Assembly: GCF_900162665.1 (NCBI RefSeq)
Contig: NZ_LT727811.1
Span: 637,373-701,372 of the forward strand
DNA: 64,000 bases
From: Oceanobacillus sojae
GTDB taxonomy: Bacteria > Bacillota > Bacilli > Bacillales > Amphibacillaceae
Direction of reading: 5' to 3'
The notes beneath the pieces are model-generated. The model saw only the letters and a program-made list of their open reading frames with translations, ran no database searches and had not been told where the DNA came from. The position numbers and the translations under genes are program-made. Positions 1 through 64,000 of this stretch are shown here, one piece after another. Every line of letters begins with the position of its first letter. Positions within the stretch are counted from its first letter, which is position 1.

Positions 1-46
1 TTATTAAGAAACAGAAGCAGCACAATTGAATTAAAGGATGATAAAA

Positions 47-532
47 ATGCAATTTACAAAAATATTAAAAGAAAGCCTTTTACTTCCACAAAAAAAAGCC
101 ATGTTTCAGATCAACCGGATTGGAATGGATAGCATTATGATTTATCTTTTTATTTTATTTATAATAACATCCTTACCTGAACTGTTGTCACGGTTAACAG
201 ATCAGACTGGCTTGGGCGGAGAAATGAACATTATTTTCCAGTTTATCTATTTCTTTATGTTCTATTATTTAATTTTATCCGTGTTATTACTGGGAGTCAT
301 TTCATTCATTGCTTATTTAGGCAGAGGAGTTGTCTATCTGGCAAACCGAAAGCTTTACTATGGAACATTGTGGAAATTGACTGCCTGTTCACTAACTATC
401 CCCATTCTGGTATTTACACTTATTTCGTTTATCTGGCCAATTCCAGATTGGTTTTTATTTATCTTTTTTATTTATCCCTTTTTATTGCTGATACGGATGA
501 TTTACTTATATCCACAGAGAAGGGTTCGTTAA
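47..532 (+). CDS. Polytopic membrane protein of unknown function
   Basis: About 161 residues, strongly hydrophobic, with roughly four membrane segments (about residues 30-50, 65-90, 90-105 and 115-150) and a basic C-terminal tail (PQRRVR). The ATG at 47 is preferred over the ATG at 38 because AAAGG at 33-37 gives normal spacing only for 47. It converges on rpsR and shares a bidirectional terminator with it. The layout resembles DUF1189/Yip1-like membrane proteins, but I cannot assign a family from motifs. No catalytic residues are evident, and the promoter lies outside the window. Confidence 0.65.
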   Translation: MQFTKILKESLLLPQKKAMFQINRIGMDSIMIYLFILFIITSLPELLSRLTDQTGLGGEMNIIFQFIYFFMFYYLILSVLLLGVISFIAYLGRGVVYLANRKLYYGTLWKLTACSLTIPILVFTLISFIWPIPDWFLFIFFIYPFLLLIRMIYLYPQRRVR

Positions 533-565
533 AAACCTATTATAATTTTTCCCTGTATCAATAAT

Positions 566-602
566 AAAACCCTTAAGTCCATAAGAACTTAAGGGTTTTA
601 TT
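566..602. terminator. Bidirectional intrinsic terminator
   Basis: A near-perfect hairpin, AAAACCCTTAAGT paired with ACTTAAGGGTTTT around an 8-base loop, sits between two converging genes. It is AT-rich on both flanks, so it can end the membrane-protein transcript and the rpsF-ssb-rpsR transcript. Confidence 0.85.
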
Positions 603-603
603 A

Positions 604-849
<246 letters not shown>

Positions 850-858
850 TTATAGGAT

Positions 859-892
859 GTTCAAAAAGTCCGCTAAAAATGCCTTTTTGAAC
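859..892. repeat. Minimal copy of the GTTCAAAAAG palindromic element
   Basis: This 34-bp sequence starts GTTCAAAAAGTCC and ends CTTTTTGAAC, so it consists almost only of the terminal inverted repeats seen in longer copies at 33715, 40949 and 55864. The left flank TATAGGAT is also shared with the copy at 40949. It lies inside the ssb-rpsR transcript and would form a hairpin in the mRNA. Confidence 0.7.
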
Positions 893-922
893 TCTCATTT
901 AAATTAATTTAGTGAAGACGAT

Positions 923-1435
923 TTAAAACGGTAAATCATCATCGGATATATCAATCGGTTCCCCATTATTTTTAAATGGATCTTCCTGATTTTGGTTTTG
1001 ATTTTGGTTAAAACCTTGGTTTTGATTTGATGAAAATGGATTTTGTTGATATTGGTTCTGATTATTTTGGTTACCTTGGTAGCCATCAGATTGATATTGT
1101 CCGCCACCTTGAGAACCTTTTGTCTCCAGGAATTGAACACTATCTGCCACAATTTCTGTTACATAAACCCGCTTACCATCTTGTCCTTCGAAATTACGTG
1201 TTTGAACACGACCATCTACACCAATTAAGCTCCCTTTTTTCATATAGTTCGCCAGGTTTTCAGCTGGTCTACGCCAAACGACACAGTTTATAAAATCTGC
1301 TTCGCGATCTCCCTGTTGATTCGAAAAAGGTCTGTTAACAGCAATAGTAAAGTTGGCTACTGCCACACCATTTGGAGTATAGCGTAAATCAGGATCCCTC
1401 GTTAATCTGCCAACCAATACGACACGATTTAACAT
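923..1435 (-). CDS. ssb: Single-stranded DNA-binding protein
   Basis: This 170-residue SSB has an N-terminal OB fold (about 1-105, beginning [15 protein letters not shown]), a long Gln/Asn/Gly-rich disordered linker and the acidic tip DDDLPF that docks partner proteins. It coats single-stranded DNA at replication forks. The ATG at 1435 is chosen because AAGGAG lies 8 bases upstream; the in-frame GTG at 1444 overlaps that ribosome site. It sits between rpsF and rpsR, as in most Bacillales, and is the housekeeping SsbA type. Confidence 0.97.
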
Positions 1436-1450
1436 CAGAACCACTCCTTA

Positions 1451-1738
1451 TTATTTTTCATCTCTAATTGTCATATGACGAATAATATCATCGTTGAATT
1501 TCGCCAGGCGATCAAACTCATTTACTGCAGCTTCATCACTTTGGAAATTGATAATAACATAATAGCCATCACGATAGTCATTGATTTCATATGCAAGACG
1601 CTTCTTGCCTTTTTCATCAACTTTTTCGATTTCCGCTCCGTTATCAGTAAGGATTTTGTTAAAACGCTCGATTAAAGCAGTTTGTGCTTCCTCTTCGATA
1701 TCTGGGCGGATGATGTACATAGTTTCGTATTTTCTCAT
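1451..1738 (-). CDS. rpsF: 30S ribosomal protein bS6
   Basis: The 95-residue product has the bS6 start ([13 protein letters not shown]) and the conserved [18 protein letters not shown] segment. bS6 pairs with bS18 on the small-subunit platform. It is the first gene of the operon, with a strong AAAGGAGGTG ribosome site and a consensus promoter about 110 bases upstream. Its leader contains GGGCCGC, and S6:S18 leader motifs rely on a CCG bulge, so autoregulation by the S6:S18 pair is plausible but not shown. Confidence 0.98.
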
Positions 1739-1843
1739 CCGTTACACCTCCTTTTGGTCTTAGCGGCCCTCATCTCTCATAATTCCACGTTGAATCACAG
1801 ACATAAGAGCAAGGAATAATTATCTAATTACTCACAATGCAAT

Positions 1844-1872
1844 ATTATACCAAATAAATTATGTTATGACAA
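1844..1872 (-). promoter_or_regulatory. Promoter of rpsF-ssb-rpsR
   Basis: On the minus strand, TTGTCA (1867-1872) and TATAAT (1844-1849) are separated by exactly 17 bases. This is a near-consensus housekeeping promoter giving a leader of about 100 bases before rpsF. Confidence 0.8.
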
Positions 1873-1984
1873 GTCTTCGAGAGAACCTGATTTACCTTTT
1901 TCAACTATTACTGGTGACATTCTTTTCATAGGAAATATCTAAAAAGCCTGTTCGCATGGCTCATGGAGCTATTCAAACACATCA

Positions 1985-3085
1985 TTATACATTAAAACGG
2001 AAATGAATAACGTCACCGTCCTGGACAATATATTCTTTTCCTTCCAGTCTTACTTTCCCTCTTTCTCTTGCAGTTGCCATATTACCCGCATCCACTAAAT
2101 CACCATAAGACACAGTCTCTGCACGAATAAATCCACGCTCAAAATCAGTATGGATAATTCCCGCTGCCTGTGGTGCTTTTATTCCTTGACGGAAGGTCCA
2201 TGCACGTACCTCCTGTTCACCGGCTGTGAAATAAGTTGCCAGTCCAAGTAAGTTATAAGAAGCCTTAATTAATTTGTCTAAGCCTGATTCTGAAATACCT
2301 AAGTCTTCCAGAAATTCTTCTTTTTCTTCCGGCTCCAGTTCTGCTATTTCTTCCTCAATCCGTGCACAAACAACAATCACTTCTGCATTTTCATTCGCTG
2401 CATATTCTTTTACCTTTTGAACATTTTCATTTGAATCTGGATCTGCTACCTCATCTTCACTTACATTCGCTACATATAATGTCGGCTTACTCGTTAGCAG
2501 ATGAAGGCCTTTAACCGTTTTTTCCTGCTCCTCTGTGAACTCTATAGCACGAACCGGCTGGTCATTCTCCAAGCCTTCTTTAATCTTGTTCAGCAGCTCG
2601 TACTCCACCAGCGCTTCTTTATCCTTTTGACGCGCCAGCTTTTCCACACGCTGGAATCGTTTGTTTACAGATTCCAGATCTGCCAGGATCAGCTCCAAAT
2701 TAATGATTTCAATATCATCTATCGGGTCTACCTTCCCGGAAACATGTGTAATATTCTCATCTTCAAAACAACGGACCACCTGACAAATCGCATCTACCTG
2801 TCTGATATGGGATAAGAACTGGTTTCCTAATCCTTCTCCCTTGCTCGCGCCCTTTACAATTCCGGCAATATCCGTAAATTCAAATGCAGTCGGGACTGTT
2901 TTTTTCGGTTTTACAAGCTCTGTTAATTTATTTAAACGTTCGTCTGGAACCTCCACAATCCCCACATTCGGATCAATCGTAGCAAATGGATAGTTTGCTG
3001 CTTCCGCTCCAGCCTGTGTGATTGCATTAAATAAAGTAGATTTCCCTACATTTGGAAGACCGACAATTCCTGCTGTTAATGCCAT
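1985..3085 (-). CDS. ychF: Ribosome-associated GTPase/ATPase YchF
   Basis: This 366-residue member of the Obg-related YchF/Ola1 family has the P-loop GLPNVGKST near the N-terminus, DIAGIVKGASKGEG as switch region and a C-terminal TGS domain. The G4 element reads NVSE instead of NKxD, which in this family shifts preference from GTP to ATP. It binds ribosomes and acts in translation and stress control. AAGGAG precedes the ATG. It lies upstream of the rpsF promoter, as in other Bacillales. Confidence 0.97.
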   Translation of the reverse strand: MALTAGIVGLPNVGKSTLFNAITQAGAEAANYPFATIDPNVGIVEVPDERLNKLTELVKPKKTVPTAFEFTDIAGIVKGASKGEGLGNQFLSHIRQVDAICQVVRCFEDENITHVSGKVDPIDDIEIINLELILADLESVNKRFQRVEKLARQKDKEALVEYELLNKIKEGLENDQPVRAIEFTEEQEKTVKGLHLLTSKPTLYVANVSEDEVADPDSNENVQKVKEYAANENAEVIVVCARIEEEIAELEPEEKEEFLEDLGISESGLDKLIKASYNLLGLATYFTAGEQEVRAWTFRQGIKAPQAAGIIHTDFERGFIRAETVSYGDLVDAGNMATARERGKVRLEGKEYIVQDGDVIHFRFNV

Positions 3086-3178
3086 ATTACTTTTTCCAAC
3101 TCCTTAAGGATTCAATTCGTTCGTCAACATTTTCGTAACTCCAATTATAGATAGTCCCTGATAAAAAGACAAGCATGA

Positions 3179-3223
3179 GAAAACTCAAAACAAGGTCATT
3201 CTCTGACCCTATTTTGAGTTTTC
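3179..3223 (-). terminator. Long hairpin between the DUF951 gene and ychF
   Basis: GAAAACTCAAAA (3179-3190) pairs perfectly with TTTTGAGTTTTC (3212-3223), with an inner GGTCA/TGACC stem. On the minus strand it follows the DUF951 gene, so it probably ends or attenuates that transcript before ychF. The downstream T-run is weak. Confidence 0.6.
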
Positions 3224-3279
3224 TTCTAAGAAAATATTTATTTTTCTCTTGTCTTTTCATAAGCAAAATCTTTTTTTTA

Positions 3280-3474
3280 CTATTCTTCATGTTTTTCTAA
3301 AACTTTTTTAAGCTTCTTCGTAAAATCTCTTCTTGGGATAAGAACACTATGCCCGCAGCCAAGACATTTTATTCGGATGTCCATCCCCATCCGAATAATT
3401 TTCCAGCGGTTTTCACCGCATGGATGCGGCTTTTTCATTTGGACAATGTCATTTAAACCAAATTCTTTATCCAT
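3280..3474 (-). CDS. DUF951 small zinc-ribbon-like protein
   Basis: This 64-residue protein has the DUF951 pattern: NDIVQMKKPHPCGENRWKI followed by a CLGCGH motif and PRRDF. The cysteines suggest a small metal- or nucleic-acid-binding fold. Genes of this family typically sit next to ychF in Firmicutes, as here. Its biochemical role is unknown. Confidence 0.88.
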   Translation of the reverse strand: MDKEFGLNDIVQMKKPHPCGENRWKIIRMGMDIRIKCLGCGHSVLIPRRDFTKKLKKVLEKHEE

Positions 3475-3576
3475 ACTCCCTGCTCCTTTTTGAATAATGC
3501 TGTCTGGTTCTGCGCATCTCTTTAATTAATTGCTCAGAACATCTCTTACATCCATTATAGCAAATTTAAGAGAGGT

Positions 3577-4482
3577 TTATCCTCGATTTTGCCGGCGTTC
3601 CTGTGTTAATTGATCCACTTCCTGCTCAGAATAAGTGACAATCCGGGGAGCAGGAATTTTAATACCTGATTTATACAGCTTGTCCTGAATCTCTTTACGG
3701 ATATTCCGTTCTCCTGCCCATTGGAAAACCGGTTCTGTTTCAGCAATAACACGAACAACAAAGTGGGAGACATCCAGGTTCTGAACCCCAATAATCTCTG
3801 GAACACCCAAAATAAACTCATACTTCTCAGGCAGTGTTTCTGCTACCTCCTGAATAATTTGTTCTACTTGTGCCACATCGCTTTCATAAGGCACATTTAC
3901 ATCAACAACAGAAAGACCGTTTCGGGCAGAATAATTGATTACCTGATCAATGTTTCCGTTAGGGACAATGTTCAGTTCTCCTGTCCAGGAAACGATTTTT
4001 GATGTGCGCAATCCGATTTCTTCAACAGTTCCTTCTATTCCCGCAGCTAATACATAATCTCCTACAGAAAACTGGTCTTCAAAAATAATAAAGAATCCAG
4101 TAATGATATCACGGACGAGGTTCTGTGCCCCGAAACCAATTGCCAGACCTGCAACACCAGCACCGGCCAGTAACGGTCCAATCTCAAAGCTAAAGACTTC
4201 CAATATCATCACAAGTGCCATAAAGTAAACAACATATGCTACTACACTCTTAATTAATTTCTTCAGTGTATCTTCCCGGCGTTTTGGAATCCTTATCGGC
4301 CCGTGCTGCCTTTGCACAAATAATTTATCTACTATCTTCCGCACAATACCGACAACCAGCCAGGAAATAAGGAGAATCAAAATAATCCGGATTGCCCCTC
4401 CTAAAACGGCTAACCACAATTCAGGATTGCTTAAATAATCCCATACCTTGTCAAATTGATGGCTTATAAAATTCAAGTTCAT
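3577..4482 (-). CDS. mscS: MscS-family small-conductance mechanosensitive channel
   Basis: The 301-residue product has three N-terminal membrane segments (about 20-43, 68-90 and 95-122). The third is the Gly/Ala-rich pore helix (AGAGVAGLAIGFGAQNLVRD), and a soluble beta and C-terminal cage domain follows. It releases small solutes on hypo-osmotic shock. The C-terminus is Arg/Gln-rich and probably disordered. An AAAGGAG site lies 10 bases before the ATG. Bacillaceae carry several paralogues, so the symbol denotes the family. Confidence 0.92.
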   Translation of the reverse strand: MNLNFISHQFDKVWDYLSNPELWLAVLGGAIRIILILLISWLVVGIVRKIVDKLFVQRQHGPIRIPKRREDTLKKLIKSVVAYVVYFMALVMILEVFSFEIGPLLAGAGVAGLAIGFGAQNLVRDIITGFFIIFEDQFSVGDYVLAAGIEGTVEEIGLRTSKIVSWTGELNIVPNGNIDQVINYSARNGLSVVDVNVPYESDVAQVEQIIQEVAETLPEKYEFILGVPEIIGVQNLDVSHFVVRVIAETEPVFQWAGERNIRKEIQDKLYKSGIKIPAPRIVTYSEQEVDQLTQERRQNRG

Positions 4483-4715
4483 GCGTATATAACTCCTTTC
4501 ACTTTCATATAAACAGTTCTTCCAGTGGATGTTTAAAAAATACTACCATAATGTTTTTCCCGTCTACAAAAAAATAAACATATAAATTTAACATTTTATA
4601 TGTTTTTGAGGTTTTTGAACATCAGAATTATACTATTCTCCAATGCCCTCGTTTTTTTAACAGTCCTTTGTCAAGAAGTTAGAAGTTATATGCATGTTAT
4701 TCATAAATGAAGTGA

Positions 4716-5735
4716 TTATTTTGTTCTCTTCCATAATGGATAGGTTAACAGCCTGGCTAAAATATATAAATTCAGCATACCGTATAGCGGATAAAGGAAG
4801 CTTACCAAATTGGCAAAACCAAATCCGGTCAATGGCAGCATAAGCAATACCGAAATAAGCACAATAAGGTACATTGGCTTTTCTTCTTTTAAAAATGACT
4901 GCACTCTTGTAGCAATTCCCAGCATCCCCGCAGCAGCAGTTGTAAAAATTGCCAGCCAGAGAAGAATAGACATAAATAGAATCATACCTAATGGAAATTC
5001 TTTTAAAATAGCGAACAGAGGAATCTCATACAGAATGATTTCATCTGCAATTTGAATCAGACTGCTATTATAAATATACGAGACAACTCCCAGACACAGC
5101 CCCGCCCCGATACAGCAAATAATAATTTCTCCCTTTCCTTTCACCTTATTTCCAATCGCCCCTAAAATAGCTATTAAAGGAAGAATATTCAACGCTGTAA
5201 AAGGTAAAGAAGCAAACCAGTTTCGCTGCTCATGCCAATATGCAAACAGCTGTAAATTTTCTTTAAAGACATAAATCACCAGCACATACAAAAGCCCGCC
5301 AATCAAAATGGGCAATATAAGCTCATTAAATGTCAATAAGCCTTTTATTCCTTTAATAAATAACAGCACGAGGACGATTCCGGTAATCCCGATACCCACA
5401 GAATATGGTAAATGAAATACCTGCCCTGTTGCGCCGCTCCCTGCAATCATAATCATCGTTGTCGTAAAAAGATACAGAAGAATAAATCCGTCAAATGCCT
5501 TCGTCAGCCTTTTTCCTGCAATAATCTCTAAAACAGGTAAATAATTAGCACTTTTCAATTGGTAGCTGATCACCATAATCACATAGCAGGAAAACGAAAA
5601 AAGAAAAGAAAATATAACAATAGCCAGTCCACTTTCATGTCCAAAAAACTGCCACAGCTCTCTTCCGGATACATATCCGGCACCAATCGTTGCACCAAGA
5701 ATTAACGCCGTCCATTGCAGGCCTCTTCTCCACAT
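4716..5735 (-). CDS. YkvI-family membrane transporter-like protein
   Basis: This 339-residue integral membrane protein has about ten hydrophobic helices. It opens with WTALILGATIGAGYVSGREL, the broken-helix glycine pattern typical of APC/LeuT-fold carriers and close to B. subtilis YkvI. Substrate is unknown. It is a single gene, divergent from yyaC, with GGAGG upstream of the ATG. No characterised homologue can be named from sequence alone. Confidence 0.78.
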   Translation of the reverse strand: MWRRGLQWTALILGATIGAGYVSGRELWQFFGHESGLAIVIFSFLFSFSCYVIMVISYQLKSANYLPVLEIIAGKRLTKAFDGFILLYLFTTTMIMIAGSGATGQVFHLPYSVGIGITGIVLVLLFIKGIKGLLTFNELILPILIGGLLYVLVIYVFKENLQLFAYWHEQRNWFASLPFTALNILPLIAILGAIGNKVKGKGEIIICCIGAGLCLGVVSYIYNSSLIQIADEIILYEIPLFAILKEFPLGMILFMSILLWLAIFTTAAAGMLGIATRVQSFLKEEKPMYLIVLISVLLMLPLTGFGFANLVSFLYPLYGMLNLYILARLLTYPLWKRTK

Positions 5736-5813
5736 AGTACTTCCTCCAATTCATACGTATAGTTCTTCGTAAATTACCGTATACTGTAACAATATGATTT
5801 TGGAGGAACTGCT

Positions 5814-6413
5814 ATGAATCTAAAAAACCGACTGCGCATACAATCAAACCATTTCAGAGCAAATTATAAAGAACCCGACATAGCTAAAACATTATCTAAT
5901 CAAATATTTCCCTGGTTTCCTTTGAAAGCAAATAATTATATCGCCATCTTTATTGGCACTGATCGTTCTACAGGAGACGCGCTAGGTCCCCTCGCCGGAA
6001 CATATTTTGAGGAAATGCGGCCCAGGAATTTACATGTATACGGGACAGTTCATAACCCGGTTCATGCTGTCAATTTACAAGAATCGCTCCACAGCATTTA
6101 TAAAGAACATGATAAGCCTTATCTGATTGCCATTGATGCCTGTCTGGGCAAGAGCAGCTCCATCGGAAGTATTATTGCTGAGAACAAGCCTCTGAAGCCC
6201 GGCTTGGCATTAAATAAACAGCTCCCACAGGTAGGAAATATGAATATTACAGGGGTTGTAAACGTCAGCGGCTTTATGGAGCACACTGTTTTACAAAACA
6301 CCCGCCTGTCTCTTGTTATGGATATGGCTCTAGAAATAGCAGGTATACTCAAACAAATTGATAATCAATTAACGCGTTCAGTGCTTACACATACAGCTGA
6401 AAAGACGATGTAA
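5814..6413 (+). CDS. yyaC: Spore protease YyaC (DUF1256)
   Basis: This 199-residue member of the YyaC/DUF1256 family is structurally related to the GPR/HybD-like peptidase fold. The segment IAIFIGTDRSTGDALGPL near residue 45-62 carries the acidic residues of the fold, and IAIDACLG follows. The family is restricted to spore formers and is expressed in sporulation. A GGAGG site precedes the ATG. It is plus strand among minus-strand neighbours. In B. subtilis yyaC is also close to spo0J; here about 9 kb of other genes lie between. Confidence 0.93.
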   Translation: MNLKNRLRIQSNHFRANYKEPDIAKTLSNQIFPWFPLKANNYIAIFIGTDRSTGDALGPLAGTYFEEMRPRNLHVYGTVHNPVHAVNLQESLHSIYKEHDKPYLIAIDACLGKSSSIGSIIAENKPLKPGLALNKQLPQVGNMNITGVVNVSGFMEHTVLQNTRLSLVMDMALEIAGILKQIDNQLTRSVLTHTAEKTM

Positions 6414-6420
6414 CCATAAT

Positions 6421-6452
6421 AAAAAATCGGGCAATAGATGCCCGATTTTTTT
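6421..6452. terminator. Bidirectional intrinsic terminator
   Basis: AATCGGGC/GCCCGATT around a 7-base loop is flanked by A-run and T-run, placed between convergent yyaC and the DUF554 gene. Confidence 0.9.
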
Positions 6453-6457
6453 CACTT

Positions 6458-7162
6458 CTAAAATAATGTAAATACATAATAAACAATGACTACTGTAAAA
6501 ATACTGGGTAATAAATTCCCAATACGAATCTTGGTGATATTTAATAAATTGAGGCCAATCGCCAGAATAAGCAGTCCGCCAACTGCTGTGAGCTCTACAA
6601 TTAAACCGTCTAGAAAAGCAGCTGATACCCACTTGTCAATTTGTGTTGCCAAAAGTGTAATCGTTCCCTGATAAAGCACCACCGGTATTGCTGATAAGAT
6701 AACACCAATACCTAGTGTTGTAGTTAATACAAGCGCCGTAAATCCATCAATAATCCCTTTTGTTATTAAGATACCATGATCTCCACGGATACCGCTGTCT
6801 AAAGCCCCGATAATCGCCATTGCACCAACACAAAATATAAGTGAAGCTGTAACAAACCCCTGAGAGATGCTTGTGTCATTTTCATTAGTGGCAAAGCGGT
6901 AGCCTATCCATTTTCCAAATCGGTTTAACCCCTCTTCTACCTTTAAGCCTTCTCCAATAATTGCTCCTGATAACAAGCTTAACAGGACAACAATAATCTG
7001 CTCTGTCTGTAATGCCATTTGCAGTCCAATTAATACAATGGCAAGCCCTATTCCATTCATAACCGTTTCTTTAAATCGTTCGGGTATTTTTGTAAAAAAT
7101 AAACCAATGATACTTCCAACAATAATAAATATTAAATTAACAATTGTTCCAAATAACGCCAC
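6458..7162 (-). CDS. DUF554 integral membrane protein (YdfK/YqgA type)
   Basis: This 234-residue protein has six to seven hydrophobic segments and the DUF554 signatures: an N-terminal GTIVNLIFIIVGSIIGL, the GAMAIIGALDSG loop and ITKGIIDGFTAL. The family is widespread, with transport proposed but unproven. The start is a GTG at 7162, supported by GGAGG seven bases upstream. It ends at the shared terminator with yyaC. Confidence 0.88.
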   Translation of the reverse strand: MALFGTIVNLIFIIVGSIIGLFFTKIPERFKETVMNGIGLAIVLIGLQMALQTEQIIVVLLSLLSGAIIGEGLKVEEGLNRFGKWIGYRFATNENDTSISQGFVTASLIFCVGAMAIIGALDSGIRGDHGILITKGIIDGFTALVLTTTLGIGVILSAIPVVLYQGTITLLATQIDKWVSAAFLDGLIVELTAVGGLLILAIGLNLLNITKIRIGNLLPSIFTVVIVYYVFTLF

Positions 7163-7301
7163 TTCCAGACCTCCTGTTTTGAAGAGGTTTTACCATACCG
7201 CAAAGGTTTTGACAGAATGGGAGACCATATCCCCGGTCCCCAGCCTAAAATCTCTGTAAAACAACAATATAAAGCTTACTTCACAAGGTTCACTTGAGAA
7301 A

Positions 7302-7317
7302 TGTTCCACGTGAAACA
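7302..7317. promoter_or_regulatory. parS site (ParB/Spo0J binding)
   Basis: TGTTCCACGTGAAACA matches the Bacillus parS consensus TGTTNCACGTGAAACA exactly. It lies in a gene-free stretch about 8 kb from spo0J and 18 kb from oriC, where ParB would load, spread and recruit SMC. Confidence 0.93.
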
Positions 7318-7694
7318 TTTCTGTTTAATTATGTTTTCTATATTGCTAAAAAAGTCTATAAACACCATTCAGCTTTTTTATTATGCAGTCCGTAAAACTC
7401 CTAATGCTTTAAAGTTTCTTTTTATACTTGGTAAGAATTTATGTAGCTGGTTCATCTAATTATACGCTTATATGATACAGCATTTTATCCTGTTTTTAAG
7501 CCTTCCTTTCGGATAAAGAGTTAAGGAGCATTATAATCAAATTTCAATTCATTTGCAATCCTTTTTCTTTATTATAAGTCTAAAAGAAATCACGCCTGAA
7601 TTTGTGATTTTTTAGAAACATTTTAGAATTGATTGAGCAAAAACTGAAAAATACCCATTATGATATAAACTATAAGGAATGGGAGGCAAACAAA
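7318..7694. other. Gene-free stretch between parS and the ABC ATPase gene
   Basis: No convincing gene is seen. A terminator-like hairpin, AAATCAC/GTGATTT followed by TTT, lies at 7588-7613, about 85 bases before the ABC ATPase start. It could be a leader attenuator or the end of an unseen small RNA. AT-rich promoter-like sequence follows it. Confidence 0.4.
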
Positions 7695-8627
7695 ATGGAA
7701 ACTGTATTAGAAATCAAAAACTTAAATAAGAGATATAAAAATCAATATGCTCTTAAGAACGTTTCTTTATCCATCCAAAAAGGAGAAATTTACGGTTTAA
7801 TTGGCAGAAATGGAGCGGGAAAGACAACACTATTAAAATCTATTGTAAAACTGATTGATTCAACAAGTGGACAGATTGCTTTATTCGGGGCTTCAACAGA
7901 AAAAAGCTGGGTAAAGGCTTTACGCAGAACCGGCAGTGTTATCGAAGTCCCTGTTGCTTATGAATCGCTTTCCGGCTGGCAAAACCTTGCCTATTATTGC
8001 AAATTACGGGGAATTACCAACGAAAAAGCTATTATCCAGGAGACGCTGGATATCGTAGGGCTGGACCCAAAAGATAAAAAGAAATTCAAACATTATTCTT
8101 TAGGAATGAAGCAGAAGCTGGGGATTGCTATCGCCATTTTATCCCGTCCTGATTTTCTTATACTGGATGAACCAATTAACGGGTTAGACCCACTCTCCAT
8201 CGTAGAATTCCGCCAGCTGTTAAAACGGCTGCAGCAGGAACAAGGGATGACTATTATTATCTCCAGCCATATCTTATCTGAACTTTATCATGTCGCTACC
8301 CGCTTTGGAATTATCCATTATGGTGAATTAGTGAAAGAAATCTCAAAAGAAGAATTTGAGACACTGTGTCAGGAATATATTGTCTTACAGACTTCACAGA
8401 TGGATAATGCCAGCCGTGTATTGAAAGAAATGAATCATTATCAGGTTAAGATTATTGCCAAGGATAGAATGCATATTTTCGATGACTCTCACCAAATCAA
8501 CCATATTGTTATTTTACTGGTACAGCAACAAATCCCTATCGATGGGATTTATTATCAAAAACAAGATTTAGAAAATTATTTTACAAGCTTCGTTCGTGAC
8601 GGGATGGAGGAGATTACCTATGGTTAA
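7695..8627 (+). CDS. ABC transporter ATP-binding protein (BcrA/LanF-like)
   Basis: The 310-residue product has one ABC ATPase domain (about 1-220): Walker A GRNGAGKTT, signature YSLGMKQKLG and Walker B FLILDEP. A C-terminal extension of about 90 residues is typical of bacitracin/lantibiotic self-protection exporters. The ATG at 7695 is set by GGGAGG eight bases upstream. The stop overlaps the following permease gene by 8 bases, so the two are cotranscribed and probably form one exporter. Drug or peptide substrate cannot be read from sequence. Confidence 0.9.
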   Translation: METVLEIKNLNKRYKNQYALKNVSLSIQKGEIYGLIGRNGAGKTTLLKSIVKLIDSTSGQIALFGASTEKSWVKALRRTGSVIEVPVAYESLSGWQNLAYYCKLRGITNEKAIIQETLDIVGLDPKDKKKFKHYSLGMKQKLGIAIAILSRPDFLILDEPINGLDPLSIVEFRQLLKRLQQEQGMTIIISSHILSELYHVATRFGIIHYGELVKEISKEEFETLCQEYIVLQTSQMDNASRVLKEMNHYQVKIIAKDRMHIFDDSHQINHIVILLVQQQIPIDGIYYQKQDLENYFTSFVRDGMEEITYG

Positions 8628-9396
8628 TGCGATACGTGCAGATCTTTATCGTTTATTTCATACAAAAGGATTTTATATTACTCAGTTTTTATTAATCTTA
8701 TTTGTCGTCATCAGCGTTTCAGCGGAAGCCACAGGAACTGTAGGTGTGACTAGCTCAGATGAAATAACAGGAATGCAAAGCCGTTTGCAGGCTAATGATT
8801 GGGACAGTTATCAGACATTCATTGCTTTTTCCAGCATGGCAAGCTTCCTGATTTATTTCTGCCTGCCATTACTCGTTATGATTGCAGGGTATGATTTTGT
8901 TCATAAGAGTTATAAAAATCAACTGACTTCTGGTGTTTCCCGTCTTCAATACTTTGGATCGAAGTACTTGATTTTCATCGTCGTCACAGCCCTCCAATTT
9001 CTTTTTTATTACACTTCTGCTTTTCTTACTGCTGCAGTTACGAATGGAATTGGTACCGCTCCAAAGGATTTCTGGATTAATGCTTTACAAACCATAGGAA
9101 TCCAATTTATAGGTTTCCAGGCCATTTTTATCATTGGCCTTTGCATTCTGGTAATTACGTTTTCCAATGTAAGCAGCGTTATCAGTATCATTGTAATCCC
9201 CTTGATTATCAATGTTTCAAGTGCCCTTTTCAACATCGGCTGGCTGAAATATTTCGACTTTCAATTTGGAATAAATTTTGCCTGGGTACGTAACTTACCG
9301 GATTTTTCCTGGCCGGTTTTCCTTTGCTTCAGCTCAGGTGTTATCATTGTTATGAGTTATACTGCTTATCAGGCTTTTCGCCATAAAAGCTTATAA
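8620..9396 (+). CDS. ABC-2-type permease of the BcrA-like exporter
   Basis: This 258-residue protein has six predicted membrane segments (about 18-38, 70-95, 110-140, 150-185, 190-210 and 225-250) and the layout of ABC-2 permeases found with BcrA-type ATPases. ATG at 8620 follows GGAGG and overlaps the end of the ATPase gene, indicating translational coupling. A strong terminator follows. The pair faces a convergent two-component system, a frequent partner of antimicrobial-peptide exporters. Confidence 0.85.
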   Translation: MVNAIRADLYRLFHTKGFYITQFLLILFVVISVSAEATGTVGVTSSDEITGMQSRLQANDWDSYQTFIAFSSMASFLIYFCLPLLVMIAGYDFVHKSYKNQLTSGVSRLQYFGSKYLIFIVVTALQFLFYYTSAFLTAAVTNGIGTAPKDFWINALQTIGIQFIGFQAIFIIGLCILVITFSNVSSVISIIVIPLIINVSSALFNIGWLKYFDFQFGINFAWVRNLPDFSWPVFLCFSSGVIIVMSYTAYQAFRHKSL

Positions 9397-9423
9397 GAAG
9401 GATATTCGGATTATAAAGGAAAT

Positions 9424-9466
9424 AAAGTTCTATGGTTTGCCAGAAACCATAGAACTTTATTTTTTT
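9424..9466. terminator. Bidirectional intrinsic terminator
   Basis: A perfect 15-bp stem (AAAGTTCTATGGTTT with its complement, loop GCCAG) is followed by a T-run and lies between convergent ABC and two-component operons. Confidence 0.93.
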
Positions 9467-9493
9467 ATTCAACTCTGCCCGCCTCCCCTGCTT

Positions 9494-10372
9494 TTATCCA
9501 TGTAGCCAATCTAAAATTACCACAAATAAATCTTCTTTCTCTTGAATAACCAGGCGGCCGCCGGTTAATTCGGTCAGTTCTCTTGCAATATATAAACCTA
9601 ATCCAGAGGAATCCTCTGTTTTGGACATGTTTTCTGAATAGAAACGCGTCGTCAGCTTTTCTAAATTTTTAATGGGTTTTCTTTCTCGATTGCTTACTTC
9701 TACCTGGACTCTCTCTTGTGTTCCATTTACTTGAACCTGTAAACAATCTCTCCCATGTTTTAGAACATTCCCAAAAATATTTTGCATAATTCGCTTTAAT
9801 AAATCGGCATCATTTGTAATCGTAAAGGCTTGTTCAAGATCGACCTTTACTTCAAACTGCTTTTCATTAAGCGCATCATAAAATTGCAACAGCTCCTGTT
9901 TAACAAGCTCTGTCAGATTCACAGGCTGAAACACTGGTTGAACAGATTGCTCTAATAGATTTTGGTATTCTAATAAAATATCTAAGCGGGCGGAAACCGT
10001 GCGTATATTATCTTGAATTTTTGCTAATATTTCCTGATCGTTTGTGTTCTTTCTCAAAAGCTGCTGCGTATAACCTCTGGCGACTGTCAACGGTGTACGA
10101 ATATCATGGGTAATGTTGTGAAGAGCTAATTTTAAAGTCTCCTGTTCTTGCCGGCTGTCTACTTTCGTCTCTCTCAGCTCTTCAAAAAGCTGGTTAAACG
10201 TATTTATTACTTTCTCCACTTCCATATTCTGTGTTTTACTTGTTAACAGCAAATTGGTTTCAGAGACTTTCTTCGCTTCTATATCCAGCAATAATCTTTT
10301 CAGAGCATTTTTTTGCCGAAAATAGAGAAAGGCAAAAAAGAAGCATAAACCAATCGCTAATACAATTACCAT
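9494..10372 (-). CDS. Sensor histidine kinase
   Basis: This 292-residue kinase has a single N-terminal membrane helix (about 1-18), a short juxtamembrane coil, the H-box HDIRTPLT (His near 89), an N-box around NIFGNVLKHG and a GLGL G-box. There is essentially no extracellular domain, so the signal is probably sensed in or at the membrane or through a partner transporter. ATG at 10372 is preferred because AGAGGTGAT spans the end of the regulator gene. It is cotranscribed with the regulator. No family name is assignable. Confidence 0.9.
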   Translation of the reverse strand: MVIVLAIGLCFFFAFLYFRQKNALKRLLLDIEAKKVSETNLLLTSKTQNMEVEKVINTFNQLFEELRETKVDSRQEQETLKLALHNITHDIRTPLTVARGYTQQLLRKNTNDQEILAKIQDNIRTVSARLDILLEYQNLLEQSVQPVFQPVNLTELVKQELLQFYDALNEKQFEVKVDLEQAFTITNDADLLKRIMQNIFGNVLKHGRDCLQVQVNGTQERVQVEVSNRERKPIKNLEKLTTRFYSENMSKTEDSSGLGLYIARELTELTGGRLVIQEKEDLFVVILDWLHG

Positions 10373-10374
10373 TA

Positions 10375-11058
10375 TCACCTCTGATCACCAGCCAGACGTA
10401 CACCAAGCCCCCAGATAGTTTCAATATATTCTTCTTCTGAATCTAACACAGCAATCTTTTTCCGCAAATTACTCAGCTGCGCATTTAAAGAATTATCTCC
10501 CGGCAAATAGCTCTCCTTCCAAATTGCTTCGTATAATTGCTCTTTCGTAAAAATCTGGTTCGGGTGTGCTAATAGATATGTTAAAATCTCAAATTCTTTT
10601 TTACCAAGACGCACACTTTCCCCTTCACGCAAGATTTCAAAATTAGCCATATCTACAACAATATTTTTTACAGGCCGTAATCGATCTGCTTTGGATTCCT
10701 GTCTGAAATGGCGTAACTGGACCATCACTCTGGCCAATAGTTCATCATCGTCAAATGGCTTCGTAATATAATCATTGGCCCCATTCAGCAAATATTCACT
10801 GACAAGCCTTTTCTCCCCTAAAGCCGTCAGCATAATCACAGGCACTTGACTGGTTTTGCGAATCTCTGATAATACTTGATCTCCATTTTTCCCTGGCAGC
10901 ATGATATCCAGTAAAACCAAATCAGGAGATTCCTGTTGAAATAATAGTAATCCTTCTGTTCCAGAATACGCTCCTGCCACATGATAGCTCTCTGATAACA
11001 GGTCTGCTATCAGATGATTGATTTCATTATTATCTTCTATTACTAAAATTTTCGCCAT
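10375..11058 (-). CDS. OmpR/PhoB-family response regulator
   Basis: The 227-residue product has a receiver domain (acidic pocket EDN, phospho-acceptor Asp51 in LLDIMLP, Lys in ITKPF) and a winged-helix DNA-binding domain (about 130-225, ending ETIWGLGVRL). It is the first gene of a two-gene operon with the kinase. The convergent ABC exporter is the obvious candidate target, but this is inference. Its promoter must lie in the 11059-11108 gap. Confidence 0.93.
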   Translation of the reverse strand: MAKILVIEDNNEINHLIADLLSESYHVAGAYSGTEGLLLFQQESPDLVLLDIMLPGKNGDQVLSEIRKTSQVPVIMLTALGEKRLVSEYLLNGANDYITKPFDDDELLARVMVQLRHFRQESKADRLRPVKNIVVDMANFEILREGESVRLGKKEFEILTYLLAHPNQIFTKEQLYEAIWKESYLPGDNSLNAQLSNLRKKIAVLDSEEEYIETIWGLGVRLAGDQR

Positions 11059-11108
11059 ACACTGATTTCTCCCGCTATTTTTCTTTTATAAATAGTATAG
11101 CAAATAAA

Positions 11109-11148
11109 AAAGGAATTCCATATCCTGTCTCAGATATGAAATTCCTTT
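11109..11148 (-). terminator. Terminator of the mntABCD operon
   Basis: AAAGGAATTCCATATC pairs with GATATGAAATTCCTTT around an 8-base loop, with one internal mismatch. On the minus strand it directly follows the last permease gene and has a T-rich tail. Confidence 0.85.
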
Positions 11149-11163
11149 ATTTCACAAAATATT

Positions 11164-12051
11164 TTATGCTTCCTGTTCTTCTCTAAGCTCTGCCGGCCGG
11201 ACCCACCTTGAAACCAGACCATGCTTTGGCGAGAGCAGGAAGGTTACGAAAAAGATACATCCTGTCGCAAGTGCCATGGAGCCGGAAATGGATGTATCCA
11301 GCCATGTAGCAATCCAATAACCGATAATAGCGGATAATACACCGAATCCGCCGCTGAGAAACAGCATCACGATTAACTTATCTGTCCATAGATAAGCTGC
11401 CGCTGCAGGTGTAATCAGCATCGCAACCACGAGTATAGCACCGACTGCGTCAAAGGAAGCAACCGTTGTTACCGATACAAGCGTCATAAATAAATAGTGA
11501 AAGAATATCACCGGAATTCCTAAGCTCGCTGCCAGCGCCGCATCAAAGGAAGTAATTTTCCATTCTTTATAAAAAGCAACAATAAAGAAAATTACTACTA
11601 ACAGTACGAGTAAAAGTAATGCTGTCGCTTTGGGAATAGATCCAATCAGTGGAAGATCCATCGTTGTAAATGGAATAAATGTAATCTCCCCCATCAGAGC
11701 GTGTTTTACATCTAAATGGACGTTACCAACCGAGGTAGAGATCAGAATAACACCAATAGCAAACAGCGACGTAAACACAATACCTAACGAGGCATCATGC
11801 CGAACCTTCAAGCTGGATAATGTTTGGACCAGGAACGCAGTAAGGATACCTGCAAAAATACCACCTATCAGCATTGCTGGCCCGCTGACCTCCTGTGTGA
11901 CCATATAAGCTAATACAATGCCTAATAATACAGTATGGCTGATTCCATCTGCCATCATGGCCTGTTTTCTAAGAATAAGGAAGACCCCAATCAACCCGCA
12001 GGATAAACCAACCAGAGAAGCTGTTAAAATAATCCACATGGAGTAGCTCAT
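11164..12051 (-). CDS. mntD: Manganese-type ABC transporter permease (second)
   Basis: This 295-residue ABC-3 family permease has about eight membrane helices and the conserved MADGISHTVLLGI loop that contacts the ATPase. It is the fourth gene of an SBP-ATPase-permease-permease operon, the mntABCD/troABCD order; zinc ZnuABC systems usually have one permease. Its start overlaps the stop of the preceding permease by four bases (ATGA). Confidence 0.9.
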   Translation of the reverse strand: MSYSMWIILTASLVGLSCGLIGVFLILRKQAMMADGISHTVLLGIVLAYMVTQEVSGPAMLIGGIFAGILTAFLVQTLSSLKVRHDASLGIVFTSLFAIGVILISTSVGNVHLDVKHALMGEITFIPFTTMDLPLIGSIPKATALLLLVLLVVIFFIVAFYKEWKITSFDAALAASLGIPVIFFHYLFMTLVSVTTVASFDAVGAILVVAMLITPAAAAYLWTDKLIVMLFLSGGFGVLSAIIGYWIATWLDTSISGSMALATGCIFFVTFLLSPKHGLVSRWVRPAELREEQEA

Positions 12052-12974
12052 TGTGATCTTCCTCCTTTCCCTGTCATAACTTGCTGATGATCCAGACGCG
12101 AGGATCGCTGCTGCATTTTAAATTGGATATATCGAATAACAATCCCATGCTCTTTTCCGAAAAATAAGGATATAGTAAAAACTGCTGCGGAAGTAAGTAC
12201 GATAAATGGTCCGGTTGGCAGACCGCTTCCAGTTGAACTTACCCATGTACCAAACGCACCGGATAATCCCCCAATAACGGAGGATAGTAATATCATCATT
12301 TTAAAAGAATGGGTCCAATACCTTGCGCTCACAGCTGGAATAATTAACATAGCCGCCATTAAAATAACACCGACAGCCTGTATGCCAATAACAATCGTTG
12401 TTACAAGCACAATGGTATAAAGCACATTCATACCGCGTATGGATAATCCGATACCTTTCGCAAAATCAGGATCAAATAAAAATAATTTCCATTCCTTAAA
12501 AGCAATAAATATGATAAAAATAACAATCGCTGCCAGTACAACCATGGTAATCACATCGGAACGTACCATTGCCGCAGCCTGCCCGTAAATAAAGTTATTT
12601 AATCCACTCTGATTTCCTCCGGGAGAACGGTTGGCAATTGCCAAAAGCATCACTCCGACACCGTAAAAGACGGATAATGTCATCCCCATAGCTGTGTCTT
12701 CTGTAATTCGGCTTGCACTCGTAAACCATTGAATAAAGAATGCTCCCAACAGAGCACTAAGCGCAGCACCAATGACAAGCAATAACAGATTTTTTTCCTG
12801 AATAATCAAGAAAGCTACAACAACCCCGGGGAGGGCCGCATGGGACAAGGCGTCACTCATCAGATTTTGTCTCTTCCAATAAGCTAAACAGCCAATCCCT
12901 CCGGCAGCAATTCCCAAAATCATTGTACTTGCCATCACCCAAAGCGTATTAATGTGAAGTAGATTGGATAACAT
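12048..12974 (-). CDS. mntC: Manganese-type ABC transporter permease (first)
   Basis: The 308-residue ABC-3 permease has about eight helices and the MSDALSHAALPGV contact loop. The ATG at 12974 has GGGAG seven bases upstream and lies 26 bases inside the ATPase gene. A longer frame open to 13061 has no ribosome site and overlaps the ATPase further. It forms the channel with the paralogous permease downstream. The C-terminus is hydrophilic and basic. Confidence 0.9.
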   Translation of the reverse strand: MLSNLLHINTLWVMASTMILGIAAGGIGCLAYWKRQNLMSDALSHAALPGVVVAFLIIQEKNLLLLVIGAALSALLGAFFIQWFTSASRITEDTAMGMTLSVFYGVGVMLLAIANRSPGGNQSGLNNFIYGQAAAMVRSDVITMVVLAAIVIFIIFIAFKEWKLFLFDPDFAKGIGLSIRGMNVLYTIVLVTTIVIGIQAVGVILMAAMLIIPAVSARYWTHSFKMMILLSSVIGGLSGAFGTWVSSTGSGLPTGPFIVLTSAAVFTISLFFGKEHGIVIRYIQFKMQQRSSRLDHQQVMTGKGGRSQ

Positions 12975-13713
12975 ACTGATCTCCCTTTCCAACCCATTGC
13001 ATATCTCCACCATACGTTGTTGCAATATTGTCTTTTGTGAATACTTCTTCTGTTTCACCATGTGCGTATACTGTTTTATTTAAAAATAAAACATGGTCAA
13101 AATATTCCGGGACAGTTTGTAAATCATGATGGACGACTAAAACAGTCTTTCCATTGCTTTTTAATTCTTTTAAAATAGTCATAATCGCTTTTTCTGTAGA
13201 TGCATCTACCCCTGCCAATGGTTCATCCATAAAGTATAGCTCCGCATCTTGAGCCAGTGCCCGCGCTAAAAACACACGCTGCTGCTGTCCGCCTGACAAC
13301 TGACTGATCTGACGATGTGCGTAAGATTCCATGCCCATCTTCTTTAAGGCATTCATTGCTTTTTCTTTATCTTTTTTTGAAGGAATCCGGAACCAGCCAA
13401 TCTTTCCATATAGACCCATCGTTACCACGTCCAGCGCATCCGTAGGAAAATCCCAGTCAACCGATCCGCGCTGAGGAACATAACCGATTTTCTTCTTTGC
13501 AGCTTTAAAAGAATTGCCCCAAAAGCTGACATTTCCAGTCAGCTTTGGATGGAGCCCTAACATAGTCTTAATTAATGTTGACTTGCCGGCGCCGTTAGGA
13601 CCGACAATTGCTGTAATCGTTCCTTTCTTCACTTCAAAGCTTACATCATTTAATACTTTATTTTTTTGGTAGGAAGCTGATAAATCATCCACATGTATAA
13701 CAGATGATAACAC
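12949..13713 (-). CDS. mntB: Manganese-type ABC transporter ATPase
   Basis: The product has Walker A GPNGAGKST, signature LSGGQQQR, Walker B ELYFMDEP and the H-loop HHD, with the family segment YVPQRGSVDWDFP. The GTG at 13713 (254 residues) is preferred because GGAGGAG, embedded in the last codons of the binding-protein gene, is eight bases upstream. An ATG three codons earlier would touch that site. It energises the two membrane subunits. Confidence 0.92.
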   Translation of the reverse strand: MLSSVIHVDDLSASYQKNKVLNDVSFEVKKGTITAIVGPNGAGKSTLIKTMLGLHPKLTGNVSFWGNSFKAAKKKIGYVPQRGSVDWDFPTDALDVVTMGLYGKIGWFRIPSKKDKEKAMNALKKMGMESYAHRQISQLSGGQQQRVFLARALAQDAELYFMDEPLAGVDASTEKAIMTILKELKSNGKTVLVVHHDLQTVPEYFDHVLFLNKTVYAHGETEEVFTKDNIATTYGGDMQWVGKGDQYVIQSTSH

Positions 13714-13714
13714 T

Positions 13715-14665
13715 TTACTCATCTCCTCCAGATAATGCATCATAAATTGTATTTATATTGTGTTCATACATTCCGATATAAGTACCTTCTGCTGTACCTT
13801 CTTCTCCCATTGCATCAGAGTATAATTCTCCTCCGATTTCAACATCAACACCTTGATTAGCAGCTCCTTCGATTACTGCATTTATTGTATCCTGATTGAC
13901 ACTGCTTTCTACAAAGATAGCTGGAACATGATGTTCTACAATCGTAGCTATTGTATCGTTAACATCAGAAACCCCTGCTTCACTTTCTGTGCTTATCCCT
14001 TGCAAGCCCACCACTTCAATGTCATTCATTCTTCCAAAATAACTAAAGGCATCATGTGCAGTGACAAGATAACGCTGATCTTCAGGAATGTCTTGTAATT
14101 TTTCTGTTTCTTCTCCTAATGCTTCCAGTTTTTCAAAATATGCCTGTTTATTTTCTTCGAGCTGATCAGCATATTCTGGAGCGTATTCTTTTAACTCCTC
14201 CACACCTGCATCCAGTGCCTGCTGCCATAATTCATAATCGAACCATACATGCGGGTCAGTCGCCCCTTCTTCATCCGTCAACAGCTCATCTTCCGGTAAC
14301 GTATCAGCAATTGCCAACACCGGCTTTTCTTGGCCGATAGACTCTAACGGTTCAACCATATTAGCTTCTAAATTTAAACCGCTATATAATACAACATCTG
14401 CTCCTTGCAATTTTGATATATCGCTTTCTGTAGGATCATATAAATGCGGGTCAACTGAAGGTCCCATCAGGCTTTCTACATTAACAAGATCGCCGCCGAT
14501 TTCAGATATAGGCTCTCCGATTTGTGCAATAGTTGTCACCACTTCAATCGGTTCACCATCCGCAGCGCCTTCTTCTCCTTCATCATTCTCTGAGCCGCAA
14601 GCTGCTAATAATAATACCCCCATTAGTATAGCAATGCCCAGTATTCCCTTCCAAGCTCTCTTCAT
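13715..14665 (-). CDS. mntA: Metal-binding lipoprotein of the Mn-type ABC transporter
   Basis: This 316-residue cluster A-I substrate-binding protein has a lipoprotein signal (LLLAACGS, Cys near 23). Likely ligands are His in VDPHLYDP, His in DPHVWFD, His in TAHDAFSYFG and an Asp near the C-terminus. The His-rich loop of zinc ZnuA proteins is absent. The VVGLQGISTESEAG segment is typical of MntA/TroA proteins. The two-permease operon and MntR-like boxes upstream favour manganese over zinc. The mature N-terminus is very acidic. Confidence 0.9.
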   Translation of the reverse strand: MKRAWKGILGIAILMGVLLLAACGSENDEGEEGAADGEPIEVVTTIAQIGEPISEIGGDLVNVESLMGPSVDPHLYDPTESDISKLQGADVVLYSGLNLEANMVEPLESIGQEKPVLAIADTLPEDELLTDEEGATDPHVWFDYELWQQALDAGVEELKEYAPEYADQLEENKQAYFEKLEALGEETEKLQDIPEDQRYLVTAHDAFSYFGRMNDIEVVGLQGISTESEAGVSDVNDTIATIVEHHVPAIFVESSVNQDTINAVIEGAANQGVDVEIGGELYSDAMGEEGTAEGTYIGMYEHNINTIYDALSGGDE

Positions 14666-14683
14666 CTTTCTTCCTCCCTCGTT

Positions 14684-14703
14684 TTTTGCTCAAGGTAAAC
14701 TTT
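14684..14703. promoter_or_regulatory. MntR-like box, downstream copy
   Basis: TTTTGCTCAAGGTAAACTTT resembles the MntR operator core TTTGCCTTAAGGAAAC. It falls just after the predicted transcription start of mntA, where a bound repressor would block transcription. Confidence 0.6.
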
Positions 14704-14717
14704 ATTATCTACCACCT

Positions 14718-14746
14718 ACTTTATGCAGTATATTTCATTTTGTCAA
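14718..14746 (-). promoter_or_regulatory. Promoter of mntABCD
   Basis: On the minus strand, TTGACA (14741-14746) and TAAAGT (14718-14723) are spaced by 17 bases. Two MntR-like boxes bracket this promoter. Confidence 0.7.
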
Positions 14747-14768
14747 GTAAATTTTATCTTGTCTATTA

Positions 14769-14790
14769 TTTTTCCTTAAGGAAACTTTAA
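14769..14790. promoter_or_regulatory. MntR-like box, upstream copy
   Basis: The core TTTCCTTAAGGAAACTTTAA is close to the Bacillus MntR consensus and is a near-perfect palindrome around CCTTAAGG. It lies about 25 bases upstream of the -35 element of mntA. Confidence 0.7.
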
Positions 14791-14880
14791 ATCCATTATA
14801 TTACAGTTATCGCTTACAACAGTGCTGTGAAAGAATTATTATCAGAATAGTCAAGCTGCCAAAAAATTTATATATAAAAT

Positions 14881-14910
14881 AAGACAGGATAGTTAACCTT
14901 ATCCTGTCTT
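14881..14910 (-). terminator. Terminator left behind by a decayed gene
   Basis: AAGACAGGATA and TATCCTGTCTT form a perfect 11-bp stem. It lies directly downstream of the winged-helix gene remnant on the minus strand and is followed by a T-rich tract. Confidence 0.6.
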
Positions 14911-14989
14911 ACTAATTATTCAGTCTATATTTTATTTTACATTTTGTTCATTATCTGTATTAAGTCAGCTTAAATTTTTAATTTGCGGC

Positions 14990-15118
14990 TCATTCCTTTA
15001 ATTTATATTTACTGGATTTATTTTGTCCTACCAGAATTATTTTTTCCTGGTTTCTTAATTCCTTTAATATTCTTTTACTTGTAGCTGATGAAAATCCACA
15101 AAGTCTTTCATTCGCTGT
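14990..15118 (-). pseudogene. C-terminal remnant of a winged-helix regulator
   Basis: On the minus strand about 42 codons stay open and end in TGA, reading ERLCGFSSATSKRILKEL, then RNQEKIILVGQNKSSKYKL. This looks like a helix-turn-helix followed by a wing. The frame hits a stop within about two codons inside the GC-rich repeat at 15116, and no matching upstream part is seen beyond it. A terminator hairpin remains downstream. I infer truncation at the repeat; the family is not identified. Confidence 0.5.
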
Positions 15119-15265
15119 AGAAATCTAACTGAGCGCAGACCAACCACGTAGACTCCTAAGTGGTTCACAGGCTAAACCCGTGACTCCCGGGGTTGCGATT
15201 ACTCACCCCGCCGGAAAGCGTAGTGGTTGGTCGGAGCGGCGCTATACACAATCTCGATTTCAACA
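15116..15265. repeat. GC-rich palindromic repeat (copy 1)
   Basis: Nested inverted repeats are visible: TGTAGAAATC with GATTTCAACA at the ends, GAGCGC with GCGCT, and GACCAACCAC (15138-15147) with GTGGTTGGTC (15223-15232). The interior CCGCCGGAAAGCG recalls GC-rich intergenic repeats common in Bacillaceae. It is much richer in G+C than its surroundings. A related, more degenerate copy lies at 29656. Confidence 0.75.
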
Positions 15266-15390
15266 ACAGTAAGATAATTTAACGAAATGCAAGCAGGATA
15301 ATAAAGAACATGTTTATCTTGGAATGGTAAGGTATAGAGACTTATTCTCAGGTGTGAAAGTTGAGTAATATACTATATAGAACCAAAAAA

Positions 15391-15430
15391 CCGGTATATT
15401 CTCATATAAAATATAGAGAGAATATACCGG
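15391..15430 (-). terminator. Terminator of soj-spo0J
   Basis: CCGGTATATTCTC pairs perfectly with GAGAATATACCGG. The minus-strand tail is GGTTTTTTGG, directly downstream of spo0J. Confidence 0.9.
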
Positions 15431-15437
15431 CTATTTT

Positions 15438-16277
15438 TTATTTTTCAAGGTATTCCAGAATCCGATTTAAATCATCATCATTATAAAATTCAATTTCAAT
15501 TTTTCCCTTTTGCTTTCCTTTATGAATATGAACGGCTGTTCCAAGGGCATCACGAAGCACCGTTTCTCTTTCTTGGATAAATATATCTTTTTTAGGCTTC
15601 TTCTTCTGTTTCTTCGCCTGTTTTTCGTTCATTTCTATTATAAGCTTTTCTACTTGCCTTACATTTAACTTCTCTTTGCGTATCTTATTCGCCAAAGCAA
15701 GAATAGTTTCCTGCGTCTTTAATCCGAGAAGCGCCCGGCCATGCCCCATCGAAAGCTCCCCATTATTAATATAGGCAATAACTTCTTCAGGCAATGATAA
15801 TAAACGAATCATATTCGCAATATGTGAACGGCTTTTTCCTAATCTTTCAGAGAGTATATGCTGTGTGATATTCAGCTTCTCTACTAAATTTGCGTAGGCT
15901 TGTGCTTCTTCAATTGGAGTCAGGTTCTCACGTTGAAGGTTTTCTAATAACGCAATTTCCATCATACGTTCATCCGTTAATTCCCGGACGATAGCAGGAA
16001 TTGTCTCGAGCCCAGCTTCTTTCGCTGCCCGGTATCTTCTTTCCCCGACAACAATTTCATAGCCTTTGAGACTTTTTCTTACAATAATTGGCTGAATGAC
16101 ACCATATTCTTTGATAGAATCCTTTAACTCTTCAATAGAGTCTGCTTGAAAGCTCTTTCTTGGCTGATAAGGATTGGGACGGCATTTAGATATTTCAATC
16201 TCTTGAATACTATCTTTATTGTCTTTTTCGACTTCTGGAAACAACGCATTAATCCCTTTACCTAACCCTCTCTGCAT
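15438..16277 (-). CDS. spo0J: Chromosome partitioning protein ParB (Spo0J)
   Basis: This 279-residue ParB begins [13 protein letters not shown]. It has the N-terminal CTP-binding clamp domain with [12 protein letters not shown], the [16 protein letters not shown] segment, a central helix-turn-helix (about 140-165) and a lysine-rich linker before the C-terminal dimerisation domain. It loads on parS, spreads and recruits SMC, and regulates Soj. It overlaps the end of soj by 20 bases, indicating one operon. Two exact parS sites lie in the window. Confidence 0.97.
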
Positions 16278-17031
16278 TTGTCATCACTTCCTTCGCTAAA
16301 TCAAGATATACCTCTGCACCGCGGGATTTGGGGTCATAGGAGATAATGGGCTGACCATGACTTGGTGCTTCACCTAAACGAACATTTCTTGGAATAATTG
16401 TTTCGAATACTTTATCCTGGAAATATTTTTTAACTTCTTCAATAACTTGAATTCCAAGATTAGTACGTGCATCCAGCATTGTTAAAAGAACACCTTCAAT
16501 CATTAATTCTTTATTTAAATGCTTTTGCACCAATCTTATCGTATTTAATAACTGACTCAGTCCTTCTAATGCATAATACTCACATTGTACCGGGATCATT
16601 ACAGTATCTGAAGCGGTCAATGCATTAATTGTCAATAACCCTAATGATGGAGGACAATCAATAATAATATAATCATACTGATCTTTTATCTCACCTAATG
16701 CAGATTTCAATCGTATTTCTCTTGATATAATGGGAACAAGTTCAATTTCTGATCCTGCCAGCTGTATCGTAGCAGGAATAATATCCAAGTTCTCTAAATT
16801 TGAAGAAACAATGACATCTTCTGCTGGAGTATCCTCTACTAACACATTGTAGATACATTGATTAACATCTGCCTTATTAACGCCGACTCCACTCGTTGCA
16901 TTTCCTTGAGGATCTGTATCAACGAGTAATACCTTATTCCCCAGTGAAGCTAAACAAGCGCTGACATTTACAGACGATGTTGTTTTTCCAACGCCACCTT
17001 TTTGATTTGCGATGGATATAATTTTCCCCAT
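16258..17031 (-). CDS. soj: ParA-family ATPase Soj
   Basis: The 257-residue protein starts [20 protein letters not shown], giving the deviant Walker A box with the signature lysine, followed by [10 protein letters not shown] and [12 protein letters not shown]. It works with Spo0J in origin segregation and acts on DnaA in replication control. The ATG at 17031 is chosen from family length and an AGGTAGGTG site upstream; the open frame continues 28 codons further without support. Confidence 0.96.
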
Positions 17032-17255
17032 GTTCACACCTACCTTACTCGGAGGTTGTTCAAATCTTTCTTGATTAAAAAAAACTTGAGCAATCACTTC
17101 TCTATTCACTATCATAGCATTTTTTTATAAATTTCGATGCTTTCTAGTAAATTTTAATTTAATTTTAATATAGAATTATCCAAAGTACCATCTTCAAATT
17201 CTTATATAAACAATTAACATACCCTATTATATATTAATTCTCTTCAAAATAAATA

Positions 17256-17276
17256 CCCATCTCAATTTAAGATGGG
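17256..17276 (-). terminator. Probable terminator of noc
   Basis: CCCATCT and AGATGGG form a 7-bp stem with a 7-base loop just downstream of noc. The following minus-strand sequence is T-rich but not an unbroken run. Confidence 0.6.
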
Positions 17277-17308
17277 CTAAAAATGACATAAATGCGATAA
17301 TACTGCAA

Positions 17309-18166
17309 CTACTTTTGTTTAGGTATTTTGATAGTTATTTGATAATAATCATCCAGTTCCTGTTCGTCTGATTCCACATCAACGCCAGTATCTGATACCA
17401 TACTGAGTGACTGCCTAATCGTATTCATAGCAATCCGGACGTCTTTATTAATACCTTTTAATTTAGGCTTTGGCTTCTGCTTTTCTTCTTTTGGTTCATT
17501 GATTTTAGCAATTCGCTCTTCTGTTTGTTTCACATTCCATTCTTTTTCAAGAACCTCTTTTAACACAAGAAGCTGCTGCTCCTCATCCTTTAACTTAATT
17601 AAAGCACGGGCATGCCTTTCTGTAATTAATTTTCCCAGCAAAGCATCCTGTACCTCTTTCGGCAGCTTCAATAGCCGCAGCTTGTTTGCAATTGTAGACT
17701 GATTTTTACCAAGACGCTGTGCCAATGCTTCCTGCGTCAAATCATGCAGCTCAAGCAGCTTATTATATGCGATAGCTTCTTCAATGACAGTCAGTTCTTC
17801 ACGTTGTAAATTTTCAATCAGCGCAACAGAGGCTGTTTCTGTATCGCTCATTTCACGGATAATTGCGGACACTTTCTTCCAGCCTAAATGCTGAACCGCC
17901 CGCCATCTTCTTTCCCCTGCAATTAATTCGAAAGAATCGTCATCTATTTTACGAACGACAATCGGCTGGATCATCCCATGTGTGTGTATGGTTTGAGCTA
18001 ACTCTTTTATCTTCTCTTCCTGAAAAATCGTTCGTGGCTGGTAGCGATTGGCCTGGATTTTATCGATATCGAGTTGAATCACTTCATCTGAAGAATAGGA
18101 AACCTTGTCCGTATCAATTGGATCCTTATCGCTTTTTCCAAATATCCGATTAAAAGGACTCACCAC
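17309..18166 (-). CDS. noc: Nucleoid occlusion protein Noc
   Basis: This 285-residue ParB paralogue binds specific chromosomal sites and the membrane to keep the division ring away from the nucleoid. It shows [28 protein letters not shown] and the HTH segment [16 protein letters not shown]. The N-terminal SPFNRIFG fits the short amphipathic membrane helix of Noc, which separates it from Spo0J. The start is GTG, followed by a second in-frame GTG. It is a single gene next to soj, as in Bacillus. Confidence 0.95.
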
Positions 18167-18306
18167 TTGCTGACACCACCTTCTAAAATTAGCAAACTAT
18201 TCATTATTCCATCTATATAAAATAAAAGCTCAAAGCTTTACATAATAATTCTTTTATCAAAGCTTGTTCATGTTAAATTCATACCTGATCTTCACTTAAA
18301 AAATAA

Positions 18307-18322
18307 TGTTTCACGTGAAACA
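18307..18322. promoter_or_regulatory. parS site upstream of noc
   Basis: TGTTTCACGTGAAACA is a perfect 16-base palindromic parS. The symmetry extends to 28 bases (18301-18328). It sits between noc and rsmG, near the ParB genes. Confidence 0.96.
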
Positions 18323-18462
18323 TTATTTATATTAACTCGTTACTTTATCATTTCTCCTATATTTAAAATAAATAAAGCCCGGTATCAATAATCTGCATTT
18401 TAACAAGAATCCTCTGCAATTCTTAAATAAATATTTAGTAAATTTGTACGCTATAAGTGCAT

Positions 18463-18640
18463 GTTCAAAAAGAGCTGAATTGAGTCTTGAAGATGAAGGC
18501 ATCATATTTTGGTGACTTCTACATTCCCCAACTCAGCCGGGAAATTCCAGTAGAAAGAAATTGCCTCGCCGCTTCATCATCCAGAAACCCTTGAAGCGCT
18601 CTCCACGTACATCGTAAATCCACACTTATAACATTCCTAT
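18463..18640. repeat. GTTCAAAAAG element, variant copy without a right end
   Basis: The left end GTTCAAAAAGAGC matches the family, but no CTTTTTGAAC is found to the right; the right boundary given is approximate. The interior folds separately: TTCTAC with GTAGAA, and ATTCCC with GGGAAAT, plus GAAGATGAAG facing CTTCATC. The core is unrelated to the copies at 33715 and 40949. It occupies most of the gene-free noc-rsmG gap. Confidence 0.5.
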
Positions 18641-18797
18641 AATATCATCTATACTTCATACAATACAACAACGAACAATCGATATGTATAGTTTTATTTT
18701 ACCATACCTGCCGCTGAAAAAATATAAAATGAGTTTAAATTATCGAAAGAGTATCTATTTAACCGCTCAAAAAATTTTATCTCTTGTCAGAAAGCAT

Positions 18798-19514
18798 TTA
18801 TTCAATCGGTTCTTTATTCGGCAAACCTGCTTTTCTGGGATATTTTTTCGGTGTCTTCCGTTTTTTAGCTACTTTAATAATAGAACGTTCGCCCGTATCC
18901 TGAGGAAGTGAAAATGTATCAATGGACTCTACTTCCCCGCCAAGCAATTCAATCGAAGCTTTCCCTGCCTTGAGTTCTTCTTTTGCCTGTGATCCTTTCA
19001 TGGCGATAAAATAACCGCCTTTTTTTACAAATGGGAGACATAATTCACTTAATACAGACATTCTGGCTACTGCTCTTGCAGTTACTAAATCATATTGTTC
19101 GCGGAATACCTCATTTTTCCCGGCATTTTCAGCACGATCATGGTAAAATGCGACGTTCGTTAATTCCAGTTTATTCGCTAAATGATTTAGGAAAGTAATC
19201 CTTTTTTTCAAGGAATCAATGATTGTTACTTTTAGATGCGGAAAGCATATTTTCAATGGAATACTGGGAAATCCTGCACCTGCGCCAATATCACAAATAG
19301 AAAGTTCCTGGGTCATATCTGTGTAAAAAGCCGCAGTAATACAATCATAGAAATGCTTTTCATACACTTCCTCTTCTTCAGTAATTGCTGTTAAATTTAT
19401 TTTTTCATTCCATTCAACAAGCTCCTTGAAATAAATATCAAATGCTCTTTGCTGTGCTTCATTCAATATTATCCCTTTTTCTTCCAATTTTTGTGCGAAT
19501 TGTTCTGGTTTCAT
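18798..19514 (-). CDS. rsmG: 16S rRNA (guanine-N7) methyltransferase RsmG
   Basis: This 238-residue SAM-dependent methyltransferase (GidB) shows [15 protein letters not shown] as the SAM-binding loop and the family segment [16 protein letters not shown]. It methylates G527 (E. coli numbering) of 16S rRNA. The ATG at 19514 has AAAGGAG at good spacing; the open frame extends 18 codons upstream without a ribosome site. The C-terminus ([14 protein letters not shown]) is basic. A hairpin separates it from mnmG. Confidence 0.96.
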
Positions 19515-19581
19515 AATAGTCTCCTTTACCATTCTCTTCTTATATTTATGTATCAAAATAGAAAGCACGATACAATTTAGA

Positions 19582-19614
19582 AAAATAGCGACGTGTCTAT
19601 AACGCCGCTATTTT
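19582..19614 (-). terminator. Terminator after mnmG
   Basis: AAAATAGCGACG faces CGCCGCTATTTT with one mismatch, directly downstream of mnmG, and the minus strand continues with a T-rich stretch. rsmG starts about 65 bases further on. Confidence 0.75.
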
Positions 19615-19620
19615 CTTCAT

Positions 19621-21507
19621 TTAATTTGCAATTCGGGCAATATTTCCTTGTTCAATATAAACAAGAAGGATGGAAATATCAGCAGGATTTACTCCTGAAA
19701 TTCTGGATGCCTGGCCAACAGACAGCGGACGTACTTTTTTCAACTTCTCAATCGCTTCTGTTGCAATCCCGTTGATAGCAGTATAATCAATATCTGCAGG
19801 GATTTTCTTATCCTCCATTTTAAGCATTCTTGCTACTTGCTCTCTTGCTTTTTTAATATAGCCTTCATACTTAATTTGAATAGCTACCTGTTCTTTTACA
19901 TCCTCACTGATATTCTCGCCTTTTTCAATCATTTTCTCCACATGCTCATACGTTAATTCAGGGCGTTTTAATAAATCGTATGCTTTAACTGCTTCCTTCA
20001 TCGGCACAGCTCCGGCAGATTTCATGACATTTTGTACTTCTTCTGTCGGTTTGACAACAATTTTATTTAAACGTTTCTTCTCAGCTTCCACCTGTTCTTT
20101 TTTCACAGTGAAAGCTGTATATCTTTCCTCCGAAATTAGGCCATAGTTGTATCCAATATCTGTAAGACGTAGATCAGCATTATCATGACGCAGCAATAAA
20201 CGGTATTCTGCACGTGATGTCAGTAAACGATAAGGTTCATTTGTTCCTTTTGTTACTAAGTCATCAATCATAACTCCGATATACGCTTGTGAACGGTCTA
20301 AGATAATTGGTTCTTTACCTGTTACTTTTGCTGCAGCGTTCATTCCAGCCATCAAACCTTGTCCGGCTGCTTCTTCATAGCCTGAAGTTCCGTTAATCTG
20401 GCCGGCAGTGAATAGGCCTGGTAAACGTTTTGTTTCCAATGTTGGCCAAAGCTGTGTCGGCACTACGGCATCATACTCAATCGCATAACCTGCCCGCATA
20501 ATTTCTGCATTTTCCAGACCTGGAACGGATTTTACCATTTCATGCTGAACAGATTCCGGTAAAGAGGTGGATAGCCCCTGTACATAGACCTCTTCTGTAT
20601 TTCTTCCTTCCGGCTCTAAGAAAATCTGATGTCGCGGTTTATCATTAAAACGGACAATTTTATCTTCAATAGATGGACAGTATCTTGGACCTGTTCCGCG
20701 TTTCATTCCGGAATACATTGCAGATAATGTCAGGTTTTCATTAATTACCTGGTGTGTAAATTCATTTGTATACGTTAACCAGCAAGGAATTTGATCCTCA
20801 ATAACTTCTGTCGTTTCATAAGAGAAGCTTTTCGGGTTCTCATCCCCCGGCTGAATTTCTGTTTTTGAATAATCAATCGTATGACTGTTTACACGCGGCG
20901 GTGTACCAGTTTTAAAACGTGTCAGGTTAAAACCAAGCTCTTCCAGGTTTTCCGATAATTTAATCGATACACGCTGGTTATTTGGACCACTTTCATATTC
21001 TAAATCTCCCATCAGCACTTTACCGCGCATAAATGTTCCGGTAGTGACAATGACAGATTTTGCATAGTAAGCGGCTTTTGTTTCTGTGATAACCCCTTTA
21101 CAAATACCATCCTCTACAATAAGAGAATTAACCATTCCCTGACGGACAGTTAAGTTTTTTTCGTTTTCAACGAGATTCTTCACTTCCTGCATATATACCG
21201 GTTTATCAGCCTGCGCACGCAAGGCCTGCACAGCCGGGCCTTTCCCGGTATTCAGCATCCGCATTTGAATATAGCTTTTATCAATGATTTTCCCCATAAT
21301 TCCGCCGAGTGCATCAATTTCACGTACCACAATACCCTTTGCAGGTCCACCGATGGATGGGTTACAAGGCATAAAAGCGATCATATCTAAGTTCAATGTC
21401 AGCATTAATGTTTTTGCTCCCATCCGGGCAGAAGCATGCGCTGCTTCTATTCCGGCATGACCGGCTCCAACAACAATGACATCATAATTTCCTGCATTGT
21501 AAGTCAT
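19621..21507 (-). CDS. mnmG: tRNA uridine-34 carboxymethylaminomethyl synthase MnmG
   Basis: The 628-residue length is usual for MnmG/GidA. The FAD-binding [17 protein letters not shown] is at the N-terminus, followed by [12 protein letters not shown] and the [16 protein letters not shown] segment. With MnmE it modifies the wobble uridine of several tRNAs. ATG at 21507 follows AAAGGAAG and gives the family length. mnmE ends only about 30 bases upstream, so the two are probably cotranscribed. Confidence 0.98.
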
Positions 21508-21536
21508 TTTTTTCTTCCTTTCATTCATTATATAAT

Positions 21537-22913
21537 CTATTTTCCTAAGCAGAATTGAGAAAATAACTGATCAATCAAACTGTCGCTTGCTGTATCACCA
21601 ATAATTTCTCCCATAAACTCCCACGATCTTGTTACATCTATTTGGACAATATCCATTGGCATTCCAAGCTCAATTGCTTCACGGGCATCATCTAACGCCT
21701 GCTTTGCCTGCTTCAGCAGCTGGATATGGCGCACATTGGACACATATGTTAAATCTCCTGCATCTACTTCACCCGAAAAGAAGGTATTAGCAATTGCCTG
21801 CTCCAGCTCATCAACGCCCTGCTCTTCAATTAAGGAAGTTGTTACAACAGACTTCCCTTCTGCAAATGCCTTTACCTCTTCTAAATCCAATTTCTGTTCT
21901 AAATCTGTTTTATTAATAATAACAATATATTCTAATCCATGAACGGCTTCAAATAATTTTTTATCTTCCTCGCTCAAAGCTTCATTATAATTTAATACAA
22001 ATAAAATTAAATCTGATTCCTTCAATACCTGTCTGGAACGATCCACACCAATGCGTTCGACGATATCCTCTGTTTCCCGGATACCGGCTGTATCGACTAA
22101 ACGTAATGGAACGCCGCGGACATTCACATACTCTTCAATAATATCTCTTGTTGTGCCTGGAATTTCCGTTACAATTGCTTTGTTTTCCTGTACTAATGTA
22201 TTCATTAAGGAAGATTTCCCGACATTTGGCCGTCCAATAATAGCTGTTGCCAGTCCCTCACGCAGAATTTTCCCCTGCGCAGCAACCTCCAGCAGCTTCT
22301 CTATTTCGAGCCCTACCTCTTTGGTCTTTTCCTCCATTAAGGTATGTGTCATTTCCTCTACATCATCATACTCCGGATAATCGATATTTACCTCTACATG
22401 GGCAACTGTTTCCAGTAATTCCTGCCTTAACGTCTGGATAAGCTTTGATAGACGTCCATCCATTTGCTTTAATGCCACATTCATTGCCTTATCTGTTTTG
22501 GCACGGATTAAATCCATAACAGCTTCTGCCTGTGATAAATCAATACGGCCGTTTAAAAAGGCACGTTTTGTAAATTCACCCGGTTCAGCCAGACGCGCTC
22601 CTTTTGCCAGCATAATCTCTAACACACGGTTCACAGATACTAAACCGCCATGACAATTAATCTCGACAATGTCTTCCCGTGTAAATGTTTTTGGAGCACG
22701 CATCACAGATACCATGACCTCTTCTGCCAGTTCCCTCGTTATCGGATCAACGATTTTCCCATAATGAATGGTATGAGAATCTGTCTCTTTCAGACTCTTT
22801 CCTTCAAACACATCAGAGGCTAACGATATTGCTTCTGGCCCGCTTAGACGCACAATTGCAATAGCTCCCTCGCCAATTGGAGTAGATATCGCCGCTATTG
22901 TATCTGTATCCAT
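21537..22913 (-). CDS. mnmE: tRNA modification GTPase MnmE
   Basis: This 458-residue protein has an N-terminal folate-binding domain ([20 protein letters not shown]), a central G domain with GRPNVGKSS, the switch GTTRD and NKTD, and the C-terminal CLGK motif required for modification. It partners MnmG. ATG at 22913 is chosen because AGGTGA precedes it and the length matches the family; eight extra upstream codons are unlikely. The upstream gap holds DnaA boxes. Confidence 0.98.
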
Positions 22914-23014
22914 CTTATTCACCTGCCTTACCTTCATTCTATATCTATAATTAATTCGTTAATTTTTATTATCACTAACAACCAAGAATAACATAGATTT
23001 AGAAAAAAAGAAAC

Positions 23015-23071
23015 TTATCCACATAGATACTTATTTCGTACTACGTATTCTTGTTATCCACATGTGAATAA
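23015..23071. promoter_or_regulatory. DnaA-box cluster between mnmE and jag
   Basis: Two perfect boxes TTATCCACA lie at 23015-23023 and 23054-23062, and an inverted variant TGTGAATAA lies at 23063-23071. The 430-base gap otherwise shows no convincing gene. The cluster is about 3 kb from the main origin. Confidence 0.8.
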
Positions 23072-23300
23072 CGTATTTCTTTTTCTATTAGTTGATAAGT
23101 GATATAAAAATATGCTTCAAGCTTATGGAACCGGAACTAAAATTATTTTTTGGAGATGTACTGTTTATGATATATTAAAATGGAATAATTCATTTTAAAC
23201 CATAGAGGTGTGTATGTGATGAATAAATCTCGTTATTGATGGAACATTACCTGTATCCAAAATTACTGACAAGATTTTAAATACAGTCATAGAATAGAAA

Positions 23301-23346
23301 AAAACCAAAACCTGAGAGATCTGACGCATTCTCAGGCTTTGGTTTT
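23301..23346 (-). terminator. Terminator of jag
   Basis: AAAACCAAAACCTGAGA pairs with TCTCAGGCTTTGGTTTT with one bulge. It overlaps the jag stop codon and runs into T-rich sequence on the minus strand. Confidence 0.85.
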
Positions 23347-23956
23347 AAGGTTTAATAACAATATGACGATGCGGCTCAACGCCATCAGAATAAGTGGAAA
23401 CCTGCTTATCCTGCAGGACACTATGGATAATTTTACGTTCAAATGCCGGCATCGGCTCCAGAACCACTTTTTTCTTTGTTTTCTGTGCTTTATCTCCCAT
23501 TTTCAACGCAAGTGATTCTAAGGTTTCTTTTCTTCTGGCCCGATAGCCTTCTGCATCCAATGTTACTGTATAATACGTGTCATTATGTTTGTTAATAACT
23601 AAATGCACTAAATACTGCAACGCGTTTAAGGTCTGGCCTCTTTTTCCAATGAGCTTTGCAATATTTTCATGATGCATTGTATATGTTACATGGTTTTCCT
23701 TGACTTCCGTTTCTATTTTTACTGAGAGATTCATGTTGCTAGTAACTTCTTTGATAAATTGAGCTGTTTCTTCAACCGGATCCTTTGCTACTGTTACTTT
23801 TACAAAGGCACGCTTGGATCCAAAGATCCCAAATACTCCTTTTTTACCTTCATCAATGACCTCAACATCTACTTGGTTCTTCTCCACTCCTAATTGGTCC
23901 AGAGCGGATTGAACCGCTTCTTCAACTGTTTGACCACTTGCAGTTACTTCTCTCAA
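23345..23956 (-). CDS. jag: RNA-binding protein Jag/KhpB
   Basis: The product has an N-terminal Jag domain (about 1-50, GKKGVFGIFGSKRAFV), a type II KH domain (IGKRGQTLNALQYLV) and a C-terminal R3H domain (RARRKETLE). KhpB binds RNA with KhpA and affects cell elongation and sporulation. A TTG start at 23956 (203 residues) is preferred: GGAGGGG lies about five bases upstream and the protein then begins REVTASGQTVEEA as in homologues. The ATG five codons earlier contains that site. Confidence 0.92.
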   Translation of the reverse strand: MREVTASGQTVEEAVQSALDQLGVEKNQVDVEVIDEGKKGVFGIFGSKRAFVKVTVAKDPVEETAQFIKEVTSNMNLSVKIETEVKENHVTYTMHHENIAKLIGKRGQTLNALQYLVHLVINKHNDTYYTVTLDAEGYRARRKETLESLALKMGDKAQKTKKKVVLEPMPAFERKIIHSVLQDKQVSTYSDGVEPHRHIVIKP

Positions 23957-24127
23957 TCGTTTCCCCTCCATTTTTCAGCATAAGCACCCGTAATTTCCTT
24001 ATTTGGTTAAAAATTTAACTATAATTCAGGCGGGAAAACAGATGCTATATTTAATTTCTGAAGAGCTTCCTAATTGCTATTATATTTTCATAAAACTTAA
24101 AACTGTTTAATTATTTTACTTATTAAT

Positions 24128-24151
24128 AATGAGGGAATCTCTTCCCCCATT
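24128..24151 (-). terminator. Possible terminator of yidC
   Basis: AATGAGGGAA and TTCCCCCATT form a 10-bp stem with one mismatch after yidC. The downstream minus strand is AT-rich without a clear T-run. Confidence 0.4.
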
Positions 24152-24159
24152 ATAACAAT

Positions 24160-24918
24160 TTATTTTTTGGCCATCATCGGCTTATTAATAAGTAGTGTCT
24201 GGCATACCATGAAGATGTTACCAGTTACCCAGTACAATGCTAATGCTGCCGGGAAGAAGAAGGCCATTACACCAATCATAATCGGCATCACATATAGCAT
24301 AATCTGCAGCTGTAATCTCATTTGTGGATTACTGTTTGCAGATGAATTGGTAGACATCATTAATTTCTGCTGTAAGAAAGTAAACAGTGCTGTCAGAATC
24401 GGCAAAACATAATCCGGTGTTCCGAGCTGGAACCATAGAAAATCATGTGTAGCAATTTCTGTCGTACGTCTAATTGCATGATACATCGCAATAAATATTG
24501 GCATTTGCACAAGAATCGGTAAACATCCAGCTAATGGATTAACACCATTTTTTTGGAACAATTGCATCGTTTCCTGTTGTAATTTCTGCTGTGTATTAGC
24601 ATCCTTAGACGCGTATTTTTTCTGAAGCTCCTGTAATTGCGGCTGAACTTCCTGCATTGCTTTCGTACTTTTAATTTGTTTTACGTTTAACGGTACTAGT
24701 ATCAAACGGATAAGTACTGTTACTAAAATAATTGCCAAGCCATAGTTTTCATTCAAAAATTCTGCAATCTTTGTTATAAACCAAGATAATGGATAAACGA
24801 AGACTGTATTCCAAAACCCTTCACTTTCAGGTGTAATCGGTTCATCAATTTGGGTACACCCAGCTAAAAAAACCGCTAACACGAGAAAAGTGATTAATAT
24901 CCCGTATTTTTTGCGCAA
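24160..24918 (-). CDS. yidC: Membrane protein insertase YidC (SpoIIIJ)
   Basis: This 252-residue Oxa1/YidC/Alb3 insertase has a lipoprotein signal (FLAGC, Cys near 21), five membrane segments and the conserved arginine in the first core helix (LIRLILVPL). It inserts and folds membrane proteins, and the SpoIIIJ type is also needed for sporulation. It lies in the conserved rnpA-yidC-jag order. Only one yidC is present here; a second copy elsewhere is possible. Confidence 0.96.
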   Translation of the reverse strand: MRKKYGILITFLVLAVFLAGCTQIDEPITPESEGFWNTVFVYPLSWFITKIAEFLNENYGLAIILVTVLIRLILVPLNVKQIKSTKAMQEVQPQLQELQKKYASKDANTQQKLQQETMQLFQKNGVNPLAGCLPILVQMPIFIAMYHAIRRTTEIATHDFLWFQLGTPDYVLPILTALFTFLQQKLMMSTNSSANSNPQMRLQLQIMLYVMPIMIGVMAFFFPAALALYWVTGNIFMVCQTLLINKPMMAKK

Positions 24919-25000
24919 AGCTTTTCCTCCTTAATATTCCCAATGCTTCTACTTGTTATTTTAGCTTATTTACATTGTGAATTCTATCTTAAACTTGTCC

Positions 25001-25348
25001 TTACTTCGAGTGCTTAAATAGTTTTTCTTTATATAATAGATGTGAGAGACTTTTTTTCATCATTTCATAACTCATTGTTTTCGTTGGGTTTCTGGCAATG
25101 ATTACGATATCATAACAAGGTTTAATATCCTTCTCTAACTCTTGAAAAGACGCCCGCAGCAATCTTTTTATACGATTCCTGACAACGGCATTCCCTATTT
25201 TTTTCCCGACAGACAGACCGATCCGGATATGATCCTGATTCTCTTTCTTCCTATAATAAATAACCAGCTGTCTATTTGCGAAAGAATTCCCGTGCTTAAA
25301 AGCTGCCTGAAATTCTTCATTTTTTTTAATTCGAAATTGTTTTTTCAC
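25001..25348 (-). CDS. rnpA: Ribonuclease P protein component
   Basis: This 115-residue basic protein contains the RnpA signature [12 protein letters not shown] and begins [16 protein letters not shown]. It assists the catalytic RNA in 5' maturation of tRNA. A GTG at 25348 is preferred because AGG of AAAAGGTGAT lies eight bases upstream; an ATG two codons earlier is only two bases from it. It follows rpmH in the usual order. Confidence 0.95.
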
Positions 25349-25483
25349 CGTCATCACCTTTTAATTTAACCCACATACATCTTCTTCTATTCATTATATA
25401 CTATTAAAAGCTTGTCCATCTTTAAACACATAAAATATGTAATTCGATATAGGAATCACAATATCCTTTAAATAACAGAAAAA

Positions 25484-25507
25484 AACCACTGATAGTTGTC
25501 AGTGGCT
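25484..25507 (-). terminator. Attenuator or terminator after rpmH
   Basis: CCACTGA (25486-25492) pairs with TCAGTGG (25499-25505), followed on the minus strand by a run of seven T. It lies between rpmH and rnpA and may lower rnpA expression relative to rpmH. Confidence 0.85.
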
Positions 25508-25641
25508 TATGCAGATAAAACTTTACGTCCTTTGCGACGACGACGGGCCAAAATATGACGACCATTTTTTGTGCTCATACGCGTGCGAAAGCCGTGAACT
25601 TTTTTACGTTTACGATTATTTGGTTGAAACGTTCTTTTCAT
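25507..25641 (-). CDS. rpmH: 50S ribosomal protein bL34
   Basis: A 44-residue, highly basic frame reads [18 protein letters not shown], then [20 protein letters not shown] and ends in SA. This matches bL34 along its whole length. AGGAGGTG lies upstream of the ATG. It is the first gene left of the origin, with its own strong promoter. Confidence 0.98.
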
Positions 25642-25723
25642 GAGTGTGCACCTCCTTGGAAAATCCAAGTTTCATATTTAAACTATAAATAGCTTATAAC
25701 TTATCCATTAGACAGTCCTTGAT

Positions 25724-25753
25724 ATTATACGAAAAATGTATTCATTTTGTCAA
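25724..25753 (-). promoter_or_regulatory. Promoter of rpmH
   Basis: TTGACA (25748-25753) and TATAAT (25724-25729), both perfect hexamers, are separated by 18 bases on the minus strand. Confidence 0.9.
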
Positions 25754-26039
25754 CCGGCTATTTAATAAAATTCTGCTTCATTTCTTTCTCACACATTTTT
25801 CAATGATTTCCTTTAAATTTTTCACAAAGAATCTTTCTTACTAATTTTTATCAAATGAAGCTCCGTTTCCTTCCCCTTTTCTTCATGAAAGATATCTATT
25901 TCCCACCTCTAATATTTTTTTGAGATACTACACTTTTCTTCTAAATAAACAGTATTTCCATTCATCCTCTTTTATATTCTGAAGTAATACAGCTATTAGT
26001 ACAGTTATTGCCGAATTTCTGTTTTAGCAATCTCCTTTA

Positions 26040-26438
26040 TTATCCACAGTCCGTATCGAATAATTTCTCCCTCTTTTTTTCTATCCACACAAAAAATAAA
26101 CAGTTTAACCACAAAATATAGCGTTGTTTACAACTGAAACACACAACGGATAGAATATGTGGATAACTATTTGAAAGCCATTGATTTATTCGGTTTTATT
26201 TGGTATTATATTTATGTTTTAGTTTGTGGAAATAATTTATGCTAATAAAACTTATGCACAGAATGTGGACAAGTTGTGGATAGTTTTTCCACTGATTTTT
26301 GATAAAGTTTTCTACAAGGCTGTGGATAGCGTTTATATTTATAGATTTTCTTTAAAATTATTTTTACTGTGTACAAGAGTATTCCTGCTCCAAGCTTGAA
26401 TTGCACATGTAATTTTCTATTTAAATTATTTATCCACA
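26040..26438. promoter_or_regulatory. oriC: oriC, upstream DnaA-box region
   Basis: Perfect TTATCCACA boxes lie at 26040-26048 and 26430-26438, with an inverted perfect box at 26158-26166. One-mismatch boxes lie at 26081, 26105, 26252, 26264, 26275 and 26321. The whole rpmH-dnaA gap is AT-rich and gene-free. This matches the upstream half of the bipartite Bacillus origin. Confidence 0.93.
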
Positions 26439-26785
26439 GGCTTTTTTTATTTTTTATACGTCTGCCTTTCCATCTAACCCCTGAGATAGATTGAGAGAGG
26501 CTTTTTTCTTCTAAATAGAGCTTCATAAAAAAGGTATACAGACAAACTGTTTAAAATTTTGCTTTAGCTTGAAGTATATGAAATAGCTATCCATAATATC
26601 TATTTTTATTCTCTCTTATCCTGAGCGGCGAATATCCTGCTCGGTTCTTTAGCATCCTTTTTAATATGAATTTCTATTTTCTATAGCAATAAGACAAATG
26701 ACCTTTAAAAAGTTTAGCCTTTACTATTGCTGTCCATCCTGACAACTATATTTCCTAACTTAGGTCGAAAGGAGTGAAAGTAACT

Positions 26786-28129
26786 TTGGAAAATATTGAA
26801 GAACTTTGGGATGCAACATTAAGCACCATCCAGGAAAAATTAAGTAAACCGAGCTTTGACACTTGGCTGAAAAACACAAAAGCCCTTCACTTAGAAAAAA
26901 ATACATTGGTTATTACCGCTCCAAATGAATTTACAAAGGATTGGCTGGAAACACAGTATACCGATTTAATAACCCAGACTTTAGAAGAAATCACTGGTTC
27001 CAATCTGAACGCCAAGTTTATTATTCCTGATTCTGTGGAAGAACCATCAGATCAAAAACCGATGCCAAAACCGAATATTGACGCTAAAACGCCAGATTCT
27101 CCAAAATCAATGCTGAATGATAAATATACATTCGATACTTTTGTTATCGGCGCCGGGAACCGCTTTGCGCACGCAGCATCTTTAGCTGTTGCCGAAGCTC
27201 CTGCCAAAGCATATAATCCATTATTTATTTATGGCGGGGTTGGTTTAGGAAAAACACATCTAATGCACGCAATCGGTCATTATGTAAGAGAGCATAATAA
27301 AAATGCCAAGGTGGTTTACCTGACCTCTGAAAAATTTACGAATGAATTTATTAATGCCATTATGGATAACAAATCGAATCATTTCCGCAATAAATATCGC
27401 AATATTGATGTCCTTCTTATTGATGATATTCAATTTATTGCTGGAAAAGAATCAACTCAAGAGGAATTTTTCCATACTTTTAATGCGCTGCACGAGGAAA
27501 GTAAGCAAATTATTATTTCCAGTGACCGGCCGCCAAAAGAAATTCCTACATTAGAGGATCGCTTGCGTTCGCGCTTTGAATGGGGGCTGATTACGGATAT
27601 TACTCCTCCTGATTTAGAAACAAGAATTGCTATTTTAAATAAAAAAGCCAAAGCGGAAGGGCTGGATATTCCAAACGAAGTCATGCTGTATATTGCTAAT
27701 CAGATTAATACAAATATCCGGGAGCTGGAGGGTGCGCTGATCCGTGTCGTCGCTTACTCTTCTTTAGTAAACCAGGATATCGATGCTTCTTTAGCAGCAA
27801 ATGCGTTGAAGGATATTATTCCCAGTAATAAGCCAAAAGAAATTACTATTCCTGCTATCCAAGAGGTTGTAGCGGATAGATATCATATCCGGCTGGAGGA
27901 TTTTCCTGCTAAAAAGCGTACCAAATCTATTGCTTTTCCGAGACAGATTGCCATGTATTTATCAAGAGAGCTGACAGATGCTTCTCTTCCGAAAATTGGT
28001 CAGGAATTTGGCGGAAGAGACCACACTACCGTCATTCACGCGCATGAAAAAATCTCAAAGCTGCTTGAAACGGATACAGAATTAGATCGGGATATTGAAG
28101 AATTAAAAGAAAAGCTTAAATCTTTATAA
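26786..28129 (+). CDS. dnaA: Chromosomal replication initiator DnaA
   Basis: This 447-residue initiator has an N-terminal DnaB/SirA-interaction domain, a variable linker (about 85-110), the AAA+ domain with Walker [10 protein letters not shown] and Walker [11 protein letters not shown], and a C-terminal helix-turn-helix with [11 protein letters not shown] that reads DnaA boxes. A TTG start at 26786 is preferred: it gives MENIEELW as in homologues and lies 11 bases after GGAG, whereas the GTG at 26774 overlaps that site. Confidence 0.97.
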
Positions 28130-28178
28130 GCTGCATGGCTGTGTATGGTGTGTAAAAACAGAACAACATATAAACAGG

Positions 28179-28293
28179 TTATACACATGTGGAAAACTTT
28201 GTTGTTTTTAACACAATCCTACTTATCCACAGTAACCACAGCTCTTATTACTATTATTACTGTTTTTTATATTATAATTAATAAATAATAGAA
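28179..28293. promoter_or_regulatory. oriC: oriC, DnaA boxes, DnaA-trios and unwinding element
   Basis: TTATACACA (28179) and a perfect TTATCCACA (28223-28231) precede a triplet run, TTA TTA CTA TTA TTA CTG (28245-28262), that fits the DnaA-trio pattern. A nearly pure AT tract (28263-28293) follows. Box, trios and AT tract in this order describe the basal unwinding system known from B. subtilis, so strands probably open here. Confidence 0.85.
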
Positions 28294-28373
28294 CCCTTTT
28301 TTATGAATTTAGGAAAGAATTTAAGAAACAGCTGCTGCAAGGCTTTTCTTATACAATCAAGGAGGATATGTAC

Positions 28374-29510
28374 ATGCGTTTTACAATACAAAGAGATAAA
28401 TTAATTGCTGGTGTACAAGATGTTATGAAAGCAATCTCTGTCAGAACTGTTATTCCGATATTAACTGGAATGAAAATTGAAGTGAAACAACATGGAGTTA
28501 CTCTAACAGGGAGTGATTCCGATATTTCAATCGAATCTTATATTCCAGCTGAAGATGAAGACAAAGTATATATTGAAAATATAGAGGATGGAAGTATTGT
28601 GTTACAGGCTAAATACTTTCCTGATATTGTCCGGAAGCTCCCTGAATCACAGGTAGATATTGTTGTTGATGATCAATTTAATGTAAAAATTACTTCAGGG
28701 AAATCAGAGTTTAATTTAAATGGCCAAAGTGCGGATGAATACCCGTTGCTTCCAAAGCTGCAAACAGAAAATAGCTTTGAAATGCCGATTGATTTATTAA
28801 AAAGCATGATTAAGCAAACTGTTTTTGCTGTATCTACGATGGAAACAAGACCGATTCTAACGGGAGTAAATATTAAATTAGAAGATCAAAAGCTTGTATT
28901 CACTGCAACAGACAGCCATCGTCTGGCAAAAAGAGATATTCCAATAACAGATTCAAATGTTTCTATTGAACAAGTAGTTGTACCTGGAAAAAGCTTAAAT
29001 GAACTATATAAAATTCTAAATGATTCCGAGGAAACTGTAGAAATCAGTGTAACGAATAACCAGATTCTTTTCCGCACGAAGCATTTGAATTTCTTATCCA
29101 GATTATTAGATGGAAATTATCCCGAAACCTCGAGATTAATTCCAGACCATAGCAAAACTACCATTCAAATTAAAACAACACCGCTTTTAAAATCCATTGA
29201 ACGTGCTTCTTTATTGGCAAAGGAAGAAAGAAATAATGTTGTTAAGTTTACGAGCAATGATAATGGTTTGATAGAGATTTCAAGTAACTCTCCGGAAATC
29301 GGAAATGTAGAGGAAGAAGTAACTGCTGATAAGATTGATGGTGAGAACTTAAAAATATCTTTCAGCTCAAAATATATGATCGATGCGCTGAAGGCGATTG
29401 AATATGATGAAGTAGTGATTGAATTTACAGGAGCAATGCGTCCATTTGTTATTCGTCCTGTAGAAAATGATTCTATTCTTCAGCTGATTTTACCAGTAAG
29501 AACATACTAA
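28374..29510 (+). CDS. dnaN: DNA polymerase III beta sliding clamp
   Basis: The 378-residue clamp subunit has the three-domain repeat, the central segment QTVFAVSTMETRPILTGVN and the C-terminus LQLILPVRTY. As a dimer it rings DNA and tethers the polymerase. The ATG at 28374 is seven bases from GGAGGA; an ATG at 28368 is too close. It follows the unwinding region of oriC, and a terminator lies about 80 bases after it. Confidence 0.98.
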   Translation: MRFTIQRDKLIAGVQDVMKAISVRTVIPILTGMKIEVKQHGVTLTGSDSDISIESYIPAEDEDKVYIENIEDGSIVLQAKYFPDIVRKLPESQVDIVVDDQFNVKITSGKSEFNLNGQSADEYPLLPKLQTENSFEMPIDLLKSMIKQTVFAVSTMETRPILTGVNIKLEDQKLVFTATDSHRLAKRDIPITDSNVSIEQVVVPGKSLNELYKILNDSEETVEISVTNNQILFRTKHLNFLSRLLDGNYPETSRLIPDHSKTTIQIKTTPLLKSIERASLLAKEERNNVVKFTSNDNGLIEISSNSPEIGNVEEEVTADKIDGENLKISFSSKYMIDALKAIEYDEVVIEFTGAMRPFVIRPVENDSILQLILPVRTY

Positions 29511-29590
29511 GAAATATTTGTTTTTTTAATGCGTTACGCGTTAAAAAAACGTGTCAGACCAGGGAATAAGTAAAAGTTATACTCTGTAAA

Positions 29591-29631
29591 CTAAAAGCTC
29601 TTTTAATTAAAAAGGGCTTTTTAGTTTTTTT
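29591..29631 (+). terminator. Terminator of dnaN
   Basis: CTAAAAGCTCTTTT faces AAAAAGGGCTTTTTAG, with small mismatches, and is followed by TTTTTT. A further AT hairpin with GCGTTACGC lies just upstream at about 29522-29550. Confidence 0.75.
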
Positions 29632-29655
29632 AAAGAGTAGGAAAGTATATAAGAT

Positions 29656-29752
29656 GCTGGAGATAGCCGCTCCAACGGTTTTAATGAGGTGAGTAATCTT
29701 AGGCCCCAGAAATACACTACGCTTTTCGTGGGCCCCGTGCTCAGCCTCCTCG
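29656..29752 (-). repeat. GC-rich repeat (copy 2, degenerate)
   Basis: Read on the minus strand it contains GAAAAGCGTAGTG and GGAGCGGCTAT, close to GGAAAGCGTAGTG and GGAGCGGCGCTAT of the copy at 15116. CGAGGAGGCTGAGCACG resembles a segment common in Bacillaceae intergenic repeats. It sits in the 540-base dnaN-yaaA gap, where I see no other gene. Confidence 0.55.
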
Positions 29753-30052
29753 AAAAAAAGGACAATTTTATTCTAAATAAGTTTAAATTCATCCATTAGT
29801 TATTTCATTTTTTACAAGCTCTTTTAAAAAACAACATAAAACGCGTTCTAAGAAGAGAAGAGGGAAATAAGAATGCCCCCATTAAAAAAGTCTAAAAAAC
29901 GCTAAGACATATCTTTTTGTAATTATTTGAGGCCTTTCCTTCCTTTTTTAATCAATTTTTAGTAAAATAGAAAATAGAAGAAATAATATAAGTGTCTGTT
30001 TTCTTTTTTTTATTAAGGCAGACAAAACAAATAGAAAGTATTTGGTGATATC

Positions 30053-30274
30053 ATGCATGAGCAGATAAAGATAGATACGGAGTATATTACGCTTGGGCAA
30101 TGTGTCAAGCTGATTAATTTTTTGGATTCTGGTGGAATGGTCAAAGCATATCTTCAAGATGTAGGGGCTGTGGTTAATGGAGAACGTGAACATCGCCGCG
30201 GGAGAAAATTATATCCGGAAGATGTCCTTGAAATAGATGAGATAGGATCCTTTGTCATTTTCAAAGAGGAATAA
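30053..30274 (+). CDS. yaaA: S4-domain protein YaaA (RlbA)
   Basis: This 73-residue protein is essentially one S4 RNA-binding domain, with ITLGQCVKLINFLDSGG and the NGEREHRRGRKLYPEDV turn. The family is always near recF in Bacillales and is linked to ribosome assembly. It ends only three bases before recF, so the two are cotranscribed. A GGTGAT site precedes the ATG. Confidence 0.94.
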   Translation: MHEQIKIDTEYITLGQCVKLINFLDSGGMVKAYLQDVGAVVNGEREHRRGRKLYPEDVLEIDEIGSFVIFKEE

Positions 30275-30277
30275 AGA

Positions 30278-31402
30278 ATGCATATTGAACAGTTGAAATT
30301 GACCAATTACCGCAATTATGAAGCATTGGACATTACATTTGATGATAAGGTTAATGTCATCATTGGAGAAAATGCGCAAGGAAAAACCAATCTGATGGAA
30401 GCAATTTATGTGCTCTCATTTACCCGTTCTCATCGGACAATGCGGGAAAAAGAGCTCATACGCTGGGATTCAGATTATGCTACAATAGAGGGCAGGATTA
30501 CAAAAAGGAATCAATCCATCCCCCTGCAAATCTCCATTTCCTCTAAAGGAAAAAAAGCAAAGATAAATCATTTGGAGCAGCACCGGTTGAGTGATTACAT
30601 TGGTGCGGTTAATGTGGTTATGTTTGCGCCGGAGGATTTAACGATCGTTAAAGGAGCTCCGCAGATTCGCCGTCGTTTTATGGATATGGAATTAGGTCAA
30701 ATTCAGCCAACCTATATCTACCATTTATCTCAATATCAAAAAATACTCAAGCAAAGAAACCATTTATTAAAGCAGCTGCAACGTCAGAGCAGTGCTGATG
30801 AAACTATGTTGGATGTATTAACAGACCAACTGGTTGAGCATGCTTCTTTTTTGCTGGAGAGACGATTTGTTTACCTTGATCTGCTGAGAAAATGGGCAGG
30901 ACCTATTCATGAAGGAATCAGTCGTAATCTAGAAAACTTGGAAATTAAATATGATGCGACAATAAAGGTATCAGAAGACGCAAATAAGGAAAAAATAACT
31001 ACTAACTATGAAGATTCCTTTAAGGAGGTCCGAAAAAAAGAAATTGAACGCGGTACAACATTGATTGGCCCGCACCGGGATGACCTTATCTTTTTCGTGA
31101 ATGGCAAGGATGTTCAAACGTATGGTTCACAAGGGCAGCAAAGAACGACTGCCTTATCCATTAAACTGGCTGAGATAGAATTGATTTATCAGGAGGTGGG
31201 TGAATATCCGATTCTTTTACTTGATGATGTATTAAGTGAACTGGATGATTACCGCCAGTCTCACCTATTAAACACGATTCAGGGAAAAGTGCAGACGTTT
31301 GTTTCAACAACGAATGTCGACGGAATTCACCATGAAACGCTGAAAAATGCAGAGTTATTTTATGTTCATCAAGGTATCGTAACAAATAAAAAAGAATCGT
31401 AA
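30278..31402 (+). CDS. recF: DNA replication and repair protein RecF
   Basis: This 374-residue SMC-like ATPase has Walker A GENAQGKT (about 30-37), the signature GSQGQQRT and Walker [13 protein letters not shown]. It loads RecA onto gapped DNA with RecO and RecR; the start of recR is at the right end of the window. It lies in the conserved dnaN-yaaA-recF-remB-gyrB order. Confidence 0.97.
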
Positions 31403-31481
31403 TCTGCTGCTGTTTTTAAAGTAAATGAGCAGCGTAAGAATGGAAGAAGTCTGATTAAACGAAGAAAGGAAGCGATTGATC

Positions 31482-33708
<2,227 letters not shown>

Positions 33709-33714
33709 GAGGTT

Positions 33715-33922
33715 GTTCAAAAAGTCCAATAAAAATGACGCGACGAATTTCTGCGTTGACGAATTTTTTCCGATACTCACGTATTGTTAAGCATAGAGGA
33801 ACTTCTGTTAAAAACGTCCACGTCCTGTGGACAACACAGAAGTCACCACATCCTGTGGAAGTCCGTTCGAAAAAAATTCGTCGCCTTGAACTTCTTGGTC
33901 CTATTTATCAGACTTTTTGAAT
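33715..33922. repeat. GTTCAAAAAG element, long copy between gyrB and gyrA
   Basis: Ends are GTTCAAAAAGTCC and GACTTTTTGAAT. The arm 33758-33773 (GACGAATTTTTTCCGA) pairs with 33866-33882. An extra central part holds perfect small hairpins: ACTTCTGT/ACAGAAGT (33801/33836), GTCCAC/GTGGAC (33816/33827) and CCACA/TGTGG (33846/33854). It shares conserved blocks with the copy at 40949: CGTTGAC, CCGATACTCACGTATT and GTCGCCTTGAACTTCTTGG. The whole copy would be transcribed in the gyrBA message. Confidence 0.88.
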
Positions 33923-33975
33923 CCACATTTTAAGGGAAATCACTGAAATAATAGTGATTGGGAGGTTATTAGACT

Positions 33976-36498
33976 ATGGCAGAGGAAAATCGTCCGAGTG
34001 TCCAGGAAATAAATATAAGTAAAGAGATGCGTACATCCTTCTTGGATTATGCGATGAGCGTTATCGTAGCAAGAGCATTACCCGATGTCCGCGATGGAAT
34101 GAAGCCCGTCCATCGCCGTATCCTTTACGCAATGAATGATCTGGGAATGCACTCTGACAAAGCATTTAAAAAATCAGCACGTATCGTGGGAGAGGTTATT
34201 GGTAAGTACCATCCACATGGTGATTCGGCTGTTTATGAGACAATGGTAAGAATGGCGCAGGATTTCAGTTACCGGTATATGCTCGTGGACGGGCATGGGA
34301 ACTTTGGTTCCGTCGATGGTGATTCGGCAGCGGCAATGCGTTATACAGAAGCACGTATGTCCAAGATTTCCATGGAGCTTCTTCGAGACATTAATAAAGA
34401 CACGATCGACTACCAGGATAACTATGATGGTGCTGAACGTGAACCGGTCGTGTTCCCGGCACGATTCCCTAATTTACTTGTTAACGGAACATCGGGGATT
34501 GCAGTTGGGATGGCAACGAATATTCCACCGCACCATTTAGGCGAAACGATTGATGCTGTACTGGCTGTAAGTAAAAATCCGGATATAACAGTAGACGAAA
34601 TTATGGAAAGCTATCTTCCTGGTCCAGACTTCCCTACGGCAGGTCAAATCTTAGGAAGAAGTGGTATCCGCAAAGCCTATGAAACAGGAAAAGGATCTAT
34701 CACCATCCGTGCAAAAAGCAATATTGAGCAGGGTAAAAATGATAAAGAAACGATTATTGTGACAGAGCTTCCTTATCAGGTGAACAAGGCTAAGCTTATT
34801 GAAAAAATAGCTGAACTTGTCCGTGATAAAAAAATTGATGGTATCACAGATCTTCGTGATGAATCTGACCGTAATGGGATGCGGGTTGTAATAGAGCTGA
34901 GAAGAGATGCAAATGCGAATGTGGTATTGAATAATTTATATAAGCATACTTCTTTGCAGACAACTTTTGGTATTAATATGCTTGCTCTTGTTGACGGGCG
35001 TCCAAAAGTATTAACGATTAAACAATGCTTAGAATACTATTTAGAGCATCAAAAAGAAATTATCAAGCGCCGTACAGCGTTTGAGTTAAATAAAGCAGAA
35101 GCACGTGCACATATTCTAGAAGGCTTGCGTATTGCGCTTGATCATTTGGATGAGGTTATTTCCTTAATCCGTAATTCCAAAACAGCAGATATAGCAAGAG
35201 AAGGTTTAATCGAACGCTTTGAGTTGTCTGAAAAACAGGCTCAGGCAATTCTTGATATGCGTCTGCAGCGTTTAACAGGCTTGGAACGCGAAAAGATTGA
35301 AGAAGAATACAAAGAGCTTCAGGCATTAATTGCGGAGTTAAAAGCAATCTTAGCTGACGAAGAAAAAGTATTAGAAATCATTCGTGAAGAGCTTATTGAA
35401 GTTAAAGAGAAGTTTCGTGATGACCGCCGTACAGAAATTGTTGCAGGCGGAGCAGGTTTCTTTGAGGATGAAGATCTTATTCCTGTAGAGAATATTGTTA
35501 TCACGCTGACACATCAGGGTTATATTAAACGATTACCGGCGTCTACGTATCGTACACAGCGCCGCGGCGGCCGTGGTATTCAGGGAATGGGAACGAACGA
35601 GGATGACTTTGTAGAGCATCTTGTATCTACCTCAACCCATGATACGGTTCTATTCTTTACGAACAAAGGGAAGGTTTATAAAACAAAAGGATATGAGGTT
35701 CCTGAGTTTAGCCGTACTGCCAAAGGCATCCCGATTATTAATTTGCTTCAGGTGGAAAAAGGAGAATGGGTCAATGCAGTTATCTCTGTATCCGAGTTTG
35801 ATGAAGACCACTTCCTGTTCTTTACGACGAAGTACGGGATTGCGAAACGCACCTCCCTTGAAAAGTTCAAGAATATCCGCAAAGGCGGACTCATTGCTGT
35901 AAACCTGCGGGAAGAGGATGAATTAATTTCTGTTCGTATGACTGATGGCGAAAAGGAAATTATGATTGCGACGAAAAACGGTTATTTAATCCGTTTTGAA
36001 GAAGAACAGATGCGCCCAATGGGAAGAACAGCGGCAGGGGTAAAAGGAATTTCCCTTCGTGAGGATGATGAGGTAGTCTCCATGGAAATTATGGAAGAAA
36101 GCTCTAAAATTCTTCATGTAACAAGTAAAGGATTTGGAAAGCAGACACCGGAAGATGAATATCGCCGTATTAACCGTGGCGGTAAAGGTGTATTTACCTG
36201 TAAGCTTGATGAAAAAACAGGACATGTTGTCGCTGTGAAGGCGATCCATGGTGATGAAGATTTAATGGTTATTACCGCCCAAGGCGTGCTTATTCGTATC
36301 CAGGTATCCGATATTTCTCAAACAGGCAGAAACACCAAAGGAGTGCACTTGATTCGTTTGCAGGATGATGAAGAAGTTGCAACTGTAGCCCGGATTGAGA
36401 AAGAAGAAGAGGTAGTGGAAGAAGCAGAACAAGCTGAACAGGAAGAGCAAACGGAAGTATCTGAAGAGAATAACGAAGCGGATGATAATAACGAATAA
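33976..36498 (+). CDS. gyrA: DNA gyrase subunit A
   Basis: This 840-residue subunit has the breakage-reunion domain with the catalytic Tyr in [11 protein letters not shown] (about 122) and six C-terminal beta-pinwheel repeats that wrap DNA, with a GyrA-box-like [10 protein letters not shown] near 527. The quinolone region reads [17 protein letters not shown], with wild-type-like Ser and Glu. The last 30 residues are very acidic. GGGAGG precedes the ATG. Confidence 0.98.
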
Positions 36499-36547
36499 CA
36501 GGCAAGGTTTTTAGTCTATATTGTTATCAAATGATGCTATAAAGAGG

Positions 36548-36597
36548 ATCAGCCGCCTAGCTATGGAAAATATAGCCGGCGGCTGATTTTTTATTTA
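36548..36597. terminator. Bidirectional terminator of gyrA and yaaC
   Basis: ATCAGCCGCC and the following bases pair with GGCGGCTGAT in a long GC-rich stem with a T-run on the plus side, between convergent genes. Confidence 0.9.
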
Positions 36598-37544
36598 TTT
36601 TCATCCTGAAAATTTTGCAATAAACACTGGCTGATAAGGGCTGGTGTTTTTTGCTGTGTTATTTTCAAAAATTGTTGAATAAGCGGATACTCCCGATCGG
36701 CCTTGGTTTGAATAAGCTCTCCCCACCACTCCGTCTCATACCGGCAAATCATGCTTAAATTAAACAAAAGAAGATAATGTACCAGAATCTCAGAGTAAGG
36801 GAAATAGTCTGTTCTTGCTGCCGGGAAATAAATAAATTCGTTATGCAGATGATAACGGAAAGGCCCATTCCAATCTTTGACGGATTCTGTCAGGTAAAGC
36901 TGCAATTCTCCCTCTTTTTGTTGGATATCCCCGATAGGAGGCAGAAATGGACGAATACGCTCTATAAATGTAGATTCTTTTAAATAAAATCCATCTAAAA
37001 CGCGATCCGGGAAGCGGAGCTGTTTACTTTCTTTTTCTCCGACAATTATCATAGGTGTTTCTTTATGAAAGCTCCAAATATTACTTAATTCTGGAATAGA
37101 ACGTAGCAGGAGCTGCATGGAAACACGGTTTAAAGGGAAAGGATGGTGAGAAAATAAATAACGGCTGACATAGGGAAATAACCCCTGCTGCTGAATTTTG
37201 ACCTCATCCTCGATAAAACGATAATCTTTGCGCTTTCTTTTCCGGGCTGTCAAACCGTGTGCAAGTACACCTGTCGTTTCCGGATAATCAGGACGTTTTG
37301 TCAGCAGCCAGCCTTTTAAAAGATGTACCATTCCATAAAAAGATAGAACAGGCTGGACCAGAATACTGCTCTTTTGGCTGGATTCCATAAAATGGCTTCC
37401 ATTACTGATGTAGTGTATGAAAGCAGAACTGTTTTGATAGCTTTTTGTTTTCGTATCATCCTGAGATTGATAACTTTTTTCTAAATAATTTTGCGCATTT
37501 TCTTCTGCTGTTAAAAACGAATAAATGTCTTCATAAGGTATCAT
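36591..37544 (-). CDS. yaaC: YaaC-like protein of unknown function
   Basis: The 317-residue length matches Bacillus YaaC, encoded at the same place between gyrA and guaB on the opposite strand. Recognisable family features are the N-terminal YLEKSYQ segment, the LVQPVLSFYGMVHLLKGWLL helix and the LAHGLTARKRKRKDYRF segment. No catalytic motif or membrane anchor is evident. The function is unknown, and it is transcribed toward gyrA. Confidence 0.88.
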   Translation of the reverse strand: MIPYEDIYSFLTAEENAQNYLEKSYQSQDDTKTKSYQNSSAFIHYISNGSHFMESSQKSSILVQPVLSFYGMVHLLKGWLLTKRPDYPETTGVLAHGLTARKRKRKDYRFIEDEVKIQQQGLFPYVSRYLFSHHPFPLNRVSMQLLLRSIPELSNIWSFHKETPMIIVGEKESKQLRFPDRVLDGFYLKESTFIERIRPFLPPIGDIQQKEGELQLYLTESVKDWNGPFRYHLHNEFIYFPAARTDYFPYSEILVHYLLLFNLSMICRYETEWWGELIQTKADREYPLIQQFLKITQQKTPALISQCLLQNFQDENK

Positions 37545-37778
37545 TACTCCAGCTCCATAACTATTTAAATATTTTGAATCTATCCTCTATTTGTACTTAT
37601 ATGTCGGGTGCTTGAAAAAGCTTAAAAGATAGAGTAATGTAAGTAAAAATAGATATTTGCTACTACTTTCACAAAGGCGGTATTTTTTAAGCAGTTTCTC
37701 CGATATCGTATGAAGATATACCTTGAAAACTGTATAGCATCTGCAAAATGAAGTGAAACGATGTTGTAAATTCAATGA

Positions 37779-39269
<1,491 letters not shown>

Positions 39270-39313
39270 TGAAATGAATTTCATCTGATGACAAATTTGT
39301 GTCATACGGTCGT

Positions 39314-39355
39314 AAAAAAAATAGATAGAGGATGTTGCTCTATCTATTTTTTTAT
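39314..39355 (+). terminator. Terminator of guaB
   Basis: AAAAAATAGATAGAG pairs with CTCTATCTATTTTTT around a 7-base loop, ending in a T-run. Confidence 0.92.
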
Positions 39356-39539
39356 GAATTTTTATGGTAAAATGTGAAGCGTGCTTAGCAGAATACATAG
39401 AACTTATCACAGTGCTGCGCTTTTGGTCGGAGAGGGTAATTTAAAAGCCCTGTTCAGCGAGAAAAAGAGCGGGAAAAGTCACAAAATGAAGTGTCGTTTT
39501 ATGTAAACAAGCTATATTATTAAACGGAGGTACGGAAAT

Positions 39540-40877
39540 GTGAGAAAGTCTATGAATAAATTATTTCTTTTGGTGGCTGCGGCAGCGCTTGTATTAACAT
39601 CTTTAGGAACACCAGCCATGTCTGTTTATGCAGATGAATTAGATTTAGAGGCAGAATCAGCAATTTTAGTGGATGCAGAAACGGGTAAAATTTTATATGC
39701 GAGAGATCCGGATGTGGCATTGCCTCCTGCTAGCATGACAAAAATGATGACAGAATATCTTGTTTGGGAAGCAATTGAAAACGGCGATATTTCTTGGGAT
39801 ACTACAACACAAATTAGTGATTATGCATATAGTATATCTGCAAATGCTGATTTTTCTGGTGTCGGCTTAACGCAGCAAAAGGACTATACAGTAAAACAAT
39901 TATATGATGCAATGGCAATTAACTCAGATAATGCTACCTCCATTGCGTTGGCGGAATTAATTGCAGGATCTGAAAGTGAATTTGTTACATTGATGAATGA
40001 AAAGGGCGAGGAATTAGGCCTTCAGGAATATAAATTTGTTAATTCAACAGGGTTAGATAATGAGAGTTTAGGGGATAACTATCCAGAAGGAACCAGCCCC
40101 AATGATACAAACCTGTTATCAGCCCGTGCAGCTGCCATTTTAGCGACAGCTTTAGTGAATGACTACCCGGAAGCATTGGAAGTATCCAGTATACCGAGTA
40201 CAGAATTTGACGGGCAGGAAATTGACAACTGGAATTATATGCTGGATCATGATTCTGTGAACCTGGAACAATATTATTATGAAGGTGTAGACGGCTTGAA
40301 AACGGGTCATACAGATCTTGCAGGCTATGCTTTTACAGGAACAGCAGAACGTGATGGAAGACGCCTTATTACCGTTGTTATGAAAACATCCAGTATGGAA
40401 AAACGCTTTGAAGAAACGGCAAAGCTGCTGGATTATGGATTTGATGAATTTGAAACACAGGAATTATTCCCGGCAGGATATCAAGAAGAAGGCGAAGAAA
40501 CCATTCCTGTCGCAAAAGGGAAAGAAAAAGAAGTAAATATTGGTATTAATAATGCTATCCAGGTTCCTGTGAAATCAGGTGAGGAAGAGCTGTATCATTT
40601 AGAATATGCGTTAGACGAAGATAAGCTGAATAGCAATGGTGAACTGGAAGCACCAATAGAAGCAGATGAAGTAATCGGAACAGTTAACGTTGTCTATGAT
40701 GGAGAAGAAGAAGATTTTGGTTACGTTTCGGATGAGGCGAGTGAGGAAAGCTACGAATTAGTTGCTATGGATTCTATTGAAAAAGCGAACTGGTTTATGC
40801 TTACTTTACAATCCATCGGTGATTTCTTCGTAAACATGTTCCAGGGGGCGTACAACTGGGTGACAGGACTTTTTTAA
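39540..40877 (+). CDS. dacA: D-alanyl-D-alanine carboxypeptidase (PBP5)
   Basis: This 445-residue low-molecular-weight penicillin-binding protein has a signal peptide ending near SVYA, the S-x-x-K motif in PPASMTKMM, SDN in INSDNATS and KTG in GLKTGHTD. An all-beta domain and a C-terminal amphipathic helix that holds it to the membrane follow. It trims stem pentapeptides of peptidoglycan. The start is GTG, nine bases after GGAGG. The C-terminal half is unusually acidic, as in salt-tolerant Bacillaceae. Confidence 0.96.
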   Translation: MRKSMNKLFLLVAAAALVLTSLGTPAMSVYADELDLEAESAILVDAETGKILYARDPDVALPPASMTKMMTEYLVWEAIENGDISWDTTTQISDYAYSISANADFSGVGLTQQKDYTVKQLYDAMAINSDNATSIALAELIAGSESEFVTLMNEKGEELGLQEYKFVNSTGLDNESLGDNYPEGTSPNDTNLLSARAAAILATALVNDYPEALEVSSIPSTEFDGQEIDNWNYMLDHDSVNLEQYYYEGVDGLKTGHTDLAGYAFTGTAERDGRRLITVVMKTSSMEKRFEETAKLLDYGFDEFETQELFPAGYQEEGEETIPVAKGKEKEVNIGINNAIQVPVKSGEEELYHLEYALDEDKLNSNGELEAPIEADEVIGTVNVVYDGEEEDFGYVSDEASEESYELVAMDSIEKANWFMLTLQSIGDFFVNMFQGAYNWVTGLF

Positions 40878-40948
40878 TTAATTTCTCCAGAAACCTTGCA
40901 ACCTGATATGAAATAGCTTATGATATACAATAATTCATAATATAGGAT

Positions 40949-41093
40949 GTTCAAAAAGTCCAATAAAGATGACACGGCGATTTTCTTCGTTGACTACCTT
41001 TTTCCGATACTCACGTATTATAAGACATACGCTCCGTTCGTAAAAAGGTAGTCGCCTTGAACTTCTTGGTCCTATTTATCGAACTTTTTGAAC
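40949..41093. repeat. GTTCAAAAAG element, copy between dacA and serS
   Basis: The 145-bp element has ends GTTCAAAAAGTCC and AACTTTTTGAAC. Its arm GACTACCTTTTTCCGA (40992-41007) pairs with 41037-41053, and the apex holds CGTAT/ATACG. Conserved blocks match the gyrB-gyrA copy, but the arm sequence differs on both sides in a way that keeps pairing. It ends about 11 bases before a TATAAT that probably belongs to the serS leader. Confidence 0.9.
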
Positions 41094-41114
41094 ACGTACT
41101 AATATATAATGTGT

Positions 41115-42678
<1,564 letters not shown>

Positions 42679-42683
42679 TATTC

Positions 42684-42725
42684 AAGTGAAAGGCTCTCTG
42701 GTTTTGGGGGCCTTTCACTTTTTTT
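42684..42725 (+). terminator. Terminator of serS
   Basis: AAGTGAAAGGC pairs with GCCTTTCACTT and is followed by a T-run. Confidence 0.92.
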
Positions 42726-42735
42726 ATGAAAAATG

Positions 42736-42765
42736 TTGACAAGTAATATTAGTGGGTGGTATAGT
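42736..42765 (+). promoter_or_regulatory. Promoter of tRNA-Ser
   Basis: TTGACA (42736-42741) and TATAGT (42760-42765) are spaced by 18 bases, about 15 bases before the tRNA. Confidence 0.85.
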
Positions 42766-42780
42766 AGTTTTTGTGTTCAC

Positions 42781-42873
42781 GGAGGTATACCCAAGTCTGG
42801 CTGAAGGGATCGGTCTTGAAAACCGACAGGCGGGTCAAACCGCGCGGGGGTTCGAATCCCTCTACCTCCTCCA
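42781..42873 (+). tRNA. tRNA-Ser (UGA)
   Basis: A 93-base type II tRNA: acceptor GGAGGTA pairs with TACCTCC, and the anticodon loop is CTTGAAA with anticodon TGA for UCA. It has a long variable arm, T-loop TTCGAAT and an encoded CCA. The discriminator base is T, not the usual G of bacterial serine tRNAs. It is downstream of serS, as in B. subtilis. Confidence 0.96.
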
Positions 42874-42902
42874 TTAATAACAAATATAAATAGCAATAAA
42901 TA

Positions 42903-42932
42903 AAAACCCGCGGCTTTCGAGCTGCGGGTTTT
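42903..42932. terminator. Bidirectional terminator of tRNA-Ser and relP
   Basis: AAAACCCGCGGC faces GCTGCGGGTTTT around TTTCGA, with one mismatch, between convergent units. Confidence 0.85.
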
Positions 42933-42951
42933 CTGATGTATTTCTATAGAT

Positions 42952-43698
42952 TTACTCTTTATCTCTTCTTTCCATCAATGACTCCAATAGCTGCTTTGGC
43001 AGTGGAAAGCGTTTGTTATCAAGCGGCAGAAAGTTGAGCTTGCTCTCTGCATGTTTATCTTCTTTAGCCTCATTCATTTCCGAATGAAGAAACTCCATCT
43101 TCTCATCTAGCTGATTCGCAATATTGGCGCTGGTCGTCAATTCCTCCACCAGGTGTTCCGGTACTTCTCCATCATATTTATAATAAATTTTATGCTCCAA
43201 GCTCGCCCAGAAATCCATGGCAACGGTGCGAATCTGTATTTCGATAAAAACTTCCTCCTGACGGTCAGAGAAAAAGACAGGAATCGATAAAATCAGATGG
43301 AGGCTTTTGTATCCATTTGGTTTTGGGTTCTTAATGTAATCTTTGATTTCAATCACTTTTATATCCTGCTGACCTTGTATCATTTCACTGATTTTATAAA
43401 TATCAGAGATAAAAGAACAGACAATACGGATTCCTGCAATATCCTTAATATAGTTCTTAATCGACCCCTGGGTAATCGGAATATTTTTGCGCTGGCATTT
43501 TTGTAAAATACTTTCCGGCGATTTAATGCGTGATTTTAAATGTTCAATCGGATTGTAATCATGAATATGCTCAAATTCTTCCTGAAGGATGTTAAGCTTC
43601 GTATTAATTTCGTCCAGTCCAAATTTATAGCTGAGCATAAAACGTGTTAATTCTTTTCGTACAGCTGTTAACTGGTTGATTTGTTTTGATTCATCCAT
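42952..43698 (-). CDS. relP: Small alarmone synthetase (RelP/YwaC type)
   Basis: This 248-residue single-domain RelA/SpoT synthetase lacks HD hydrolase, TGS and ACT domains. Motifs include DIAGIRIVCSFISDIY, PKPNGYKSLHL and EIQIRTVAMDFWASLEHKIYYK. It makes (p)ppGpp from ATP and GTP/GDP. The N-terminal LSYKFGLDEINTKL and NPIEHLKSRIKSPESI resemble YwaC/RelP rather than YjbM/RelQ. It has about 35 more C-terminal residues than B. subtilis YwaC. ATG at 43698 follows AAAGGAA. Confidence 0.92.
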   Translation of the reverse strand: MDESKQINQLTAVRKELTRFMLSYKFGLDEINTKLNILQEEFEHIHDYNPIEHLKSRIKSPESILQKCQRKNIPITQGSIKNYIKDIAGIRIVCSFISDIYKISEMIQGQQDIKVIEIKDYIKNPKPNGYKSLHLILSIPVFFSDRQEEVFIEIQIRTVAMDFWASLEHKIYYKYDGEVPEHLVEELTTSANIANQLDEKMEFLHSEMNEAKEDKHAESKLNFLPLDNKRFPLPKQLLESLMERRDKE

Positions 43699-43949
43699 TG
43701 ATAAAATTCCTTTCTGGCTTTCATTCAGATACAATATTAAGTATAGCAAAAATTGTTTTTTATATCAGATTGAAAGACGTCTGGATTTTATGCTGATGGG
43801 TTTTGCCGTATTTGAATATAAATGGGATTTTGATAAAAAAGTTTAATCAATTTCTTATTCTTCCATTATGGTCGGTGAATTGAAGTCTATTTTTGCTATA
43901 AAAAACTTTACCAGCAATATGAATTAAAAGGGTAGACATATAAAACACC

Positions 43950-43978
43950 TTGACAAAAGCGTGGCAAGCCCTTATAGT
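43950..43978 (+). promoter_or_regulatory. Promoter of the proC T-box leader
   Basis: TTGACA (43950-43955) and TATAGT (43973-43978) are separated by 17 bases. Confidence 0.85.
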
Positions 43979-43984
43979 ACAATT

Positions 43985-44228
43985 CAATATAATAAAAAAT
44001 ACGTTGAACGGACCAGTAATTTATGTGTATTTACTAAAGAGAAGAAATCCGGCGGCTGTGAGATTTCTGTAAATACCTTTATGAACCTATCCGTGAGTAG
44101 GTTGGCGGATGCTGACTGCAGCATGCTGCATTATCAAAGAGAGTGGATAACTTTTTATCAAAAAAGGTGGTACCGCGGGATAATACTGATTCCGTCCTTT
44201 ATTTTAAGGATGTGTAATCAGTTTTTTT
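43985..44228 (+). promoter_or_regulatory. T-box leader of proC
   Basis: The T-box AAGGTGGTACCGCGGG is at 44164-44179, followed by a terminator pairing ACTGATT..TCCTT with AAGGA..AATCAGT and a T-run. Stem I has TGAACCTATCC with CCT (44088-44090) in the specifier position, a proline codon. This matches control of proline synthesis by uncharged tRNA-Pro. Confidence 0.92.
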
Positions 44229-44292
44229 ATTGTCAGCAGGTATCAATGATATATTAATGAAACGAATCAAGATAACTACAGGAGGAAAATAC

Positions 44293-45111
44293 ATGGATAA
44301 GACAATTGCATTTTTTGGGGCAGGGAATTTAGCAGAGGCGATTATTGCGGGAATAACGAGAAGCAATGTTGTTTCTAATGAGCAGGTACTTGTTACCAAT
44401 CGCAGTGATAATACACGCTTAGATTTACTTTCCGAAAAATATGGTGTGCAATGTAATAGGAATAAGGAAGAAATGATTCAGGAAGCGAATATTATTATTT
44501 TGGCTATGAAGCCTAAGGATGCGGGCAACTATTTAAATTGGCTTAAAGACCATATAAAGCCGCATCACGTGGTTATTTCTGTGATTGCAGGGTTATCGAT
44601 CGAACAGATGGAAAAAACGCTTGGAGAAGGTATTCCTGTTATCCGGACGATGCCAAATACCTCTGCCCTAATCGGCCAATCAGCTACTGCTATTTCCAGG
44701 GGTTCTTATGTTCAGCTTAGTCAGCTTTATCTGGCAGAAGAGCTTTTCCAGACAGTAGGAACAACAAAAATTGTCGATGAGAAGGATATGCACACGATTA
44801 CAGCTATTGCTGGAAGCGGTCCTGCATTTTTCTATTATATGGTAGAATCAATGGAGAAAGCAGCAGTAGAGGCGGGACTGGATAGAGAAACAGCATTAGA
44901 ATTATTAACCCAGACCGTTATTGGTGCAGGGAAAATGCTTGAATCATCCGGAGAAGATCCAGAACAGCTGCGCGTGAATATTACCAGTCCGTCCGGAACA
45001 ACAGAGGCCGGCTTAAGTGAGTTAATGGCGAATGGATTTGATAAGGCTGTTAAAGCATGTGTAGACGGGGCGAGAGAGCGGTCTATCGAAATCACAAATG
45101 CACAAAAGTAA
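44293..45111 (+). CDS. proC: Pyrroline-5-carboxylate reductase
   Basis: The 272-residue enzyme reduces pyrroline-5-carboxylate to proline with NAD(P)H. The Rossmann loop FFGAGNLAEAI is at the N-terminus, and the C-terminal helical domain holds TAIAGSGPAFFYYMVE and NITSPSGTTEAGL. ATG at 44293 is seven bases after GGAGG. It is controlled by the upstream T-box. Proline is a common osmoprotectant in this group, but regulation visible here is by charging. Confidence 0.96.
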   Translation: MDKTIAFFGAGNLAEAIIAGITRSNVVSNEQVLVTNRSDNTRLDLLSEKYGVQCNRNKEEMIQEANIIILAMKPKDAGNYLNWLKDHIKPHHVVISVIAGLSIEQMEKTLGEGIPVIRTMPNTSALIGQSATAISRGSYVQLSQLYLAEELFQTVGTTKIVDEKDMHTITAIAGSGPAFFYYMVESMEKAAVEAGLDRETALELLTQTVIGAGKMLESSGEDPEQLRVNITSPSGTTEAGLSELMANGFDKAVKACVDGARERSIEITNAQK

Positions 45112-45135
45112 ATGTAAAGAGAAGAGGGGAAGTAT

Positions 45136-45423
45136 ATGCATACACCGGACTGCAGCTATTGCGGGAAGAGATGGAGTTATGGGCAGACCTTTAAACAGGT
45201 GTTTAAGATTAAAATGATCTGTCCGCATTGCGGTAAAGAAAACTTTTATAATGCAAGTAAAAAAGGCGGCTGGCTCCCTTTATTAGCAATTCCAATTTTT
45301 TTAGGGCTGGCACTTTTATTGAAGCTGTCCTCTGCCGGGATTATTCTGGTAGGCTGTTTATTAATGATTCTTCACGTTTTATCTATCCCTTATCGGACAA
45401 GATTACAGAAAGCAGGAAAATAA
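45136..45423 (+). CDS. Small zinc-ribbon membrane protein (CxxC-19-CxxC)
   Basis: This 95-residue protein has CSYC (Cys6, Cys9) and CPHC (Cys29, Cys32) forming a probable zinc ribbon, then two membrane helices (about 45-60 and 66-84). The spacing fits the TIGR04104 'cxxc_20_cxxc' family of unknown function. It starts 25 bases after proC with GAGGGGA upstream and may be cotranscribed. Confidence 0.8.
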   Translation: MHTPDCSYCGKRWSYGQTFKQVFKIKMICPHCGKENFYNASKKGGWLPLLAIPIFLGLALLLKLSSAGIILVGCLLMILHVLSIPYRTRLQKAGK

Positions 45424-45543
45424 ACGAAACAACCTGCTTTTCAAAATAGATAAGGTTTAGTATAATACGATTGTTCATGTATTTTTCAAAAGACGGATAA
45501 GGTAATATAATTGAGCGGATACAACTGCTTGATTATACTAATA

Positions 45544-45616
45544 GCCCCAGTAGCTCAGGGGATAGAGCATCGGTTTCCTAAACCGTGTGTCGCAGGTTCG
45601 AATCCTGCCTGGGGCG
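45544..45616 (+). tRNA. tRNA-Arg (CCU)
   Basis: The acceptor GCCCCAG pairs with CTGGGGC, the anticodon loop TTCCTAA gives CCT (reads AGG), and the T-arm is CAGGTTCGAATCCTG. The 3' CCA is not encoded: discriminator G is followed by TTA. The anticodon stem has a T-T mismatch at 27-43. Confidence 0.95.
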
Positions 45617-45826
45617 TTAAGTTACAATACATGGGAAAAAGTAACTGGGAGCATCAGAGATTTCCAGTTACATTATTTTTGGAAAAGGTATGCACCTAAA
45701 AATTTAAATAAACCGTTAAACGTCATTTTTCATTTTCTTGTTTGTCCTATAACAAGAATTTAGAAGAATGGCGTTTTAAATTTTATTGCGTTGTTAACTA
45801 CAAATAATTTAGAAAGAAGGCATTTT

Positions 45827-46429
45827 ATGCGATTTTTGCCCTTACTATTGTGTATTTTTTCTATACTACTTATTCTGGAAGGCTGCAGTAAAGATAGTGA
45901 AAAACTAGTTCTAATCACAGAACATCCAAGCGGTTTACATAATCAAGGTGAGTTTTATAGATATAATAAGATAGAAAACATTGGTACATATGAAACAGGC
46001 CCAATTACAATTGAAGTTGAAATGGCAGAGACAATAAAGGGCAGTATGGACGAAGATATACCTTCCTATGATACGGATGAATTCAAAGACATGGAAATAA
46101 TAAATGTTCAATTAAAATTTAGTTTAAATGAAGAAATAGAAGATAATCTGAACTTTAGTAATCATGAAAATATGCATATAGTGACTGATACGGATGAAAT
46201 GATTAATCAACCAGATCAGTCATTGAGTAGTATGATTGATATGCCGATATTAAAGAATGCCCAGCAGTTTCATGCGGATCCATATTCGCGATATTTTATG
46301 TTTCAATTAAAAGAATCCACCGCACAAGAAATCAAAAAAGCGACCCTGCTGATAGACGCACCACTAGATAGTGAGGGAAACGAGGCAGGGGAAGATTTAG
46401 AGATAGAAATTGATTTCTCAAAAGATTAA
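45827..46429 (+). CDS. Predicted lipoprotein of unknown function
   Basis: This 200-residue protein has a lipoprotein signal (FSILLILEGCSK, Cys near 20). The mature part is acidic, with beta-rich segments such as GPITIEVEMAETIKG and a C-terminal LEIEIDFSKD. ATG at 45827 follows GAAAGAAGG. It is a single gene ended by a strong terminator. I do not recognise the family; surface-attached binding or assembly roles are only possibilities. Confidence 0.75.
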   Translation: MRFLPLLLCIFSILLILEGCSKDSEKLVLITEHPSGLHNQGEFYRYNKIENIGTYETGPITIEVEMAETIKGSMDEDIPSYDTDEFKDMEIINVQLKFSLNEEIEDNLNFSNHENMHIVTDTDEMINQPDQSLSSMIDMPILKNAQQFHADPYSRYFMFQLKESTAQEIKKATLLIDAPLDSEGNEAGEDLEIEIDFSKD

Positions 46430-46484
46430 TTTCTATTTCAGCAATTTTTTAGCCCAGCATTGACATTGTATTGAATTATAAAAT

Positions 46485-46520
46485 GAAAGGAGCCGCTTTT
46501 TTCTGTGAGCGGCTCCTTTC
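46485..46520. terminator. Terminator between the lipoprotein gene and pflA
   Basis: GAAAGGAGCCGCT pairs perfectly with AGCGGCTCCTTTC around a 10-base loop, between convergent genes. Confidence 0.85.
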
Positions 46521-46561
46521 ATCTATATAAAGAGCAATATCGAGCAAGGAAGTTCTCGCTG

Positions 46562-47302
46562 CTATATTACTTTGACCCGATTCAAAATATCTTCCGCATT
46601 TCTCACTCTATCCTCTGTCGGCGGTTCAACACCCTCCAGCGGATAATCCAATCCAAGATTTTCCCATTTATAGACACCTAATTTATGATAAGGCAGGACT
46701 TCTATTTTTTCGACATTATTTAATGTAGCAATAAAATCGGAGAGCTGCTGCAAATATGCATCATTATCACTGCCGCCTGGTACCAGCACATGCCGGATCC
46801 AGACAGGGACATTTTTTTGGTCTAAATAATGGGCCATATCCAGAATATGTTCGTTTGACAGGCCGGTGAGCTCTTTATGCTCTACAGAATCAATATGCTT
46901 TAAATCTAATAATACTAAATCGGTTAATTCCAATACTTTATCTAAATGCTCAATAAAATGAGGAGAGCGGTTAAAGCATCCGGCGGAAGTATCAATAGTT
47001 GTGTGAACGCCTAATTTTTTCAGCTCGGTAAATAACTCAAGTAAAAATTCAACCTGAAGCAAAGGCTCTCCGCCGCTTACAGTCACTCCTCCATTCGTAG
47101 CCTGGAAAAACGGAAGATAATCTTTAATGTCTTTTACAAGCTCTTGTACAGACATTTTCTTTCCTGACCCCATTTTCCAAGTATCCGGATTATGACAAAA
47201 TTTACAGCGTAATAAGCAGCCCTGGGTAAAGATAACATACCGCAGCCCCGGTCCATCTACTGTTCCACACGTTTCGATTGAGTGAATTCTTCCTTCTTTC
47301 AT
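46562..47302 (-). CDS. pflA: Pyruvate formate-lyase-activating enzyme
   Basis: This 246-residue radical SAM enzyme has CLLRCKFC (Cys29, Cys33, Cys36) for the 4Fe-4S cluster and GGVTVSGGEPLLQ for SAM binding. It installs the glycyl radical on PflB under anaerobic conditions. It is 95 bases downstream of pflB. A perfect 13-bp hairpin lies in that spacer, possibly setting the ratio of the two products. Confidence 0.96.
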   Translation of the reverse strand: MKEGRIHSIETCGTVDGPGLRYVIFTQGCLLRCKFCHNPDTWKMGSGKKMSVQELVKDIKDYLPFFQATNGGVTVSGGEPLLQVEFLLELFTELKKLGVHTTIDTSAGCFNRSPHFIEHLDKVLELTDLVLLDLKHIDSVEHKELTGLSNEHILDMAHYLDQKNVPVWIRHVLVPGGSDNDAYLQQLSDFIATLNNVEKIEVLPYHKLGVYKWENLGLDYPLEGVEPPTEDRVRNAEDILNRVKVI

Positions 47303-47341
47303 GATGCTCTTCCTCCCCGTTTTATTGCTTAAAATAATTCA

Positions 47342-47379
47342 TTATCAGGCGCTCTGATAATTTCATGAGCGCCTGATAA
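47342..47379 (-). terminator. Hairpin in the pflB-pflA spacer
   Basis: TTATCAGGCGCTC pairs perfectly with GAGCGCCTGATAA. The minus-strand tail has few consecutive T, so partial termination or mRNA stabilisation are both possible. Confidence 0.55.
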
Positions 47380-47396
47380 AATTTTCTTACAGGACC

Positions 47397-49652
47397 TTAC
47401 AGGCTTTCATGGAAGGTCCGGTTAATCACATCAATTTGTTGTTCTCTTGTCAGTTTAATAAAGTTTACCGCATATCCGGAGACACGGATGGTCAACTGCG
47501 GATATTCTTCCGGATGCTCCATCGCATCTAATAAGGTTTCACGGTCAAATACATTGATGTTTAGATGATGCCCCTGTTTTGCTGCATAGCCGTCAAGAAT
47601 GCCTGCTAAGTTTGTTGTTCTTGTTTCTTCATCTTTACCTAATGCTTTCGGAACGATGGAGAATGTATTGGAGATCCCATCCATTGCATATTTATATGGC
47701 AATTTTGCTACAGAGCTTAAAGAAGCTAAGGAGCCGTTTTTATCGCGGCCATGTAATGGGTTTGCTCCCGGTGCAAAAGGTTCTCCTGCTTTTCGTCCAT
47801 CTGGTGTATTTCCTGTTTTCTTCCCGTAAACAACATTGGAGGTAATCGTCAGGATAGACTGCGTTGGTACGGCATTGCGATACATATGATGCTTTTTAAT
47901 TTTATTCATAAAGTTCTTCACTAAATCGACTGCAATCTCATCGACGCGTTCATCGTTATTGCCGTATTTAGGATAATCTCCCTCAATTTCATAATCAACG
48001 ACCAGCCCATCTTCATCACGGATAGTTTTCACCTTTGCGTATTTAATAGCACTTAAGGAGTCTGCGATAACAGACAGTCCGGCAACACCACAGGCCATAG
48101 TCCGCAACACTTCACGGTCATGCAGTGCCATTTCCAGCCGTTCGTAGCTGTATTTATCATGCATATAATGAATGATGTTTAATGCGTTGACATATAATCC
48201 GGATAACCAGTCTAAGAGTGTATCATATTTCTCCATCACTTCGTCATAATCCAGATATTCTGACGTAATTGGTGCATAGTTTGGAGCTACCTGCATTTTC
48301 AGGTTTTCATCCACACCGCCGTTAATGGCGTAAAGAAGAGCTTTTGCCAGGTTTGCTCGTGCACCGAAGAACTGCATTTGTTTCCCGATGCGCATAGCAG
48401 ATACACAGCAGGCAATACCATAATCATCACCATAAATCGGGCGCATAATGTCATCATTTTCATATTGGATAGAACTTGTTTTAATGGACATTTTTGCACA
48501 ATATTTCTTATAGTTTTCCGGCAGTTTTGTGGACCAAAGAACCGTTAAGTTTGGTTCAGGTGCCGGACCTAAGTTATCTAACGTATGCAGAAAACGGTAG
48601 GAGTTCTTTGTTACAAGCGGACGTCCGTCTTCTGCTATCCCTGCCAATGATTCTGTAACCCAAGTTGGGTCTCCGCTGAACAATTCATTATAATCTGGTG
48701 TTCTTGCGAATTTTACGAGACGCAGCTTCATTACAAAATGATCAACAAGTTCTTGCGCTTCTTCCTCTGTCATAACCCCATTTTTAATATCTCTCTCTAT
48801 ATAAATATCTAAGAATGTAGAAACACGGCCAAGGCTCATTGCTGCACCGTTCTGTTCTTTAATCGCAGCTAAATATGCTAAATAGAGCCATTGGAAGGCT
48901 TCCTGTGCAGTTGCTGCCGGTTTTGAAAGGTCAAATTCATATTTTTCGCCGAGTTTTTTCAAGTCCTGCAGAGAACGAATTTGCTCAGAAGTCTCTTCAC
49001 GGTCACGGATAATATCCTCTGTCATGGTGCCGTTACCAATCAGATTAAGCTCTTTTTTCTTTTCTTCGATTAAACGATCCACTCCATATAAGGCAACACG
49101 ACGGTAATCTCCAATAATACGTCCGCGGCCATATGCGTCAGGAAGACCGGTAATAATTCCTGCTTTTCTTGCTTTTAAGATTTCGGGTGTATAGGCGTCA
49201 AAGACTCCCTGGTTATGCGTTTTACGATGTTCTGTAAAGGTATGAACAACTTCATCATCTACCTTATATCCATAGGATTCTGCAGCGGCTACTGCCATAC
49301 GGATACCGCCAAACGGCATAAGAGCACGTTTAAAAGGTGCATCCGTCTGGACGCCGACTATTTTTTCCAAGGGTTTATTTAAATAGCCGGCTTCATGAGA
49401 AGTAATTGTTGAAACGATTTTTGTATCTAAATCATAGACACCGCCATTTTCCCGTTCTTCTTTGGTTAATTGCATGACTTGATCCCACAAATCCTTTGTT
49501 GCCTGGGTTGCATCTGTCAGGAAGGATTCATTTCCTTCATATAAATTATAATTCTGTAATATAAAATCACGAACATCGATTTCTTTCTGCCAATTACCAT
49601 CAAGGAAACCATCCCAAGGAACTCTTTTCACCACTTCATCTGCTACTTTCAT
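47397..49652 (-). CDS. pflB: Formate C-acetyltransferase (pyruvate formate-lyase)
   Basis: The 751-residue glycyl-radical enzyme converts pyruvate and CoA to acetyl-CoA and formate in fermentation. The active-site pair is in IACCVSAMR, and the C-terminal radical loop reads [12 protein letters not shown] at 49652 follows GAGGAGGGG. The promoter has two Rex-type operators, implying induction when NADH/NAD+ is high. It forms an operon with pflA. Confidence 0.97.
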
Positions 49653-49680
49653 AGCAAAACCCCTCCTCTTAATAATCATA

Positions 49681-49698
49681 TTGTGAAATATTTCACAA
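49681..49698. promoter_or_regulatory. Rex operator, proximal
   Basis: TTGTGAAATATTTCACAA is a perfect 18-base palindrome matching the Rex consensus TTGTGAANNNNTTCACAA. It covers the region just after the predicted pflB transcription start. Confidence 0.85.
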
Positions 49699-49710
49699 TA
49701 TCTTAATTTC

Positions 49711-49736
49711 ATTATACCGCTTTTGAAATATAAAAC
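49711..49736 (-). promoter_or_regulatory. Promoter of pflBA
   Basis: On the minus strand TATAAT (49711-49716) has TTGTTT about 16 bases upstream. The promoter lies between two Rex-type sites. Confidence 0.6.
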
Positions 49737-49754
49737 AAGTGAAATTCTTCACAA
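49737..49754. promoter_or_regulatory. Rex operator-like site, distal
   Basis: AAGTGAAATTCTTCACAA matches the Rex palindrome except at the first two bases. It overlaps the -35 region of pflB. Confidence 0.65.
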
Positions 49755-49813
49755 ATAAGAAAAGTTCTTAAAATGTTCAAATTTAACGGCTTATCTGAAA
49801 AAAAGCAGGAATA

Positions 49814-50797
49814 TTGTTTTCCTTGATGACTTTGCTTAAAATAAATACATTACGTTTTCTGAGAAAGAAGGTTTCTTTTTTGTACATATTAATCGTCTTA
49901 GGGATTATCGCAGGGATGATGATTCCTATGCAGACAGCAGTAAATAACCGTCTGAATTTATTTACGAAAGCTATTTTTCCTACCTCTTTTTATTCTTTTT
50001 TATCGGGGACTATTATTTTATTCTTCATTAATTTAATTATGGATCCTGGCAAATTTACGATGTCATTCTTTGCATCCCAATCCTTGTCTTACGTCTGGTT
50101 TGCCGGTGGTGTACTCGGAGTTATTTTTCTTACAGGTAATATTATTTTATTACCCAGGATCGGTGCAGCATTAACTGTTATTGCTGCAGTCACTGGACAA
50201 ATGGTGATTGGAATTTTAATTGATACATTCGGCTGGTTTGGTGCAGAGGTAAAACCATTACATGTTATGCACATTATTGGTGCTATCCTTTTAGTTGCAG
50301 GAATTATTTATATGAATGCCAAAAAGAGGCCGGGCGGCTCTCAAAATCATTCCCGCCTATGGATCGTATTTGGTTTATTTACCGGAATGATGCCGCCGAT
50401 GCAAACAGCTATTAATAGTGAATTGCGATATGAAGTAGATTCGTTTATTTACGCAGCTCTTATATCATTTATCGTAGGTACCATTGTGCTGTTTATTCTG
50501 TCAATGATCCTTAGTAAAGGGGTAAGGTTAACACGTACTTCTGGTAATTTCAAATTGAAGCCCTGGCATTTTGCCGGCGGTCTGCTCGGCGCTGCATACA
50601 TTGCCTCGAATATCAGCTTAATGCCTTATCTGGGTGTTACCCTGACAATGATGTCTACCATTTTAGGGCAAATAGTAATGGGATTATTAATTGATCACTT
50701 TGGTATGTTTAACCTGCCGAAATATCCAATTGATCAGAGGAGAATTATTGCTGTTATTATGATAATTGGAGGAATTGCGCTGTTAAATTTCTTTTAA
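49814..50797 (+). CDS. YdcZ/DUF606-family transporter, tandem duplicated
   Basis: This roughly 327-residue membrane protein has ten predicted helices. It contains two DUF606 repeats, recognisable from GMMIPMQTAVNNRL (first) and GMMPPMQTAINSEL (second), each followed by a conserved GTI helix. This is an inverted or tandem EamA/DMT-like carrier made as one chain; many relatives are separate half-size proteins. Substrate is unknown. The start is uncertain: a TTG at 49814 is near AGGA, and an ATG at 49826 is possible. Confidence 0.82.
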   Translation: MFSLMTLLKINTLRFLRKKVSFLYILIVLGIIAGMMIPMQTAVNNRLNLFTKAIFPTSFYSFLSGTIILFFINLIMDPGKFTMSFFASQSLSYVWFAGGVLGVIFLTGNIILLPRIGAALTVIAAVTGQMVIGILIDTFGWFGAEVKPLHVMHIIGAILLVAGIIYMNAKKRPGGSQNHSRLWIVFGLFTGMMPPMQTAINSELRYEVDSFIYAALISFIVGTIVLFILSMILSKGVRLTRTSGNFKLKPWHFAGGLLGAAYIASNISLMPYLGVTLTMMSTILGQIVMGLLIDHFGMFNLPKYPIDQRRIIAVIMIIGGIALLNFF

Positions 50798-50807
50798 GAG
50801 AAGGACA

Positions 50808-50842
50808 GACCTTGTTTTCTTGTTCAGGAAACAAGGTCTTTG
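50808..50842 (+). terminator. Terminator of the YdcZ-like gene
   Basis: GACCTTGTTT pairs with AAACAAGGTC and is followed by TTTG. It lies 10 bases after the stop. Confidence 0.75.
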
Positions 50843-51041
50843 TTCGTTGTAGGAATTTACGTTCTGTTTCTGTGTTAAAAATGAAGGTGCAGCAAGTACA
50901 CCTGTTTCGGCAGATAAGAGAGTATAGGATTTCTTGTTTCATAACGTTCTTGATGGCAGCCCGAGATTGCAGCGAAGGCAGTCAGTATAAGGGGATGTGA
51001 CAATAAAATATTTCTGATAGTCCTTATGGAAAATATATATG

Positions 51042-51416
51042 CTATTCTTTTTTATCAGCATTTCTATTATCCATTTTCTTTTTATATAAAACATATTGTA
51101 TCACGTCTAAAGCTTCTTGTTTCTCATCTTCTGTCATGCGTTTCCAATTACTGAACATTAATGTATCCTGTTCAGACATCGGCTCGGGCTGGGACGTATC
51201 TTTTGGTGAGGGATACATAGATTTACCAAGAAGCCAATCTACAGAAACGCTATATAATTCAGCCATTTTATGTAAAGTATCTGTATCAGGGTCACGATAC
51301 TCTCTTTCATAACCAGATAAAGTACCATTTGAAATTCCAAGAAGCTTCGAAGCTTCAATTTGTTTTAATCCAGCTTTTTCTCGTGCTTCTCTTAATCTTT
51401 GGGAAAGAATTTTCAT
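51042..51416 (-). CDS. XRE-family transcriptional regulator
   Basis: This 124-residue protein has an N-terminal helix-turn-helix (about 5-60: LREAREKAGLKQIEASKLLG, NGTLSGYEREYRDP) and a C-terminal region with MTEDEKQEALDVIQYVLYKK. The layout resembles phage and integrative-element repressors and SinR-like proteins. ATG at 51416 follows GAGGTGG. It is divergent from a second small XRE gene and probably controls the shared gap. Confidence 0.88.
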   Translation of the reverse strand: MKILSQRLREAREKAGLKQIEASKLLGISNGTLSGYEREYRDPDTDTLHKMAELYSVSVDWLLGKSMYPSPKDTSQPEPMSEQDTLMFSNWKRMTEDEKQEALDVIQYVLYKKKMDNRNADKKE

Positions 51417-51470
51417 TGTATCCACCTCATTATAGAGATAATACCATTTTTAATAAAAACAATAGTATTT

Positions 51471-51526
51471 TTAAGCGAAATGCAAATTTTACTATATTAA
51501 TATATTGACTTATGCAAAACGCTTAA
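51471..51526. promoter_or_regulatory. Probable operator between divergent XRE genes
   Basis: TTAAGCGAAATGCA (51471-51484) faces TGCAAAACGCTTAA (51513-51526), an interrupted inverted repeat with TTAAGCG/CGCTTAA and TGCA matches. A direct repeat of the type ATA..ATTTTTA lies at 51441-51473. Candidate binding sites for one or both regulators. Confidence 0.5.
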
Positions 51527-51572
51527 TTATAATTTAATGTAGAAAAAACGAAATGATGGATGGGGTGATTTA

Positions 51573-51806
51573 GTGGAAATTCATGAAAAAATTGAGTTTA
51601 TCAGACAGCAAAAACAGATAACAAAGACACAAATTGCGAAGAAATGCTCCAAGACGCCTGCCTGGTATACAAATATTTCTAAAGGGAAAACAAAGATAGA
51701 TGTAGATACCTTGGAAAAAATAGCAGAGGCATTAGAAATTGATGTAAAAATGTTGTTTGATAAGGAATTAAATGATGCCTTAAACAAATGCAAAGAGCTT
51801 TTATAA
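51573..51806 (+). CDS. Small XRE-family regulator
   Basis: The 77-residue product is essentially one helix-turn-helix domain: IEFIRQQKQITKTQIAKKCS, then TPAWYTNISKGKTKIDVDTL and a LEIDVKMLFDKEL helix. The start is GTG after GGGGTGAT. It is divergent from the larger XRE gene, a Cro/CI-like arrangement. No integrase or other element genes are nearby, so any mobile origin is only inferred. Confidence 0.85.
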   Translation: MEIHEKIEFIRQQKQITKTQIAKKCSKTPAWYTNISKGKTKIDVDTLEKIAEALEIDVKMLFDKELNDALNKCKELL

Positions 51807-52376
51807 GTTAAATCAAAGAAACGATAAAATGAAGAGATTTTATGCATCCCAGACAATATTGATACCTCAAAGAGCTTGAATTATAGTTATATAATAAAGA
51901 GCGCCACAAAGTTATTTCCTCAAAGAGAAATCTCTCAATCAGACTAAACTTTTCCTAATATAATAAGTAATTTAGGTTCTATCTCCTCATATCAAAGGGG
52001 GTAGTTTTTTATTGGAGAAAAAATGGTTTTGTTTTACAAGATAATAATCAGAGTAAAGTCTTTAAAACTGGCAGGGATATGGTAAATAATGTATTATTTT
52101 GAAAAATACTATTCAAGAACCTGGCATTTATGGTAGAATTTAACCTGCTTATTCTACAAATAGAAATAACCCTGTATAAATGTAGTCGCCTCAACTACAA
52201 AGAAAGACAAATCCAATAAATCTATGTTTATATCCAATGGAATTTATGAATTTATCAAGAGTAAAAATAATCAATCTTAGACAAAGTGAACTTCGGCAGT
52301 CTATCAACTCTATAAATTTTTATTTTTCAAATGGGTATTTTTTTAACCCTCTAACATAGTGAAAGGAAGAAGGTAT
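51807..52376. other. Gene-free gap before the symporter gene
   Basis: No convincing gene, RNA or terminator is seen. The sequence is very AT-rich, with CCTCAAAGAG occurring twice (about 51875 and 51915) and a small TGTAGT/ACTACA hairpin near 52182-52200. A 37-codon frame at 52246-52359 lacks a ribosome site and is not called. Confidence 0.4.
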
Positions 52377-53618
52377 ATGGATTCTAAAAAATTAACAAAA
52401 AAAATTTTAATAGCTTTAATTGCAGGTGCTGTTGTCGGGATGGCTCTGACATTTGCTCCTGAAAGTTTTTTTGGTCCTCTGGATAAATATGTGCTGGGTC
52501 CGATTGGACAAATATTTTTAAACCTTATTATGATGCTCGTTGTTCCGCTTGTATTTGTATCCATTGTTTTAGGTGCAGCAGGTCTTGGGGATCCGTCGAA
52601 GCTGGGGAAAATCGGTGTTTTTACAGTTACTTTCTTTTTAGCAACTACTGCCATTGCAATCAGTATAGGCTTAGCGTTAGCTTATATCGTTAAGCCGGGT
52701 AAAGCAGGTATTTTTGATACATCCAACCTTGATGGTTATACACCTGATGAAGCGCCGCCCATTATGGATACACTGATTAATATCATCCCGGAGAATCCAA
52801 TTGCGGCAATGTCCTCCGGAGATATGCTGCAAATTATTGCCTTCGCTATTTTTATTGGAATTGCATTGGCATATTTAAAAGATAAGACAAAAGGTATCTA
52901 TAATTTGTTTGAACAGGCAAATGAACTTTTAAATTGGCTTATTATGCTTATTATGCGATTTGCTCCTTATGGCGCTTTTGCGTTAATTGTATCAGCAATC
53001 GGCGGCGCAGGGCTGGATGCAGTCGGCTCTATGTTAAGCTATATGTTAACTGTTATTGGCGGATTAATTCTGCATGCATTTATTTTTTATTCATTAGCTA
53101 TCTGGTTATTGGGACGCGGTAATCCTATTAAATTCTACAAAGGGTTCTTTCCCGCAATGACAGTGGCTTTTAGTACATCCAGCTCAACAGCAGCACTGCC
53201 TGTAGCGATGAAAACAGCACAAGAGAACCTTGGGGTCAGGAAAGAAATCAGCAGCTTCGTACAGCCGCTGGGAGCAACCATTAATATGGATGGTACCGCA
53301 ATTATGCAGGCTGTTGCGACCGTGTTTATTTCACAGGTATATGATTTGCCGCTGACGATGGTTGACCTTTTAATGGTTGTACTTATTGCTACATTGGCAA
53401 GTGTCGGTACTGCAGGTGTGCCGGGGGTTGGCCTAATTATGCTGGCAATGGTGCTGAATCAAGTTAACCTGCCTGCTGAAGGGATCGCATTAATTATTGG
53501 TATTGACCGTATTCTGGATATGCTCAGAACAGCTTTTAATACTTCTGGAGATGCTGCCTGTGCGTATATTTTATCAGAGCATGAAAAACGAAAAGAGAAA
53601 AAAGCACAAGAAGCGTAA
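52377..53618 (+). CDS. Dicarboxylate/amino acid:cation symporter
   Basis: This 413-residue member of the DAACS (GltP/DctA) family has the hairpin HP1 serine-rich SSSTAALP, TM7 NMDGTA and HP2 GTAGVPG, all substrate- or sodium-contacting elements. It imports glutamate, aspartate or C4-dicarboxylates with Na+ or H+; the exact substrate cannot be told. ATG at 52377 follows AAAGGAAG. Confidence 0.92.
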   Translation: MDSKKLTKKILIALIAGAVVGMALTFAPESFFGPLDKYVLGPIGQIFLNLIMMLVVPLVFVSIVLGAAGLGDPSKLGKIGVFTVTFFLATTAIAISIGLALAYIVKPGKAGIFDTSNLDGYTPDEAPPIMDTLINIIPENPIAAMSSGDMLQIIAFAIFIGIALAYLKDKTKGIYNLFEQANELLNWLIMLIMRFAPYGAFALIVSAIGGAGLDAVGSMLSYMLTVIGGLILHAFIFYSLAIWLLGRGNPIKFYKGFFPAMTVAFSTSSSTAALPVAMKTAQENLGVRKEISSFVQPLGATINMDGTAIMQAVATVFISQVYDLPLTMVDLLMVVLIATLASVGTAGVPGVGLIMLAMVLNQVNLPAEGIALIIGIDRILDMLRTAFNTSGDAACAYILSEHEKRKEKKAQEA

Positions 53619-53627
53619 TGGATTATG

Positions 53628-53649
53628 CCGGTAAGATTTGTCTTACCGG
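53628..53649 (+). terminator. Hairpin after the symporter gene
   Basis: CCGGTAAGA and TCTTACCGG form a perfect 9-bp stem with a 4-base loop. The following sequence lacks a T-run, so termination would be weak. Confidence 0.5.
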
Positions 53650-53842
53650 TCCTTCCAAGTTTGCTGATTAAATCATTTTATGTTCTATTAAAAGTTGCAG
53701 CAAGCCCTCCATTAAACGGTATTCCTCATGGGGATATCTCCTTTATTTTGTAAAATTAGAAACAAACTCTTTAAAAATGTCACAGAATGTTCTAAAATAG
53801 AATCAGTTAACAAAATATTTAAACCCTTTTTTTTATTCTATT

Positions 53843-53856
53843 TGTAATCGTTTTCA
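53843..53856 (+). promoter_or_regulatory. CcpA cre site before acsA
   Basis: TGTAATCGTTTTCA matches the cre consensus TGWAANCGNTNWCA at every position. It lies 24 bases before the acsA start codon, so a bound CcpA would act as a roadblock or promoter block. Confidence 0.8.
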
Positions 53857-53879
53857 ATTTAAGTGGATGAGGTGATTAG

Positions 53880-55595
53880 ATGGATATGCAAGCAATACCG
53901 GCCCGTGAAGGGAAGCATAATTTAAAAAACTATGAGGATTTTCGAAAGGATTTTTCTTGGGAAGATGTAGAAAAGAACTTTTCCTGGCATGAAACGGGAA
54001 AAGTGAATATGGCATATGAAGCACTTGATAAACATGCTGACAATCCTGATAAGAAGGATAAAATTGCATTGCTATACTCAGACCCAAATCGTGAAGAGAA
54101 AGTCAGTTTTGATGAATTGCGCTTGAAGAGTAATCAATTTGCAAATGTACTAAAAAAATACGATGTGCAAAAAGGGGACCGTGTTTTTCTATTCATGTCG
54201 AGAAGCCCGGAATTTTATGAAGCATTCTTTGGTATTTTAAAAGTTGGTGCTATTGCAGGTCCGTTATTTGAAGCATTTATGGAGCAGGCAGTCGGAGACC
54301 GGCTGGAAAACAGTGAGGCGCGCGTCTTAATTACAACACCTGATTTACTCTATCGTATACCTCAGGATAAATTGCCGAATTTAGAGAGAATCGTATTAGT
54401 GGGTGAGCATGAGGAAGAAGGGGATCAGTACATTGATTTCCATACAGAAATGAAGAATGCATCCACTGATTTCGATATTGTATGGGTGGATAAAGAAGAC
54501 GGCATGCTGCTTCATTATACATCCGGTTCAACAGGAAAACCAAAAGGAATTCTACATGTGCATAATGCGATGATTCAGCACTATGCAACTGGCGAATGGG
54601 TATTGGATTTAAAAGAGGATGATATATACTGGTGTACTGCCGATCCGGGCTGGGTAACGGGAACGAGCTACGGTATTTTTGCACCATGGCTGCATGGCGT
54701 AACGAATGTGATTCGCGGGGGACGCTTCTCTCCGGATGACTGGTATAAGACATTACAGGATAACCATGTTACGGTATGGTACACTGCACCGACAGCATTA
54801 CGTATGCTCGTAAGTTACGGTGAAGAGAAGGTCAGAGAGTACGATTTGTCTGCACTCCGTCATATTTTGAGTGTTGGAGAACCGTTAAATCCGGAAGTTA
54901 TTACTTGGGGTTTAAAAGCATTTGATTTGCGTATCCATGATACATGGTGGATGACAGAGACAGGTGCGCAGCTTATCGTAAATATTCCGGCGTTGGAAAT
55001 CAGACCCGGGTCCATGGGGAAACCAATTCCTGGAGTAGAGGCTTCTATTGTGGATAATGAAGGAAATGAAATTCCTCCGAATCAAATGGGTAACTTAGCA
55101 ATCAAAGCAGGCTGGCCGTCTATGATGCGTGAGGTTTGGAATAATAAAGGAAAATATGAGAGTTATTTTATCAATGGATGGTATGTTTCCGGAGACAGCG
55201 CTTATCGGGATGAAGATGGCTATTTCTGGTTCCAGGGCCGTTTAGATGATGTGATTAATACATCTGGTGAGCGGGTTGGGCCATTTGAGGTAGAAAGTAA
55301 GCTGATTGAGCATCCGGCTGTTGCAGAGGCAGGAGTTATCGGTAAACCTGATCCAGAGCGCGGAGAGATTATTAAAGCGTTTATTACTTTAAATCCAGAT
55401 TACGAAAAAAGTGATGAGCTTTTAGAAGAAATTCGTCAATTTGTTAAGAAGGAATTAAGTGCACATGCTGCACCGAGAGAAATTGAAGTAAAAGACTCTA
55501 TTCCTAAAACACGAAGCGGAAAAATTATGCGCCGTCTGTTAAAATCATGGGAATTGGGACTGCCGACAGGTGATACGTCGACATTAGAGGAATAA
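53880..55595 (+). CDS. acsA: Acetyl-CoA synthetase
   Basis: The 571-residue AMP-forming ligase has LLHYTSGSTGKPKGI (nucleotide loop), DTWWMTETGAQ and the C-terminal PKTRSGKIMRR with the lysine that is acetylated for control in homologues. It activates acetate to acetyl-CoA. Length matches Bacillus AcsA. The upstream cre site agrees with glucose repression. A second ATG two codons in is an alternative start. Confidence 0.95.
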   Translation: MDMQAIPAREGKHNLKNYEDFRKDFSWEDVEKNFSWHETGKVNMAYEALDKHADNPDKKDKIALLYSDPNREEKVSFDELRLKSNQFANVLKKYDVQKGDRVFLFMSRSPEFYEAFFGILKVGAIAGPLFEAFMEQAVGDRLENSEARVLITTPDLLYRIPQDKLPNLERIVLVGEHEEEGDQYIDFHTEMKNASTDFDIVWVDKEDGMLLHYTSGSTGKPKGILHVHNAMIQHYATGEWVLDLKEDDIYWCTADPGWVTGTSYGIFAPWLHGVTNVIRGGRFSPDDWYKTLQDNHVTVWYTAPTALRMLVSYGEEKVREYDLSALRHILSVGEPLNPEVITWGLKAFDLRIHDTWWMTETGAQLIVNIPALEIRPGSMGKPIPGVEASIVDNEGNEIPPNQMGNLAIKAGWPSMMREVWNNKGKYESYFINGWYVSGDSAYRDEDGYFWFQGRLDDVINTSGERVGPFEVESKLIEHPAVAEAGVIGKPDPERGEIIKAFITLNPDYEKSDELLEEIRQFVKKELSAHAAPREIEVKDSIPKTRSGKIMRRLLKSWELGLPTGDTSTLEE

Positions 55596-55640
55596 TACTG
55601 CAGTATTAAAAAAACGATTAGAATAAAATGTAATCAAAAT

Positions 55641-55681
55641 AAAAGGGATTTTCTGTGCTTTGAGCGGAAAGTCCCTTTTTT
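55641..55681 (+). terminator. Terminator of acsA
   Basis: AAAGGGA with inner TTTTC faces GGAAAG and TCCCTTT, followed by a T-run, about 45 bases after acsA. Confidence 0.8.
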
Positions 55682-55863
55682 GGTGTCGACAGTGATTTGA
55701 AAATGAATTAAATTGTCGTTTATGAACAATGGAATCAATTATTTATGCAGGTGGAACAATTAATAGTCAAAAGATAGAAGAATTCCTTGCAGGGAGTATA
55801 TTCAAACAAGCATATTTGGAGGATAATATTACATACAAAAAGACAGAATAGCTTATAGAGGAT

Positions 55864-56032
55864 GTTCAAAAAGTTCCTAAATGAGTGCTCCTTCATTTAG
55901 ATGTACTCTTGATCCATTTACCTCACTATACTGCTGCCTTTCAGCAAAGCTGAAAGGCGTGTGAAGGGTAACTCACACGAATGGATCAAATTCATATTTT
56001 AGCACATCATACGAGCAAGAATGATTTTGAAC
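55864..56032. repeat. GTTCAAAAAG element with a different core
   Basis: Ends are GTTCAAAAAGT and GATTTTGAAC, with flanks AGGAT and ACGCAC like the copy at 40949. The core is unrelated: TTGATCCATT pairs perfectly with AATGGATCAA, and GCCTTTCAGC with GCTGAAAGGC around AAA. It shares only its termini with other copies. Confidence 0.75.
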
Positions 56033-56135
56033 ACGCACATATAGAATTGTTTAAGATATACACATTCTTATGTTTTAAATAAATTCTATTTGGGAAGATA
56101 TAGGATGTAACCATTATTAAAGGAGTGAATGATTC

Positions 56136-56651
56136 ATGGGTAAAAAAATCGCAACAGTTATTACAGACTTATTTGAAGATGTAGAATATACAAGCCCTAA
56201 AAAAGCTTTGGAAGAAGCAGGTCACGAACTGGTTACTATTGAAAAGGAACAAGGAAATACGGTAACCGGTAAGTCAGAAGGTACAAAAGTAACAATTGAT
56301 AAAGGTATTGATGATGTAAAACCAGAGGATTTTGATGCATTATTTATCCCTGGCGGTTTTTCTCCTGATATGCTTCGTGCAGATGATCGTTTCGTAGCAT
56401 TTGCAAAGCATTTTATGGATGAGAAAAAACCGGTTATGGCGATTTGCCACGGACCACAGCTTCTTATTACTGCTAAAACATTGGATGGACGAGCAGCGAC
56501 AGGCTTCAAATCTATTCAAGTAGACCTTGTAAATGCAGGTGCAAAATTCCAGGATAAAGAAGTTATAGTTTGCCAAAACCAATTAGTAACAAGCCGTACA
56601 CCAGATGATCTTCCGGCATTTAATCGTGAATCTGTGAAGGTACTTGGTTAA
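56136..56651 (+). CDS. DJ-1/PfpI-family protein
   Basis: This 171-residue protein has the nucleophile elbow AICHGPQ (Cys104, His105) and Glu14 in DLFEDVEYTSP, the triad region of the family. Relatives such as Bacillus YfkM/YraA are general stress proteins, and deglycase or protease activity has been proposed for the family. It is a single gene with AAAGGAG upstream and a strong terminator. Confidence 0.9.
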   Translation: MGKKIATVITDLFEDVEYTSPKKALEEAGHELVTIEKEQGNTVTGKSEGTKVTIDKGIDDVKPEDFDALFIPGGFSPDMLRADDRFVAFAKHFMDEKKPVMAICHGPQLLITAKTLDGRAATGFKSIQVDLVNAGAKFQDKEVIVCQNQLVTSRTPDDLPAFNRESVKVLG

Positions 56652-56660
56652 TTAATCATA

Positions 56661-56703
56661 TAAAAGAGGGATGCTCCAATTTTTTAGGAGCATCCCTCTT
56701 TTA
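56661..56703. terminator. Bidirectional terminator
   Basis: TAAAAGAGGGATGCTCC pairs perfectly with GGAGCATCCCTCTTTTA around a 9-base loop, between the convergent pfpI-like and sleL genes. Confidence 0.93.
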
Positions 56704-57993
56704 TTCACTCAATTTCTGAATATCAAATTCATTATTTAAAAGCAGCCAGTTCTGCGGAAAAGCAAGCCCTAATTTCCAATAAGAAATTCCTAACAGCTGA
56801 AATTCCCGGATTAAATCAAATTTTGCCTGAATAGACCGGGCATCCTCAAACCAAACCTCATGCTCCTGACCTGATTCATCGACATACATAAAATAAGGGG
56901 CCTGAGCGGTAGTGTCATATTGAATAGCGACATTATTCTCCCAGGCGATGTTGACAGCCTGCTGCGGGCTGACAGCTCTTGCAGCCTCCCCTCCTTCCAC
57001 AAAAGGAAGCGTCCAATCATACCCGTATAGATTTTGACCAAGCATTATTTTCTCTGACGGTATTTCTGAGACAGCATATTCAACGACATCACGGACGGAA
57101 TTCAGTGGAGAAACAGCCATTGGTGGACCATAGCTGTATCCCCATTCATAGGTCATTAACACGACAAAATCAACGATCTCCCCGTGTGCTCTGTAATCAT
57201 GTGCTTCATACCATTGTCCAGACTGCTCTGCGCTTGTTTTTGGAGCGAGTGCTGTTGAAATCTGCAGCCCTGCTTGTGATAGGCGGTCCTTTGCTGTACG
57301 CAAAAAACTGTTATAAGCCTCGCGATCTTCCGGCAATAAAAATTCAAAATCAAAGTGTACATCACGAAAATCCTGCTCGGTAGCAATATTAATAATTTCA
57401 TCTAATAATGTATTTTGAACAGCCTGCACTGTTAAAATAATATGTCCGACCTCCGAGCTGAATGAGCCTTCTTCCAAATTAGTCACCACCATCGCAATAG
57501 AAGCACCGTTATCTCTTGCGGAGGTAATGAGATTTCCTGTTGGCGGAGCTGCAAGCGTACCATCCCGATTCACCCGATAACTAAATAAGCTGAGATACGT
57601 TAAAAAGGGCGTATAGTTGCGTGCTGCTGTTTCTAAAGCTTGGGAAACCTCTTCTCCCATTGGTTCGACATAAGCATTTGAGGTAATCGGTTCTTTTGGA
57701 GCTGGAGGAATATATAAGCGGAATCCGGGATAAATAATCTGGTTCGAATTTAAACCGTTAATTGTTGCCAATTCTTCCACACTGATATTAAATCTGCCGG
57801 CAATGGAAAAAAGCGTATCTCCAGACTGAACAAAGTAAAATTGACCGACAATCGGAATAACAAGTGCTTGCCCGATTACTAATTGATTTGGTGCATTTAA
57901 ATCATTCGCATTAACTATATCTTGAACGGAAGAACCGTATGTATCCGCAATTTGTTCCAATGTATCGCCCTGTTCAACGACGTATATCTGCAA
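56701..57993 (-). CDS. sleL: Spore cortex-lytic N-acetylglucosaminidase SleL (YaaH)
   Basis: The 430-residue product has two LysM domains (about 1-48 and 51-95) and a glycoside hydrolase 18 domain. The catalytic strand reads VHFDFEFL, with the acid Glu in the DxxDxDxE-type motif. It degrades cortex fragments at germination. The start is TTG at 57993 after AAGGGGG. That ribosome site also forms one arm of a perfect 9-bp hairpin. The position near tadA matches B. subtilis yaaH. Confidence 0.93.
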   Translation of the reverse strand: MQIYVVEQGDTLEQIADTYGSSVQDIVNANDLNAPNQLVIGQALVIPIVGQFYFVQSGDTLFSIAGRFNISVEELATINGLNSNQIIYPGFRLYIPPAPKEPITSNAYVEPMGEEVSQALETAARNYTPFLTYLSLFSYRVNRDGTLAAPPTGNLITSARDNGASIAMVVTNLEEGSFSSEVGHIILTVQAVQNTLLDEIINIATEQDFRDVHFDFEFLLPEDREAYNSFLRTAKDRLSQAGLQISTALAPKTSAEQSGQWYEAHDYRAHGEIVDFVVLMTYEWGYSYGPPMAVSPLNSVRDVVEYAVSEIPSEKIMLGQNLYGYDWTLPFVEGGEAARAVSPQQAVNIAWENNVAIQYDTTAQAPYFMYVDESGQEHEVWFEDARSIQAKFDLIREFQLLGISYWKLGLAFPQNWLLLNNEFDIQKLSE

Positions 57994-58000
57994 AATAATA

Positions 58001-58043
58001 CCCCCTTCAAATGACTTCTTACATACTATACATATGAAGGGGG
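58001..58043 (-). promoter_or_regulatory. Hairpin including the sleL ribosome site
   Basis: CCCCCTTCA (58001-58009) pairs perfectly with TGAAGGGGG (58035-58043). In a transcript from yaaI the sleL Shine-Dalgarno would be sealed, or the hairpin may act as a weak terminator of yaaI. Confidence 0.45.
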
Positions 58044-58056
58044 TGAGAGTTATATG

Positions 58057-58584
58057 CTAAACTGGCGAGATATCTGCATCCATTACAGACTCCATCAGAT
58101 AAAGTGCATAGTTATTATTTTCGCTTTCCTCAGAAGCAATGCAGTTTTTAGGAATAGAAAGACTTAATTTATACATATAGGCATCCTTTGCAGTAAACAG
58201 GATGCAGATATCGCCGGCAATCCCTGCTAAAATAATGTGCGAGCGATTTAATTCTGTTAAGAGTGCATGTAATGGTGTTTGAAAAAAAGCAGAGTGTTGT
58301 GGTTTAATTAGGAAATAATCATCGTCATCCGGCTTCATTTTTTCAATGATTTCCTCACTTTTTTCATTTTTACAATAGTCGATAATTTTGTGGAAGTCTG
58401 CTTGCCATAAGCCATAATGATCATTAACATAGATAACAGGAATCGATTTTTCTTTAGCGAATTCTCGGAGTTTTATTAGATTTGGCAGCATCTCTTCTGT
58501 AGAGGCATGAAGATTATCGCCGCCATCAAATTTAAAATCGTTAATTAAGTCAATGAAGACAAGTGCTGTATTTTCAATTTTCAT
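58057..58584 (-). CDS. yaaI: Isochorismatase-family cysteine hydrolase YaaI
   Basis: This 175-residue protein has the catalytic triad residues of the family: Asp12 in FIDLINDF, Lys94 in LIKPQHSAF and Cys127 in GIAGDICILF. The substrate is unknown. It lies between sleL and tadA, as in B. subtilis. It may be read into sleL on the same strand. Confidence 0.9.
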   Translation of the reverse strand: MKIENTALVFIDLINDFKFDGGDNLHASTEEMLPNLIKLREFAKEKSIPVIYVNDHYGLWQADFHKIIDYCKNEKSEEIIEKMKPDDDDYFLIKPQHSAFFQTPLHALLTELNRSHIILAGIAGDICILFTAKDAYMYKLSLSIPKNCIASEESENNNYALYLMESVMDADISPV

Positions 58585-58676
58585 AGTTATTGGATGTCTC
58601 CTTTAAAAAAGATAGGTTAAATTAGTATTCCCTTTTGGTACGATAATTAAAACGATAATAAAGTGATGTGATAAAA

Positions 58677-59180
58677 ATGACAGAGGAAATATCAGTAAGT
58701 CAAGATGAATTATATATGGCAGCAGCTATTCAAGAGGCTCGCCGGGCCTGGATATTAAATGAAGTGCCGATTGGTGCCGTGATTGTCAAAGATGGGGAAA
58801 TTATCGGAAAAGGCTTTAATTTGCGGGAATCTATACAAACAACCTTAACCCATGCAGAGCTTCTTGCTATTCAGGAAGCTAATCAGGCGGTGGGCAGCTG
58901 GAGATTAGAGGATTGTACCTTATATGTGACGCTAGAACCATGCCCGATGTGTGCCGGAGCGATTGTACAGTCAAGAATCAAACGTGTGGTCTATGGGGCA
59001 AGTGATCCAAAGGCCGGCTGTGCCGGAACATTAATGAATTTACTGGAGGAGCCGCGTTTTAATCATCAGGTTGATGTAACCTCTGGTGTCCTTGAACAGC
59101 AGTGCAGTACTATTTTAAAAAACTTTTTTAAAGAACTGCGTCAGAAAAAGACCGAGAAGGATTCGGAAGTGGGAGATTAG
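58677..59180 (+). CDS. tadA: tRNA-specific adenosine deaminase TadA
   Basis: The 167-residue enzyme has the zinc motifs THAELLAI (His, catalytic Glu) and PCPMCAGA (two Cys). It converts adenosine 34 of tRNA-Arg(ACG) to inosine. ATG at 58677 is preferred over GTG at 58668; the ribosome site is weak (GTGATGTGAT). Its place just before the SRP RNA gene is conserved. Confidence 0.95.
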   Translation: MTEEISVSQDELYMAAAIQEARRAWILNEVPIGAVIVKDGEIIGKGFNLRESIQTTLTHAELLAIQEANQAVGSWRLEDCTLYVTLEPCPMCAGAIVQSRIKRVVYGASDPKAGCAGTLMNLLEEPRFNHQVDVTSGVLEQQCSTILKNFFKELRQKKTEKDSEVGD

Positions 59181-59209
59181 GACAAGTATCGAAAAAGCAA
59201 CACTTTTTA

Positions 59210-59238
59210 TTGCATTTTTGGGACGAGAAAGCTATAAT
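59210..59238 (+). promoter_or_regulatory. Promoter of the SRP RNA gene
   Basis: TTGCAT (59210-59215) and TATAAT (59233-59238) are 17 bases apart, placing the start near 59245. Confidence 0.85.
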
Positions 59239-59244
59239 AATAAT

Positions 59245-59517
59245 TACGTGCTAAGCGGGGAGGTAGCGGTGCCCTGTACTCGCAATCCGCTATAGCGAGG
59301 CCGAACCCCTGCTCGAGGTGGGATGACTGTATGGTCTGACCTAAGGGAGTGGTGTTGACGTCCTGGTCCTGCGCAACAGGAACCCATGAACCCTGTCAGA
59401 TCCGGAAGGAAGCAGCAGTAAGTGGTCTTTCTTGTGTGCCGCGGGGAAGCCTGGGCTGAGCCATGAACTTAGGTAGCGCATATGGTCATTCCATCGAAAG
59501 CAGGTGCACGCTACATA
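59245..59517 (+). ncRNA. scr: Large signal recognition particle RNA (scRNA)
   Basis: About 270 bases starting CGTGCTAAGCGGGGAGGTAG and carrying the helix 8 tip CAGATCCGGAAGGAAGCAGC, the Ffh-binding site. The 5' and 3' ends contain the Alu-type half typical of Bacillus scRNA (GGTGCC, GGTGCACG). It functions in cotranslational targeting with Ffh. The exact 3' end is estimated. Confidence 0.95.
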
Positions 59518-59526
59518 TGGAAAAAG

Positions 59527-59553
59527 GAACTGCAAAAATGCAGTTCTTTTTTT
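59527..59553 (+). terminator. Terminator of the SRP RNA gene
   Basis: GAACTGCA pairs with TGCAGTTC and is followed by a run of seven T. Confidence 0.92.
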
Positions 59554-59693
59554 ATGCAAAAAAATGCTTTATCCTGCGAGCGCAGAAGTTTTAGCTGTTT
59601 TTTAGAATATGGAAGGCAAACAGATTATTTGCACAAAATAATAACAAAGCATATGCTATGAATTACTTAAAAATTTATAAGCGAGGTGCAAGA

Positions 59694-60719
59694 ATGGCTC
59701 AATTAACACAACCATTTACATTAAAAAATTTAACCTTGAAAAATAAAATTGTTATGGCGCCAATGTGCCAATACTCCGTTGATGCCAAGGACGGAGTTCC
59801 AAATGACTGGCATTTTGTTCATTACACATCACGTGCAGTGGGCGGCGCCGGCCTAATCTTAGTTGAGATGACAGATGTCGATCCAGATGGCCGCATTACA
59901 GATAATGATCTCGGTCTATGGTCAGATGAACAAATTCCAGCTTATAAAAAAATCGTCGATGCTGTCCATAAACAAGGTGCAAAAATAGGTATTCAAATTG
60001 CTCATGCCGGCAGAAAAGCGGAAGATGCAAACCCACCTGTTGCTCCATCTGCAATTCCTGTTACAGAAGACGATAAAATGCCACGTGCTTTAACTACAGA
60101 AGAAGTCAGGGAAACCGTTCAACAATTTCAGGATGCAGCAAAACGGGCGGTCGAGGCCGGATTCGATACAATCGAATTACACGGTGCACATGGCTACCTG
60201 ATTCATCAGTTTCACTCTCCTTTAATCAATCAGCGGAAGGATGAATACCAGGAGCCATCCTTATTCGGGGTCCAGATTATTCGGGCAGTTAAAGATGTTA
60301 TACCAGAGGATATGCCATTGTTAATGCGGATTTCAGCCATTGAATATATGGACGACGGCTACGATATAGACCATGCACTAGAAGTTGCCAAGAAATACAA
60401 AGCAGCAGGTGTTGATATGTTCCATATCTCCAGTGGCGGGGAGGCTCCTCCAGGAAAACAAAAACCGGCAACACACCCAGGCTATCAGGTTCCATTTGCA
60501 CGTAAATTTAAGGAAGAGCTGGATATGCCAGTGATTGCTGTTGGAATTTTAGAAGATCCTGAGTTAGCGGAATCTGTTATCGGAAATGGTGATGCGGACT
60601 TAGTTGCAATTGGACGCGGCATGCTGAAAGACCCTTATTGGGCAATCCGGGCCAGTGAGAAGCTGGGGGATACTATAGAGCCGGCAAGACAATATAAGCG
60701 TGCTTACCCGAAAAAGTAA
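59694..60719 (+). CDS. namA: NADPH dehydrogenase NamA (old yellow enzyme, YqjM type)
   Basis: This 341-residue FMN-dependent TIM-barrel oxidoreductase has Cys25 and Tyr27 in MAPMCQYSVDA and the His pair in ELHGAHGYL. These residues define the thermophilic-like YqjM class that reduces electrophilic enones and nitro compounds. ATG at 59694 follows GAGGTG. It lies between the SRP RNA and dnaX, which are adjacent in B. subtilis, so it is an insertion relative to that order. Confidence 0.94.
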   Translation: MAQLTQPFTLKNLTLKNKIVMAPMCQYSVDAKDGVPNDWHFVHYTSRAVGGAGLILVEMTDVDPDGRITDNDLGLWSDEQIPAYKKIVDAVHKQGAKIGIQIAHAGRKAEDANPPVAPSAIPVTEDDKMPRALTTEEVRETVQQFQDAAKRAVEAGFDTIELHGAHGYLIHQFHSPLINQRKDEYQEPSLFGVQIIRAVKDVIPEDMPLLMRISAIEYMDDGYDIDHALEVAKKYKAAGVDMFHISSGGEAPPGKQKPATHPGYQVPFARKFKEELDMPVIAVGILEDPELAESVIGNGDADLVAIGRGMLKDPYWAIRASEKLGDTIEPARQYKRAYPKK

Positions 60720-60778
60720 TGATACATGTAGCCTTATAGAAGCATGTTAATTGTACGTTGTTCTTTTTATAGGTTAGA

Positions 60779-60977
60779 TTGTACTAGAAGCAGGGTATAT
60801 GATATAATTTCTTATATAAACGCATAGTATATAATATAGAAAAGGGCAGTATGTATGAGCATACTACCCTGATAATACACACAGTTATTTCTCTCTATCA
60901 GAAGAGAGGGAAGGCTGTTTTAAAGTGACGAATGAAGCCACCCTATTTGCCGGCAAGCTAAGGGTGGTTTTACTTTT
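60779..60977 (+). ncRNA. Predicted antisense RNA (antitoxin) to the holin-like toxin
   Basis: A plus-strand promoter, TTGTAC (60779-60784), 18 bases, TATAAT (60803-60808), points at the toxin locus. A plus-strand terminator-like hairpin (CCACCCTA with TAAGGGTGG, then TTTTACTTTT) ends near 60977. The RNA from about 60815 would overlap the 3' part of the toxin mRNA by over 100 bases, as RatA does with txpA. Entirely inferred. Confidence 0.4.
60844..60872 (-). terminator. Probable terminator of the toxin mRNA
   Basis: GGGCAGTATG faces CATACTACCC, with one bulge, around TATGAG. On the minus strand it is followed by TTTTCTATATT. Confidence 0.6.
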
Positions 60978-61059
60978 GGTTTTTGTCGTGAAATGAAAGA
61001 ATGGCTATGATAAGCATGCCAAAGCTGATCATTAAAGACAGCGCATCAAAAGTAGCCAT
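60970..61059 (-). CDS. Holin-like type I toxin peptide (Hol_Tox family)
   Basis: A 29-residue frame reads MATFDALSLMISFGMLIIAI followed by LSFHDKNQK: one membrane helix and a short charged tail. This is the pattern of TxpA/BsrG-related holin-like toxins of Firmicutes. A strong site GGAGGTGATGCC precedes ATG. The upstream GGCAGCATCTCC (complement of 61082-61093) can pair with that site in 11 of 12 positions, so the full-length mRNA would be poorly translated. An antisense RNA is likely on the other strand. Confidence 0.82.
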   Translation of the reverse strand: MATFDALSLMISFGMLIIAILSFHDKNQK

Positions 61060-61328
61060 AGGCATCACCTCCTTCCACATAGGAGATGCTGCCTTCCACC
61101 GTTAAACTTTTTACTGTGTGTATTATAGGGTATTATATCACAACGAGAACATTAGTTCTATAATTTCAATGAAGCTTCTTTATTATTTATGAAGAAACTC
61201 TCTAAAAACTCAATTTCTTTAATAATTATTTAAACATAAATTACTTCCAGATAATCTAGTTATAAGGTTTTCATCCTAGCCCCTAATCGGGTATAATAAT
61301 AAGGAGACACATAAGGGGAATCGAAATC

Positions 61329-63038
61329 ATGAGTTATCAAGCTTTATACCGCGTCTGGCGTCCAAGAACATTTGAAGATGTTGTAGGACAGCAGCATATC
61401 ACGAGAACATTACAAAATGCCATTACACAAGATAAATTCTCACATGCTTATTTATTCTCTGGTCCGAGAGGGACAGGGAAAACAAGTGCTGCAAAGATTT
61501 TTGCGCAAACGATTAATTGTGAGCATGCGCCCGTCAAAGAGCCATGCAATGAATGTGCAGCGTGCAAAGGTATTCAAGATGGCTCTATTTCCGATGTCAT
61601 TGAAATTGATGCGGCATCGAATACAAGTGTCGATGATATTCGTGATATCCGGGATAAAGTGAAGTATGCACCAAGCTCTGTACCTTATAAAGTGTATATC
61701 ATTGATGAAGTGCATATGATATCTGTAAATGCCTTTAACGCGCTTCTGAAAACACTGGAAGAACCGCCAAAACACGTTGTATTTATCCTTGCGACAACAG
61801 AACCGCATAAAATACCATTAACGATTATTTCCCGTTGCCAACGCTTTGATTTTAAACCAATTTCTAATCTGGCCATTGTGGAAAGAATGCGGAAAATCAT
61901 GCATGCCGAAAATATTTCTGTGACAGATGAAGCTTTAGAGTCCGTTGCCTTAGCAGCAGAAGGCGGTATGCGTGATGCGTTGAGTATTCTGGATCAGGCT
62001 ATCTCCTATAGTGAAGAGCAGGTAGAGCTTGAGGATGTGCTGGCGGTTACCGGCGGTGTATCTCAGGAGGTTCTCACCAATATTGTCCGCGCGATGATAC
62101 AGCAGGATGTACAGACTGTACTCAGCGGATTGGATCAGATGATTCAAACAGGAAAAGATCCGGGGAAATTTGTGCAGGATTTAATATACTTTATGCGTGA
62201 TTTACTTTTATATAAAACCTCGTCAGGATTAGGAGAGCTGCTAGAGCGGGCTGTCGTGAATGAAGCCTTTGAAGAATTGGCTAAGCAGGTTACAAACAAC
62301 TGGATCCAGCATTCCATTATTGAACTGAATCAATGTCAGCAGGAAATGAAATGGTCCAACAGTCCGAAGATCTTTATTGAGGTGGCATTATTATCGATTA
62401 CAGATCAATTTGGAAAAACGCAAGGAGCGGGGCAGATACCGTCTGATGCTGTAGACCAGTCAGATGCCGTTCTCAAGCTTCAGCAAAAATTACAGGCGAT
62501 GGAGCGTGACATTGCGAAGTTAAAAGAAGCTCCGCCGCAGCATCAGGAAGCTGGAGGAAGCTCTCCTGCAGCTGAGAGACGCCGTCCCGCTTCCAGGAAT
62601 TCACGAAACACATATAAGATTCCATTTGACCGGATTCGTGATACACTAGGAAAAGCAGAGAAAAAAGAGCTGAAGGATGTGCATGCACAATGGGCAAACT
62701 TCTTAAGCCAATTAAAAACAGCGAATGCTCCGGCACATGCAACCATACAGGACAGTAAGCCTGCCGCAGCATCAGCAGATACACTTATTGTAGCGTTTAA
62801 ATATGAAATTCATTGTTCTTTATTCCTTGATCATCGGGAAATGGTAGAATCGATATTAGGGAATTTAGATAAACCTCGCACGATTATTCCGATTCCTGAG
62901 AAAGAATGGAATGACCTGCGCAGTGAATATATCCAAAAGCAGGAAAAGCCTGATGAACAAAAGGAACAGGAGGGAGATCCTCTTGTAGATGAGGCAAGAA
63001 AGCTCTTTGGTGATGATTTATTAGAAATTCATGAATAA
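61329..63038 (+). CDS. dnaX: DNA polymerase III subunits gamma/tau
   Basis: The 569-residue clamp-loader ATPase has Walker A GPRGTGKTS (about 45-53), four zinc cysteines (INCEHAPVKEPCNECAAC), IIDEVHMIS and the sensor ATTEPHKIP. It loads DnaN at the fork. The tau C-terminal part is low in recognisable motifs. GGGGAA precedes ATG. It forms a unit with ebfC and recR. Confidence 0.97.
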   Translation: MSYQALYRVWRPRTFEDVVGQQHITRTLQNAITQDKFSHAYLFSGPRGTGKTSAAKIFAQTINCEHAPVKEPCNECAACKGIQDGSISDVIEIDAASNTSVDDIRDIRDKVKYAPSSVPYKVYIIDEVHMISVNAFNALLKTLEEPPKHVVFILATTEPHKIPLTIISRCQRFDFKPISNLAIVERMRKIMHAENISVTDEALESVALAAEGGMRDALSILDQAISYSEEQVELEDVLAVTGGVSQEVLTNIVRAMIQQDVQTVLSGLDQMIQTGKDPGKFVQDLIYFMRDLLLYKTSSGLGELLERAVVNEAFEELAKQVTNNWIQHSIIELNQCQQEMKWSNSPKIFIEVALLSITDQFGKTQGAGQIPSDAVDQSDAVLKLQQKLQAMERDIAKLKEAPPQHQEAGGSSPAAERRRPASRNSRNTYKIPFDRIRDTLGKAEKKELKDVHAQWANFLSQLKTANAPAHATIQDSKPAAASADTLIVAFKYEIHCSLFLDHREMVESILGNLDKPRTIIPIPEKEWNDLRSEYIQKQEKPDEQKEQEGDPLVDEARKLFGDDLLEIHE

Positions 63039-63065
63039 TATATATATTTAAAGGAGGTATTTTCC

Positions 63066-63380
63066 ATGAAGGGAAATATGAATAACATGATGAAGCAAAT
63101 GCAGAAGATGCAAAAAAAGATGATGAAAGCACAGGACGAATTGCATGAAATGTCCTTTGAAGCTACAGCTGGCGGCGGTATGGTAACTGTACGGGCAAAC
63201 GGCAAGAAAGAAATTGTGGATGTAGAGATTAAAGAAGAGGTTGTTGATCCGGATGATATCGAAATGCTGCAGGATTTGATTGTAGCAGCAACAAATGATG
63301 TCTTAAATCAAATTGATGAAAAAACAAATGCAACAATGGGACAATTTACAAAAGGATTGAATATGCCAGGAATGTTCTAA
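63066..63380 (+). CDS. ebfC: Nucleoid-associated protein YbaB/EbfC
   Basis: This 104-residue protein begins with a Met/Lys-rich helix ([19 protein letters not shown]) and continues with the [20 protein letters not shown] core. It binds DNA as a dimer. It lies between dnaX and recR, the invariant arrangement, with AAAGGAGGT upstream. It corresponds to B. subtilis yaaK. Confidence 0.96.
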
Positions 63381-63471
63381 TTCCTTTCTAATAGAAAATA
63401 AGGCGTCTGGCTTCTTTGCCAAGGCGTCTTATTTTCCCTTAAAGTGATGTTTTACAGGGAGGTAAGAAAAT

Positions 63472-64000
63472 ATGTATTATCCAGAGCCGATAACTAAGCT
63501 GATGGACAGCTTCTCCAAATTACCGGGAATTGGTCCAAAGACGGCAGCACGTCTGGCCTTTTTTGTTTTAAATATGAAAGAGGATGATGTGATGAACTTT
63601 GCTAACGCATTAGTTCATGCGAAACGTGATCTTACTCATTGTTCGGTTTGCGGACATATTACGGATCAGGATCCCTGCGCTATTTGCCAGGATACCAGCC
63701 GGGATGGATCTATTATTTGTGTTGTCCAGGATCCGAAAGATGTCATAGCAATGGAAAAAATGAAAGAATTCCGCGGCAGATATCATGTGCTTCATGGGGC
63801 AATTTCACCGATGGATGGAATTGGCCCGGAGGATATCAATGTACCGGATTTGCTTAACCGCCTGAAGGATGAAGAGGTAGAAGAGCTTATTCTGGCGACA
63901 AACCCGAATATTGAGGGAGAAGCAACAGCAATGTATATTTCCCGTCTGGTAAAACCTTCAGGAATCCGTACAACGCGTATTGCACATGGATTACCTGTCG
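63472..64000 (+). CDS. recR: Recombination protein RecR (cut by the window end)
   Basis: The first 176 codons are present. They begin [19 protein letters not shown], with a helix-hairpin-helix ([12 protein letters not shown]), the four-cysteine zinc finger (HCSVCGH, DPCAIC) and a Toprim domain ([32 protein letters not shown]). It acts with RecF and RecO to load RecA. GGGAGG precedes ATG. The frame is open to the last base, so about 20-25 residues are missing. Confidence 0.96.

What the first reader, a model, noticed from the sequence alone, without database searches (positions are those of the whole stretch)
33715..41093. Compensatory changes in paired arms of two dispersed elements (gyrB-gyrA and dacA-serS)
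The copies at 33715-33922 and 40949-41093 share conserved blocks and ends. Between CGTTGAC and CCGATACTCACG lies an arm that differs: GACGAATTTTTT in one and GACTACCTTTTT in the other. The distal partners differ correspondingly (AAAAAAATTCGTC and AAAAAGGTAGTC), so pairing is kept. Covariation of this kind points to selection or a copying mechanism that preserves the fold, as for a structured RNA or a hairpin-DNA mobile element. I know of no named family with these ends, but could not search.
Basis: partly seen in the sequence, partly recalled or inferred. Interest (0 to 1): 0.8.

Follow-up and report, generated by a model that had tools for sequence, protein, structure and literature searches.

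The report
Mobile hairpin repeat with conserved fold
Two gaps between genes in this Oceanobacillus genome hold copies of a small jumping DNA element that folds into a long hairpin; related copies in many Bacilli keep the fold while the letters change, which suggests that the folded form itself matters.

Summary
Window 33709-33928 and 40943-41099 are two copies of one dispersed family in an Oceanobacillus genome. It has imperfect terminal inverted repeats and makes 5-bp TWWWA target duplications (exact in 38 of 69 own-genome elements, 5.8 in shuffles). One relative has an exact empty site at gyrB-gyrA; six of six relatives searched lack the dacA-serS copy. So it is a MITE-like mobile element.

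The paired arms covary. Against a tree-based null (my own R-scape-like script, rate-keeping version), 7 of 51 and 6 of 46 fold pairs are significant in two subfamilies and 13 of 35 across genera; all-pairs hits lie in the fold (6 of 6, 2 of 2, 3 of 3). A mixed alignment gave only two. The window minus strand folds more stably in 112 of 113 copies.

Rfam names only an insert, Bacillaceae-1 (33792-33859). A covariance model matches 26 of 28 genomes of the genus, 66 of 299 of the order and 42 of 348 of the class, many of the last weakly. No transposase with these ends was found.

Best reading: a non-autonomous element moved in trans whose fold, probably RNA, is under selection; its function is inferred.

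The parts
33704..33708 (.). target duplication TTTAA, left copy (includes the stop codon TAA of the gene ending at 33708, gyrB)
   Evidence: G019 has gataTTTAAGGGAAATC without the element
33709..33928 (-). mobile hairpin element, copy 1 (220 bp); the more stable RNA fold and model R1 lie on the minus strand
33759..33770 (.). variable arm, first side on plus (GACGAATTTTTT)
33792..33859 (+). Bacillaceae-1 RNA module (RF01690, 68.5 bits) lodged near the hairpin tip
33870..33882 (.). variable arm, partner (AAAAAAATTCGTC)
33929..33933 (.). target duplication TTTAA, right copy
40938..40942 (.). target duplication TAATA, left copy
40943..41099 (-). mobile hairpin element, copy 2 (157 bp, uninterrupted core)
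40992..41003 (.). variable arm, first side on plus (GACTACCTTTTT)
41042..41053 (.). variable arm, partner (AAAAAGGTAGTC)
41100..41104 (.). target duplication TAATA, right copy; a T-box leader starts at 41105
853..898 (.). very short relative, little more than the two ends
   Evidence: 25.1 bits
55858..56038 (.). element of another inner type (type B) with the same left end, right end degenerate; flanks TTATA/ATATA
   Evidence: ends read by eye

Best explanation
This is a family of non-autonomous, MITE-like mobile elements (core about 155 bp) whose single strand folds into one long imperfect hairpin. Shown: terminal repeats, 5-bp TWWWA duplications, an exact empty site, dispersal, and compensatory changes along the hairpin in separate subfamilies. 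Inferred: a transposase acting in trans cuts at the ends and joins the element to an AT-rich 5-bp target, often the TAA at the end of a gene. Inferred: the element is transcribed at least sometimes, and the fold of the strand that is minus in the window (T strand) is kept by selection, so that an RNA hairpin is the selected form. The likeliest use is that the compact hairpin makes insertion into operons and leaders tolerable, or is bound or processed by a host or element protein. Extra hairpin modules, including Rfam Bacillaceae-1, lodge in its loops.
For: Repeat number: 118 against 4 control, 73 blast pieces. Duplications: 38 of 69 own elements (5.8 in shuffles), 81 of 160 in other loci (9.2), 16 of 45 copies in other genera. 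Exact empty site at gyrB-gyrA in G019; element absent at serS in 6 of 6 relatives searched. Covariation with the rate-keeping null: 7 of 51 and 6 of 46 structure pairs in two subfamilies, all-pairs hits 6 of 6 and 2 of 2 in the fold (uniform null: 6 and 5; 5 of 5 and 2 of 2); 13 of 35 with 3 of 3. Strand: T strand more stable in 112 of 113 and 42 of 43 copies. In pairs common to both strands' folds, G-T exceeds A-C in 18 against 7 pairs when the two subfamilies are pooled (pooled binomial p about 0.04 is my arithmetic). One distant class member replaces the terminal stem GTTCAAAAAG/CTTTTTGAAC by GTCCGGAAAG/CTTTCCGGAC and keeps it paired (L360).
Against: No transposase with these ends was found. 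When both subfamilies were aligned together only 2 column pairs were significant, 1 of them in the predicted fold of 24 pairs. The G-T excess in shared pairs is not significant in either subfamily alone (9 to 3, p 0.15; 9 to 4, p 0.27), and is significant only for the fold derived on the T strand itself, which favours G-U. Strand stability partly reflects shared ancestry. Among copies between co-directional genes the T strand is more often antisense (81 to 49; 25 to 8 in the own genome, 56 to 41, p 0.15, elsewhere), which does not fit a role in the host mRNA. At dacA-serS the relatives lack the element but also lack the TAATA target, so that site is not an exact empty site. No expression data.
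Confidence: 0.75

Rival explanations
1. The pairing is kept by a copying mechanism, not by selection: template switching or conversion between the two arms of an imperfect palindrome rewrites one arm from the other.
For: In subfamily A1 the changes form contiguous blocks in one 5-6 bp stretch (GAGCT, TAGCT, GAATA, GGGAG, TACCT with their complements), while most other pairs vary little.
Against: Mismatched intermediates exist (GAGCT with AGCTA in L094, GAACT with AGTTA in L064). In subfamily A2 and across genera isolated pairs covary, for example columns 22-132, 68-84 and 62-89. The pooled excess of G-T over A-C on one strand is not expected from copying, but is weak.
Confidence: 0.25
2. A single-stranded-DNA hairpin element moved by an HUH (Y1) transposase, like IS200/IS605 derivatives or REP/RAYT sequences.
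For: The whole element is a long imperfect hairpin on either strand.
Against: It has inverted terminal repeats and duplicates 5 bp of target, which IS200/IS605-type elements do not (recalled). The G-U bias, as far as it goes, points to RNA.
Confidence: 0.06
3. An ordinary stationary RNA gene or cis-regulatory leader that happens to be repeated.
For: Strong covariation and conserved internal loops over many genera.
Against: Duplications and empty site; the gene contexts differ among copies.
Confidence: 0.04
4. A MITE whose fold is a by-product of palindromic origin, with no selection on RNA; apparent covariation comes from shared descent and inter-copy recombination.
For: Transcripts of small bacterial mobile repeats are in general highly base-paired (review PMC2229807, part 1 of 3 read).
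Against: Tree-based nulls; slid and shuffled controls. Recombination between copies was not modelled.
Confidence: 0.12

Closest known systems
bcr1-bcr3 repeats of the Bacillus cereus group
   Same: Called structurally and functionally similar to MITEs and often found in UTRs or operon spacers (passages of PMC3446304); mobility associated with a TTTAT motif, and restricted to B. cereus sensu lato (passages of PMC6542083). That bcr1 is about 155 bp and a predicted structured RNA is recalled.
   Different: This family spans many genera and its duplication is TWWWA, never TTTAT in the 119 exact ones.
Rfam RF01690 Bacillaceae-1 RNA (Weinberg 2010, PMC2864571, passages)
   Same: The insert at 33792-33859 is a member (68.5 bits, cut-off 35).
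   Different: It covers only a loop module; the 157-bp copy at 40943-41099 has none, and the core matched no Rfam family.
MITEs such as NEMIS/Correia, RUP, ERIC, and the pneumococcal BOX repeats
   Same: Small, terminal repeats, target duplication, foldable transcripts (PMC2229807, part 1 of 3 read; PMC10969869, passages).
   Different: Different ends and target (recalled for the named families); here covariation across genera and nested hairpin modules were measured. BOX modularity is recalled.

Membership tests
MITE (non-autonomous DNA transposon) | terminal inverted repeats | tested here: met
   GAGGATGTTCAAAAAG / GTGCGTGTTCAAAAAG ends
MITE (non-autonomous DNA transposon) | target site duplication and empty sites | tested here: met
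   absence without exact target at serS
MITE (non-autonomous DNA transposon) | no coding capacity | tested here: met
   no ORF of 80 aa or more in the two window copies; not tested for other copies
MITE (non-autonomous DNA transposon) | autonomous partner with the same ends | tested here: inconclusive
   none among PF01609/PF13751 copies of the genome or in 1.4 Mb of fetched sequence; other transposase families were not searched
bcr1 | restricted to the Bacillus cereus group | tested here: not met
   26 of 28 genomes of the window's genus, own included; 35 of 116 genera of the order sample
bcr1 | TTTAT target motif | tested here: not met
   0 of the 119 exact duplications (38 own, 81 other) is TTTAT
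bcr1 | sequence identity to the bcr1 consensus | not testable with these tools
   consensus not held; PMC524882 not in the library
Bacillaceae-1 RNA (RF01690), for the whole element | match to the covariance model | tested here: not met
   only the insert 33792-33859 matches; 40943-41099 does not, E up to 1
Bacillaceae-1 RNA (RF01690), for the insert | score over the gathering cut-off | tested here: met
   68.5 against 35 bits
IS200/IS605-type or REP hairpin-DNA element | no target duplication | tested here: not met
   5-bp duplications; the defining feature is recalled

The most novel reading that the evidence does not exclude
A class-wide family of transposable structured RNAs in Bacilli: mobile genes for a roughly 155-nt hairpin RNA whose fold (conserved internal loops, a hypervariable stem that stays paired) has been kept by selection on one strand, which grows by taking further hairpin modules such as Bacillaceae-1 into its loops, and which settles at stop codons and in leader RNAs. 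The transcript would have its own job, for example binding a protein needed for its mobility or for host tolerance.
Probability: 0.35. Interest if true: 0.82.

Novelty: new variant of a known kind. Interest (0 to 1): 0.62.

Why it matters
Small mobile repeats are usually treated as relics of insertion sequences. A mobile repeat with statistically supported compensatory evolution over many genera suggests that the fold itself is selected. It also gives RF01690, a motif without known function, a setting in this genome: a hairpin module lodged in a mobile element and next to 16S rRNA. Dozens of natural copies per genome make the structure-function question testable.

Tried and rejected
Transposase search: the IS copies found with PF01609 and PF13751 have other ends (GAGTGAATTTCATAATT or its variant; ACTCAACTTTCGCA). 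A scan for these ends 600-4000 bp apart in 1.4 Mb of fetched sequence gave four pairs (two of them the same place), whose longest ORFs do not look like transposases by eye; no family search was run on them. One IS4-family element has 5-bp AT-rich duplications in 2 of 5 copies, only a lead.

Plasmids and phages: no blast match for either subfamily; a 20-mer of the element had 0 exact matches in viral contigs.

A joint alignment of both subfamilies (113 copies) gave only 2 significant pairs, 1 of them in the predicted fold; the subfamilies were then analysed apart. Rows dropped: of 312 rows (217 places), 94 were out of length and 9 identical, 114 kept; one chimaeric row was dropped; 38 and 39 of the 114 had exactly 157 or 155 nt and were used, 37 were not; one search used 64 of the 114 plus 43 of the 45 rows. 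Near-identical copies were not removed.

An outward promoter formed by the end plus the target was considered and not tested. An effect on host mRNA in cis is not favoured, because the stable strand is more often antisense; the bias is confined to copies within 5 nt of a stop codon (35 to 8; further than 20 nt away 39 to 30) and is weak outside the own genome (56 to 41).

Published description: the lists returned by searches showed none; these are capped lists (in one search, 25 of 61 papers holding an end motif were listed).
Full report
WHAT IS THERE. Both copies are members of a dispersed family: a 236-bp query gives 73 matching pieces in the genome, and the end motif TGTTCAAAAAGT occurs 118 times against 4 for the reversed control. 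The genome belongs to Oceanobacillus: same-genus genomes G014, G018, G019 and G043 have contigs whose lengths equal those of named O. jeddahense, O. oncorhynchi, O. neutriphilus and O. sojae records.

BOUNDARIES AND MOBILITY. I scanned offsets 2-10 and lengths 3-8 for exact flanking direct repeats. A 5-bp repeat, 6 bp outside the GTTC, stands out: 38 of 69 own-genome elements (shuffled mean 5.8) and 81 of 160 elements in other loci (9.2), consensus TWWWA; the only other enrichments, length 3 at offset 7 and length 7 at offset 5, lie within or around it. The elements are therefore 33709-33928 and 40943-41099. At gyrB-gyrA, genome G019 reads gataTTTAAGGGAAATC where the window reads gataTTTAA-element-TTTAAGGGAAATC: an exact empty site with one target copy. 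My script delimited this spacer in 11 of 27 relatives (16 failed); only G019 is a clean empty site, the others hold other sequence, two of them (G043, G008) with a lone end-like TTCAAAAAGC. At dacA-serS all six relatives searched lack the element (flank matches adjoin with 3-25 bases between). The sequences show no TAATA target there (G019 and G043 are closest), so this is absence, not an exact empty site.

THE FOLD. The uninterrupted element folds as one long imperfect hairpin on either strand. On 18 own-genome copies, 10 of 51 pairs show changes on both sides; 500 shuffles averaged 4.4 and none reached 10, and sliding the partners gave 2-3. The count of further pair types is weaker (24 against 21.0; 25 of 500 shuffles reach it). 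To allow for descent I wrote an R-scape-like test (G-test with average-product correction; null made by re-placing parsimony changes on a FastTree tree, uniformly or in proportion to column rates; it is not R-scape). Subfamily A1 (38 copies of exactly 157 nt): 6 (uniform) or 7 (rate-keeping) of 51 structure pairs significant; among all column pairs 5 of 5 or 6 of 6 hits lie in the fold. Subfamily A2 (39 copies of 155 nt): 5 or 6 of 46, and 2 of 2 with either null. A2-like copies with copies from other genera (107): 13 of 35, and 3 of 3. The sites differ: in A1 a 5-6 bp hypervariable stem and one apical pair; in A2 two pairs around an A-A mismatch near the tip (seen by eye), the apical stem and lower stems. 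A mixed alignment of both subfamilies gave only two significant pairs, one of them in its predicted fold. I take this as an alignment problem, but it counts against.

WHICH STRAND. The strand that is minus in the window (T strand) has the lower predicted energy in 112 of 113 copies (mean -50.6 against -40.5 kcal/mol) and in 42 of 43 copies from other genera. In pairs present in both strands' predicted folds, G-T mismatches outnumber A-C in 9 against 3 pairs (p 0.15) and 9 against 4 (p 0.27); in the T-strand fold itself 14 to 3 and 18 to 5 (p 0.01 each), but that fold favours G-U by construction. Pooling the shared pairs, 18 to 7, is my own step. This fits selection on T-strand RNA only moderately, and copies share ancestry.

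CONTEXT. For 187 copies with a crude ORF caller (one place is counted twice), 22 overlap a longer ORF. Of 174 with genes on both sides, 81 lie between co-directional genes with the T strand antisense, 49 with it sense, 27 divergent, 17 convergent. In the own genome the split is 25 to 8, elsewhere 56 to 41 (p 0.15). The excess of antisense comes from copies whose edge lies within 5 nt of the upstream stop codon, 35 to 8; for copies further than 20 nt away it is 39 to 30. The gyrB copy is of this kind: its target TTTAA contains the stop codon.

MODULES. Many copies carry extra hairpins in their loops. One is Bacillaceae-1, RF01690, at 33792-33859 in copy 1, with 56 matches in the genome, 55 over the cut-off, two of them just after what I recognise, from the recalled anti-Shine-Dalgarno end, as a 16S rRNA 3' end (L091). 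Another is a roughly 30-nt hairpin GGGACTGCGATTACTCGYCCCACC, seen also, in G043 but not G018, inside another repeat in the gyrB-gyrA spacer. Other elements share the ends but not the inside (type B).

SPREAD. Model R1 matches 26 of 28 genomes of the genus, own included (0 to 65 matches each; opposite-strand matches to one place may be counted), 66 of 299 of the order sample (35 of 116 genera) and 42 of 348 of the class sample (19 of 135 genera), many of these weak. In the last two searches at most 10 or 8 candidates per genome were scored with strict filters, so counts are lower bounds. L357-L360, from other orders of the class, keep the long hairpin; L360 has a different but paired terminal stem. 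Rfam had nothing for the core. Plasmids and phages gave no match.

READING. A MITE-like element with an evolutionarily maintained fold is well supported. How it moves (trans-acting transposase) is inferred; no partner was found, and only two transposase families were searched. That the fold acts as RNA, and what it does, is inferred. The closest described elements are bcr1-bcr3 of the B. cereus group (passages), which differ in host range and target; their sequence could not be compared.

Noticed in passing
L091 (G000:C18:273500-276200): Two Bacillaceae-1 RNA matches lie directly downstream of a sequence recognised as a 16S rRNA 3' end, so the same module occurs next to rRNA and inside the mobile element.
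   Followed up: partly
L279 (G043 gyrB-gyrA spacer) against L277 (G018): A roughly 30-nt hairpin GGGACTGCGATTACTCGCCCCACCGAAGACATTT (reverse strand) is present in G043 and absent in G018 inside an otherwise shared repeat; it may be a separate REP-like mobile unit.
   Followed up: partly
L216 784-1191 and 1220-1478: Two T-box leaders in a row: one carries a full element between stem III and the antiterminator, the other a mini-element (by eye) in the stem III loop, yet both score over the T-box cut-off.
   Followed up: partly
L337 813-1278 and L338 670-1139: Three head-to-tail copies each, with TWWWA-like junctions, as if new copies insert into the target duplication of older ones, or from unequal crossing-over.
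   Followed up: partly
window 18463: A solo end followed by a further inner type (GCTGAATTGAGTCTTGAAGATGAAGGC...); no clear right end.
   Followed up: no
L262-L266 681-2213: A 1532-bp IS4-family insertion sequence in five copies, with ACTCAACTTTCGCA ends and exact 5-bp AT-rich duplications in 2 of 5 copies: similar target, different ends.
   Followed up: partly
L327 (G008 serS leader): GAACATCCTC, like the outer end of the element, stands alone near the position of the window's serS copy; possibly a remnant.
   Followed up: no
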